From positions 682,001-746,000 of the forward strand of contig NZ_CP080544.1 in NCBI RefSeq assembly GCF_019551435.1: a stretch of DNA of 64,000 nucleotides, in the 5' to 3' direction. Source of the stretch: Lysobacter soyae (GTDB taxonomy: Bacteria; Pseudomonadota; Gammaproteobacteria; Xanthomonadales; Xanthomonadaceae). The translations under genes were made by a program, and so were the position numbers. Within the stretch, counting starts at the first letter, position 1, and every line of letters starts with the position of its first letter. Below the pieces are notes generated by a model. The model saw nothing but the letters and a program-made list of their open reading frames with translations. It ran no database searches and was not told where the DNA came from. Shown one piece after another: positions 1 to 64,000 of this stretch.

Positions 1-528
1 GTACTGCCGGAAAATTCCGCGCTCGAGGTTCTGGATCTGGGCACCGGCAGCGGTGCAATCGCCTTGGCGTTGGCGACTGAGCGCCCCATGGCGCATGTGA
101 TCGGTGTCGACCTGAGTGAGGCGGCACTCGCGGTCGCCGAACGCAATCGCCAACACTGCGGGGCCGACAACGCGGAATTTATCCAAAGTGCTTGGTATGC
201 GCAGCTCGGTGCACGGAAGTTCCACTGCATTGTTTCCAACCCGCCGTACATCCCCGAGGGCGACGCGCACCTGGCGCAAGGCGACTTGCGTTTTGAGCCG
301 CGTAGCGCGTTGTCTTCCGGCGATGACGGGCTGGATGACATTCGTCTGATCGTGACGGGTGCGACCTCGCGCTTGCATCCGGGTAGCGCCTTGCTGATCG
401 AACATGGTTTCGATCAAGCGACCTCCGTGCGCACATTGCTTGAAACCGCAGGATTTGAGCGCGTCGAAACACTGCAAGACCTCGAGTCGCGTGACCGGGT
501 GAGCTTGGGATTTCAGCGGGGCGCTTGA
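1..528 (+). CDS. prmC: Release factor glutamine N5-methyltransferase, 5'-truncated by window edge
   Basis: The reading frame is open from base 1, so the start lies outside the window. The visible part begins in the SAM-binding motif I (VLDLGTGSGAIALALA) and contains the substrate-site motif NPPY (bases 238-249) followed by a typical PrmC stretch rich in acidic residues and SSGDDGLD. PrmC methylates the Gln of the GGQ loop of RF1 and RF2 in the cytoplasm. The N-terminal helical domain is missing only because of the window boundary. Its substrate RF1 (prfA) is encoded about 12 kb downstream on the other strand. The identification is firm. Confidence 0.95.
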   Translation, partial: VLPENSALEVLDLGTGSGAIALALATERPMAHVIGVDLSEAALAVAERNRQHCGADNAEFIQSAWYAQLGARKFHCIVSNPPYIPEGDAHLAQGDLRFEPRSALSSGDDGLDDIRLIVTGATSRLHPGSALLIEHGFDQATSVRTLLETAGFERVETLQDLESRDRVSLGFQRGA

Positions 529-569
529 GCCGGCGCGATAGAATGTCTGATCTTTGTTGGAGATTGGAT

Positions 570-1517
570 ATGCGCGGTTTGTACCCGGACATTGAACCTT
601 TTGACAGCGGCATGCTCAGCGTCGAAGGTGGCCACACACTCTATTGGGAACAATGCGGCAATCCGGACGGAAAGCCGGTCGTCATGCTGCACGGCGGACC
701 TGGTGCCGGTTGCGGCGCCGCCATGCGTCGCTTCCACGACCCGAAAAAATATCGCATCGTCCTGTTCGACCAACGCGGCGCAGGTCGCAGCACGCCGCAC
801 GCCGGTCTCGAAAACAATACGACTTGGGATCTGGTTGCCGACATTGAAAAGATCCGTGTCATGCTCGGTATTGAGGCATGGCAGGTCTTCGGCGGTTCCT
901 GGGGCTCGACATTGGCCTTGGCCTACGCGCAAAAGCATCCGGAACGCGTCACCGAATTGGTCCTGCGCGGAATTTTCATGCTGCGCCGCTGGGAACTCGA
1001 GTGGTTCTATCAAGAAGGTGCATCGCGTCTCTTCCCCGATCATTGGGAGCCCTATCGCGATCTGATTCCCGAAGAAGAGCGCGGTGACATGATGGCGGCC
1101 TATTCGAAGCGGCTGACCAGCGACGACGAGGCCACGCGCCTTTCTGCGGCGCAAGCCTGGAGTATTTGGGAAGGCGGCACCAGCTACTTGCGCATTCCGC
1201 CGGATTACAACACGTCCCATGGCGATCCCCATTTCGCATTGTCATTTGCACGCATCGAAAACCACTACTTCATGAACAAGGGCTTCTTTGAAGTCGACGA
1301 CCAACTGTTGCGCGATGCGCACAAAATCGCGCACATTCCGGGCGTGATCGTTCATGGCCGCTACGACGTGGTCTGCCCCGTTCAAAACGCTTGGGATCTG
1401 CACAAGGTCTGGCCGAAGGCGACGCTACACATCTCGCCGCTCTCGGGGCATTCCGCGTTTGAAGATGAAAACGCCGCCGCCTTGGTGGAAGCCACAGATA
1501 AATTTGCCGCCAATTAA
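570..1517 (+). CDS. pip: Proline iminopeptidase, alpha/beta hydrolase
   Basis: A 315-residue alpha/beta hydrolase of the S33 prolyl aminopeptidase family, which removes N-terminal proline from peptides in the cytoplasm. Visible marks are the oxyanion motif HGGPGAG, the nucleophile elbow GGSWGS, the acid near HGRYDVVCP and the catalytic His in LSGHSAFED. The ATG at 570 has GGAG about 8 bases upstream and begins MRGLYPDIEPFDSG, the usual family start. The frame is open further upstream to 525, but that would overlap prmC and is not supported. The length is normal for the family. Confidence 0.93.
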   Translation: MRGLYPDIEPFDSGMLSVEGGHTLYWEQCGNPDGKPVVMLHGGPGAGCGAAMRRFHDPKKYRIVLFDQRGAGRSTPHAGLENNTTWDLVADIEKIRVMLGIEAWQVFGGSWGSTLALAYAQKHPERVTELVLRGIFMLRRWELEWFYQEGASRLFPDHWEPYRDLIPEEERGDMMAAYSKRLTSDDEATRLSAAQAWSIWEGGTSYLRIPPDYNTSHGDPHFALSFARIENHYFMNKGFFEVDDQLLRDAHKIAHIPGVIVHGRYDVVCPVQNAWDLHKVWPKATLHISPLSGHSAFEDENAAALVEATDKFAAN

Positions 1518-1528
1518 GGAAAGCATCG

Positions 1529-1768
1529 ATGTCCCAAGAAGACGAAGACGACATCCTCATTGTCAAAGACAGCAACGGTACGGTCTTGGCCGATGGCGAT
1601 ACCGTCACGGTCATCAAGGATCTCAAAGTAAAAGGCACCTCGGTCACCTTGAAGCGCGGCACCGTGTGCAGGAACATCCGCTTGACCGACGACGAAGACT
1701 TGATTGAATGCAACGTCGACAAAGTCAAAGGCTTGGTCTTGCGAACAGAGTTCGTCAAAAAGGCCTGA
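1529..1768 (+). CDS. PhnA-domain protein, short form without zinc ribbon
   Basis: A 79-residue acidic protein whose body (VKDSNGTVLADGDTVTVIKD, then KGTSVTLKRGT and DGL-like ends) matches the C-terminal PhnA/YjdM domain. Full-length PhnA proteins carry an N-terminal zinc ribbon that is absent here. The name comes from proximity to phosphonate genes in E. coli; a role in phosphonate metabolism is not established and nothing nearby supports one. It starts 11 bases after pip and is probably cotranscribed. The family call is good and the function is unknown. Confidence 0.8.
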   Translation: MSQEDEDDILIVKDSNGTVLADGDTVTVIKDLKVKGTSVTLKRGTVCRNIRLTDDEDLIECNVDKVKGLVLRTEFVKKA

Positions 1769-1778
1769 GCCCGGCGTT

Positions 1779-3002
1779 TTACAGGGGTAACGCAGCGGCC
1801 GTGCCTGCTGCGTGCCCCGATGCCCATGCCCATTGGAAGTTGTAGCCGCCCAGCCAGCCGGTGACGTCAATCACTTCACCGATGAAATACAGTCCCGGCA
1901 GGTGTTTGGACATCATCGTTGCCGATGACAGCCCATCTGTGGCCACGCCACCCAAAGTGACTTCGGCGGTGCGGTAACCTTCGGTGCCACTTGCAACGAT
2001 CGGCCACGCGGCCAGTAGCGATGCGGTATCGGACAGTTGCTTTGCACCGAATTGTTTGATCGGGGCATTGCCAATGGAAAGCTCACACAGGCGTTGCGCA
2101 AAGCGTTTGGGAATCACTTCCGACAGCAGCGTTTGCATGTGCGCGTCCGGTCGCGTCGCTCGCCATTGCGCGAGCAGATCGTTGATGTTGTGGTCAGGCA
2201 ACAAATTCGCAGTCAAGGCTTGGCCTTCGCGCCAATAGGAACTGATTTGCAGAACCGACGGGCCGCTCAGCCCGCGATGGGTGATCAGCATCGCATTGGT
2301 GAAGGATTGGCGCCCGCAATGCAATTCCACCGGCAGGGAGACGCCCGCCAAATCTGCCAGTTGCTCAAGGGGTTTACCGGAGAGTGTCAGCGGCACGAGT
2401 CCGGCGCGCGTCGGCACCAAGCGGTGATTGAACGATTCGGCAATGCGGTAACCAATCCCGGTCGCGCCCATTCGCGGAATGGACAAGCCGCCGGTGGCAA
2501 CGATCAATCGCTCTGAAGCAAAGTGTCCCTGCGAAGTGGCGATGGCAAACGCGACGGTGTTGTGTGTCACTGATTCAATGCTGCAACCGGTGCGTATCTC
2601 AACGTTGGCAGCCGCGCATTCTTCCAGCAACATCGCCACGATTTGCTTGGACGATATGTCGCAGAACAACTGTCCGAGTTCTTTCTCATGCCAACGGATG
2701 CCGTGCGCATCCACCATATCAATGAAGTCGGTCGGCTTGAATTTCGCCAAGGCCGATTTGCAAAAATGCGGATTGGCGGAAAGGAACTGCGCGGGCGTGG
2801 TGCCGGTATTGGTGAAGTTGCATCGGCCACCGCCCGACATCAAGATTTTCTTTCCGCAGCGTTCGGCGTGCTCGACCACCAACACCCGACGTCCCAGCCG
2901 ACCCGCTGTCAAGGCGCTCATCAACCCGGCGGCGCCACCGCCCAACACAACGATGTCATATACCGACGCTTGGCGATCAGCCATGCCTGCAGCATCCGTC
3001 AA
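1779..3002 (-). CDS. HI0933/BaiN-family FAD-dependent flavoprotein
   Basis: A 407-residue flavoprotein of the HI0933 (YhiN/BaiN-like) family. The N-terminus has a dinucleotide-binding fold, VVLGGGAAGLMSALTAG, followed by GRRVLVVEH, the GGGRCNFTN signature that defines the family, and a C-terminal FAD-contact region GLYFIGEVIDVTGWLGGYNFQWAWASG. The substrate is not known for most members. A second ATG (MADRQ, 2984) is an alternative start. It ends 10 bases from the convergent phnA-like gene and lies 6 bases downstream of the Nudix gene on the same strand. Confidence 0.85.
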   Translation of the reverse strand: MTDAAGMADRQASVYDIVVLGGGAAGLMSALTAGRLGRRVLVVEHAERCGKKILMSGGGRCNFTNTGTTPAQFLSANPHFCKSALAKFKPTDFIDMVDAHGIRWHEKELGQLFCDISSKQIVAMLLEECAAANVEIRTGCSIESVTHNTVAFAIATSQGHFASERLIVATGGLSIPRMGATGIGYRIAESFNHRLVPTRAGLVPLTLSGKPLEQLADLAGVSLPVELHCGRQSFTNAMLITHRGLSGPSVLQISSYWREGQALTANLLPDHNINDLLAQWRATRPDAHMQTLLSEVIPKRFAQRLCELSIGNAPIKQFGAKQLSDTASLLAAWPIVASGTEGYRTAEVTLGGVATDGLSSATMMSKHLPGLYFIGEVIDVTGWLGGYNFQWAWASGHAAGTAAALPL

Positions 3003-3008
3003 CGCATC

Positions 3009-3587
3009 TCATGCGTGTGCGTCGGCGCGCTCGGGGTTGGCTTTGCTGCCGTCGGGATTGTGTTCGATCATCCACAGTCCTGCCCAAAGCTTGAGATCCA
3101 ACTCGAAGCCTTCTGCATATTTTTTCATCAACCAGGCCGGCGCCTCTTTCCGGGGCACATGATGCACGGTGATGTCTTCATCAGCGACCCCGCCGCCTTC
3201 GCCGACTTTGGTCAATTGCGTCGCACGCACGAAGGCGATGCGCTCGTTGCTCATGCCCGAGCTGGTCGGGCCGATCAACAGCACGTCGACCTTGCCGGGT
3301 CGCCAACCGGTTTCCTCTTCAAGCTCCCGCACTGCGGCCGCTTCCAAGGTGTCGGCGGCGTCATCGTCACCGACCAGTCCGGCCGGCATCTCGATGGTGC
3401 GTTTGCCAAGCGGTACGCGGAATTGTTCGACAAAAAGCACTTCATCCTGTGGCGTGACCGCCATGATGAGCACCGCCATGCCGTCGCCGTGCACGCGCTC
3501 ACAAGATTCCCAATGTCCGCGCTTGACGAGGCGCAGCCATTTGCCCAAATACAAGACTTCGCTTTCTTCATCTGTGTGCTGCGACAT
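3009..3587 (-). CDS. nudE: Nudix hydrolase, ADP-sugar/NudE type
   Basis: A 192-residue Nudix protein. The Nudix box runs from GDDDAAD to RELEEETGW. The last part (REXXEEXGW) is canonical, while the first Glu of the consensus GX5E is Asp here. NudE-type enzymes hydrolyse ADP-ribose, Ap3A and NADH-like compounds, and the EMPAG motif before the box is typical of the ADP-ribose group. It is the second gene of a leftward run shared with the exonuclease and the flavoprotein. The symbol is less certain than the family. Confidence 0.8.
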   Translation of the reverse strand: MSQHTDEESEVLYLGKWLRLVKRGHWESCERVHGDGMAVLIMAVTPQDEVLFVEQFRVPLGKRTIEMPAGLVGDDDAADTLEAAAVRELEEETGWRPGKVDVLLIGPTSSGMSNERIAFVRATQLTKVGEGGGVADEDITVHHVPRKEAPAWLMKKYAEGFELDLKLWAGLWMIEHNPDGSKANPERADAHA

Positions 3588-3600
3588 CGCGTTTCCCCCG

Positions 3601-4509
3601 CTAGGCAGTGACGCCCGCCACCGCCAACAACCTGCGGCGGGTGAGTGGGCCGAATTTCAAAGTATCGCAAAGAGAAGTCAATCGGCTGACATCGACCGCC
3701 GTGCGCGCAAAGGGCGGCTGTGCCTCACCGACCGGTGCGTGTGTGGCGATGCGGGTCAGTTGTTGAAACAGTCGCGCATCGGCCTGCTGTGCTTTGAGTC
3801 GCAACGCGATCCCGTGCGCTCCGCGGATGCGCAAGTGCGGTACTTCGTCCACGCGGTCAAGGAGCGCGTCGAGGCTGTCGAAATGCGAGATCAATTGCGC
3901 GGCGGTTTTCTGACCGATCCCTTGAATGCCGGGAATGTTGTCGACCGCATCACCGCACAAGGCGAGATAGTCGGCAATCTGATGCGCGTGCACGCCATGT
4001 TTCGCTTTTACGCCGGCGTGCGTCCAGCGCGTATTGCGGGCGAAATCGAACTGCTCGTCGTCGTCTTGCAAAAGTTGCGACAAATCCTTGTCGGCTGAAA
4101 CAATGATGCCGCGAAAGCCCTTTTCGCGCGCCAACACCATGGCGGCACCGATGAGGTCATCGGCTTCGAATTCGTGATGCGACATCACATTCAAGCCCAG
4201 TGCATCGGCAATGGCTTTGCAGGTAACGAATTGCCGCCGCAATTCTTCCGGCGCCGGCGGACGATTGGCTTTGTACTGGGGATACAGCGTATTGCGATAG
4301 CAAGAATCCAGAGCTTCGTCAAAGGCCACCACGATGTGCGCAGGACGTTCGCGCTCATGCAATTCACACAGGAAGCGTGCAAAGCCATGCACCGCATTGA
4401 GCGGCCAACCGTCTTCGTCGTGCCAAGCATCCGGCATCGAATGCCAAGCACGAAAAACATACATGCTGGCATCCACCAAGTGGACCGCAGGGCGATTCAT
4501 CCCGCTCAC
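3601..4509 (-). CDS. 5'-3' exonuclease, Pol I N-terminal / Xni type
   Basis: A 302-residue stand-alone FEN/5'-nuclease resembling the N-terminal domain of DNA polymerase I. Metal-ligand motifs are visible: LVDASMYVFRAW at the N-terminus, FEADDLIG, VSADKDLSQLL and GDAVDNIPGIQGIGQKTA, the last being the helix-3-turn-helix DNA-binding element. It should process 5' flaps or RNA primers. The first start is GTG at 4509, overlapping the nitroreductase stop (GTGA), and an ATG lies three codons inside at 4500. Unlike E. coli Xni it is longer and keeps the EADD acidic cluster, so I leave the symbol blank. Confidence 0.85.
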   Translation of the reverse strand: MSGMNRPAVHLVDASMYVFRAWHSMPDAWHDEDGWPLNAVHGFARFLCELHERERPAHIVVAFDEALDSCYRNTLYPQYKANRPPAPEELRRQFVTCKAIADALGLNVMSHHEFEADDLIGAAMVLAREKGFRGIIVSADKDLSQLLQDDDEQFDFARNTRWTHAGVKAKHGVHAHQIADYLALCGDAVDNIPGIQGIGQKTAAQLISHFDSLDALLDRVDEVPHLRIRGAHGIALRLKAQQADARLFQQLTRIATHAPVGEAQPPFARTAVDVSRLTSLCDTLKFGPLTRRRLLAVAGVTA

Positions 4510-5078
4510 GCCGGCGTCCAGCGTGTCAGCAAATCGGCGGCCTCCGGCCGGATACGCTCAGGCACCGGCGTCGACGTACTGCCGATATGAATATGTCCGA
4601 CCAAGACTTCCTCGGCACCGACGCCGAGCAAACGAAGGATTTCAGGATCACTGGCAACGACGCCGGTGAGCCATTGCGCGACAAACCCTTGCGCTTGCGC
4701 CGCGAGCAGCAAGGCGAAACACACGCAGGCAGCGGTGGCGTAGCGTTCGTGCGCGGGGATTTTCATGTCTTCGCCTTGCGCGGCGACAACCATGACGATC
4801 ACGGGCGCGTAGCTGAAACGCTTGCGCGCCTTTTCGTACACGCCATCGGCAGCATCCGGATCGAGCGCGCGCATACGCTGCTCCAAGGCTGCGCCCAGCG
4901 CCTCACGGGCTTCTCCGCGTATTTCGATGAAACGAAACGGCACGCGCTTGCCATGATCGGGGACGCGTGAGGCCGAGTTCAGCATCCGCAGCAATTGCCC
5001 GTCGTCGGGGCCGGGCCCGGTCATCTGCGTGTAAGGAACTGAACGCCGCGCGTCCAGACATTCAAGGCAATCGGTCAT
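4506..5078 (-). CDS. Nitroreductase family protein, YdjA-like
   Basis: About 190 residues of a small nitroreductase beginning MTDCLECLDARRSVP, where the RRS-type FMN-phosphate contact of the family is visible. ASRVPDHGKRVPFRFI and the GFVAQWLTG segment are also typical of the YdjA subgroup. These are cytoplasmic FMN, NAD(P)H-dependent oxidoreductases of broad specificity. The frame is open to 5132, but the ATG at 5078 gives the normal family N-terminus. The stop overlaps the start of the exonuclease gene, so the two are probably translationally coupled. Confidence 0.85.
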   Translation of the reverse strand: MTDCLECLDARRSVPYTQMTGPGPDDGQLLRMLNSASRVPDHGKRVPFRFIEIRGEAREALGAALEQRMRALDPDAADGVYEKARKRFSYAPVIVMVVAAQGEDMKIPAHERYATAACVCFALLLAAQAQGFVAQWLTGVVASDPEILRLLGVGAEEVLVGHIHIGSTSTPVPERIRPEAADLLTRWTPA

Positions 5079-5186
5079 GTGTTTTCTTGTAAGAAGCGCC
5101 AGGACCATTGTGCCATGCACGCTCCGGCACATACGCGTAAAAACGGCGCCACGCGGGCGCCGTCGGGTTTGCAGTGCAGCGGTGAA

Positions 5187-5606
5187 TCAGCGTGGCGGGT
5201 TGGCTTTCAGCCAGGCCGCCCGCTGTTCTGCGGTCATGGAATGCCATTGATCACGCAGCGCACGTCGTGCTTCCGGCGTCATCGTCTTCATTCGCAAATA
5301 CAGTTCCTTGGCTTCCGCGCGTTGTTCGGGGCTCAGCTTCTCCCAACGATGCATGCCGCGTTGCGCCAACTTGCGCTCGGTCGGCGACATCGACGCCCAA
5401 TGCTGCGCACGGTTCATCATTTCCGCACGTTGCGTGGGGTTGTCGTTCCAACGGGCGCGCAGCGGTGCGATCAGGACCTCGCGCTGCGCCGGCGTCAATG
5501 CCTCCCAATCGGACAGCGATTGCTGCGTTTGCGGGCGCTGCGATTGCGCGTATGCGGGTGTGCCCAATGCCACCAATACGGCGAAGACCAGGCTCGGGAA
5601 TTTCAT
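5187..5606 (-). CDS. DUF3106 secreted protein, third gene of sigma operon
   Basis: A 139-residue exported protein. It has a signal peptide (MKFPSLVFAVLVALGTPAYA, cleavage after AYA) followed by helical repeats of the form W..L(S/T)P.(Q/E)R (WEALTPAQRE, WASMSPTERK, WEKLSPEQRA, WHSMTAEQRA), which is the DUF3106 pattern. The ATG at 5606 has GGAG at 8 bases. A second ATG at 5612 overlaps the stop of the upstream gene as ATGA but has the GGAG too close. Function is unknown. Its W-rich L(S/T)P repeats resemble periplasmic stress proteins, and the operon with an ECF sigma factor suggests an envelope role. Confidence 0.8.
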   Translation of the reverse strand: MKFPSLVFAVLVALGTPAYAQSQRPQTQQSLSDWEALTPAQREVLIAPLRARWNDNPTQRAEMMNRAQHWASMSPTERKLAQRGMHRWEKLSPEQRAEAKELYLRMKTMTPEARRALRDQWHSMTAEQRAAWLKANPPR

Positions 5607-5608
5607 AC

Positions 5609-5950
5609 TCATTTCTCCAGATGCAAAGCATTGGCATCGCTGCCAAGCCACGCGTAAAACTCGGGGTCGTTGTCCATCGCCGTGGTCGGCGACGCCACCG
5701 GCAAACCTGCCGAAGGCGCCGTGGCGATCGCCGCAGGCGCAGGTTTTCGTGTTGGCGATTGCAGTTGCAAAATGCCAACCGCCGCCAAGGCAAACACCAT
5801 CGCGCCCGCCATCACCGGACGCCAAATCCCGTGTCGGGCAGGGGTCGTTGCCTGCGGATGCAAGCGGGTGGTGACCGAAAACGGCACGTGGGCAAGTCCG
5901 ACCGCATGCAAGTCGCGTGCGCGTTGGTCAAGCCTGTGTTCGGTGTTCAT
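5609..5950 (-). CDS. Putative membrane-anchored partner of ECF sigma factor (DUF3619-like)
   Basis: A 113-residue protein with an N-terminal cytoplasmic stretch (MNTEHRLDQRARDLHAVG), one membrane span (about VMAGAMVFALAAVGILQL) and a Pro/Ala-rich outer part. Size, topology and position directly after an ECF sigma gene fit an anti-sigma or DUF3619-type protein, but I see no zinc-binding HXXXCXXC motif. Its ATG overlaps the sigma-gene stop as ATGA and its own stop lies against the DUF3106 gene, so the three genes form one tightly coupled unit. The exact role is inferred. Confidence 0.7.
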   Translation of the reverse strand: MNTEHRLDQRARDLHAVGLAHVPFSVTTRLHPQATTPARHGIWRPVMAGAMVFALAAVGILQLQSPTRKPAPAAIATAPSAGLPVASPTTAMDNDPEFYAWLGSDANALHLEK

Positions 5951-6477
5951 GAAAAGTCCTCCAAATACGGTTGCAAAGCAGCGCGAGCACGTGAGAGATG
6001 GGTTTTCACCGATCCCTCGCTGCAACCCATGACGCTCGCGGTGGTTGCAACATCCAATTCCTCCAGCACGCGAAGGTTGAACGCTTCGCGCTGACGGGCG
6101 GGCAGTTTCCCCATCGCCACCGAGAAGTGTTCGAACGCTTCGCGGTTGTCATGGGCGCGTGCGGGGTCGGCTGACGTATCCGCCCATGCCACGCTCGAGT
6201 CTTCTTCCACGCCACCCAACATCCAACTCAAACGAAACTTGCGTCGGCGTTGCATGTCGATGACCCGCGTCCGCAAAATCCGCCAAAACAACGGTGTCCA
6301 TTCGTTCGACGGCCGGTCGCCATACGCCAACATCTTCAACATGGCGTCTTGGACGGCATCCATGGCGTCCTCCCGGCTACGCAATCCGTATTCGGCAAAC
6401 CGGAATGCACGCGCGTTCACGTCCTTGAAGAACGCATTGATGTTCGGCCAAGTTTTGGTGTCGATACCCTCGCTCAT
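5947..6477 (-). CDS. ECF RNA polymerase sigma factor
   Basis: A sigma-70 family factor of the ECF type, about 176 residues from the ATG at 6477 (an ATG at 6507 is also open). Region 2 is visible as FAEYGLRSREDAMDAVQDAM followed by LFWRILRTRVIDMQRRRK. Region 4 is LPARQREAFNLRVLEELDV then MGCSEGSVKTHLSRARAAL with its helix-turn-helix. It directs RNA polymerase to a stress regulon. It heads a three-gene operon with overlapping start and stop codons, and ECF operons are often autoregulated. Confidence 0.9.
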   Translation of the reverse strand: MSEGIDTKTWPNINAFFKDVNARAFRFAEYGLRSREDAMDAVQDAMLKMLAYGDRPSNEWTPLFWRILRTRVIDMQRRRKFRLSWMLGGVEEDSSVAWADTSADPARAHDNREAFEHFSVAMGKLPARQREAFNLRVLEELDVATTASVMGCSEGSVKTHLSRARAALQPYLEDFS

Positions 6478-6579
6478 GCGCGGTACCAAACCGGCGTCCG
6501 GACACATCTGCGAGTGATTCCTTCATTGTGACGTGGGTTACATGCAATCAACGCCCGAGGACGCCGCCCGTTGACAGAC

Positions 6580-7026
6580 CTAGACACGGGGGCGCGCCAA
6601 ATAAGCAGCCAGCAAAAGGGCCGAGGCAAACAGGCAATAGTCGACCGCGCCCAACGCGTGCAGGTTCAAATAGGTGGCGAACCAAAGCCCCATTCGCTGA
6701 ACGGATTCCTGCGGATACAAACCCAAGCTGGCGCCGAGGAAGCCTGCCGCGATCCACCACCGCGCCAGCAGCACGCACACCGCCAACGCGATGGCGGCCA
6801 CCCATGGTCTGGACGCACGCTCGGGTGCCTTCCAATAACGCAGGGTCGACGCCAGCAATGCCGCGGCGACCAACGCAAAGCCGCTCAATTCCCGGTCGAA
6901 GACCAGTGCCAGCACGGTCCAAGCAAGGGCCAGCACGACCACGGAGACACCCAGGACGAGCAGGGTTGGCAGGCGCCACCGCCCGCGCGGGTCGGAGGGC
7001 GATGCGGATTGAGAAGGCAAAGACAT
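6580..7026 (-). CDS. Four-helix integral membrane protein of unknown function
   Basis: A 148-residue hydrophobic protein read from the ATG at 7026 (MSLPSQSASPSDP). I see four probable membrane segments: LPTLLVLGVSVVVLALAWTV, LSGFALVAAALLASTL, WVAAIALAVCVLLARWW and a final VDYCLFASALLLAAYLA. No family motif is recognised. It is divergent from sufT, whose start is 38 bases away, and lies downstream of no obvious partner. The longer open frame back to 7161 would overlap sufT and is not used. Confidence 0.6.
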   Translation of the reverse strand: MSLPSQSASPSDPRGRWRLPTLLVLGVSVVVLALAWTVLALVFDRELSGFALVAAALLASTLRYWKAPERASRPWVAAIALAVCVLLARWWIAAGFLGASLGLYPQESVQRMGLWFATYLNLHALGAVDYCLFASALLLAAYLARPRV

Positions 7027-7063
7027 CCGTACAGGATAAATGGGAGCGGCTAAACTATGCGTT

Positions 7064-7615
7064 ATGTATTCCCGTAGCAGCGAACCGGTCAAATTCGAGC
7101 GCGATTGTGATGTCGTGCTGGTCCCTTCAGGTGAGAACGTGGTGATGCCGGCTGGCAGCATCGGTTACATCACCCAATCCTTGGGCGGCAGTTGGACTGT
7201 CTTTGTCGAGGGCAATCTGATGCGCATTGCCGGCAAAGATGCCGATGCCATCGGAAAGGAACCACCCACGCCCATCGAACTTCCCGAAGGCGCGACGGTC
7301 GAAGACATCGAAAAACTGGTCTGGCAACAACTGCGCACCTGTTTCGATCCTGAAATTCCGATCAATGTGGTGGAGCTCGGGCTCGTTTACAGCGCCGAGC
7401 TCACCCCGGTCGAGAACGCCGAATACCGTGTCGATGTCCGGATGACCCTGACCGCACCCGGCTGCGGCATGGGCGACATCCTCGTCGATGATGTGCGAAG
7501 CAAGTTGGAACTGATTCCGACCATCGCGGAAGCCGATGTTGAACTCGTCTTCGATCCGCCGTGGAACCGCAACATGATGTCGGATGCGGCAAAACTCGAA
7601 ACTGGGATGTTTTAA
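7064..7615 (+). CDS. sufT: Iron-sulfur cluster assembly protein SufT
   Basis: A 183-residue protein. It has an N-terminal domain (CDVVLVPSGENVVMPAGS, GYITQSLGGSWTVFV) typical of SufT and a C-terminal MIP18/DUF59 domain with DPEIPINVVELGLVY and the conserved Cys in LTAPGCGMG. SufT helps mature Fe-S proteins under high demand. Here it stands alone, with no suf genes in view. The ATG at 7064 gives the usual MYSRSSEPV start; an ATG at 7040 is in frame but adds a non-conserved leader. Confidence 0.9.
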   Translation: MYSRSSEPVKFERDCDVVLVPSGENVVMPAGSIGYITQSLGGSWTVFVEGNLMRIAGKDADAIGKEPPTPIELPEGATVEDIEKLVWQQLRTCFDPEIPINVVELGLVYSAELTPVENAEYRVDVRMTLTAPGCGMGDILVDDVRSKLELIPTIAEADVELVFDPPWNRNMMSDAAKLETGMF

Positions 7616-7618
7616 GCC

Positions 7619-8110
7619 TCAGCCTTCGCTGGCTTCGAAGCGATTGGCGTCCACGTTCTTGCGGACTTTGGCAGGATCCCAAATCCGGCCGTTCATGGCG
7701 ATGTACACGCCCGGGGCCAACGATTGCACGGCGCCGACGGCACAGCCGATGTTGAACTCCGCGTCCGAGCCTTCGAATCGCGCGGGATTGAGCGCACCGG
7801 TCAAAACCATCACCTTGTTCGGGATGGCGGCCAATACCTTGGCGGTTTCGACCATCGAATCGGTACCGTGGGTGATCAGTACATGCGTTTCGGGCTGCGC
7901 CTCGATGGTGGCACGCATCAGTTCGCGATCCCCCATATCGATAAACAAGGAGTCCTTACGCAGTAGCGCAATGACCCGGAACCGGAACGCCACGCCGAGG
8001 TCTTCCAAAATCCGTCCGATTTGCGGGTCGCCGACCTGATAGTCAGATTTCGCATCGAAATAGATTTTGTCGATCGTGCCACCGGTGGTGACGATGAGCA
8101 GGGAGTCCAT
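7619..8110 (-). CDS. Half-length asparaginase (N-terminal domain only)
   Basis: A 163-residue protein matching only the N-terminal domain of type I/II L-asparaginases. It keeps both Thr motifs, TTGGTIDK (about residues 8-15) and ITHGTDSM, and the Lys in NKVMVLTGAL that corresponds to the third catalytic residue. The C-terminal domain, which supplies part of the active site in the usual 330-residue tetramer, is absent, and the gene ends cleanly 3 bases from convergent sufT. A standalone asparaginase-domain family exists in proteobacteria, so this need not be a broken gene. Activity is uncertain. Confidence 0.8.
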   Translation of the reverse strand: MDSLLIVTTGGTIDKIYFDAKSDYQVGDPQIGRILEDLGVAFRFRVIALLRKDSLFIDMGDRELMRATIEAQPETHVLITHGTDSMVETAKVLAAIPNKVMVLTGALNPARFEGSDAEFNIGCAVGAVQSLAPGVYIAMNGRIWDPAKVRKNVDANRFEASEG

Positions 8111-8161
8111 GGGTCTTGTTCCAAATTCACGCGTGACACGTAGCGCGAATTATAGCGGTCG

Positions 8162-9153
<992 letters not shown>

Positions 9154-9167
9154 TTAGGCTTGGGCGC

Positions 9168-10436
9168 ATGGATTTACGTGAGCGCCTCCACATCTATCAC
9201 CACCGGATCACCGACCCGATTCGTCGTCGCACATTTCTGCGTTTTGTGGCGGAGCGTTTTTGGGCGGATCGATTGTTTGAATCCGCGGGCTCGTTGGCCT
9301 ACACCACGGTATTCGCGTTGGTTCCCTTGGCGACCGTGGTCTTCGGCATGTTGAGCGCCTTTCCCGTGTTTGCGAAATGGCGGGTGCAACTGAGTGACTA
9401 CATTTTCTCGAACTTCGTGCCATCCTCGGCGCGCGAAGTTGAGAAATACGTCATTCAATTTTCCGATGGCGCGGCGCAACTCACCACGGCCGGCATCATT
9501 GCCTTGGTCATTTCGTTGCTGATCACCTTGACCGGCCTCGAATCCACGTTCAACCGGATTTGGCGTGTGTCGGTGGGGCGTCCGAAGTTCGGCCGGTTTC
9601 TGGTGTATTGGACGGTACTGACGCTCGGCAGCCTGATCGCCGTGGCCAGCCTTGCCTTGTCGTCAAAGTTGTTCGCCTTGACGGTGTTCGAATCCGCGCC
9701 CGGCCAAGCGCTGGAACACCTCGCCTTGCGCATCACGCCGCTTTTGATTGAGTTCGGTGCGTTTGCGGTGCTGTACAAAGTGGTTCCGCATCGCACTGTG
9801 AAATGGGCCCACGCATTCGGCGGCGCCATTTTCGCGGTCGCCGGATTCGAATTGGTGAAGTGGGGCATCGGTGCCTTCATCGGCAACTTCAGCAGCTACA
9901 GCAAGTTGTATGGCGCCCTCGCGTTCGTTCCGATTTTCCTGTTGTGGATGTATCTGGTTTGGGTGTCGGTGTTGTTGGGTGCCTCGTTCGCATCAAGCCT
10001 GTCGGCTTTCCGCTATCAACCCGCGTCGCAACGCTTGCCGGAGGGCTTCGAAATCTACGGCATGCTGCGCATGCTCGGTCGCTTCCATCTGGCACGCAAG
10101 CAGGGCCACGGCATGCACAGTGAAGAGTTGCAACGACTCGATCCCATGCTCACCGATGCCCTTGTGCAAGACATGCTGGGCTATTTGAATGAAGTCGGCA
10201 TCGTGCAGCGGAACGAGAACGGCGAATGGTTCCTCTCGCGCGATTTGGACGAAGTCAATTTGCAGGAGCTTTACGTGGCAGGCCGGCTCAGGGTGCCGGT
10301 GCATGAGGCGCATTTGCCCTGTCATGACGATCCGCTCGGTAAAGCCGTATTGCGGGTGATCGATGATCTGCGTTTGCCGATGCGCGAGAAATTGAAGCGG
10401 CGCGTCTCAAGTATTTATGAAGGATTGGAAGCATGA
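9168..10436 (+). CDS. YihY/BrkB-family membrane protein
   Basis: A 422-residue protein with a BrkB (formerly RNase BN) membrane domain: SAGSLAYTTVFALVPLATVV starts the first span, followed by IIALVISLLITLTGLESTFNRIW, later spans, and the conserved YGALAFVPIFLLWMYLVW. A soluble C-terminal region of about 120 residues has a winged-helix-like character. YihY itself is not a ribonuclease, and transport has been proposed but not settled. The ATG at 9168 is chosen because the longer open frame runs through the wrbA region. Its stop overlaps the start of the next gene as ATGA. Confidence 0.85.
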   Translation: MDLRERLHIYHHRITDPIRRRTFLRFVAERFWADRLFESAGSLAYTTVFALVPLATVVFGMLSAFPVFAKWRVQLSDYIFSNFVPSSAREVEKYVIQFSDGAAQLTTAGIIALVISLLITLTGLESTFNRIWRVSVGRPKFGRFLVYWTVLTLGSLIAVASLALSSKLFALTVFESAPGQALEHLALRITPLLIEFGAFAVLYKVVPHRTVKWAHAFGGAIFAVAGFELVKWGIGAFIGNFSSYSKLYGALAFVPIFLLWMYLVWVSVLLGASFASSLSAFRYQPASQRLPEGFEIYGMLRMLGRFHLARKQGHGMHSEELQRLDPMLTDALVQDMLGYLNEVGIVQRNENGEWFLSRDLDEVNLQELYVAGRLRVPVHEAHLPCHDDPLGKAVLRVIDDLRLPMREKLKRRVSSIYEGLEA

Positions 10437-11017
10437 AATACCCCCGTTTGTCGCTTGCCGCGGCGTCATTGATTGTCGTGTTGGGCGCAGGTGCGTGTTC
10501 TCGCCAAACGCCGACCGGCGCGACCGCCGATGCGCCTGAACAGGCAACGCAGGCACCCGTCCCCGCGCCGCCGACGGAGGCAAAAGTAGGCGATGCCATG
10601 ACGCTGTCGGTACCGACGCTGGATGGCAAGACATTCGATCTGGCAGCGCAACGCGGTCACTGGGTGGTGGTCAACATGTGGGCGACCTGGTGCGGCCCTT
10701 GCATCGAGGAAATGCCGGAGTTGTCGGCCTTGGATGCCATGAACGAAGACGTGAAAGTCATCGGCCTTGATATGGAAGACATTGCGCGCGCCGACCTCGA
10801 TGCATTCTTGGAGAAGCATCCTGTCGTCTATCCCATTGCCGCCATGGATCCGATGCGCCCACCGGCCGGTTTCGGTTCCGTGCAGTTCCTGCCCAAAACC
10901 TGGTTGATCGATCCAAACGGCAAGCTGGCGCGTGTTTTCGCGGGGCCTGTGCACGCCAACATGCTGCGTGAGGAAATCGACAAGTCTGCCAAGGCGGATG
11001 CAGTCCCGAAAGCTTGA
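10433..11017 (+). CDS. TlpA-like thioredoxin-fold lipoprotein
   Basis: A 194-residue exported protein. Its hydrophobic signal ends in a lipobox-like LGAGAC at Cys22, followed by a Pro/Ala/Thr-rich linker and a thioredoxin fold with the redox motif WCGPC in VVVNMWATWCGPCIEEMPEL. The FLPKTWLIDPNGKL segment holds the cis-Pro region. It is expected to act as a periplasmic membrane-tethered disulfide reductase. It is translationally coupled to the BrkB gene by an ATGA overlap and convergent with ppk2. Confidence 0.85.
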   Translation: MKYPRLSLAAASLIVVLGAGACSRQTPTGATADAPEQATQAPVPAPPTEAKVGDAMTLSVPTLDGKTFDLAAQRGHWVVVNMWATWCGPCIEEMPELSALDAMNEDVKVIGLDMEDIARADLDAFLEKHPVVYPIAAMDPMRPPAGFGSVQFLPKTWLIDPNGKLARVFAGPVHANMLREEIDKSAKADAVPKA

Positions 11018-11019
11018 CG

Positions 11020-11799
11020 TTAGGGTAGCTTGAATTTTTTGATCGGTTTGACCACGCCGTAGTGCTCTTTTTTGAGCGGCTGTTTCAGCGCGGGCAAGGC
11101 GACCTTTTTCTGCGGCACGACAAAATCCGCCAATGAATCCAGCAGGTGACGGATCATCGTCAATCGTCCCAGGCGTTGGTTGTTGAAGTCGACGAGCGTC
11201 CACGGCGCGCTTCGTGTATGCGTAGCTTTCAACATGGCTTCGCGCGCCCGCGTGTATTCCGCGTATTTCTCGCGCGCAGAGACGTCGATCGGCGATAGCT
11301 TCCAACCTTTGAGAGGATCTGTGCGTCGTTCGGCAAAACGTTTTTCCTGCGTTTCCTGATCACAAGTCAGCCAGTACTTGCGAAGCAAAAGTCCGTCGTC
11401 GACTAATTGCTTTTCAAACACCGGCGCTTGTTTCAAGAAGGCGGACACCTGCGATTCCGTGGCGAAGCCCATCACTTTTTCCACGCCGGCGCGGTTGTAC
11501 CAACTGCGGTCGAACAACACGATTTCGCCCGCAGCAGGCAAGTGGGCGACATAGCGCTGGAAGTACCATTGGGTCTGCTCGCGCGCGTCGGGTTTGGGAA
11601 GCGCAACATGCCTCACCATGCGCGGATTGAGGTGTTCGGTGATGGCCTTGATAACGCCACCCTTGCCCGCGGTGTCGCGGCCTTCGACCACAACCGCGAG
11701 ACGCTTGCCTTCCGCCTGCAGCCACTGCGAGAGGTGGAGGAGCTCCACCTGCATGGGTTCGAGTAGGGCTTCGTATTCTTTTGAACTCAGTTTCGACAT
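11020..11799 (-). CDS. ppk2: Polyphosphate kinase 2 family protein
   Basis: A 259-residue PPK2-family kinase. The Walker A is VVVEGRDTAGKGGVIK, the Walker B region is VLFDRSWYNRAGVE, and the lid and basic segments RRTDPLKGWKLSPID and FNNQRLGRL follow. PPK2 enzymes use polyphosphate to phosphorylate nucleotides, and this single-domain form fits the class acting on NDP or NMP. The ATG at 11799 (MSKLSSKEYEALLEPMQ) is the normal start; the open frame extends to 12006 through the acetyltransferase gene and is rejected. Confidence 0.9.
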   Translation of the reverse strand: MSKLSSKEYEALLEPMQVELLHLSQWLQAEGKRLAVVVEGRDTAGKGGVIKAITEHLNPRMVRHVALPKPDAREQTQWYFQRYVAHLPAAGEIVLFDRSWYNRAGVEKVMGFATESQVSAFLKQAPVFEKQLVDDGLLLRKYWLTCDQETQEKRFAERRTDPLKGWKLSPIDVSAREKYAEYTRAREAMLKATHTRSAPWTLVDFNNQRLGRLTMIRHLLDSLADFVVPQKKVALPALKQPLKKEHYGVVKPIKKFKLP

Positions 11800-11806
11800 G
11801 GCGCGC

Positions 11807-12256
11807 TCAAAGGATGTGGGAGTACCACTGTGTGTCGTCTTCCTGCCAACCGTTGCCTGTGTACAGTGCACGTGCCGCGGCATTGTCGCGGCTCGTTTCC
11901 AGCATGATCGAACGGGCCCCGTCGTCACGTGCGAATGACTTCGCCGCGTCGAGCAGGGCTTGTGCGACACCGCTCCGACGATGTGCCGGGTCGACAAACA
12001 AATCATTCAAGATCCAAATCCGCGCCGTGTGCACAGAGGAATACATGGGGTACATCTGCACGAAACCCGCGGGGTCGTTTCCCGTGGTCGCCATCAATAC
12101 CGTCGATTCGTTGTTGCCGATGCGCGCACGCAGCCAGTCGTGCGCACGACGCACATCAGACTTGCAGCCGTAAAACACACGATACGCATCGAACATCGGC
12201 GCCAACTCGTCCATGTCGTCGAGAGTGGCTTGTTTGATCCGGGTTTTTTCGACCAT
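11807..12256 (-). CDS. GNAT family N-acetyltransferase
   Basis: A 149-residue GNAT enzyme. IWILNDLFVDPAHRRSGVAQAL contains the acetyl-CoA pyrophosphate loop (RRSGVA) and AARALYTGNGWQED is the C-terminal family segment. A strong Shine-Dalgarno (GGAGG, 7 bases before the ATG at 12256) fixes the start. The substrate is unknown. It lies 7 bases upstream of ppk2 on the same strand, so the two may be cotranscribed. Confidence 0.85.
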   Translation of the reverse strand: MVEKTRIKQATLDDMDELAPMFDAYRVFYGCKSDVRRAHDWLRARIGNNESTVLMATTGNDPAGFVQMYPMYSSVHTARIWILNDLFVDPAHRRSGVAQALLDAAKSFARDDGARSIMLETSRDNAAARALYTGNGWQEDDTQWYSHIL

Positions 12257-12316
12257 CTGGCGTCCTCCGGTAACTGGGTTGAGCATACCGTGTTCGACGG
12301 TAAGTCCGGATGACAC

Positions 12317-13405
12317 TCAGTCTTCGTAGTTCATCCGCGCCAGCGCGTCCGCTTGGGCTTCCGATTGCAGTCGACCGATCAACACGTCGAGGTTGCCCTC
12401 CATGACCGCGAGCAAATCGTAGAGCGTGAGCCCTTCCACCCTGTGATCGGTGATCCGGCCTTGCGGGAAACTGTAAGTGCGAATGCGTTGGCTGCGGTCG
12501 CCGCTGCCGACCTGCAACTTCCGGTCTGCGGCTTGAGCGGCTTCGCGACGTTCGATCTCCGCCTCGACCAACACCGATTTCAACCGCCGCATGGCCTTTT
12601 CGCGATTGGCGTGTTGGCTGCGTTCGGTTTGGTTTTCCACCACGACGCCACTCGGGATATGCGTGATGCGGATCGCCGACTCGGTCTTGTTGACGTGCTG
12701 ACCCCCTGCGCCGGAGGAGCGAAAGGTGTCCACGCGCAAGTCGGATGGATTGATCTCGAGTTCGACCTCGCCCGCATCTTCGGCAATGATGGCCACGGTG
12801 GCGGCGGAGGTGTGGATGCGTCCTTGCGACTCGGTTTCGGGCACACGTTGCACACGGTGCGTGCCTGACTCGTATTTCAATTTGGAGTACGCGCCTTCGC
12901 CTTCGACGCGGGCGATGATTTCCTTGAAGCCGCCACGCTCCGCTTCGTTGGCGGATTCGATTTCGACACGCCAGCCTTGGCGTTCCGCATAACGCGAGTA
13001 CATGCGAAACAAATCACCGGCAAACAGGGCGGCTTCGTCACCGCCGGTACCTGCGCGCACTTCCAGATACAGGCTGCCATCGTCGCGCGCATCGCGCGGC
13101 AACAATTGCGCCATGAGTTCGCCTTCGAGTGCGGCAAGGCGTGCACGCGCAGAGGCCATTTCCTCATCAGCCATTTGCCGCATTTCGGGGTCGTCGCGCA
13201 GCGACTCGGCGGTCTGCAAGTCTTCGCGCGCTTGACGCTCCGCGGCCAACGCGATGACCACGGGCTCAAGGCGCGCGAACTCCCGCGACAGCTTTCTGAA
13301 GTTGTTTTGATCGCCGATCACCGCCGGATCGGCCAACATCCTTTCGAGTTCTTCGCGTCGCTCCGCCAGTGCCTCAAGTTTTCGACGGAGTCCCGGCAGC
13401 ATCAT
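12317..13405 (-). CDS. prfA: Peptide chain release factor 1
   Basis: RF1, 362 residues, terminates translation at UAA and UAG. The codon-recognition motif appears as PET within [14 protein letters not shown], and the peptidyl-hydrolysis loop is [13 protein letters not shown] with the GGQ that PrmC methylates. Two adjacent ATGs (13405 and 13402) are possible starts. The gene begins inside the end of hemA, overlapping it by about 30 bases, and the hemA-prfA pair is conserved in gammaproteobacteria. Confidence 0.97.
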
Positions 13406-14657
13406 TCACATCATCAAAAGGAAAGAGAAGGTCGGCAGCCCGAACCAGATCGGCATCGCCTTGGATGGCCGCTTGTCGAATTGCCGCAGTGGGCGAGTGC
13501 ATGAGTTTGTTGGTCAGCGTGTGCGCCAACTGTTCGATCACGGCTTCAGTGGCGTGGCCCGCGGCCAACTGGGCTTTCGCCTTGGAGACGGCATCCTCGC
13601 GGGCACGCTCACCGTGCGCGCGGATCTTTCGGACCGCTTCCTTGCCATGTGCGTTCAATGCCAGCATCTCCATGTAGCGATCGACTTGCAGTTCGATGAT
13701 GGCATCGGCTGCGGACGCCGCATCGCGACGTGTCTGCACGTTTTCTTCCACGACGCGATGCAGATCATCCACCGTGTAAACAAACGCATCTTTCAACGCC
13801 GCCACATCCGCTGCAACGTCGCGCGGCACCGCCAAGTCCATCAACAGCATCGGACGGTGTTTGCGCGCTTTCAAAGCTTGTGCAACATGCGCCTGCGTGA
13901 TGACGGGTTGCTGACTTGCCGTGGCACTGAACACGATATCCGCAGCGTCCAAGTGGTGCGGCAAGTCTTCCAATGCGATCGCCACGCCTGCGTATTGGCT
14001 TGCCAAATTTTGCGCATGCGCCAATGTCCGGTTGGCGAACATCAAGGATTTGGGTTTCAGATTCGTCAGGTGACGTGCGACCAACTCGATGGTTTCACCG
14101 GCGCCGACCAACAGGATGTTGGCTTCTTGCGGTCGCATGAAGGTTTCGCGGGAGAGTTTCACGGCCGTAGCCGCCACCGACACCGAGTTGTTGCCCACGG
14201 CGGTTTCACTGCGTGCGCGCTTGGCCGTTGAGAACGCATGTTGGAACAGACGGTCCAGGTGCGGCCCGAGGGTGCCGGCACTCTTGGCATCACTCCAGCA
14301 CTGCTTGACCTGTCCCAGGATTTGCGGCTCGCCCAAAACCATCGAATCAAGGCCGGTCGCCACGCGGAACAAATGGCGTGCGGCGTCGGCATCGCCATGC
14401 GTGTACAGATAGGCGTGCAAATCACCATTGCCGGCCGCGTGCGTTGCCAACCAATCGGCCACGGGCGACGCCGACGTGTCGGTGATGGCATACACCTCGG
14501 TGCGATTGCATGTGGAAAGCACGGCAATTTCGTGCACGCCCGGTTGCGCCTTCAAGGCCGCCAGAGCGTCACCCAAACGCTCACCCGCAAACGCCACCCG
14601 CTCGCGTAGGGCGATGGGCGCAGACTGGTGATTCAAGCCGATGGCATGCAGGGGCAT
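13374..14657 (-). CDS. hemA: Glutamyl-tRNA reductase
   Basis: A 427-residue enzyme that reduces glutamyl-tRNA(Glu) to glutamate-1-semialdehyde, the first committed step of C5 tetrapyrrole synthesis. The N-terminus [19 protein letters not shown] and the catalytic Cys in [11 protein letters not shown] (about residue 50) are diagnostic. The NADPH domain is [17 protein letters not shown] and the C-terminal dimerisation domain is helical. It is transcribed divergently from the TPR gene and is followed by overlapping prfA. Confidence 0.96.
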
Positions 14658-14722
14658 ACGTTCAGGCGCTTGGGATAAGCTTCAACATGATGGTTGCCAA
14701 TTCTAAAGCTCGGACCTGCGGA

Positions 14723-16426
14723 ATGCTTGATTTTTCACTTCGAAAACCCTGCGTGATCGCACTTTGCGCAACTGTTTTCCTATTGGTTTCGCCGCTTCAT
14801 GCGCAGCAGGTCACCAAGGATGAGAATCGTTCGCAATCACTGACGGCTTCACCCGAAACGCTGCGCGACACCTTGGCGGGCGAATTTGCCACGCAGGAAG
14901 GTCGCTTGAGGGAAGCGGCGGACTTCTATTTGAAAGCGGCCCAAGCATCGGACGACGGCGTGTTGGCCGAGCGTGCAACGCGCTTGGCGTTGCTGGCAGA
15001 TGACGACGTCACCGCCAAGCGGGCATTCGAGATTTGGAAGCGGCACCCCACCACCGACACGGCGACCTTGGCGATGGCGGAACTCAGTATCGCCCTACGC
15101 GAAGAACGGGTTGCCGACGCGGCGCGGATTGCAACGGCGTTGATTCAACGCAAAGATGACCAAGGCTGGCGCTTGGCCCTCACGGCATTGTCTGGCGGAA
15201 GCCGCAACATGAGCGTCAGCGCGAATGTCCTGAAACGTTTGGCGGACAACAATGCCTTGCCCGGTACGCTGGATCCTTGGTTGGCCTTTGCCGGATTGGC
15301 GCAACGTTTGGGTGAGCCCGCGTTGGCCAGTCGCATGGTGGCGGATATCGTCACGCGCTTTCCGAACGAACCTCGCGTGCAGTTGTTACGTGCCTCGCAA
15401 TTGCGCGATGAAGGCGAATACGAGCAAGCCCGTGGCGTGCTTGCAGCGCTTGAGAAAGGCGCTGCGGATGATCGCAGACTCCGAGTGCTTGTCGCAAACG
15501 AGTATGACTTGACCGGGGATGCTGCCGGCGCCGCACGCGTCATGGCACTGGGTCCTCAAGATGAAGACACCTTGGGTCTGCGTGCAGCCATGTTGGCCAA
15601 AGCCGAAGACATGGCCGGTCTGGAAAAGCTGTACGACGACATCAATGCTCGGCCGGAGAAATCGCAACGATTGATGCTGATTCTCGGCACCATGGATGAA
15701 ACGCTGAAGCGCTATCCGCAGGCCTTGGCATGGTACCGCAAGGTCAAGGATCCCGCGCTGGCTGACAACGCGCGCATCCGAATCGCCAATATCCTGTTTG
15801 AAACCGGCAAAAAGCCCGAAGCCTTTGCGACGCTGAAAGAAATGCAAAGCGATCCGCGTGCTGCCGAAAATGTCCGGCGCGATGCCTTCGTGTTGGAGGC
15901 GGAATTCCGCCGGCAAGAAAAAGACGGAGCAGGCGAAATCGAAGCCTACAATCGCGCGCTGGCCGCCATGCCCGATGACAACGCGTTGCTCTATGCACGC
16001 GGCTTGGCTTGGGAGCGATTGGATCGCATCGACAAAGCCGAGGCCGATCTGAGGGCCATTCTCGCGACCGATCCGGAAAACACCATGGCGCTCAACGCCT
16101 TGGGTTACACCTTGGCAGATCGCACCTCACGCTATGCGGAAGCGCTGCAGCTCATCGACCGCGCGCGTTTGGCGGAACCTTCCAACGCCGCGATCATCGA
16201 CAGTTACGGTTGGGTGCTTTATCGGTTGGGACGCGCAAAAGAGGCGCTTCCGCACTTGCGCAAAGCCTTTGTCCTGCAACGCGATGCTGAAATTGCCGCG
16301 CACATCGCCGAAGTGCTTTGGAAACTCGGTGAGCGCGAAGAGGCCAAGCGCTGGATTGCCACAGCGAAGAAAATCGATCCCGAAAACCGCTCGCTGCTGC
16401 GCGCGATCGCGTTGATTGGAGAGTGA
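14723..16426 (+). CDS. Exported tetratricopeptide repeat protein
   Basis: A 567-residue TPR protein. From the ATG at 14723 it has a clean signal peptide (MLDFSLRKPCVIALCATVFL, cleavage near LHAQ); upstream ATGs at 14687 and 14690 would add a polar leader. TPR-like helices run along the whole length, for example REAADFYLKAAQASDDGVLA near the N-terminus and ALLYARGLAWERLDRIDKAE, ALNALGYTLADRT and YGWVLYRLGRAKEALPHLRK near the C-terminus. It lies directly before lolB, so it is probably an outer-membrane or periplasmic scaffold. No enzymatic motif is seen. Confidence 0.85.
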   Translation: MLDFSLRKPCVIALCATVFLLVSPLHAQQVTKDENRSQSLTASPETLRDTLAGEFATQEGRLREAADFYLKAAQASDDGVLAERATRLALLADDDVTAKRAFEIWKRHPTTDTATLAMAELSIALREERVADAARIATALIQRKDDQGWRLALTALSGGSRNMSVSANVLKRLADNNALPGTLDPWLAFAGLAQRLGEPALASRMVADIVTRFPNEPRVQLLRASQLRDEGEYEQARGVLAALEKGAADDRRLRVLVANEYDLTGDAAGAARVMALGPQDEDTLGLRAAMLAKAEDMAGLEKLYDDINARPEKSQRLMLILGTMDETLKRYPQALAWYRKVKDPALADNARIRIANILFETGKKPEAFATLKEMQSDPRAAENVRRDAFVLEAEFRRQEKDGAGEIEAYNRALAAMPDDNALLYARGLAWERLDRIDKAEADLRAILATDPENTMALNALGYTLADRTSRYAEALQLIDRARLAEPSNAAIIDSYGWVLYRLGRAKEALPHLRKAFVLQRDAEIAAHIAEVLWKLGEREEAKRWIATAKKIDPENRSLLRAIALIGE

Positions 16427-16427
16427 G

Positions 16428-17096
16428 ATGAAGAAGTCGATGTTGATGTTCGCCCTTGTCGCGCTCGCTGGTTGCGCAACGGTGCCCAAGCCCTCGGCAG
16501 AAACGGGCGCGACAATCACGTGTTCCGGTGCATCAACTTCCCCAGCCTGCGAACGCGCCATCGGCGGCTTGAACCAATCCAGCGCGCGCCTGAAAGCCAT
16601 TCAAAGTGACGCGGCTTCCGCCTTCGCATTCCGTGGTCGCATCGCGATCAGTCAGGGCAGCCAAGGCGGCAACGCGGGAATCGCTTGGGATGCGCAATCG
16701 TTCGAAACCTATCAGGTCGAACTCTCGGCGCCGGTGACCTCGCAATCCTGGCAATTGGAAGTCACGCCGGCGGGGAGCACCGTGCTCGGCATGAAGGGTG
16801 GACCGCGCAGTGGACGCGATCCGGTCGACCTCTTGAAGCAGGCCACTGGCTGGACCATCCCGGTCGATGACATGCGCTATTGGGTACATGCGTTGCCGTC
16901 TCCCGGTGCCAGCGCTTCCGCCTATGTCTTCAGCGCTGGCGCCGCGCCGCGCGTCATTGGATTCACGCAATCGGGTTGGACGCTGAAGTTCGAAGGTGGC
17001 GAGGTCGGCGGACCGCCGCAGCGCATCTTCGCGCGCAACGGCACGGGTCAAGTGAGGCTGGTCATTGACTCGTGGTTGAAGTCCGCCACGCCATGA
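16428..17096 (+). CDS. lolB: Outer-membrane lipoprotein insertion factor LolB
   Basis: A 222-residue lipoprotein with a type II signal and lipobox LAGC (MKKSMLMFALVALAGC). The mature part has the LolB pattern FAFRGRIAISQGSQGG, the QLEVTPAG strand and MRYWVHALPSPG. LolB accepts lipoproteins from LolA and inserts them into the outer membrane. The start lies one base after the TPR stop, with GGAGAGTGAG as ribosome-binding site. An insert of about 25 residues after the lipobox (the two-Cys stretch TCSGASTSPAC) is unusual and may form a disulfide. Confidence 0.88.
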   Translation: MKKSMLMFALVALAGCATVPKPSAETGATITCSGASTSPACERAIGGLNQSSARLKAIQSDAASAFAFRGRIAISQGSQGGNAGIAWDAQSFETYQVELSAPVTSQSWQLEVTPAGSTVLGMKGGPRSGRDPVDLLKQATGWTIPVDDMRYWVHALPSPGASASAYVFSAGAAPRVIGFTQSGWTLKFEGGEVGGPPQRIFARNGTGQVRLVIDSWLKSATP

Positions 17097-17956
17097 CGCA
17101 AGCGAGTGTGTGGCACGCGTTTCCGGCGCCGGCAAAACTGAATTTGTTCTTACAAATCACCGGGGTGCTGCCGAACGGCTACCACGCCTTGCAAACCGTC
17201 TTTCGCTTGCTCGATTGGGGCGATACCGTGCGAATCCGATTGCGCGAGGACGGCCAGGTCCGGCGCGAAGGGCAGGGTCATGCGGAGGTCCCTGAAGATG
17301 CCGATCTCGCCATTCGCGCCGCCCGTTTGCTTCAGCAGCACACCGGCGTGCGTGCCGGCGCTTCGATCGCCATCGAAAAAACAATTCCGACCGGCGCGGG
17401 CCTCGGCGGCGGATCCTCGGACGCCGCCACTGTGTTGGTGGCGCTCAACGCGCTCTGGCGCACCGGACTTGACCCGGCGTCCTTGGCAGACATCGGCCTG
17501 ACGCTCGGTGCGGACGTGCCGGTTTTCGTCCGCGGTCACAACGCATTTGCGACCGGAATGGGCGAAGTGTTGACGCCGATCGCGCTACCGGATGCTTGGT
17601 ACTTGTTGGCGAAGCCGGCGGTTCATGCCGCCACGGCTGAACTTTTTTCGGATCCGGAATTGACGCGCGATTCCCGACCCGTCACAATATCGGACTTCGC
17701 CGAGGGGCGGGTCGACAAGGTGAATGCCTTTGAAGCTGTCCTCCGGCGGCGCGAAAACGCAGTTGATGCCCTGTTTCGTGCCTTGTTATCCGCGGGAAAA
17801 CCGCAATTGACAGGTTCGGGAAGTGTGGTGTTCATCGAATGCGAATCGCGCCAAGCGGCTGAAGCGGCGCAAGGATTCGTTCCTGCGGGCTGCGCATCTT
17901 GGGTAGTTCAAGGTGCGGATCAGTCGCCACTGCTGGATGCGGTGGAAAAAATCTAA
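17093..17956 (+). CDS. ispE: 4-diphosphocytidyl-2-C-methyl-D-erythritol kinase
   Basis: A 287-residue GHMP kinase of the MEP isoprenoid pathway that phosphorylates CDP-methylerythritol. The N-terminus PAPAKLNLFLQITGVLPNGYH and the ATP-binding loop PTGAGLGGGSSDAAT are diagnostic, and the C-terminal motif is LTGSGSVVFIE. The ATG overlaps the lolB stop (ATGA). The gene is followed by tRNA-Gln with only one base between. Confidence 0.95.
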   Translation: MTQASVWHAFPAPAKLNLFLQITGVLPNGYHALQTVFRLLDWGDTVRIRLREDGQVRREGQGHAEVPEDADLAIRAARLLQQHTGVRAGASIAIEKTIPTGAGLGGGSSDAATVLVALNALWRTGLDPASLADIGLTLGADVPVFVRGHNAFATGMGEVLTPIALPDAWYLLAKPAVHAATAELFSDPELTRDSRPVTISDFAEGRVDKVNAFEAVLRRRENAVDALFRALLSAGKPQLTGSGSVVFIECESRQAAEAAQGFVPAGCASWVVQGADQSPLLDAVEKI

Positions 17957-17957
17957 T

Positions 17958-18033
17958 AGGGGCGTCGCCAAGTGGTTAAGGCACCAGGTTTTGATCCTGG
18001 CATGCGTAGGTTCGAATCCTTCCGCCCCTGCCA
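17958..18033 (+). tRNA. tRNA-Gln (anticodon TTG)
   Basis: A complete cloverleaf with encoded CCA. The acceptor AGGGGCG pairs with CGCCCCT, the anticodon stem CCAGG/CCTGG encloses loop TTTTGAT with TTG at 17991-17993, and the T-arm contains GGTTCGAATCC. It starts two bases after the ispE stop, so it may be processed from the ispE transcript. Confidence 0.95.
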
Positions 18034-18052
18034 ATTCGAATAAGAACAAGAA

Positions 18053-18089
18053 CGGAAATCGCAGGGCACTGAGGTTTCCGATTTTGTTT
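18053..18089 (+). terminator. Possible terminator after tRNA-Gln
   Basis: CGGAAA (18053-18058) and TTTCCG (18075-18080) can form a six-pair stem with a 16-base loop, followed by ATTTTGTTT. The stem is weak, so this may be only partial termination ahead of prs. Confidence 0.35.
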
Positions 18090-18124
18090 CCGGCATCCAC
18101 GTTTCATGACCGCGCGGTGTATCG

Positions 18125-19081
18125 ATGGACGAACGTAACCTTCTCGTTTTTACCGGTAACGCCAACAGGCCCCTCGCCGAATCCGTCTGCGCCGAACTCG
18201 GCATTCGCCCCGGCAAGGCCTTGGTCGGGAAGTTCTCCGACGGCGAAGTCCAGGTCGAAATCGAAGAAAACGTGCGTGGGCAAGAGGTCTTCGTCATTCA
18301 GCCCACATCGGCGCCGAGCGCCGAAAACCTGATGGAGTTGCTGGTCTTGATTGATGCGCTGAAGCGCGCTTCGGCCAGCAAAGTCACCGCGGTCGTCCCG
18401 TATTTCGGCTATGCCCGCCAAGATCGCCGTCCGCGCTCGGCCCGCGTGCCGATCACCGCCAAGGTCGCTGCGAGCATGTTCACGGCCGTGAAGGCGGACC
18501 GTGTGCTGACCGTCGACCTGCACGCCGATCAAATCCAGGGGTTTTTCGACGTCCCGGTGGACAATGTCTATGCCTCGCCGCTGCTGCTGGCGGACATCTG
18601 GCGCGCCTACGGCACCGAAAACCTGATCGTTGTGTCTCCGGACGTCGGCGGCGTGGTGCGGGCCCGGGCCATCGCCAAACGCCTGGATGACGCCGATCTC
18701 GCCATCATCGACAAGCGTCGTCCCAAGGCCAATGTCGCCACGGTGATGAACATCATCGGTGAGGTGGAAGGCAAAAATTGCGTGCTGGTGGACGATATCG
18801 TTGATACAGCGGGTACACTATGTGCCGCGGCTGCAGCGCTCAAAGAGCGTGGCGCCACGAAAGTGGCGGCTTACATCACCCATCCGGTGTTGTCGGGTCC
18901 CGCCATCGACAACGTCACAAAGTCCGCTTTGGACGAACTCGTCGTCACCGACACCATCCCGCTCAGCGCGGCAGCCAAAGCCTGCCCGAAAATCCGCCAA
19001 CTGACGGTGGCGGAGCTGCTGGCCGAAACGATTCGCCGGATCGCCTTCGGTGAGTCGGTGAGTTCGTTGTACGTCGACTGA
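18125..19081 (+). CDS. prs: Ribose-phosphate pyrophosphokinase
   Basis: A 318-residue PRPP synthetase that supplies phosphoribosyl diphosphate for nucleotide, His and Trp synthesis. Visible are [18 protein letters not shown], the ATP site near [13 protein letters not shown], the metal-binding [12 protein letters not shown] and the PRPP loop [13 protein letters not shown]. The length is normal for class I enzymes. It is part of the conserved ispE-tRNA-prs-rplY-pth-ychF order. Confidence 0.97.
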
Positions 19082-19160
19082 TTTTTTCAAGGCTTGTCTG
19101 GTCGCGGGCAAGTCATCCAACCACAGCGATGTGGTTTTCAACCGTAGTGAGTAAGCAAAC

Positions 19161-19850
19161 ATGGCAACTGAACATAAAATCAAGGCTTATGGCCGCAAGG
19201 ACGAAGGGAAGGGTGCGAGCCGCCGCCTGCGTCATGCGGGTCGTACGCCGGCAGTGGTTTACGGTGGTGACGCCGCGCCGCAATCGATCGAAGTCGAACA
19301 CGAACCGCTGTGGCTCGCCCAGCAAAACGACTGGTTCTATTCCTCGATCATTTCGCTGGAAATCGACGGCAAAGTCGAAAGCGTGCTGTTGCGCGATATG
19401 CAACGCCATCCGTACAAGCAACTGGTCATGCACTTGGATTTCCAACGCGTGAAGGCCGGTGAAAAGCTGCACACCCGCGTGCCGTTGCACTTCATCAACA
19501 TCGAAGACTCGCCGGCCGGCAAGAACTCGGAAGTGTCGGTGACAAGTGAACTGAACGACGTCGAAGTCACCTGCTTGCCGAAAGACCTGCCGGAATTCAT
19601 CGAAGTCGATCTGTCCAAGATCAACACCGGTGACACCGTGCACCTGTCGGACGTCAAATTGCCGAAGGGCGTCGAATTGGTCCACCCGATCGATGAAGCG
19701 CACAACCCGGCAGTTGCCGTGGCACGTTTGAACCGCACCGCTGCAGCAGACGAAGCGGCCGATGAAGCCGCAGCCGCCGAAGCAACAGCCGAAGCGCAGT
19801 CTGACGCTGAAGGCGACGCACCGGCTGCCGAAGAAGGCGGCGAAGCCTGA
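19161..19850 (+). CDS. rplY: 50S ribosomal protein L25, Ctc form with acidic tail
   Basis: A 229-residue L25/Ctc protein. Its N-terminal 95 residues are the 5S-rRNA-binding L25 domain ([20 protein letters not shown]) and the middle is the TL5 beta domain ([20 protein letters not shown]). The last 35 residues are almost only Ala, Glu and Asp ([16 protein letters not shown]). It is much longer than the 94-residue E. coli L25, but this form is normal in Xanthomonadaceae. It binds 5S rRNA in the large subunit. Confidence 0.95.
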
Positions 19851-19900
19851 TCATGTCGAAGGGGTGCGCGGACGTCTCGTCTCGCGCATTCCGGTGAATC

Positions 19901-20479
19901 ATGGACACCATCCGGCTCATTGTCGGCCTCGGGAATCCGGGGCAGGAACACGCGAAAACCCGCCACAATGCGGGTTTTCGTTTTGTTGAAGAAATGGCGG
20001 CGCAAGCGGGCGCACGCTGGAATGTTGATGGCAAGCTGTTCGGCGAAACCGCGAAGGTGTCGATCGGCGGTCACGACGTTTGGCTGCTGAAACCGGCCAC
20101 TTTCATGAACCTGAGCGGCAAGTCGGTATTGGCGGCATTGCAGTTCTGGAAAATCGATCCCGCACAAATGCTGGTGGCCCACGATGAACTGGACTTGCCC
20201 ACGGGCCAGGTCCGATTGAAGTTCGATGGTGGCCACGGCGGCCAAAACGGCCTGCGCGACATCATGCGTTTGCTGGGCCATGGCAAGTTTCATCGTCTGC
20301 GGGTTGGTATTGGCCACCCTGGACACAAAGATCGCGTGACCGGTTGGGTGCTTGGCCGCCCGACGGCCGACGAAGACATTCTCATCGGACGCGGTGTGGA
20401 TGAAGCCCTTGCGGTTATGCCGCGCTTCATCGACGGCGACCGAAACGAAGCGCAGAAAATTCTGCACACCTCGAAATAA
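19901..20479 (+). CDS. pth: Peptidyl-tRNA hydrolase
   Basis: A 192-residue enzyme that releases peptides from prematurely dropped peptidyl-tRNA. [12 protein letters not shown], the catalytic His in TRHNAGF, the [12 protein letters not shown] loop and [11 protein letters not shown] are all present, with [12 protein letters not shown] binding the tRNA end. It lies 50 bases after rplY and 16 before ychF. Confidence 0.97.
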
Positions 20480-20495
20480 ACAGGAAGAAAAGATC

Positions 20496-21587
20496 ATGGC
20501 AATCCAATGCGGCATCGTGGGTCTCCCGAACGTCGGCAAGTCCACGCTGTTCAATGCGCTGACCAAGGCCGGTATCGCCGCCGCCAACTTTCCTTTCTGC
20601 ACGATCGAGCCCAATACCGGTGTCGTGCCTGTGCCGGATCCGCGCTTGAATGCGCTGAGTGACATCGTCAAGCCCGAACGCGTCATCCCGACGGCGGTCG
20701 AGTTCGTCGACATCGCCGGTCTCGTTGCCGGCGCGGCAAAGGGCGAAGGCCTGGGCAACAAATTCCTCGCGCACATCCGCGAGGTCGATGCCATTGCGCA
20801 CGTGGTGCGTTGCTTTGAAAATCCGGACGTGATTCACGTCAACAATAAAGTGGATCCGCTCGCCGATATCGACACGATCGATACCGAGCTCGCGCTGGCC
20901 GATCTCGAGTCCGTTGAAAAAGCGCTGCAACGCGCCGAGCGCAGTGCGAAATCCGGTGACAAAGACGCCAAGGCGCGTGCCGAAGTGTTGGGTCGCGTTC
21001 GTGTTGGACTCGATGCGGGCAAGCCCGTTCGTGCCATGGGTTTGAGTGATGAAGATCGCGCCCTGATTCGCGACTTGTTCTTGCTGACGGGCAAGCCGGT
21101 GATGTACGTCGCCAACGTATTGGAAGATGGCTTCGACAACAACGCGCATCTCGACGCCGTGCGTGTACGCGCGGAAGGCGAGGGTGCGCAAGTTGTGGCT
21201 GTCTCGGCAGCGATTGAAGAAGAACTCTCGCAATTGGAAGACGAAGACCGCGATACCTTCCTCGCCGACCTCGGCCTCGACGAACCCGGCTTGAATCGCG
21301 TCATTCGCGCGGCCTATGCCTTGCTCGGTCTGCAAACGTATTTCACCGCAGGCGTGAAAGAAGTGCGTGCCTGGACCGTGAAAAAGAACTGCACCGCACC
21401 GCAAGCCGCCGGCGCCATCCACAGCGATTTCGAAAAAGGCTTCATCCGCGCCGAAACGATGAGCTACGACGACTTCATCAAGTACAAGGGTGAGCAGGGT
21501 TGCAAAGAAGCAGGGCGCCTGCGTTTGGAAGGCAAGGAATATCGCGTGCAGGAAGGCGATATTTTGCATTTCCGGTTTAACGTCTGA
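20496..21587 (+). CDS. ychF: Ribosome-associated ATPase YchF/OLA1
   Basis: A 363-residue Obg-family P-loop protein that prefers ATP. It has the G1 motif [15 protein letters not shown]3 [17 protein letters not shown], a coiled-coil insertion ([16 protein letters not shown]) and a C-terminal TGS domain ending [10 protein letters not shown]. The ATG at 20496 has AGGA upstream and gives the exact family length; the frame is open earlier inside pth but is not used. It is followed by a dense repeat region. Confidence 0.95.
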
Positions 21588-21602
21588 GGCGGGCCTTAAA
21601 AA

Positions 21603-21650
21603 GCGCCTCATCCGGCGCTGCGCGCCACCTTCTCCACTCCGTGGAGAAGG
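21603..21650 (-). repeat. REP-like palindrome, copy 1 (inverted)
   Basis: Reads GCGCCTCATCCGGCGC, then CTTCTCCAC-TCC-GTGGAGAAG, the reverse orientation of the family core. It sits 16 bases after the ychF stop and may serve as the transcript end. Confidence 0.85.
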
Positions 21651-21657
21651 AAATCCT

Positions 21658-21712
21658 TCCCCTCTCCATCTCCGATGGAGAGGGTGCCCCGAAGGGGCGG
21701 GTGAGGCGCTCT
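21658..21712 (+). repeat. REP-like palindrome, copy 2
   Basis: CCCTCTCCATC-TCC-GATGGAGAGGG, then GCCCC-GAA-GGGGC, then GGGTGAGGCGCT. The two stems and the conserved tail show it belongs to the same family with compensatory changes in the first stem. Confidence 0.85.
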
Positions 21713-21718
21713 TGACTT

Positions 21719-21771
21719 CCCCTCTCCACAAAGTGGAGAGGGTGCCCCGAATGGGGCGGGTGAGGCGCTCC
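21719..21771 (+). repeat. REP-like palindrome, copy 3
   Basis: CCCTCTCCAC-AAA-GTGGAGAGGG, then GCCCC-GAAT-GGGGC and GGGTGAGGCGCTC. It is in tandem with copy 2, so together with copy 1 this is a BIME-like cluster between ychF and the isoaspartyl peptidase gene. Confidence 0.85.
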
Positions 21772-21815
21772 TCAAGCGTCTAAACTCACCCAATCCCCGC
21801 CAAACACTCCATCCC

Positions 21816-22862
21816 ATGCCACGCAAGCTCGCCCTCAGCGCACTGCTCTTCGCCGCGACCCTGCCGTTCAGCGCCAAGGCCGCAGAAAACCCCAAAGCCG
21901 TCCTCGTCATCCACGGCGGCGCCGGCGTCATCAAGCGCACTATGAGCGCCCAAGACGAGGCGGAGATCCGTGCTGCGATGTCCACCGCGCTGACGCGCGG
22001 TTATCAACAACTGCAGCAGGGCAAGCCCGCGCTAGATGCCGTTACCGCGGCCATCACCGTGCTCGAAGACAGTCCCCATTTCAACGCCGGTAAGGGTGCT
22101 GTATTCACCCATGACGGCAAAAACGAGCTCGACAGTTCGATCATGGAAGGCAAAACCCGCCGGGCCGGTGCGGTCGCCGGTGTTCACCACATCCGTAATC
22201 CGATTCTTGCCGCGCGTGCGGTGATGGAAAAATCCAGCCACGTCATGCTGGTGGGCGACGGTGCGGAAGCCTTCGCAAAAGAACAGGGCATCACCCTGGT
22301 CGATCCTTCTTACTTCAAGACCGAAAAACGCTGGAAACAGCTGCAAAAGACTCTGAACGAAGAAAAGCGCAAAACCGCCTTCACCGACGTCGAAGCGCGC
22401 AAACATTTCGGCACAGTTGGCGCCGTCGCCCTCGACGCCGCAGGCGGGCTCGCGGCAGGCACCTCCACCGGCGGCATGATGAACAAGCGTTGGGGTCGGG
22501 TCGGGGATTCGCCCATCATCGGCGCCGGCACCTGGGCCGATGAGCGTTGCGGCGTCTCCGGCACCGGCTGGGGTGAGTACTACATCCGCACCCACGCGGC
22601 CAGCGCGGTGTGTGAACGCATGAAGTACCTGAATGAGCACCCTGCGCAGGCCGGACAAGCGGTCATTAACGAAGAAATCCCGCGTTTGGGCGGCGACGGC
22701 GGGGCGATTGTGCTCTCCGCGACAGGTGAATTCGCGTTTCCGTTCAACACCGACGGTATGTTTCGCGGCTGGATCGGCGCCGACGGGATTCCCCACGTCG
22801 CCATCTTCGCGGATGAGATAATGACCGGAGATCAGCGTTCCGACGCAGGTCAGAAAAGATAG
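21816..22862 (+). CDS. Exported isoaspartyl peptidase / plant-type L-asparaginase
   Basis: A 348-residue Ntn-hydrolase with a signal peptide (MPRKLALSALLFAATLPFSA, cleavage near AKA). VIHGGAGVIKR is the family N-terminus, FNAGKGAVFT forms the substrate loop, and HFGTVGAVALD carries the nucleophile Thr that becomes the new N-terminus after autocleavage into alpha and beta chains. GTSTGGMMNKRWGRVGDSPIIGAGT follows, as usual. It hydrolyses beta-aspartyl peptides and asparagine, probably in the periplasm. It stands alone after the REP cluster. Confidence 0.92.
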   Translation: MPRKLALSALLFAATLPFSAKAAENPKAVLVIHGGAGVIKRTMSAQDEAEIRAAMSTALTRGYQQLQQGKPALDAVTAAITVLEDSPHFNAGKGAVFTHDGKNELDSSIMEGKTRRAGAVAGVHHIRNPILAARAVMEKSSHVMLVGDGAEAFAKEQGITLVDPSYFKTEKRWKQLQKTLNEEKRKTAFTDVEARKHFGTVGAVALDAAGGLAAGTSTGGMMNKRWGRVGDSPIIGAGTWADERCGVSGTGWGEYYIRTHAASAVCERMKYLNEHPAQAGQAVINEEIPRLGGDGGAIVLSATGEFAFPFNTDGMFRGWIGADGIPHVAIFADEIMTGDQRSDAGQKR

Positions 22863-22883
22863 AAAACAATCTTTTCAAAGGCG

Positions 22884-22912
22884 TTGACATAACTTCAGAT
22901 CAGCCTCAGAAT
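22884..22912 (+). promoter_or_regulatory. Sigma-70 promoter of tRNA-Tyr-Gly-Thr-tuf
   Basis: A consensus -35 TTGACA (22884-22889), a 17-base spacer and -10 CAGAAT (22907-22912). Transcription would start near 22919, about 26 bases before tRNA-Tyr. This fits the conserved tRNA-tufB type operon. Confidence 0.75.
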
Positions 22913-22944
22913 AGTCGGCTCTTTCACCGCCAGTCGGTTTCGGC

Positions 22945-23030
22945 GGAGGGATACCCAAGCGGCCAACGGGGGCAGACTGTAAATCTGCTGGCTTACGCCT
23001 TCGGTGGTTCGAATCCACCTCCCTCCACCA
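22945..23030 (+). tRNA. tRNA-Tyr (anticodon GTA)
   Basis: Long-variable-arm tRNA with acceptor GGAGGGA/TCCCTCC, anticodon loop CTGTAAA (GTA), T-arm GGTTCGAATCC and encoded CCA. It is the first gene of the tRNA-tuf unit. Confidence 0.96.
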
Positions 23031-23085
23031 TCTTCAAAACATCGAAGACGGCACGAACAAAACTGATGTTGAAGATGTTCCCGAT

Positions 23086-23159
23086 GCGGGAGTAGTTCAA
23101 TGGTAGAACTGTAGCCTTCCAAGCTACTAGTGCGGGTTCGATTCCCGTCTCCCGCTCCA
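23086..23159 (+). tRNA. tRNA-Gly (anticodon TCC)
   Basis: Acceptor GCGGGAG/CTCCCGC, anticodon stem GTAGC/GCTAC around CTTCCAA (TCC), T-arm GGTTCGATTCC, and encoded CCA. Confidence 0.96.
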
Positions 23160-23192
23160 CTGAATTGCTTTATCGGGTAACAGTAAAACTCC

Positions 23193-23268
23193 GCTCACGT
23201 AGCTCAGTCGGTAGAGCACCTCCTTGGTAAGGAGGAGGTCGATGGTTCGATTCCATTCGTGAGCACCA
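23193..23268 (+). tRNA. tRNA-Thr (anticodon GGT)
   Basis: Acceptor GCTCACG/CGTGAGC, anticodon stem CCTCC/GGAGG around TTGGTAA (GGT), T-arm GGTTCGATTCC, encoded CCA. It is 27 bases before tuf copy 1. Confidence 0.96.
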
Positions 23269-23295
23269 CTTTCAAATACCAAACCGAGACGCGAC

Positions 23296-24486
23296 ATGGC
23301 AAAGGAAAAGTTTGAGCGCAAGAAGCCACACGTGAACGTGGGCACGATTGGTCACGTTGACCATGGCAAAACGACCTTGACGGCAGCACTGACGAAGGTT
23401 GGCGCAGAGCGTTTCGGTGGTGAATTCAAAGACTACTCGGCGATTGACGCCGCGCCGGAAGAGAAGGCCCGTGGTATCACGATCTCGACCGCGCACGTTG
23501 AATACGAAAGCCCGACGCGCCACTACGCGCACGTTGACTGCCCGGGCCACGCCGACTACGTGAAGAACATGATCACGGGTGCAGCGCAGATGGACGGCGC
23601 GATCCTGGTGTGCTCGGCCGCTGACGGCCCGATGCCGCAAACCCGCGAACACATCCTGCTGTCGCGCCAAGTTGGCGTGCCGCACATTGTGGTGTTCTTG
23701 AACAAGGCTGACATGGTTGACGACGCCGAGCTGCTCGAACTCGTCGAAATGGAAGTCCGTGAATTGCTGTCGAAGTACGACTTCCCGGGCGACGACACCC
23801 CGATCGTGCACGGTTCGGCTCGCTTGGCTTTGGAAGGCGACCAATCGGACATCGGCGTGCCGGCCATCCTGAAGTTGGTTGACGCGTTGGATTCGTACAT
23901 TCCGGAACCGGAACGCGACATCGACAAGCCGTTCCTGATGCCGGTGGAAGACGTGTTCTCGATCTCGGGTCGCGGCACCGTGGTGACCGGCCGTATCGAA
24001 CGCGGCATCATCAAGGTTGGTGACGAAATCGAAATCGTCGGTATCCGTCCGACCCAGAAGACGACCGTGACCGGCGTTGAAATGTTCCGCAAGCTGCTGG
24101 ACCAAGGTCAAGCAGGCGACAACGCAGGTTTGCTGTTGCGCGGTACCAAGCGTGACGACGTTGAGCGCGGCCAAGTGTTGTGCAAGCCGGGTTCGATCAA
24201 CCCGCATACCGACTTCGAAGCCGAAGTGTATGTGTTGTCGAAAGACGAAGGTGGCCGTCACACGCCGTTCTTCAAGGGTTACCGTCCGCAGTTCTACTTC
24301 CGTACCACCGATATCACCGGTGCGGTTGAATTGCCGGAAGGCGTTGAAATGGTGATGCCGGGCGACAACGTGAAGATGGTTGTCAGCTTGATCAACCCGG
24401 TGGCCATGGACGAAGGTCTGCGCTTCGCGATCCGCGAAGGCGGCCGTACCGTCGGCGCCGGCGTGGTTTCGAAGATCATCAAGTAA
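23296..24486 (+). CDS. tuf: Elongation factor Tu, copy 1
   Basis: EF-Tu of 396 residues delivers aminoacyl-tRNA to the ribosome. G1 [10 protein letters not shown]3 DCPGHADY and G4 NKADM are intact. It is the last member of the tRNA-Tyr-Gly-Thr-tuf unit (the tufB arrangement). The protein is identical to copy 2 at 40506-41696. By eye I find two synonymous DNA differences: 23328 A versus 40538 G, and 24468 T versus 41678 C. The downstream 33 bases are also identical between the copies. Confidence 0.98.
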
Positions 24487-24494
24487 TCATCCCC

Positions 24495-24545
24495 CTCCTT
24501 CTCCACAAAGTGGAGAAGGTGCCCCGAAGGGGCGGATGAGGCGCT
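24495..24545 (+). repeat. REP-like palindrome, copy 4 (after tuf1)
   Basis: CCTTCTCCAC-AAA-GTGGAGAAGG-T-GCCCC-GAA-GGGGC-GGATGAGGCGC, the clearest form of the family. It begins 8 bases after the tuf stop. Confidence 0.9.
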
Positions 24546-24571
24546 CTAAAAAGGTGCCCTTGATGCGCACA

Positions 24572-24605
24572 AAGGCGAACGGAACACCGTTCGCCCTTGT
24601 CGTTT
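24572..24605 (+). terminator. Hairpin with TTGTCGTTT tail ahead of tRNA-Trp/secE
   Basis: AAGGCGAACGG (24572-24582), loop AACA, then CCGTTCGCCCTT with a one-base bulge, followed by GTCGTTT. It may end tuf transcription or act as a leader attenuator for tRNA-Trp-secE-nusG. The same tail appears in front of rpsJ and, in variant form, rpsL and rpoB. Confidence 0.6.
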
Positions 24606-24631
24606 AAACAAGACGTGGATTCAACAGGTTT

Positions 24632-24707
<76 letters not shown>

Positions 24708-24755
24708 CTCCACTGACGCGATCCTCCGGGATCGAACAAGAAGGTTCGATAAAGC

Positions 24756-25142
24756 GTGAATAGCAAAGCGGTTCAAAACAAACCCAAAGCGAGCAACGGC
24801 GCCGATATGGCGAAGTTCGTCGTGGCAGGTCTGTTGCTTGCAGCAAGCGTCTTCGCCTACTACTGGTTTGATGGTCAATGGAGCGCCTGGTTGCGCGTCC
24901 TGACCGTGGTTGGTGGGATGGCAGTGTCCGCACTCATCTTCATGTCGAGCACGAAAGGTCCGAAGCTGCGCGAGTTCACCCGCGAATCGATCTTCGAGCT
25001 CCGCAAAGTGGTTTGGCCGACCCGCCAAGAAGCCATGCGCATGACCTGGATCGTCATGCTCGTGGTCGTGATTTTCAGCCTCGTTTTGTTCGGCTTCGAC
25101 GCGATCATCGCGCAGCTGATCAAGTGGCTGTTGTCCCGCTGA
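24756..25142 (+). CDS. secE: Preprotein translocase subunit SecE
   Basis: A 128-residue membrane subunit of the SecYEG channel with three spans: [35 protein letters not shown] and the essential third span [20 protein letters not shown]. It also has the conserved amphipathic segment [17 protein letters not shown]. The start is GTG at 24756 with AAGG further upstream than usual. It pairs with SecY, encoded in the spc operon at 62 kb. Confidence 0.95.
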
Positions 25143-25161
25143 TACAGGATTTGGAAAAGAC

Positions 25162-25773
25162 ATGACCGAAGCAACGCAAGAAGAAATCGCAACGAAGATG
25201 GACGACAACCGCAACCTGCGCTGGTATGTCGTGCACGCGTATTCCGGTTTCGAGAAGACCGTTGCACAGGCATTGCGCGAACGCATCGTCAATTACGACA
25301 TGCAAAGCAAATTCGGCGACGTCATTGTCCCGACCGAAGAGGTCGTGGAAATGCGTTCGGGCCAAAAACGCCGCTCGGAACGCAAGTTCTTCCCGGGCTA
25401 CGTGTTGGTTCAAATCGCCACCAATAAAGAAAACGGCATTCCGCGCATCGACAACGAAAGCTGGCACTTGATCAAGGAAACCTCCAAGGTCATGGGCTTC
25501 ATCGGCGGCACCGCCGACCGTCCGCTGCCGATCGCCGACGAAGAGGCTGATCGCATCCTCGATCGCGTGCAAGAAGGTGTCGAGAAGCCGCGTCCGAAGG
25601 TGCTGTTCGAAGCCGGCGAAATGGTCCGTGTTGTCGATGGCCCGTTCAACGATTTCAACGGCGTCGTCGAAGAAGTCAATTACGAAAAGAGCAAGGTCCG
25701 CGTGGCCGTGCTGATTTTCGGTCGTTCCACCCCGGTCGAGCTCGAGTTCGGCCAGGTTGAAAAGCAAAAATAA
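25162..25773 (+). CDS. nusG: Transcription termination/antitermination factor NusG
   Basis: A 203-residue protein with an NGN domain ([29 protein letters not shown]) and a C-terminal KOW domain ([25 protein letters not shown]). It binds RNA polymerase and couples it to Rho or the ribosome. A leader of about 14 residues precedes the usual RWYVV start. The secE-nusG-rplK order is universal in the group. Confidence 0.97.
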
Positions 25774-25839
25774 GTTGTAAAACCCCAAAGACGAGGAGCG
25801 GACCGCAAGGCGAGCGATTGAACTCGAAGGAGAAAGAAA

Positions 25840-26268
25840 GTGGCAAAGAAAGTTATTGGTTACATCAAACTGCAGGTGAAGGCGGGTCAAGCCAACCCTT
25901 CGCCGCCGGTCGGTCCGGCCCTCGGCCAACGCGGCCTCAACATCATGGAATTCTGCAAAGCGTTCAACGCTGCGACGCAGAAGCTGGAACCGGGTTTGCC
26001 GATTCCGACCGTGATCACCGCGTATTCGGATAAGACCTTCACCTTCATCACCAAGACGCCGCCGGCGACCATCTTGTTGAAGAAGGCTGTGGGCATCCAG
26101 TCGGGCTCCAAGCGCCCGAACACCGAAAAGGTGGGCAAGGTCACCCGCAAGCAACTTGAAGAAATCGCAAAGGCCAAAGAACCCGATCTGACTGCTGCAG
26201 ATCTGGACGCGGCTGTAAAAACCATCGCGGGTTCGGCCCGTTCGATGGGCCTGACGGTGGAGGGCTGA
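25840..26268 (+). CDS. rplK: 50S ribosomal protein L11
   Basis: A 142-residue L11 starting at GTG 25840 with AAGGAGAAAGAAA upstream. The N-domain is [20 protein letters not shown] and the rRNA-binding C-domain includes [20 protein letters not shown]. It is part of the GTPase-associated centre with L10 and L7/L12 encoded just downstream. Confidence 0.97.
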
Positions 26269-26272
26269 TCCC

Positions 26273-26971
26273 ATGGCACAAACGAAACGTCAAAAGAACA
26301 TCGCCGCTGCCGTGCAACAAGGCAAGGCATACGCCATTGATGAAGCACTGAAGATCGTCAAGGACAACAGCAAGACCAAGTTCGTGGAATCGGTCGACGT
26401 GGCCGTGCGCCTCGGCGTCGATGCGCGCAAGTCGGACCAACAAGTCCGCGGCTCGACCGTGTTGCCGGAAGGCACCGGTAAGTCGGTTCGCGTTGCTGTG
26501 TTCGTGCCGGCCGGTGCGAAGGCTGAAGAAGCTTTGGCTGCTGGCGCCGACATCGTCGGTATGGATGATCTGGCTGAAAAAATGCAAGCCGGTGATCTGA
26601 ACTACGACGTCGTCATCGCGACCCCGGACGCCATGCGCGTTGTGGGTAAGCTCGGTACCGTGCTCGGTCCGCGCGGCTTGATGCCGAACCCGAAGGTCGG
26701 CACCGTTTCCCCGAACGTCGGTGAAGCTGTGAAGAACGCCAAGGGTGGCCAGGTCCGTTACCGCACCGACAAGGCCGGTATCATCCACTGCACCATCGGC
26801 AAGGCTGACTTCGATGCCGCCAAGCTGAAGAACAACCTGGAAGCGCTGCTCGTCGACCTGGTCAAGGCCAAGCCCTCGACCTCGAAGGGCACTTACCTGC
26901 AAAAAGTGGCCATCAGCTCGACGATGGGCCCGGGCGTCACGGTCGACCAGTCGACCCTGAACCTCAAGTAA
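26273..26971 (+). CDS. rplA: 50S ribosomal protein L1
   Basis: A 232-residue L1 that binds 23S rRNA at the mobile L1 stalk and, in relatives, represses its own rplKA m[41 protein letters not shown] and [18 protein letters not shown] are characteristic. It starts four bases after rplK. A REP-like element follows the stop at once. Confidence 0.97.
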
Positions 26972-26972
26972 T

Positions 26973-27026
26973 CCCCTTCTCCACGAAGTGGAGAAGGTGC
27001 CCCCGAAGGGGGCGGATGAGGCGCTT
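26973..27026 (+). repeat. REP-like palindrome, copy 5 (after rplA)
   Basis: CCTTCTCCAC-GAA-GTGGAGAAGG-T-GCCCCC-GAA-GGGGGC-GGATGAGGCGC. It begins one or two bases after the rplA stop. The first-stem loop (GAA) differs from the tuf copy (AAA). Confidence 0.9.
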
Positions 27027-27061
27027 TCAAGTTCAAGAGACTAGAAGCGCCACACCCCCAA

Positions 27062-27084
27062 CCCCTCTCACGGAGGGAGAGGGG
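27062..27084 (+). repeat. Variant palindrome in rplA-rplJ gap
   Basis: CCCCTCTC-ACGGAGG-GAGAGGGG, a short perfect eight-pair stem resembling the CCCTCTCC/GGAGAGGG form of REP copies 2 and 3 but lacking the second stem and tail. It may be a relic. Confidence 0.5.
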
Positions 27085-27099
27085 AGGAAAAAATTTTGA

Positions 27100-27402
27100 A
27101 GGCCCGCGCAACGCAAGTTGCGCGACGCCATCAAAGACCGCAGGTGCGGTCGGCGCAGTTCGACGACGGGCAAGGAAGCTCGACACGGCAAGGAATCGCC
27201 GTCGAACAAAGCGAGGCTGCTTAATCCTGTCCGGTAACGGACACAACCTGCGTAGATGGTCGCCCTTCCAATATGTTTCGGGGTTCGCCTCGATTCGGAA
27301 GCCGGCACCTAGGGATGCTTGCATCCCCGACACCACGGAAGGTGTTGATTGAGCCCGCAACCGGCTGGAGCCGGATGCGGAAATTCGAAAAGAGGAATGC
27401 CA
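27100..27402 (+). promoter_or_regulatory. rplJ upstream leader, candidate L10 autoregulatory region
   Basis: The 431-base rplA-rplJ gap has no gene. After the repeats it contains several hairpins: TGTCCG-GTAA-CGGACA (27229-27244), GGGATG-CTTG-CATCCC (27312-27327) and CCGGC-TGGA-GCCGG (27361-27374). In gammaproteobacteria the L10-(L7/L12)4 complex binds the rplJ leader to repress translation, so this is the expected position. The match to the known L10 leader fold is not verified, and I find no convincing -35/-10 pair. Confidence 0.4.
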
Positions 27403-27942
27403 ATGGCTCTTAATCTGAACCAAAAGAAAGACGTCGTCGCAGAAGTGGCTGACGTTGCCGCCAAGGCCCATTCCCTGATCGCCGCCGAATATGCTGGCAC
27501 CACGGTCGAACAACTGACCGCGATGCGCAAAAAGGCCCGTGAAACCGGCGTGTACTTGAAAGTTGTCAAGAACACCCTGGCTGCACGTGCTGTGGACGGC
27601 ACCGAATTCGAATGCGCCAAAGACGCATTGGTCGGTCCGCTCCTCTATGCATTTTCGTTGGAAGAGCCCGGCGCTGCCGGTCGCTTGGTCAAGGAATTCG
27701 CCAAGGGCAACGACAAGCTGCAACCGAAGTTGGTGGTCGTGGGTGGTCAATCCTACCCGGCCAGCCACGTCGAAGTGCTTGCCTCGCTTCCGACCCTCGA
27801 ACAAGCCCTGGGCATGCTTGCCCGCGTCTTGGCCGAGCCGGCATCGATGTTCGCACGTGTGGTCAAGGCTGTTGCCGACCAGCAAGGTGGTGGCGATGCC
27901 GCCCCGGCTGAAGAAGCAACCGAAACCGCTGCAGCGGAATAA
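27403..27942 (+). CDS. rplJ: 50S ribosomal protein L10
   Basis: A 179-residue L10, the base of the L7/L12 stalk. [21 protein letters not shown] and [19 protein letters not shown] form the rRNA-binding domain, and the C-terminal helix [20 protein letters not shown] binds L12 dimers. The ATG at 27403 has AGAGGA upstream; the open frame back to 27349 is not used. Confidence 0.97.
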
Positions 27943-28011
27943 TCCGCAACGTCTTTTAACGCGAACCGGATCTCCGGTTCTCATCCGAAACATTAATTGA
28001 AGGTACTCACA

Positions 28012-28386
28012 ATGTCGCTTACCAACGAACAAATCGTTGACGCCATCGCCGCCAAGTCGCTGATGGAAGTCATGGAACTGGTCAAGGCCATCGAAGAAAA
28101 GTTCGGCGTCACCGCCGCTGCTCCGGTCATGATGGCCGGCCCGGCTGCCGGCCCGGCTGCTGCTGCTGAAGAACAAACCGAATTCAACGTCATCCTGAAG
28201 GCTGCCGGTGACAAGAAGGTTGAAGTCATCAAGGCAGTGCGCGCAATCACCGGTCTGGGCTTGAAGGAAGCCAAAGACATGGTCGAAGGCGCACCGCAAA
28301 CCGTGAAGGAAGGCGCTTCGAAGGAAGACGCTGAAAAGATGAAGAAGGACCTGGAAGCTGCTGGCGCTCAAGTCGAGCTCAAGTAA
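28012..28386 (+). CDS. rplL: 50S ribosomal protein L7/L12
   Basis: A 124-residue stalk protein: N-terminal dimerisation helices ([20 protein letters not shown]), an Ala/Gly/Pro hinge ([14 protein letters not shown]), and a C-terminal factor-binding domain with [20 protein letters not shown]. It recruits EF-G, EF-Tu and release factors. The start at 28012 follows AAGGTACTCACA. Confidence 0.98.
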
Positions 28387-28423
28387 GTTTTCATGCGCTG
28401 CCTGCAATCGTAGGTAGCCAAGC

Positions 28424-28458
28424 CAAGGCTGGGGGTTCGCCCCCGGCCTTTGGCCGTT
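28424..28458 (+). terminator. Attenuator-like hairpin between rplL and rpoB
   Basis: AAGGC(T)GGGGG (28425-28435), loop TTCG, CCCCC(G)GCCTT (28440-28450), extendable by GCCA/TGGC, then CGTTTT. In E. coli partial termination between rplL and rpoB reduces polymerase subunits relative to ribosomal proteins, and this element is in the same place. The whole 246-base gap holds no gene. Confidence 0.65.
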
Positions 28459-28632
28459 TTATGAAATACGTAATAGATCTACCGCAATACACGCGATTTG
28501 GAAGTGGTAATAGAGGGCGTGCTGGTGCCGGCAATACCAGCGACTTCCAACTGACAGCACAGCGCCGCAAGGCGATTTCCTGACAGTTCCAACGGCGTTC
28601 CGTTGGCCTCAAATGAAGGTGATTTCAAGATC

Positions 28633-37052
<8,420 letters not shown>

Positions 37053-37170
37053 GTTATACTTAGCGGGTTAGAGGGGCCTTAGGGCCACCTCCAGATTCTG
37101 GAAAGAGGTGCCAAGGAATGGCGCCTCGTGTCCAGTTCACGGATGAGGGGATTAATGAAGTTTTGCCGGT
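37053..37170 (+). other. rpoC-rpsL intergenic stretch, first half
   Basis: No gene is seen. It contains AGGTGCC-AAGGAAT-GGCGCCT (37107-37127), a seven-pair hairpin without a T run, and no clear intrinsic terminator after rpoC. It leads into the rpsL promoter. Confidence 0.5.
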
Positions 37171-37200
37171 TTGACGCGCAGGCGTCGAGCCGGCTATACT
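37171..37200 (+). promoter_or_regulatory. Promoter of rpsL-rpsG-fusA-tuf
   Basis: -35 TTGACG (37171-37176), 18-base spacer, -10 TATACT (37195-37200). Transcription would begin near 37207, shortly before the leader hairpin. Confidence 0.8.
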
Positions 37201-37214
37201 TTTTCGTCTAACTT

Positions 37215-37250
37215 GGCCGGGTTTCGCATGTTTCCCGGCCTTGTTGTTTG
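37215..37250 (+). terminator. Leader hairpin of str operon with TTGTTGTTT tail
   Basis: GGCCGGG (37215-37221), a 12-base loop, CCCGGCC (37234-37240), then TTGTTGTTT. It lies only about 8 bases after the predicted transcription start, so it would form a 5'-terminal attenuator-like structure. Confidence 0.6.
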
Positions 37251-37289
37251 AACTGAACGGGCATCCGCCCTCGAATCACACGGTAAATC

Positions 37290-37664
37290 ATGGCAACCAT
37301 CAACCAGCTGGTCCGCAAGCCGCGGAGCCCGGAAACTTATAAGAGCACTTCGCCGGCATTGGCGAACTGCCCGCAACGTCGCGGCGTCTGCACGCGCGTT
37401 TACACCACCACCCCGAAGAAGCCGAACTCGGCAATGCGTAAGGTGGCCAAGGTGCGTCTCACCAATGGTTACGAAGTCATTTCGTACATCGGTGGTGAAG
37501 GCCACAACCTGCAAGAGCACAGCGTGGTCCTGATCCGCGGTGGCCGTGTGAAGGATTTGCCGGGTGTGCGTTACCACACCGTGCGCGGTTCGCTCGACGC
37601 CGCCGGTGTCGCCAAGCGTCGCCAACGCCGCTCGAAGTACGGCGCCAAGCGTCCGAAGGCGTAA
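37290..37664 (+). CDS. rpsL: 30S ribosomal protein S12
   Basis: A 124-residue decoding-centre protein. [18 protein letters not shown] and [14 protein letters not shown] keep the lysines (about 43 and 88) whose mutation gives streptomycin resistance, so a sensitive allele is expected. It is the first gene of the str operon. Confidence 0.98.
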
Positions 37665-37724
37665 AGCCAATTTCCTGCCGTCGGATTTCCGGTGGCTCCA
37701 AGAACTACAGATTGAGATACACCC

Positions 37725-38192
37725 ATGTCGCGTAAAGGTTCAACCCCGCAACGCAATGTCCTTCCGGACCCGAAGCACGGATCGGAAACCATTGCACGTT
37801 TCATCAACATGGTCATGCAAAGTGGCAAGAAGTCGATCGCTGAAAAGATCGTCTACGGCGCCATGGACGTGATCGGTGAAAAGAACCCCAATTCCCTGGA
37901 ATTGGTGGAAAAAGCCCTCGCAAATGTCGCACCGACTGTTGAAGTGAAGTCGCGTCGCGTCGGCGGCGCCACCTATCAGGTGCCGGTCGAAGTCCGCGCT
38001 TCGCGTCGTATGGCCTTGGCCATGCGCTGGTTGATTGAATCTGCGCGCAAGCGCGGTGAAAACTCCATGCCGCGCAAGCTCGCTGCTGAATTGTTGGACG
38101 CCTCGGAAAGCCGCGGCGGCGCCATCAAGAAGCGCGAAGAAACGCACCGCATGGCGGAAGCCAACAAGGCATTCGCGCACTTCCGCTGGTAA
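37725..38192 (+). CDS. rpsG: 30S ribosomal protein S7
   Basis: A 155-residue S7 ([60 protein letters not shown]). It organises the 3' major domain of 16S rRNA and in relatives is the translational repressor of the str operon. It lies 60 bases after rpsL. Confidence 0.98.
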
Positions 38193-38345
38193 TCGGTTTC
38201 GCCAGTGGAAGCCGGTAATACCGGCCTTCGCGACCTCACGCGCCTCCGGGCGCGTGGATCCATCCAGAGGCCGCCCCATGGGCGGCGTTTGGGCATTTAC
38301 CGGTAAGGATTTCCTTCCGGTCAAAACACAAAGAGAGAGACGACC

Positions 38346-40442
<2,097 letters not shown>

Positions 40443-40451
40443 TCATGCAAT

Positions 40452-40473
40452 GGGTCTGTCGCCAGACAGACCC
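40452..40473 (+). other. Perfect hairpin between fusA and tuf2
   Basis: GGGTCTGTC-GCCA-GACAGACCC, nine perfect pairs with a four-base loop, followed by CAATTTAAATTC rather than a T run. It is more likely an RNA processing or stability element than a strong terminator. Confidence 0.6.
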
Positions 40474-40505
40474 CAATTTAAATTCTCCAATCAGGTAGAA
40501 GAGAA

Positions 40506-41696
40506 ATGGCAAAGGAAAAGTTTGAGCGCAAGAAGCCGCACGTGAACGTGGGCACGATTGGTCACGTTGACCATGGCAAAACGACCTTGACGGCAGCACT
40601 GACGAAGGTTGGCGCAGAGCGTTTCGGTGGTGAATTCAAAGACTACTCGGCGATTGACGCCGCGCCGGAAGAGAAGGCCCGTGGTATCACGATCTCGACC
40701 GCGCACGTTGAATACGAAAGCCCGACGCGCCACTACGCGCACGTTGACTGCCCGGGCCACGCCGACTACGTGAAGAACATGATCACGGGTGCAGCGCAGA
40801 TGGACGGCGCGATCCTGGTGTGCTCGGCCGCTGACGGCCCGATGCCGCAAACCCGCGAACACATCCTGCTGTCGCGCCAAGTTGGCGTGCCGCACATTGT
40901 GGTGTTCTTGAACAAGGCTGACATGGTTGACGACGCCGAGCTGCTCGAACTCGTCGAAATGGAAGTCCGTGAATTGCTGTCGAAGTACGACTTCCCGGGC
41001 GACGACACCCCGATCGTGCACGGTTCGGCTCGCTTGGCTTTGGAAGGCGACCAATCGGACATCGGCGTGCCGGCCATCCTGAAGTTGGTTGACGCGTTGG
41101 ATTCGTACATTCCGGAACCGGAACGCGACATCGACAAGCCGTTCCTGATGCCGGTGGAAGACGTGTTCTCGATCTCGGGTCGCGGCACCGTGGTGACCGG
41201 CCGTATCGAACGCGGCATCATCAAGGTTGGTGACGAAATCGAAATCGTCGGTATCCGTCCGACCCAGAAGACGACCGTGACCGGCGTTGAAATGTTCCGC
41301 AAGCTGCTGGACCAAGGTCAAGCAGGCGACAACGCAGGTTTGCTGTTGCGCGGTACCAAGCGTGACGACGTTGAGCGCGGCCAAGTGTTGTGCAAGCCGG
41401 GTTCGATCAACCCGCATACCGACTTCGAAGCCGAAGTGTATGTGTTGTCGAAAGACGAAGGTGGCCGTCACACGCCGTTCTTCAAGGGTTACCGTCCGCA
41501 GTTCTACTTCCGTACCACCGATATCACCGGTGCGGTTGAATTGCCGGAAGGCGTTGAAATGGTGATGCCGGGCGACAACGTGAAGATGGTTGTCAGCTTG
41601 ATCAACCCGGTGGCCATGGACGAAGGTCTGCGCTTCGCGATCCGCGAAGGCGGCCGTACCGTCGGCGCCGGCGTGGTCTCGAAGATCATCAAGTAA
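40506..41696 (+). CDS. tuf: Elongation factor Tu, copy 2
   Basis: Second EF-Tu gene (tufA position, after fusA), encoding the same 396-residue protein as copy 1. The start has AGGTAGAAGAGAA upstream, unlike copy 1, and the two copies diverge immediately 5' of the ATG. Identity continues 33 bases past the stop into a REP element. Near-identity at third positions points to gene conversion. Confidence 0.98.
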
Positions 41697-41703
41697 TCAT
41701 CCC

Positions 41704-41791
41704 CCTCCTTCTCCACAAAGTGGAGAAGGAACCCAACCCCTTCTCCACTACGTGGAGAAGGTGCCCCCAAAGGGGGCGGATGAGGCGCTCC
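41704..41791 (+). repeat. REP-like palindromes, copy 6 (after tuf2), partial tandem
   Basis: A first stem CCTTCTCCAC-AAA-GTGGAGAAGG alone, then 12 bases later a complete unit CCTTCTCCAC-TAC-GTGGAGAAGG-T-GCCCCC-AAA-GGGGGC-GGATGAGGCGC. It starts 7 bases after the stop of tuf2. Confidence 0.9.
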
Positions 41792-41820
41792 TAAAAAAGC
41801 CCACCCTTGATAAACCCAAA

Positions 41821-41855
41821 AAAATCCCCCGCTCAAAAAAGCGGGGGATTTTTTT
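41821..41855 (+). terminator. Strong intrinsic terminator of str operon
   Basis: AAAATCCCCCGCT, loop CAAAAA, AGCGGGGGATTTT followed by more T (to 41855). A 13-pair stem with a T run: the only textbook intrinsic terminator in the window. It separates tuf2 from tRNA-Ala and from S10. Confidence 0.92.
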
Positions 41856-41878
41856 ATGTATGATCAAACCGTACCTAC

Positions 41879-41954
<76 letters not shown>

Positions 41955-41967
41955 AACTCCTTACCAT

Positions 41968-42010
41968 TGTTTGGGCTGCCTGCGCCCACCCGTTGTTCGC
42001 AAGGCTTGCG
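41968..42010 (+). repeat. Imperfect direct repeat, left copy
   Basis: TGTTTGGGCTGC, 13 unlike bases, TTGTTCGC, then AAGGCTTGCG. The same pieces at the same spacing recur at 52474-52516, just before rpsJ, with GG replacing AA. The two copies enclose the whole inserted segment. Confidence 0.5.
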
Positions 42011-42807
42011 GGACTGTCGTCCGCGTTTTCCCGACAACACTCGAGGGATCGACAAGGAATTCTATGTTGTCGTGCCCTTCTGAAGGGTCGCTGCTGCACT
42101 GATAATCATGACCATGTTGTAAAACCGAACAAGGCTGTCGCTGCCGATACAAACTCCGTAAGCCCGTCCTTGATACTCCATCCATTGCGGTAGATTCCCA
42201 GAAACCCGTCCGCTTTCGCGCAACACAACGTTTATCCAAGTTATGTTTTCCGCTCCCACAGATGGAACCAGCAGACTCGTTGAATGATGCATCCAAGATG
42301 GTGACCGGTGACATCGTATTCCCCGACAAACGATTGATCGGTCCAACAATCCGTTAGATTGAGCATCATATTCAAGCGGCTCTAAAGGTTGCCTTCGGGT
42401 TGCCTATACAGCTTTTGACGCATTGACAGGAAGCCATCGAGCCATCGGAATTGGCAATACTTGACGCGGAGAAGCGAGAGCTCCTCCAGTATGTGACTGA
42501 GCGCTTGGATATTGAAGCCCACTTTAGACCTGCAAACCTCCAGAGTTTTATGATGGAAGATCACATGGTCTGAGCGTTCTTCTCGAAGTGCTTCTTGCAG
42601 CGGACAGTTGGCATCCAACGTGACTTACTTCAAATCAAATCTATCGACGCGGGTCGCGGAGTCGGCAATGAGCATCAGAATGCCCCTGCGGCAATGCTGA
42701 TCTTCAGATCATTGCGACAATAAGTGTCCTGTCTCTAAGCGGGCTCGAGTAGGTCATTCTTGAGTTGGTAAATCGTCGCGTTAGGGTGGCGTGCGGATAC
42801 TGCGGCT
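42011..42807. other. Degenerate region without a supported gene
   Basis: About 800 bases with lower GC and irregular codon use. Two weak leftward frames exist. 42062-42349 contains QWMEYQGRAYGVCIGSDSL and could be a fragment of a real protein. 42382-42618 has a TTG start and ends LYRQPEGNL. A rightward stretch at about 42431-42574 (PSELAILDAEKRELLQYVTE) looks protein-like but has no start. I recognise none. The region is best read as decayed accessory DNA. Confidence 0.5.
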
Positions 42808-43170
42808 CTAGACTTTGAACTCAAAGTTTGGAATCCAGCTGTGGCGCTTGTTGAATTCGTTGAAAGCCGAAACCACGCCGATGTCGTGACCGAATATATA
42901 GCGAGTAGAATCCGAGCCAGGATTGACGAGCCTTAGTAGGCCTCTATAAATCTCAAAAGTGACGGGTGCAGTTTGTGTGAACTGGTTTAGGCAACGCTGT
43001 AGATATAAACCGTACAAATTCTTAGATTTATCTGCAATATCGTGTTCGGCATCGTCTACAAGTTCTTGGAGCAAGCCGCGGGCAGTAACCAAATGCTCTA
43101 GTTTCGCCCTATGATTCTGGGCGTCCTCCGCCTGTTCCAAATGCAGCTTCATTTCCTCGAAAGTGTCCAT
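42808..43170 (-). CDS. Hypothetical helical protein downstream of hsdR
   Basis: A 120-residue protein of no recognised family. It starts MDTFEEMKLHLEQAEDAQNH (an ATG five codons earlier, 43185, is possible). The first 60 residues are predicted amphipathic helix (LEHLVTARGLLQELVDDAEH), followed by YGLYLQRCLNQF and a less regular end, NKRHSWIPNFEFKV. It is in the same orientation as the hsd operon and could be its last gene, although degenerate sequence lies between. It may be a truncated protein. Confidence 0.45.
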   Translation of the reverse strand: MDTFEEMKLHLEQAEDAQNHRAKLEHLVTARGLLQELVDDAEHDIADKSKNLYGLYLQRCLNQFTQTAPVTFEIYRGLLRLVNPGSDSTRYIFGHDIGVVSAFNEFNKRHSWIPNFEFKV

Positions 43171-43185
43171 AAATGCACCATACAT

Positions 43186-43485
43186 CTAAAGCACTCGAGT
43201 TAAGTCGCTGCCAACCTTCAGGTAGGTTTGACATCGAATTGATCCTAACTGTCGGCTTGAACCAATTAAAAAACCGATTTGCAAAAAACAGTAGAACAAA
43301 CGCCCCGGCGGTTTATTGAGTTGCAGATATGGCGATTTCAGGTGGATGAAATTCCCCATGTCTGCCAGCAGCTGATGCACTTCCTTGTCCGCCCAGACTT
43401 ACTCGCGCTTGTAGTCCAAGACTATATTGAAGCACTATCGCAATGCCTCCTCAAAGCGGTATTGGTGGTTCTCAATGCGTGCCAT
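43186..43485 (-). pseudogene. Decayed reading frame between hsdR and the small ORF
   Basis: From ATG 43485 leftward the frame reads MARIENHQYRFEEALR, stop (43435-43437), CFNIVLDYKRE, stop (43399-43401), then VWADKEVHQLLADMGNFIHL and onward to a third stop at 43186. All pieces are in one frame and protein-like, so this looks like a gene inactivated by nonsense changes. The family is not recognised. The following ORF starts in the same frame directly after the last stop. Confidence 0.4.
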
Positions 43486-43527
43486 ATCCCTCAGGCTCCC
43501 TTTGTTCTTGCGTTACCGACGTGACGG

Positions 43528-46500
43528 TTATCGCGAATGCTTATTGGGTAGTTCAGCGATGCGAACCGACCACCCCGATGACAACGCCTCAGCTTGCTGC
43601 AGCACGGTCTGCACTGCCGCATCCTGCAAATCAGGCGGATAGCCATACTTTCTCAGGATGCGCTTCACCAACACGCGCATCCGCGCTCTTGCCGAATCGC
43701 GGTGCGCCCAATCGACGGAGACGTTTTCGCGCAGACTGACCAGCAGCTCGTGAGCGATAAGTTTCAGCCTGTCGTCGCCCATCATCTGAATGGCGCTTTC
43801 GTTCTCGGCAAGTGCATCGTAGAAGGCAATCTCCTCGTCGGACAGCCCTTGCTCTTCACCCCGCTGGCGTGCCGCACGGATGTCCTTGGCCAACTGGATC
43901 AGCTCCTGCAGCACCTCTGCGGTCGTGATCGCATTGGCGTGGTAGCGCGCCATAGCGTCTTCTAGGCGTTCCGAGAAGGCCTTGGTCTGCACCACGTTGG
44001 CCTTGCTGCGCGAGCGAATCCCATCGTTCAGCAACTTGCGCAATGCTTCCAGAGCAAGATTCCTCTTCTCCATCTGTTGCACTTCGGCAAGGAACTCGTC
44101 GGAGAGGATGGAGATGTCCGGGCTCTTGACTCCTGCAGCCGCCAGGATGTCTACGATCTCGGTCGAAACCACAGCACGGCTTACGATTTGCTGGATAGCC
44201 AATTCGCGCTCCTGCTGGGCCATGCCAGACCCTGAACTGCTCTTGACCAATGCAGCGCGAATCGCCTGGAAGAAGCCAACCTCCTCTCGAATTTCTCGCG
44301 CCTCGTCAGAGGCAGAGGCCAAAGCGTAAGCCTTGGACAATGCGAGCACGGCATCCTGGTATCGGCGGTGAGCGTTCTTCTTACCCTCCGCCGTTCTTTC
44401 CTTCTCAGCCAGCTTCTGCTGCAGACCAAGAATCCACTCGATGGCGCCAGCCATCATTACCAAGCGCTCTTGGGGCGTACCACCAATCGCCGACGCATAG
44501 TCGTAGCCGTGGTACATGTCCCGCACGACCTCGTACTTCTCCATCAGCACTGCGATGGCCTGCGCTTCGTCGACGCCGGTGTTTTCTTGGTCGCTCTTGG
44601 AGTACTGTTGTAGAGCGGACTTCAGGCTTTGCGCAATGCCGATGTAGTCCACGATCAGTCCTGCGGGCTTGTCGCGGAACACACGGTTCACACGTGCAAT
44701 CGCCTGCATTAGGCCATGCCCCTTCATCGGCTTATCCACGTACATCGTGTGCATGCACGGTGCGTCAAAGCCGGTGAGCCACATGTCCCGAACGATCACG
44801 AGCTTGAGCGGGTCTTTGGGATCGCGCGCACGCATCGCCAACAGATCACGCCGGGCCTTGTTGCCAATGTGCTGCTGCCACTCCTGCGGGTCGCTCGCGG
44901 CCCCCGTCATCACGATCTTAACAGCACCTGCGTTGTCATCGGTGCTGTGCCAGTCGGGTCGCAGCTTGATGATCTCGTCGTAGAGCTTCACGCAAATGCG
45001 ACGGCTCATACACACCACCATCGCCTTGCCATCAAGGGCTGCCACACGGTCCTCGAAGTGGGCAATCATATCGTTGGCCACCAAAGCAAGGCGCTTATCG
45101 CTGCCAACCAGAGCTTCAACCGTTGACCACTTCTTCTTGAAGCGCTCCTGGTCGACCTCGGAGTCCTCCTCAGTCAGATCGTCAACCTCGGCGTCGATCT
45201 TCGGCTTCTCGTCCTCGTCGAGTTCGATGCGCGCCAACCGCGACTCGTAATAGATCGGAACGGTCGCACCATCCTCGACCGCACGGCTGATGTCGTAGAC
45301 ATCGATGTAGTTGCCGAATACCGCCGGGGTATTGACGTCGTCCGCTTCGATGGGCGTACCGGTAAAGCCGATGAAGGATGCGTTCGGCAGAGCGTCGCGC
45401 ATGTACTTGGCAAAGCCATAGGAGATTTCGCCGGTCTTCGCGTCCACTTTGGCCTTGAAGCCGTATTGGCTGCGGTGCGCTTCATCCGCGATGACGACCA
45501 CGTTGCGACGGGTAGTGAGCGGCTCCGCAACCTCGCCGAACTTCTGCAAGGTCGTGAAAATCACGCCGCCAGATGCCCGGCTCAAAACCTTCTGAAGATC
45601 TTCTCGGTTCTCGGCCTGCACGGGCGTCTGCCGGATCAGATCGCGGCACCTAGAGAAGGTAGAAAAGAGCTGATCGTCGAGGTCGTTGCGGTCAGTCAGC
45701 ACCACCAACGTCGGGTTGGCCATTGCCGGGTGTTTGACCAGCTGCCCAGCGTAGAACGCCATCAGCAGGCTTTTGCCAGAGCCCTGGGTGTGCCAAATCA
45801 CGCCCGCGCGCTTATCGCCTTGACGTTGAGTCCTCACACTTGGCAAACCGTAGCCAACAGGGTCTTCTGCCACTCCCTCCACTGCCATCGAAGCACGAAC
45901 AGTCGATGCCACCGCGTGTCGCACTGCATGGAACTGGTGGTAGCCCGCGATGATCTTGGCCAGCCCCGAACCGGTTTCGCCGAAGACTGTGAAGTGACAG
46001 AGCAGGTCGAGCAGTCGACTATGCTCGAACACACCATCAATCAGTGTTGAAAGTTCCGGCGCGCCCTTCGGTGCAACGTCCGTGCCATCGGTAGTGCGCC
46101 ACGGCATGAAGCGTTCAACGTCTGCCGACAGTGACCCCACCCGGGCCGCAATACCATCTGACGTAACCAGCAGCGCGTTGGTGTTGAACAGCGCCGGAAT
46201 CTGCTTCTTGTAGGTCTGAAGCTGGTTGAACGCGCCCAGCAGATGCGCCCCCGCGCTGCCTGGAGCTTTCAGCTCAATCACCCCCAGCGGCAAGCCGTTC
46301 ACGAACACCACCACATCGGGTCGCCGGTTGTTCTGGCCGTTGATCACCACGAACTGGCTTACCGCCAGCCAGTCGTTCTGCTCCGGGTTTTCGAGGTCGA
46401 TGAGCGCGACCTTGCCCGCTGTCAGCGTGCCGTCGTCGGCGTAGTACTCGACGTCCACGCCTTCCGTCATCAGCTGGTGGAGGCGGCGGTTCTCTTCGAG

Positions 46501-46746
46501 CAACGATGGCAGATCGGACTGCATCACGCGCCGGACGGCTTCATGACGCGCCTCCAATGGCAAACCAGGATTCAGACGCGCAACGGCGTCCTCGAATCGT
46601 TTCTTGAGCACGACCTCATCGTGACTCTCGCGCTCCGGTCGGTGTCCATCTGGGCCAATGTCCTCCTCGCGTTCGACGACGTAATCGAGAGCTCGCAGCT
46701 GATCCAGCAACGCCTGCTCGACGGCGGCCTCAGATAGAAAAGCCAT
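43528..46746 (-). CDS. hsdR: Type I restriction enzyme, R subunit
   Basis: A 1072-residue HsdR. The nuclease core is visible at residues 143-160 ([20 protein letters not shown]: Asp144, Glu158, Lys160). The translocase motor has the P-loop QGSGKS (321-326), DEAH (421-424), FTGTP and [14 protein letters not shown]. The C-terminal helical domain should contact the methylase. It is needed for ATP-driven translocation and cleavage of unmodified DNA. All motifs are intact. It follows the HEPN-like gene by about 34 bases and ends the hsd operon. Confidence 0.95.
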
Positions 46747-46780
46747 TATTGTTCTCCTGCGAATCTGAATTTGTACATTT

Positions 46781-47827
46781 CTATTCAGCCTCTAACCCAA
46801 AAACCCCCCGCAACTCATTTATTTCTGTTGCGAAGTTTTTTCGGCTTTCTTCGTGACGCGTGGCTTCACCAATAACTTCGTACTCAAGCCGCCTATCGGG
46901 GTCTTCCCCGCGTGTCTTTCTAAATATGCAAAGACGAGTAGAGTGACCGACGCCGTCCTCGCGAAAGTAAATCAACGGGCGAAGGCCAAAAATAAGCCCA
47001 TCAGCAATAACGAGCATTTGTCCTTGCTGAAAATATTTCGCAGACTCCAGCATTTGCTGATGGCTAATTTTGATGTTCTGGATTGTCCTTGTGGAGCTAT
47101 GCCCGCGGAATATTTCACATCGCAGAGTTGTCCCATCAACCTGACCTAAATATCGAACAATCTGGATGTCTTCTAGTCCATCAAGATCTGCAAGTACTTC
47201 CACTACATCTACATAGCATTCGGTAATCCAGCTCCGCGCCTGTACCTCAGACTGTGCCGCGCTATGAGAGAAGGCATTTCGAGACTGGTTGAGCTCCTTC
47301 ATCGCAGCAAGTGTCGCCGCTGGTGAGATTTTTGCGACGGAGGGGAAAATTCCTGCTGCACTCAACTGGCTAGTGATTTTCTCGATGTTTTCAAGCCTTT
47401 GTGCAACGCTATCAGTGAACAGATCCTTGAACTTCAGCGGATCTACGACCGGAATATTTCGATGACGACATTCCGCCACAGCTAGCGCATGAAGAATATC
47501 GATGACCGACTCCCAGGTGTCCCGTAGAAGATGCAGGCGTTGCAGATCGCTCTCGTACCCATTTTCGAATCGGTAAAAATAGTAAGCAATCGGTGATGGA
47601 AATTGATTGCATACGGATTCTTTAATTCCTTCTTCGCGCTGTTGGGTGAAGTCCGAAAATGTCGCTTCATAAGTATCCGGACTCATGGTGAAAAGAACGA
47701 AGCTTGGCCTTGGCTGAAAACCAAAAATTTCGAGGTTTCCGCCCGTCTGTTCTGAGTACTGCTCATCCAACCACTCGTTGTATGTCGGACAAGCCTCATA
47801 ATTGTTTGGGTCGAGCTGAAGCTTCAT
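46781..47827 (-). CDS. Candidate HEPN-domain protein embedded in hsd operon
   Basis: A 348-residue protein of unrecognised family between hsdS and hsdR. Numbered from the ATG at 47827, the middle is helical ([19 protein letters not shown], then [11 protein letters not shown]) and carries RNAFSH at residues 183-188 (bases 47264-47281). That fits the RX4-6H HEPN RNase signature with Asn after Arg. The last 120 residues look beta-rich ([30 protein letters not shown]). HEPN nucleases such as PrrC and RloC are known companions of type I systems. Function is inferred. An ATG at 47857 overlaps hsdS. Confidence 0.65.
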
Positions 47828-47831
47828 CTGA

Positions 47832-50700
<2,869 letters not shown>

Positions 50701-50824
50701 TGTGCATCTTCCAGTTTTCGAACGATTTGTACTGCGTAAATTCTCAATGCTTTAAAACTTTCTCCGCACATCAACGGCCGTTCACATGCACCGCGAAGAT
50801 GTGGGCTCAGCAAGTGAGGGAACC

Positions 50825-51454
50825 TCATTTGTTCCTGTCCGTCCCCGCAACGGGCAAATGCCAGCCCCTACGCACCGCCAACATCCGCAAAACAAAACAA
50901 AGCAGCGCACCCGCAAACATCACCGCCGCAGACGGCAGGCCCAACGCTATACCAACCACCACCACGGTCGCACCAGCCAACGCCGCAATCGCATACAAAT
51001 CCGCACGCAACACCATCGGCACATCGGCCAGCAACACATCACGCAACATCCCGCCGCCGATCCCGGTGAGCATGCCAAGCAACGCCGCCATCACCGGATT
51101 CAATCCGTAGTCCAAGGCTTTCTGCGCGCCGGCAACGGCAAACAATCCCAAGCCAGCGGCATCGAACATCCGCACCGGTGTTTTCATGCGTTCAATCAAG
51201 GGCGCCCAGAAGAAGGTGATAAGACCGGCACCCATCGCCACCGCCAAGTAGCGCCAGTCCCGCAATGCAGCTGGCGGCGTTGCACCAATCAACACGTCAC
51301 GACAAATACCGCCAGCGCTTGAAGCGGCAAAAGAAAGTACGAGCACGCCGAACAGATCCAACTGCTTTCGTGTAGCCACAGTCGCGCCGCTCAATGCAAA
51401 GACGAACGTGCCGACTAAATCGGCGATCAACAGCAGAACTTCAGATGAAGGCAT
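50825..51454 (-). CDS. TRIC-family (UPF0126/YicG) membrane protein
   Basis: A 209-residue protein with seven hydrophobic segments arranged as two related halves, each carrying a glycine-rich bend: SSAGGICRDVL and GIGGGMLRDVL. This is the signature of the bacterial trimeric intracellular cation channel family (UPF0126). It is expected to form a cation channel in the inner membrane. It shares orientation with hsd, but composition returns to that of the core genome, so it is probably not part of the hsd unit. Confidence 0.9.
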   Translation of the reverse strand: MPSSEVLLLIADLVGTFVFALSGATVATRKQLDLFGVLVLSFAASSAGGICRDVLIGATPPAALRDWRYLAVAMGAGLITFFWAPLIERMKTPVRMFDAAGLGLFAVAGAQKALDYGLNPVMAALLGMLTGIGGGMLRDVLLADVPMVLRADLYAIAALAGATVVVVGIALGLPSAAVMFAGALLCFVLRMLAVRRGWHLPVAGTDRNK

Positions 51455-51583
51455 GGCGGTCCCTGGTCGCGTCGGTCACTTTAACATTTGAAAAGCGTGC
51501 TTTCGGAACACTGTGTCGCACGGCCACTGCTACTACGCCGAATCGCGAGTTGCTACGCTGGATAGCTATTCAAGGAGCATCCC

Positions 51584-52363
51584 ATGAACGCACGCATGCC
51601 CACACTCTTCTTCGGTCACGGCAGCCCGATGAACGCCATCGAGGACAACGATTGGGCGCGTGCTTGGGGCGCCATCGGGCGTGACTTGCCCAAGCCGCGG
51701 GCCATTCTGTCGGTATCCGCGCACTGGTATGTGCCGGCCACGGCGGTCACCGCCAACGCGCGGCCCAAAACCATCCACGACTTCGGTGGTTTCCCGAAGC
51801 CCTTGTTCGACGTCCAATATCCGGCGCCCGGCGACGCGGATCTAGTCAAACGGGTTCAAGAGTTGTTGGCACCGCTTGCAGTGGCCGCGGATTCTTCTTG
51901 GGGTCTCGACCACGGCACTTGGTCCGTACTCTGTCATGTCTATCCGAATGCCGACATCCCGGTCGTCCAACTTTCCATCGACAGCACGAAACCGCCGGCC
52001 TTCCATTACGAGTTGGGGCGCAAGCTCCGTCCACTTCGCGACGAAGGCATTCTCCTGATGGGGAGCGGGGACGTCGTGCATAACCTCCACAGTTATGCCT
52101 GGGGCCGCCATCCGGTGGAACCGTTTGACTGGGCGACCCGTTTCGAGACCTTGGCCCGCAAGCTGATGGAGCAGGGGGATCATCAGACTTTGGTGGATTA
52201 CGACGCTTTGGGGCGGGATGCGGAGCTGTCGATTCCGACGCCGGAGCATTATTTGCCGTTGTTGTATGTGCTTGGGGCGAGTTATGAGGGGGAGGTGCCG
52301 AGTTATCCGGTGGAGGGGATGGATGGGGGGTCTATTTCTATGTTGACGGTGCGGTTTGGGTGA
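51584..52363 (+). CDS. ygiD: LigB-type extradiol dioxygenase, YgiD-like
   Basis: A 259-residue class III extradiol ring-cleavage enzyme. PTLFFGHGSPMNAIEDNDWA is the family start; the metal His ligands lie in GHGSP and SAHWYV, and DHGTWSVLCHVYP follows. YgiD-type enzymes cleave 4,5-DOPA-like catechols using Zn or Fe. GGAG lies 10 bases before the ATG. The last 150 bases become strikingly G/T-rich on the coding strand (GGGGCGAG, GGAGGGGATGGATGGGGG), unlike the rest of the gene. Confidence 0.9.
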   Translation: MNARMPTLFFGHGSPMNAIEDNDWARAWGAIGRDLPKPRAILSVSAHWYVPATAVTANARPKTIHDFGGFPKPLFDVQYPAPGDADLVKRVQELLAPLAVAADSSWGLDHGTWSVLCHVYPNADIPVVQLSIDSTKPPAFHYELGRKLRPLRDEGILLMGSGDVVHNLHSYAWGRHPVEPFDWATRFETLARKLMEQGDHQTLVDYDALGRDAELSIPTPEHYLPLLYVLGASYEGEVPSYPVEGMDGGSISMLTVRFG

Positions 52364-52391
52364 GGGACTGGAGTAAGTGGGGGCTTATTTA

Positions 52392-52447
52392 GGAGCGCCT
52401 CATCCGCCCCTGCGGGGCACCTTCTCCACGTAGTGGAGAAGGGGGGA
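52392..52447 (-). repeat. REP-like palindrome, copy 7 (inverted, before rpsJ)
   Basis: GCGCCTCATCC-GCCCC-TGC-GGGGC-A-CCTTCTCCAC-GTA-GTGGAGAAGG, the reverse of the family orientation, so it faces the ygiD end. It lies about 65 bases before the predicted S10 promoter. Confidence 0.9.
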
Positions 52448-52473
52448 GGGGTTGGGTGTATGATATGTGCCGG

Positions 52474-52516
52474 TGTTTGGGCTGCAGCCGTGAATTTTTT
52501 GTTCGCGGGGCTTGCG
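52474..52516 (+). repeat. Imperfect direct repeat, right copy
   Basis: TGTTTGGGCTGC, 13 unlike bases, TTGTTCGC, GGGGCTTGCG. It matches 41968-42010 at all but two positions outside the spacer. Its last bases overlap the -35 of the S10 promoter. Confidence 0.5.
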
Positions 52517-52541
52517 TAGTGCCTTGAATACCCGTTAGAAT
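52512..52541 (+). promoter_or_regulatory. Promoter of S10 operon
   Basis: -35 TTGCGT (52512-52517), 18-base spacer, -10 TAGAAT (52536-52541). Transcription from near 52548 gives a leader of about 305 bases before rpsJ. A separate promoter is required because the operon is cut off from str by a terminator. Confidence 0.65.
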
Positions 52542-52547
52542 GTAAGA

Positions 52548-52853
52548 CCACTTGCGAATACGTGTCCCAACAGGGGTCAAAACACGCCGCAGTGACGCGA
52601 AATGAGCGGCAGGATGCCTTGCTCGTCTTCGCCAGACAGGGACTTGTCGCGCAAAGATCTCACGCATACAGATGCGTGGGCGGCGCGGATTACGTTTCAG
52701 TCTGGGCAGGCCGGGAAACCGGGCCTGCCTTTGTCGTTTCAAGGATTTGCAATACGTCGAAACCGTAAAACCTGCGGGTTTTAAGGGTCGGCGCCCCGGG
52801 TCAGGCACACCTAGCTGCTTGGCCTTCGCTCTTTCAACCGAGGATTCACCGCC
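52548..52853 (+). promoter_or_regulatory. S10 operon leader
   Basis: About 300 untranslated bases with no gene. They hold GGCAGGCC (52705-52712) pairing with GGCCTGCC (52722-52729) followed by TTTGTCGTTT (52730-52739), an attenuator-like structure. A second hairpin is TAAAACC-TGCG-GGTTTTA (52766-52783). In E. coli, L4 regulates this leader by attenuation and translation; whether L4 acts here is not shown by the sequence. Confidence 0.5.
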
Positions 52854-53165
52854 ATGGCGGATCAAAAAATTCGTATCAGGCTCAAAGCCTTCGATCACCG
52901 ACTGATCGATCGTTCGGCCAGCGAAATCGTGGAAACGGCCAAGCGCACCGGCGCTCAAGTCCGTGGTCCGATTCCGTTGCCGACCAAAACCGAACGCTAC
53001 ACCGTATTGACCTCGCCGCACGTCGACAAAGACGCGCGTGATCAGTACGAAACCCGCACGCACAAGCGCGTGCTCGATATCGTCGATCCGAACGACAAGA
53101 CCGTGGACGCGCTGATGAAGCTCGAACTCGCGGCTGGCGTCGACGTGCAAATCAAGTTGACCTGA
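52854..53165 (+). CDS. rpsJ: 30S ribosomal protein S10
   Basis: A 103-residue S10 (NusE), [20 protein letters not shown], with the loop [15 protein letters not shown]. It is part of the 30S head and the NusB-NusE antitermination complex. First gene of the S10 operon. Confidence 0.98.
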
Positions 53166-53177
53166 GGAGACTGACAG

Positions 53178-53834
53178 ATGAGCGCGAAAATTCTTTCGCT
53201 CGGCATCGTCGGTCGCAAGGCCGGCATGAGCCGCATGTTCACCGAAGACGGCAAGTCCGTGCCGGTGACTCTGATTGAAGCAACGCCGAACCGCATCACC
53301 CAAGTGAAGACCCCGGAAACCGACGGCTACGCCGCGATCCAGGTCACCGCCGGTGTGAAGCGTGCGGCACTCGTAAACAAGACCGGTGCAGGTCACTACG
53401 CCAAGGCGAAAGTCGAAGCCGGCCGTGGCTTGTGGGAATTCCGCGTCGCTGATGAAAAAATCGCCGACTTCGCCGTGGGTGGCGAAATCAAGGCCGATAT
53501 CTTCAGCGAGGGCCAAATCGTCGACGTCCAAGGCGTCACGAAGGGTAAGGGCTTCCAAGGCACCATCAAGCGCTGGAACTTCCGCATGGGTGACGCCACC
53601 CACGGTAACTCGCTGTCGCACCGCTCACCCGGTTCGATCGGCCAGCGCCAAACGCCGGGTCGTGTTTTCCCGGGCAAGAAGATGTCGGGTCACATGGGTC
53701 AAGACACGCAAACCACCCAAGGTCTCGCCATCGTGAAAGTTGACGCAGAACGCGGCCTCATCGCCGTGCGCGGCGCCGTTCCGGGTGCGCCGGGTGGCGA
53801 CGTCATCGTGCGTCCGACGAGCAAGGGGGTCTGA
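53178..53834 (+). CDS. rplC: 50S ribosomal protein L3
   Basis: A 218-residue L3 ([20 protein letters not shown]). The tip loop reads [16 protein letters not shown]. Where E. coli L3 has the methylated Gln150 (GQMGN), this sequence appears to have His, so PrmB-type methylation is not expected at that site (alignment by eye). Follows rpsJ by 12 bases. Confidence 0.97.
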
Positions 53835-53836
53835 TC

Positions 53837-54442
53837 ATGGAACTCGTTATCAACGGTAGCGGCAAGAAGGTCTCGGTTTCCGAAGCCATCTTCGGTCGCG
53901 AATTCAACCAGGACCTCGTCCAGCAGGTTGTGACCGCTTACCGCAACGCCGGTCGTTCGGGCACCAAGGCCCAGAAGACCCGTTCGGAAGTCAGCGGCAC
54001 CACCAAGAAGTCGAAGAAGCAAAAGGGTGGCGGTGCACGTCACGGCGCCTTGACTGCTCCGATCTTCGTCGGTGGTGGTGTGACCTTCGCAGCAAAGCCG
54101 CGTAGCTTCGCGCAAAAGGTCAACCGCAAGATGTACCGCGCTGCGGTCATGTCGATCCTGTCGGAACTGAACCGTCAAAACCGTTTGACCATCGTTGAAG
54201 CGTTTGACGTCGATGCACCGAAGACAAGCGGCTTGGTTGCCAAGCTGGCTGATCTGAAGGCCGGCAAGCGTCCGCTGCTCGTGGTCGAAGATGCCAGCGA
54301 GAACCTGTATCTCGCCGCACGCAACATTCCGTACGTCGAAGTGCGCGATGTCCTGGGTCTCGACCCGGTCGCATTGGTCGCTTCCGACACCGTCGTCATG
54401 ACGGAAGATGCGGTCAAGAAGATTGAGGAGTGGTTGGCATGA
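53837..54442 (+). CDS. rplD: 50S ribosomal protein L4
   Basis: A 201-residue L4 whose long loop ([20 protein letters not shown]) reaches the exit tunnel. [20 protein letters not shown] is the globular part. In E. coli it also represses the S10 operon. Its stop overlaps rplW as ATGA. Confidence 0.97.
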
Positions 54443-54735
54443 GCGCCACGAATGTATACGCAGTAATCCGCGCACCGCGCGTGTCTGAAAAGACCGCCCG
54501 TTTGCAGGAACTCTCCAACCAGTATGTCTTTGAAATCGCAACGACTGCTACGAAGGCTGACGTCAAAGCCGCCGTCGAGCAGATCTTCGAAGTCAAGGTC
54601 GAATCGGTGAACGTCGTCAACGTGAAGGGCAAGACCAAGAACTTCCGTCAACGCGCCGGCCGCCGCAGCGACTGGAAAAAAGCATACGTCAAGCTCGCTG
54701 ATGGCCAGTCCATCGACGTGATGGCCAAGGCCTGA
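54439..54735 (+). CDS. rplW: 50S ribosomal protein L23
   Basis: A 98-residue L23 ([38 protein letters not shown]) at the tunnel exit, the docking site for trigger factor and SRP. The ATG at 54439 overlaps the rplD stop. Confidence 0.97.
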
Positions 54736-54746
54736 GGACACGACCC

Positions 54747-55574
54747 ATGCCATTGATGACATTTAATCCCACCTCCCCCGGCCGTCGCAGCGCAGTCCGC
54801 GTTGTCACGCCCGATCTCCACAAGGGTGCGCCGTACGCGCCGTTGCTCGAGAAGAAGGGTAAGACCGGTGGTCGCAACAACTACGGCCGCATCACCACCC
54901 GTCACATCGGCGGTGGTCATAAGCAGCATTACCGCATCATCGACTTCAAGCGCGACAAAGAAGCCATTCCGGCGAAGGTCGAGCGCATTGAATACGATCC
55001 GAACCGCACTGCCCACATCGCTTTGTTGGTGTACGCAGACGGCGAACGTCGTTACATCATTGCGCCGAAGGGCTTGAAGGCCGGCGACCAAGTGCTCGCA
55101 GGTTCGGCATCGCCGATCCGTTCGGGCAACACCTTGCCGTTGCGCAACATTCCGGTCGGCACCACGGTGCATTGCATCGAAATGAAGCCGGGCAAGGGTG
55201 CACAAATGGCGCGCGCCGCCGGCGCAGGCGTCCAGTTGGTCGCTCGCGAACAAGGCTACGCCACGCTTCGTCTGCGCTCCGGCGAAATGCGCCGCGTGCC
55301 GGTCGAGTGCCGCGCAACCATCGGTGAAGTCGGCAACGTCGAGCACAGCCTCGAGAAGCTCGGCAAGGCCGGTGCCAAGCGCTGGCGCGGTATCCGTCCG
55401 ACTGTTCGTGGTGCAGCCATGAACCCGGTGGATCACCCGCACGGTGGTGGTGAAGCAAAGGCTGGTCAGGGCAATCCGCATCCGGTTACACCGTGGGGCG
55501 TTCCGACCAAGGGTTACAAGACGCGCAAGAACAAGCGCACGCAGCAATTCATCGTTCGCGATCGCAGGGGTTGA
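54747..55574 (+). CDS. rplB: 50S ribosomal protein L2
   Basis: A 275-residue L2 essential for the peptidyl-transferase centre. [20 protein letters not shown] and [18 protein letters not shown] contain the conserved functional His. Normal length. Confidence 0.98.
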
Positions 55575-55580
55575 TAGAAG

Positions 55581-55850
55581 ATGGCACGTTCACTAAAGAA
55601 AGGTCCGTTCATCGACCACCACCTGATCACGAAGGTGGAGGCCGCTGCCGGCAACACCAAGAAGCCGATCAAAACCTGGTCGCGTCGTTCCATGATCATG
55701 CCGGAAATGGTGGGTTACACCATTGCCGTGCATAACGGTAAAGCCCATGTGCCGGTGCTCGTCAACGAGCAAATGGTCGGTCACAAGCTTGGCGAATTCG
55801 CATTGACCCGTACGTTCAAGGGTCACGGCGGCGACAAGAAGGGGCGCTAA
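55581..55850 (+). CDS. rpsS: 30S ribosomal protein S19
   Basis: An 89-residue S19 ([40 protein letters not shown]) in the 30S head, partner of S13, which is encoded at the right end of the window. Confidence 0.98.
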
Positions 55851-55854
55851 GGAA

Positions 55855-56205
55855 ATGGCTATGAACACTAATGACGCCAAGGCGATTTTGCGCACCGCGC
55901 GCATTTCCCCGCAGAAGGCCCGTTTGGTCGCTGACCAAATCCGTGGCCTCCCGGCCGCACGCGCCCTCGACTTGCTGAAGTTCAGCGACAAGAAGGCGGC
56001 AGCGATGATTCACAAGTTGCTCTGGTCGGCCGTTTCCAATGCCGAAAACAACAACGGCGCCGATGCCGACGCACTGCGCGTGAAGACGATCATGGTCGAT
56101 GAAGCACCGACCCTGAAGCGCTTCATGGCACGTGCCAAGGGCCGCGGTACGCGTATCACCAAGCGCACCAGCCACATCACCATTGTCGTCGGCGAGGGCA
56201 AATAA
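55855..56205 (+). CDS. rplV: 50S ribosomal protein L22
   Basis: A 116-residue L22 with the beta-hairpin [19 protein letters not shown] lining the exit tunnel; no macrolide-type alteration is evident. The ATG at 55855 is followed by a second ATG two codons later, an equal alternative. Confidence 0.97.
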
Positions 56206-56207
56206 TC

Positions 56208-56957
56208 ATGGGTCATAAAGTAAACCCGATCGGCATCCGTCTTGGCATCGCCAAAGATTGGAACTCCAAGTGGTATGCCGGCAAGAAGGAATTCGCAGGT
56301 TTTCTCGCCGCCGATTTGAAGGTTCGTGAAATGCTGCGCAAGAAGCTCGCTTCGGCTGGCATCTCGCGCATCCTGATCGAACGTCCGGCTAAAACCGCTC
56401 GCGTCACCATCTTCACGGCACGTCCGGGTCTGGTGATCGGCAAGCGTGGTGAAGACATCGAAAAGCTGCGTAAGGAAGTCGGCGACATGATGGGCGTTCC
56501 GGCGCACATCAACGTCACCGAAGTCCGCAAGCCTGAACTGGACGCACAGCTGGTCGCTGAATCCATCGCACAACAGCTGGAACGCCGTATCATGTTCCGC
56601 CGTGCGATGAAGCGCTCGGTCGGTAATGCCATGCGCCTCGGCGCACTGGGCATCAAGGTCAATGTCGCAGGCCGTTTGAACGGTGCGGAAATCGCGCGTT
56701 CGGAATGGTACCGCGAAGGCCGCGTGCCGTTGCATACCCTCCGTGCCGACATCGACTACGGTTTTGCCGAAGCGCACACCACCTATGGTGTCATCGGTAT
56801 CAAGGTGTGGATCTACAAGGGTGAAGTTTTCGACTTCAGCCAAGTGGGCCAAGAAAAGAACGACGAGCAGCCGCGCAATGAGCGTTCGGACCGCCCGGCA
56901 CGTGCACCCCGTGCACCGCGTGGCGGCGACCGTGACAATCGCGAGGCAAGGGGCTAA
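56208..56957 (+). CDS. rpsC: 30S ribosomal protein S3
   Basis: A 249-residue S3 with KH domain ([20 protein letters not shown]) and C-domain ([20 protein letters not shown]). The C-terminal tail is basic and low-complexity ([18 protein letters not shown]). It forms part of the mRNA entry helicase. Confidence 0.98.
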
Positions 56958-56960
56958 GCC

Positions 56961-57374
56961 ATGTTGCAACCGAAGCGAACCAAATACCGCAAACTCCACA
57001 AGGGTCGTAATGACGGCCTGGCATGGAGCTCCAATGCAGTGAGCTTTGGCGAATACGGTCTGCGTTCTACGCAAACCGGCCGCCTCACCGCTCGCCAAAT
57101 CGAAGCCGCACGTCGTGCCATCTCCCGCTATGTGAAGCGCGGTGGCAAGATGTGGATCCGCGTGTTCCCGGACAAGCCGATTACCCAAAAGCCGATCGAA
57201 GTCCGCATGGGCTCGGGTAAGGGTAACGTCGAGTACTGGGTGGCACAGATCCAACCCGGCCGCATGATTTATGAAATCGAAGGTGTGGACGAAGCAACGG
57301 CACGCGAAGCGTTCCGCCTTGCCGCCGCCAAGCTTTCGGTCACCACCCAATTCGTGACCCGGACGGTGCGCTAA
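56961..57374 (+). CDS. rplP: 50S ribosomal protein L16
   Basis: A 137-residue L16 ([40 protein letters not shown]) near the A-site tRNA elbow. It shares one base with rpmC (TAATG). Confidence 0.98.
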
Positions 57375-57562
57375 TGAGCATTAAAGAACTCCGCCAAAAG
57401 TCGGCCGCCGACTTGAATGGCCATCTGGTTGAGCTCCAAAAGGAGCAATTCGCCCTGCGTATGCAGAAGGTGACCGGCCAAATGACCAAGACCCACGAAA
57501 TTCGTCGCGTGCGCCGTGAAATCGCCCGCGTGAAAATGCTGCTTGGCGCCGCCAAGCAGTAA
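57374..57562 (+). CDS. rpmC: 50S ribosomal protein L29
   Basis: A 62-residue two-helix L29 ([40 protein letters not shown]) beside the tunnel exit. Confidence 0.97.
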
Positions 57563-57579
57563 CCCACCAGGACTTGACC

Positions 57580-57843
57580 ATGAACAATACTGATAAAAAG
57601 CAGCACTCGGTCGAAGGTCGCGTGGTGAGCAACAAGATGGACAAGACGGTCACCGTTCTTGTCGAGCGCCAAATCAAGCACGCGCTCTACGGCAAGTTCA
57701 TCCGCCGTTCCACCAAGTTGCACGCTCACGACGCAGACAATTCGTGCAATGAAGGTGATTTCGTCCGCATCGTCGAATGCGCGCCGTTGTCGAAAACCAA
57801 AAACTGGCGCGTCGTCGAAATCGTCGCCCGCGCAGCTGAATAA
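57580..57843 (+). CDS. rpsQ: 30S ribosomal protein S17
   Basis: An 87-residue S17 ([40 protein letters not shown]), an OB-fold binder of 16S rRNA. The ATG at 57580 has AGGA upstream; a TTG two codons earlier is rejected. Confidence 0.97.
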
Positions 57844-57857
57844 GAGGAGGCACAGCC

Positions 57858-58226
57858 ATGATTCAAATGCAAAGCCATCTCGATGTCGCTGACAACTCGG
57901 GTGCGAAAGAAGTGATGTGCATCAAGGTGCTCGGCGGCTCCAAGCGCCGTTACGCCCACATCGGCGACATCATCAAGGTGTCGGTGAAAGATGCCATTCC
58001 GCGCGGCAAGGTCAAGAAGGGCGAGGTGTACAACGCTGTCGTCGTTCGTACCCGCAAGGGCGTTCGCCGCCCGGACGGTTCGTTGATCCGTTTCGACGGC
58101 AACGCAGCCGTGCTGCTCAATAACAAGCATGAACCGATCGGTACCCGTATCTTCGGACCGGTGACGCGCGAACTGCGCTCCGAGAAGTTCATGAAGATCG
58201 TTTCGCTTGCACCTGAAGTGCTCTGA
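57858..58226 (+). CDS. rplN: 50S ribosomal protein L14
   Basis: A 122-residue L14 ([40 protein letters not shown]). It forms an intersubunit bridge and the RsfS site. AGAGGAGG precedes the start. Confidence 0.98.
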
Positions 58227-58240
58227 GCCGGAGATATCTG

Positions 58241-58555
58241 ATGAACCGAATCAAGAAAGGCGATCAAGTGATCGTCATTGCCGGCAAGGACAAGGGCAAG
58301 AAAGGTGATGTTGTAAGCGTGGGTGGCGGCAAAGTCGTCGTCTCGAACGTCAACATGATCAAGCGCCACACCAAGCCGAACCCGCAAGCCGGCGTGGCTG
58401 GCGGTGTGATTGAACGTGAAGCGGCAATCGACGCTTCGAATGTGATGCTGTTCAACCCTGCCTCGGGCAAGGGTGAGCGCGTCGGTATCAAGGTGCTGGA
58501 GAATGGACGCAAAATTCGCGTGTTCCGCTCCAGTGGCGATGCAATTGACGCCTGA
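58241..58555 (+). CDS. rplX: 50S ribosomal protein L24
   Basis: A 104-residue L24 with an N-terminal KOW motif ([20 protein letters not shown]) and [20 protein letters not shown]. It is an assembly initiator for the 50S subunit. Confidence 0.97.
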
Positions 58556-58566
58556 GGACTGAACCC

Positions 58567-59109
58567 ATGACCACCCGTCTCGAAAAAATCTACAAGGAAG
58601 AAGTGGTGCCGGTGCTGATGAAGCGCTTTGGCTACACCAATCCGATGCAAGTTCCGCGGATCGAAAAGATCACCATCAACATGGGCGTGGGCGAAGCAGC
58701 AACCAATAAGAAAGTGTTGGAAAACGCCGTGGCAGACCTTGCCAAGATCACCGGTCAACAACCGATCATCACGAAGAGCCGCGTGTCGGTCGCTTCGTTC
58801 AAGATCCGTGATGGCTGGCCGATCGGCACCAAGGTGACCCTGCGTCGCGCCAAGATGTACGAATTCCTCGATCGCCTGATCAACGTCTCGCTCCCGCGCG
58901 TGCGTGACTTCCGTGGCGTGAATGGTCGTTCGTTCGACGGTCGCGGCAACTACAATATGGGCCTGAAGGAACAGATCATCTTCCCGGAAATCGACTTCGA
59001 CGCCGTCGACGCGCTCCGCGGTATGGATATCGCCATCACCACGTCCGCCCGCACCAACGAAGAAGCCAAGGCATTGCTCGAAGCCTTCCGCTTCCCGTTC
59101 CGCAACTAA
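58567..59109 (+). CDS. rplE: 50S ribosomal protein L5
   Basis: A 180-residue L5 ([40 protein letters not shown]) that binds 5S rRNA in the central protuberance, where L18 and the distant rplY product L25 also bind. Confidence 0.98.
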
Positions 59110-59122
59110 TTGAGGAATTGAC

Positions 59123-59428
59123 ATGGCCAAGACTTCCATGATCAACCGCGAAGTGAAGCGCGCCAAACTCGCCGACAAGTACGCCGGCAAGCGCGCAGCA
59201 CTCAAAAAGATCATCGCCAGCGCTGACGCATCCTACGAAGAAAAGATGGATGCATCGGCCAAGCTGCAAAAGCTGCCGCGCGATTCCTCGCCTGCACGCC
59301 AAATGAGCCGTTGCGCGCTGACCGGTCGTCCCCAGGGCGTCTACAGCAAGTTCGGCTTGGGCCGCAACAAGCTCCGCGAAGCCACCATGCGTGGTGACGT
59401 TCCGGGCTTGCGCAAAGCCTCCTGGTAA
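59123..59428 (+). CDS. rpsN: 30S ribosomal protein S14, zinc-free form
   Basis: A 101-residue S14 ([40 protein letters not shown]). It lacks the CXXC pairs of the short zinc-binding paralogue. Confidence 0.97.
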
Positions 59429-59476
59429 TACCCACACCGCTTAATCGCGGATATCGATGCTAAAGGAAATACTCGT

Positions 59477-59875
59477 ATGAGCATGACTGATCCAATCGCC
59501 GACATGCTGGTCCGCATCAAGAATGCGGCCGCTGTTCGCAAGCCGACGGTGAAAATGCCGTCCTCCAAAATCAAGGTCGCCATCGCCGGCGTCTTGAAGG
59601 CTGAAGGCTACATCACCGACTTCCGTACCTCGGATATCGGCAACAACAAAGCCGAACTCGAAATCCAATTGAAGTACTTCGAAGGCCGTCCGGTCATCGA
59701 ACGCTTGCATCGCGTTTCGCGTTCGGGCCTGCGCCAATACCGCAGCAAGCACGACTTGCCGAAGGTCCTCGGTGGCCTGGGTATCGCCATCGTCTCCACC
59801 TCGAAAGGCATCATGACCGACTCGCAAGCACGCCACCAAGGCGTCGGCGGTGAAGTCCTGTGCTTCGTGGCTTGA
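59477..59875 (+). CDS. rpsH: 30S ribosomal protein S8
   Basis: A 132-residue S8 ([40 protein letters not shown]). In E. coli S8 is the translational repressor of the spc operon. Confidence 0.97.
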
Positions 59876-59891
59876 TCGGGAGTATTCGAAT

Positions 59892-60419
59892 ATGTCACGT
59901 GTAGCCAAACAACCGATCGCCCTGCCGAAGGGTGTGGAAGTCAAGACCGAAAACGGCCAAATCGTTGTGAAGGGCGGCAAGGGCACCTTGTCGATCGCGC
60001 AACCGGAAGGCGTCAACTACGCTGTCGAAGACGGCAACGTCGTCATGAGCGCCGCCGACCCGTCCAAAGTGCCGCTGACCGGCACCTTGCGCGCCATCCT
60101 CGCCAACATGGTGAAGGGCGTTTCGGAAGGTTTCGAACGCAAGCTTGAACTCGTCGGCGTGGGTTACCGCGCAGCCGTTCAAGGCAAGGATCTGAACCTT
60201 CAGCTCGGTTTTTCGCATCCGGTCGTGTTTCCCGCGCCGGAAGGCATTACCATTGCAACCCCGACCCAGACTGAAATCCTGGTTTCGGGTGCCGACAAGC
60301 AACTCGTCGGTCAAGTGGCAGCCAAGATCCGTGGGTTCCGCCCGCCGGAGCCGTACAAGGGCAAGGGCGTGAAGTACTCAGACGAAGTCATCATCCGCAA
60401 GGAAGCCAAGAAGGCCTAA
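59892..60419 (+). CDS. rplF: 50S ribosomal protein L6
   Basis: A 175-residue L6 with two similar alpha/beta domains ([40 protein letters not shown]) near the sarcin-ricin loop. The ATG at 59892 follows CGGGAG; the open frame to 59850 is inside rpsH. Confidence 0.97.
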
Positions 60420-60449
60420 TCGGCCGATCCGCTTTCAGGAGTTATTGCA

Positions 60450-60803
60450 ATGGAAAAGAAAATCGCACGTCTGCGCCGCGCCAAGTCCACGCGCGCCCGC
60501 ATCCGCATCCTCGGTGTGCCGCGCCTTTCGGTGCTGCGTACCGGTCAACACATTTATGCCCAGCTCTTTTCGGCTGACGGCGCAACGGTGATCGCTTCGG
60601 CGAACACCTTGCAAGCCGAAGTCGGCGGTGGTTTGAAGAGCAAGAAGAACATCGAAGCAGCCGCACAAGTCGGCCGCGTCATTGCCGAGCGCGCCAAGGC
60701 CGCCGGGATTGATTCGATTGCTTTCGACCGTTCGGGCTACCGCTACCACGGTCGCATCAAGGCTTTGGCCGATGCCGCACGTGAAGCGGGCTTGCAGTTC
60801 TAA
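60450..60803 (+). CDS. rplR: 50S ribosomal protein L18
   Basis: A 117-residue L18 ([14 protein letters not shown]-like strand, here [40 protein letters not shown] at the end), binding 5S rRNA. AGGAG lies before the ATG. Confidence 0.97.
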
Positions 60804-60869
60804 GCAACACGCAACAGTCCAACAACAATAAGCGGCATCAGCCGTAATCACATTCAATAGAGAACAATC

Positions 60870-61424
60870 ATGGCAAATGAGCAACGCGAACCCCGCGGCC
60901 GCGATCGCAACAACGATCGCTCGCGCGAGGAATACGATGACGGCATGATCGAAAAGCTGGTCGCGGTCAACCGCGTCAGCAAGACGGTCAAGGGCGGTCG
61001 CCAATTCACCTTCACCGCGCTGACTGTCGTCGGCGACGGTTCGGGTAAAGTCGGTTTCGGTTATGGCAAAGCACGTGAAGTGCCGATCGCCATCCAGAAG
61101 TCGATGGAACAAGCCCGCAAGAACATGTCGGTCGTCGACCTGAACAACGGCACCTTGTGGCACGAAGTGAAGGCCGGTCACGGCGCGGCACGCGTGTTCA
61201 TGAAGCCGGCGTCCGAAGGTACCGGCGTCATCGCCGGTGGCGCCATGCGCGCCGTGCTTGAAGCCGTGGGCGTCAAAGACGTTTTGGCCAAGGCCGTCGG
61301 TTCGCGCAACCCGATCAATCTCGTCCGCGCAACGTTGAAGGGCCTGGTGCAAATGCACTCGCCGTCCAACATCGCTTCGAAGCGTGGCAAGACCGTTGAG
61401 GAGATCATGCATGTCCGCAACTAA
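60870..61424 (+). CDS. rpsE: 30S ribosomal protein S5
   Basis: A 184-residue S5. The segment [20 protein letters not shown] is wild-type in the spectinomycin-resistance region, and [20 protein letters not shown] follows. The N-terminus is arginine-rich ([15 protein letters not shown]). Its end overlaps the start of rpmD by 14 bases. Confidence 0.97.
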
Positions 61425-61605
61425 TTCCACCGGCACCGTGAAGGTGCGTCTGGTCAAGGGTCTGCGTGGTTCGCAGGCAAAGCATCGTTTGTCGGTTCGT
61501 GCGCTGGGCTTGAACAAGCTCAACGACGTGCGTGAACTGAAAGACTGCCCGCAGGTTCGTGGTCTGATCAACAAGGTCCACTACCTGGTGAAGGTCGAGG
61601 AATAA
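61411..61605 (+). CDS. rpmD: 50S ribosomal protein L30
   Basis: A 64-residue L30 ([36 protein letters not shown]). The ATG at 61411 lies inside the rpsE 3' end with GAGGAG upstream, so translation is coupled. Confidence 0.97.
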
Positions 61606-61609
61606 TCAC

Positions 61610-62047
61610 ATGAAGCTCAATACCATCAAGCGCGCCGCTGGCGCGCTCACCGCGCCGAAGCGCGTCGGCCGCGGCATCGGCTCCGGCCTCGGCAAGACCT
61701 GTGGCCGTGGCCACAAGGGTTCGTTCGCACGCGCCGGCAAGGGCAAGATCAAGGCCGGCTTCGAAGGCGGTCAAATGCCGATGCACATGCGTCTGCCGAA
61801 GATCGGTTTCCGTTCCAAGATGGCTGCCGATACCGCGGAAGTGTTGTTGTACAAGCTCGACTTGCTCGATGCCGGTACCGTTGATTTCGCGGCCTTGCGT
61901 GCTGCCAAGCTGGTGCCGAGCACCGCGAAGCGCGCCAAGATCGTGATGAAGGGTGAAGTCACCAAGGCATTCGTGCTGAAGGGTGTGACCGCAACTGCAG
62001 GTGCCAAGGCGGCGATCGAAGCCGCTGGCGGCAAGTTCGAGGAGTAA
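61610..62047 (+). CDS. rplO: 50S ribosomal protein L15
   Basis: A 145-residue L15. The glycine-rich N-terminus ([20 protein letters not shown]) is the rRNA-binding extension; [20 protein letters not shown] is the family core. Confidence 0.97.
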
Positions 62048-62054
62048 GGGTCGG

Positions 62055-63410
62055 ATGTCGCGTAGCGGCAACGCCATCGGCGGCGTGGGCGGGCTCGGTC
62101 AATTTACCGAGCTCCGTCAACGCCTGCTGTTCGTTTTGGGCGCCATGATCGTATATCGGTTGGGCTGTTTCATCCCGGTGCCGGGCGTCAATCCCGAAGC
62201 CATGACCGCGCTCATGGACTCCCAGAAGGGCACGATCGTCGACATGTTCAACATGTTCTCCGGTGGTGCGCTTCACCGTTTCAGCGTGTTCGCGTTGAAC
62301 GTGATGCCTTACATTTCGGCATCCATCATCATCCAGCTCTGTGCGCAGATCTTCCCGAGCTTGAAAGCCATCCAGAAGGAAGGTGAGTCGGGTCGTCGGA
62401 AAATCACCCAATGGTCGCGCCTCGCCGCTGTGCCTTTGGCGATCTTCCAAGCCTTCGGTATCGCGGTCGCGCTGCAAAACTCGGGCGCAGCCAACGGCAT
62501 TGCCGTGGTGTACAACCCGGGTCCGGCCTTCATCCTCACGGCCGTCATTTCCTTGACCGCCGGCACCATGTTCCTGATGTGGTTGGGTGAGCAAATGACC
62601 GAGCGCGGCATCGGCAACGGTGTGTCGCTAATCATCTTTGCAGGGATCGTGGCGGGCTTGCCCAGTGCTGTCATCAGCACCGTCAAGGCGACGTTGGACG
62701 GCAACATGTCGGCCATTGCCTTGATCGTGGTCGCATTGGTGGTGTTCGCATTCACCTACCTCGTGGTCTTCGTCGAACGCGGCCAACGCCGTGTCACGGT
62801 GAATTACGCGCGGGCAGGGCAGTCGGGTCGTCGCGGTTTCAACAACCAGTCCTCGTTCCTGCCGTTGAAGCTGAACATGGCCGGCGTCATTCCGCCGATC
62901 TTCGCCTCGTCGATCATCATGTTCCCGGCAACCGCCGCGCAATGGTTCGGCACCTCCGGTTCCGCCGCCACGCAGTGGATGCAACGCGTTGCCCAGGCCC
63001 TGTCGCCCGGTCAGCCGCTGCACATGATCCTTTTCAGTGCCTTGATCATCGGTTTCGCGTTCTTCTACACCGCCTTGGTGTTCAACTCGCAAGAAACCGC
63101 AGACAACCTGAAGAAGTCGGGCGCCCTGATTCCGGGCATCCGTCCGGGCCGTGCCACGGCGGAATATGTGGACGGCGTGTTGACCCGTTTGACGCTGGTC
63201 GGCGCTATCTACTTGACAGCGGTATGCATCTTGCCTGAAATTATGCGCACCCAATTGGGCACCTCGTTCTACTTCGGCGGCACATCGCTGCTCATCGTGG
63301 TCGTGGTGGTCATGGACTTCATTGCGCAGATTCAGGCGCATTTGATGTCGCACCAGTATCAAAGCCTCCTCAAAAAGGCGAATCTCAAAGGCGGCGCCCG
63401 CGGGCGCTGA
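62055..63410 (+). CDS. secY: Preprotein translocase subunit SecY
   Basis: A 451-residue channel protein of the Sec translocon with ten membrane spans. The N-terminus is [20 protein letters not shown]. The plug region is [20 protein letters not shown], and the cytoplasmic loop motif is [10 protein letters not shown]. It ends [13 protein letters not shown]. Translation starts at ATG 62055 soon after rplO. It works with SecE (24756) and SecG (not in the window). Confidence 0.97.
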
Positions 63411-63618
63411 CCACAGCATCCGAGCGGAACATCAGTCTCCGCCGGATGAAATGGGCGACTTGCGCGGCTGTCCCGCGCGCAAGTGACCCGGTTCCGATGC
63501 GCACGCCAGAGTAGCGAGCGCGGCGGGGCAGCCTGCAAGGGCTGCCTTCTGCCTAGGACCAGGTCTTCGCCGGAGCATGGGCACACTCCCCATGCCGGGC
63601 CGTCAGAACAGCGTCGGC
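63411..63618 (+). other. GC-rich structured spacer between secY and rpsM
   Basis: No gene; in particular no rpmJ reading frame is present. Three hairpins are visible: ACTTGCGCG (63458-63466) with CGCGCAAGT (63476-63484), GGCAGCC (63527-63533) with GGCTGCC (63540-63546), and CATGGG (63576-63581) with CCCATG (63589-63594). It may hold the end of spc transcription or an uncharacterised RNA. Confidence 0.5.
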
Positions 63619-63647
63619 TTCAATAAACCTCGGGACATTGCTATACT
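63619..63647 (+). promoter_or_regulatory. Candidate promoter of alpha operon (rpsM)
   Basis: -35 TTCAAT (63619-63624), 17-base spacer, -10 TATACT (63642-63647). Transcription near 63654 would give a leader of about 56 bases. The -35 is weak. Confidence 0.55.
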
Positions 63648-63709
63648 TGAACGTTTCCCCGCCCAGTTCTTAAGAGCTGTGCTTCAATTTTTTCGTTGGA
63701 GATCGCCTC

Positions 63710-64000
63710 ATGGCGCGTATCGCAGGCGTCAATCTGCCTGCCCAGAAGCATGTCTGGGTCGGATTGCAAAGCATTTACGGCATCGGTCGTACCCGTTCCA
63801 AACTCGTGTGTGACGCCGCTGGCGTGACCAAAACCACCAAAATCCGCGATCTGTCGGAGCCGGAAGTCGAGCGCCTGCGTTCGGAAATCGGTAAGTTCAT
63901 CGTCGAAGGCGACCTGCGTCGTGAAGTCGGCATGGCCATCAAGCGTTTGATGGACATGGGCAGCTTCCGTGGCTTGCGTCACCGTCGTGGCCTGCCGCTG
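63710..64000 (+). CDS. rpsM: 30S ribosomal protein S13, 3'-truncated by window edge
   Basis: The first 97 residues of S13 ([52 protein letters not shown]). The frame remains open at the window end. TTGGAG precedes the ATG. S13 contacts S19 and the P-site tRNA. Confidence 0.96.

Follow-up and report, generated by a model that had tools for sequence, protein, structure and literature searches.

A gene of 348 codons stands between hsdS and hsdR in a type I restriction-modification (R-M) operon of Lysobacter soyae, and the question that this locus raises is whether its product could guard the restriction enzyme in the manner of PrrC, the suicide RNase that for decades has been the textbook example of a guard of type I restriction, and, if so, through which part of the protein the two would be linked. 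By the window we mean the whole stretch of DNA analysed, 64,000 nucleotides in length.

The gene and its predicted HEPN core

The placement of the gene inside a type I operon, between hsdS and hsdR, was confirmed: the ORF, running from 47827 to 46781, has no internal stops and translates into 348 residues, with 4 nt separating it from the end of hsdS (47832) and 34 nt from the start of hsdR (46746), and Pfam matches identified the neighbours (Table 1). That the ORF is a real gene under purifying selection is indicated by a dN/dS of 0.05–0.07 between the window copy and each of five relatives (0.03–0.09 over all pairs). The likely start of hsdS was chosen by alignment with the reading in the relatives.

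Table 1. Coordinates of the cargo gene, its predicted parts, and the surrounding hsd genes in the window.
Feature	Position	Strand	Basis and remarks
HEPN-family cargo gene, 348 aa	46781..47827	(-)	between hsdS and hsdR; ORF, homologues, dN/dS
Acidic N-terminal module, codons 8-72	47612..47806	(-)	also in slot effectors of the Abi_C and SIR2 classes and in small phage proteins
Predicted HEPN four-helix core, codons 75-221	47165..47605	(-)	model; likewise in a 30%-identical homologue
RNAFSH, codons 183-188, HEPN catalytic signature R-N-x3-H	47264..47281	(-)	R183/N184/H188 invariant in 8/8 homologues
Beta-rich C-terminal region, codons 221-348	46784..47167	(-)	model; low pLDDT
hsdS ORF	47832..49295	(-)	PF01420; start probably at ATG 49154, with a few bases of overlap with hsdM
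hsdM	49144..50700	(-)	PF02384 and PF12161
hsdR	43528..46746	(-)	PF04313 (HSDR_N), PF18766 (SWI2_SNF2), PF11867 (T1RH-like_C); ribosome site AGGAGA 46753-46758

The operon lies between tuf and rpsJ, within a cluster of ribosomal protein genes (window positions 41697–52853), and a relative of its HsdR was present in only 2 of 16 sampled congeners. Downstream of hsdR, a 125-residue ORF (42808–43185) gave no match in Pfam, PADLOC, or NCBIfam. In related operons a gene for a WYL-domain regulator is found immediately upstream of hsdM (L017 4900–5823, L024 2667–3590, L004 1982–2896); no WYL-type gene adjoining hsdM was listed in the window.

The 348-residue protein matched no family in Pfam (at E up to 1), PADLOC, or NCBIfam. 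The original prediction had pointed to the string RNAFSH (R-N-x3-H) in a helical region as the signature of a HEPN ribonuclease, and had proposed that a HEPN fold and the conservation of R183, N184, and H188 be looked for. Taken alone, the motif is weak evidence because the looser pattern R-polar-x2-4-H arose in 33% of residue shuffles of the protein, and RN-x3-H in 1.9%. The weight rests instead on the invariance of the three residues in all eight homologues—down to 27–30% identity, within a conserved string LNQ-RN-H-AA—and on the position of residues 183–188 between helices 3 and 4 of the AlphaFold model.

That model, built from eight sequences, had a mean pLDDT of 53 (about 50–83 in the core), with core helices at residues 94–122, 141–157, 170–182, and 194–213, and C-terminal strands at 221–231, 234–240, 248–253, 271–275, and 278–282, the pLDDT falling below 50 beyond residue 283; the model of a 30%-identical homologue had a mean of 51. 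Foldseek alone gave no match to the window model at E 0.001, its top rows being unrelated, and the HEPN proteins emerged only upon realignment with VIA-align, where the six best rows were all HEPN—1wty, HI0074 (1jog), and HepT (6m6w, 5yep, 6m6u, 7bxo)—at Z 6.8–8.2, the next row scoring 6.2. With the model of the 30%-identical homologue, HEPN proteins occupied ranks 1–9 and 11–14 (Z 7.2–9.8), the non-HEPN rows being a de novo bundle at Z 8.6 and then values of at most 6.5, all of these scores to be read with the caution that both models are mediocre and that helical bundles, a common arrangement, can reach a middling Z by chance. Both marks of the superfamily were found, namely a four-helix core in the two models, though at a core pLDDT of only about 65–80, and a conserved Rx4-6H with a polar residue after the R; and since fold, motif position, and conservation agree, we regard membership of the protein in the HEPN superfamily as highly probable. 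HepT, the source of most of the best structural matches, has the same R-x4-H spacing as the window protein. HepT–MntA, however, is a type VII toxin–antitoxin system, whereas the window gene has only hsdS and hsdR as neighbours and no adjacent MntA gene, and its product lacks a tyrosine two residues after the His.

The R-N-x3-H signature suggests that the protein would act as an RNase. Alternatively, the domain might bind RNA or protein without cleaving, as is thought of the MtlR-type HEPN proteins, and so serve as a subunit tuning R-M activity. Some HEPN families devoid of activity do appear in passages of Anantharaman et al. (PMC3710099), yet inactive families as a rule lose the signature, which in the present family is invariant in full over 30% identity, and a non-catalytic role thus seems very improbable to us.

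Exchange of cargo between hsdS and hsdR

The HEPN protein is rare in the sequences searched. Among 100 relatives it occurred only in the window's own genome, and among 369 genomes of the class in two, the own genome and G455; a sample of the phylum added one more homologue (G832), and a scan of genome contigs added those of Pandoraea bronchicola, Acidovorax sp. CF316, Buttiauxella brennerae, and Pseudomonas sp. RGM2987, at 89–92% identity, the homologues overall spanning 30–93%. Neither the whole protein nor the family profile found a relative in plasmids, phages, viral contigs, or E. coli genomes. Two further weak profile matches in the 369-genome search (L008/L009), as well as those in L012/L013, were set aside as chance, being short or in the wrong frames of other genes, and L006, a 41-residue fragment at a contig end, was left out.

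The expectation that homologues would be found in hsd operons was borne out by every one whose context could be read, the gene lying between hsdS and hsdR in 8/8 such loci. In close relatives of the window operon HsdM and HsdR are 88–96% identical, whereas HsdS is only 33–37% identical in 4 of the 5, so that the HEPN gene travels with HsdM and HsdR and not with sequence specificity. G455 and G840, for their part, have an HsdR of only 51% identity and carry a DUF3800 gene together with a gene for 160 residues between the HEPN gene and hsdR; the HEPN copy of G840 (locus L018) is frameshifted, its neighbouring hsd genes being intact.

When the contents of the gap were surveyed through relatives of HsdR, the gap proved, as judged from the sequences, to be a slot whose cargo is exchangeable within this operon family, a property that the original prediction had overlooked along with the N-terminal module described below. 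A congener whose HsdR and HsdM are 90 and 87% identical to those of the window holds a Fic-type protein there, HPFLDGNGRVGR; a Klebsiella plasmid (HsdR 91%) holds a BstXI-like nuclease; and two genomes, G429 (HsdR 91%) and G374 (HsdR 89%), hold Abi_C, in one of them together with SIR2. Other relatives have SIR2, FRG, or Fic proteins; an OLD-type ATPase with DUF3800 and RhuM/Fic; an M78 peptidase with DUF4411; a reverse transcriptase with TIR; AAA_13 (PrrC-like); Schlafen AlbA_2; or DUF4268. SIR2, Fic, TIR with the reverse transcriptase, AAA_13/PrrC-like, and Abi_C are toxin-like or defence families. In L054 (4341–7009) the reverse-transcriptase gene comes first and the TIR-domain gene follows. 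Nothing occupies the gap in L049, L063, L067, and L068, and in the E. coli loci L093, L094, and L096. The existence of such a slot is in part known already, since DarTG2 and other gene pairs have been reported in the hsdS–hsdR gap, a site called a potential hotspot (PMC12255303). There, in the RRDM island of EPEC, the slot is likewise taken by a defence gene of toxin type, DarTG2, but its toxin is an ADP-ribosyltransferase with an antitoxin gene of its own and no HEPN domain.

Two other slot proteins, an FRG protein (L027 5152–6414) and a long Abi_C protein (L038 653–1810), have ends that look like the HsdR C-terminus (Pfam T1RH-like_C, E 6e-4 and 3e-3; our own profile, 7e-5 and 3e-4, respectively), and such tails are possibly a second way of docking on the methyltransferase. 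As a general docking piece the tail was discarded: it is present in those two cargo proteins only, and absent from the window HEPN protein.

A slot filled by toxin-like genes, together with best structural matches that are HEPN toxins of type VII toxin–antitoxin pairs, might suggest an addiction module, in which an Hsd subunit or methylated DNA would neutralise the HEPN toxin and so penalise cells that lose the operon, without any sensing of phage inhibition. The nucleotidyltransferase antitoxin gene is, however, absent; moreover, no strong addiction is seen in this operon family, since the three E. coli operons exist with an empty slot, the frameshifted copy of L018 sits beside intact hsd genes, and cargo has been swapped freely among near-identical operons. 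We consider addiction improbable.

An acidic module in slot effectors and phages

When the HEPN family was compared by hhalign with seven Abi_C slot proteins, residues 8–76 aligned with the Abi_C tails (E 2.2e-4, probability 45%), the HEPN parts remaining outside the alignment; a single family comprising Abi_C and the window protein is thus unsupported beyond the module, and the window protein gave no PF14355 match. The Abi_C (PF14355) slot proteins occupy the same slot and carry the same small module together with an R-N-x6-H motif, but their module is C-terminal, whereas that of the window protein is N-terminal. We then ran a profile of the HEPN-family N-terminus over 2185 ORFs from all the fetched loci. 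The best non-self matches were the Abi_C cargoes of L050 (7.5e-5) and of Paraburkholderia L091 (2.7e-4), followed by the SIR2 cargoes of L087 (1.8e-3) and, marginally, L025 (0.077); each of these genes lies directly after hsdS, L087 itself having entered the set through a module search. The reverse search with Abi_C tails reached the HEPN N-terminus at weak E values (0.1–1.0 and 0.019).

In the 369 genomes a combined profile yielded, once its seeds and sequences closely related to them were set aside, a single good match that was new, in G424 (E 2.1e-4). This locus (L087 3476–11321) consists of an EcoEI-type hsdR-hsdM-hsdS operon, unrelated to that of the window, followed by a gene for a SIR2 protein bearing the module N-terminally and then by a gene for a patatin-like phospholipase. 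Matches in L088–L090 (E about 0.02–0.03) fell in unrelated genes and were attributed to chance. Against plasmids, the 60-residue module of L010 found six places, three of them between hsdS and hsdR (in Paraburkholderia, Picosynechococcus, and Acinetobacter), one in a vequintavirus-like element, and two, by chance, in SDR genes; the E values are weak (0.07–9), and the evidence here is the genomic context. As judged by these profiles, the module of about 65 residues at the N-terminus of the HEPN protein is common to three classes of slot effector (HEPN, Abi_C, and SIR2). It is acidic (net charge −6 to −14; net −9 in 64 residues) and had no match among solved structures.

The module also has relatives in phages. 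In PHROGs, residues 14–62 of the window protein matched phrog_9294 (E 1.5e-4), and L010 7–59 and L050 159–221 matched phrog_9396 (E 5.4e-4 and 5.7e-4, respectively). By tblastn the module was found in 127 phage records, mostly from Vequintavirus-type Escherichia phages, in the form of stand-alone proteins of 113–116 residues encoded in arrays of small genes, and IMG/VR added four more divergent small phage proteins. Aligned by hhalign, the bacterial modules and the phage proteins gave E 2.1e-8 and a score of 40.5, against a shuffle maximum of 13.8. An origin of the module in the C-terminal domain of ArdA-type DNA mimics, attractive at first sight (YFDYEAYARDL, acidic), is not claimed, because the hhalign score of 10.9–11.2 lies within the shuffle range (maximum 13.6). 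Nor do we claim an anti-restriction role for the phage protein, since vequintaviruses are described in passages of PMC8594841 as exceptionally sensitive to R-M systems; the systems named in those passages do not include type IC-like systems of the present kind. The similarity suggests that the module either derives from a phage protein that contacts the same partner as the module, or acts as bait by mimicking it.

These phage relatives bear on another reading, in which the protein would be an autonomous sensor and effector: a HEPN RNase free of Hsd, whose module would bind a phage or host factor also bound by the small phage proteins, the operon providing only co-expression and co-transfer. 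The closest relatives of the module outside the slot effectors are indeed free-standing phage proteins, slot fillings such as the reverse transcriptase with TIR and the OLD-type ATPases resemble self-standing defence modules, and DarTG2 works in the same slot as a toxin–antitoxin pair (PMC12255303). A free sensor would nonetheless be expected outside R-M operons as well, whereas in the 369 genomes every strong module match falls in a gene that immediately follows hsdS, and 3 of the 6 plasmid matches fall between hsdS and hsdR, so that we regard autonomy as rather unlikely.

A proposed latent guard of the restriction complex

The proposal that we favour takes PrrC as its model. The PrrC gene lies within a type Ic hsd locus; its product is kept silent by EcoprrI, to which it is linked, and is switched on by T4 Stp (PMC2610378, PMC12707154). 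The 348-residue protein belongs with high probability to a new, motorless HEPN family and would most likely be a latent RNase that stands guard over the type I R-M enzyme of its operon, PrrC-like without the ATPase and with the module as the link; to this reading we assign a probability of roughly 0.5. The HEPN protein would be produced together with HsdM, HsdS, and HsdR and be kept silent within or close to the Hsd complex; a phage disabling or overwhelming that complex would release the RNase, which would then cut RNA and so bring translation and phage growth to a stop. What ties the protein to the R-M complex, or to the phage inhibitor of that complex, would most likely be the acidic module (residues ~8–72), since it is the sole part common to the unrelated effectors of the slot. 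Because unrelated effectors in one operon position share it, a common partner is suggested, for which the Hsd complex appears the simplest candidate, its chief rival being a host factor that phages target; the partner could be something other than Hsd.

With PrrC/EcoprrI of E. coli CTr5X the locus shares a HEPN-superfamily RNase gene, presumed latent, inside a type I hsd locus (PMC2610378, and passages of PMC3710099). PrrC has, however, an N-terminal ABC ATPase and the triad Arg320-Glu324-His356 (PMC2610378), whereas the window protein has R-N-x3-H and a phage-related N-terminal module. Thus, of the features of PrrC and RloC, the embedding in a type I hsd operon is present and the N-terminal ABC ATPase absent: as the original prediction had noted, the 348-residue sequence contains no P-loop (GK[ST]), and it gave no Pfam AAA or ABC match. 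That prediction went too far in calling the arrangement distinct, motorless HEPN genes in R-M operons being known already: at least 16 HEPN clades linked to R-M, with a PrrC-like control proposed for them, figure in passages of Anantharaman et al. from 2013 (PMC3710099). With these families the window protein shares an Rx4-6H HEPN domain in a conserved R-M neighbourhood, but it differs in having no Pfam-A, PADLOC, or NCBIfam match and in an N-terminal module that is not described in those passages. HEPN genes in R-M operons, the PrrC-like hypothesis, PrrC itself, and toxin genes in the gap are thus known; new, as far as our searches reach, are the present HEPN family and the module common to slot effectors and phages, the literature searched (open-licence papers) yielding no description of a phage-related module shared by different slot effectors.

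A second, smaller, motorless HEPN protein in a like operon position, and a short domain in three classes of slot effector as well as in phages, suggest a common wiring of cell-shutdown effectors to restriction systems. Tentatively, and at somewhat less than an even chance, the gap may be conceived as a plug-in socket and the acidic phage-related module of ~55 residues as the common plug, which would couple killing domains of the HEPN, Abi_C-type HEPN-like, and SIR2 NADase types either to the restriction complex or to the assault that a phage makes on that complex, and with which the phage's free copy could compete, or which it could trigger. If that were true, the guard architecture would be general and PrrC one special case. 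How toxin-like genes in hsd operons learn that restriction has failed becomes, in any event, a testable question: the module profile offers a sequence handle for finding such effectors, and the phages that carry it, named and sequenced, are available for trigger or blocker tests.

A further arrangement was observed in L051 (3104–4633), L052 (4591–6027), and L049 (5205–6824), the coordinates being given with hsdR turned to the + strand: the N-terminus of the HsdS ORF looks like a minimal nucleotidyltransferase and a small HEPN-like gene precedes it, a possible fusion, by its sequence, of a type VII toxin–antitoxin partner to the specificity subunit.
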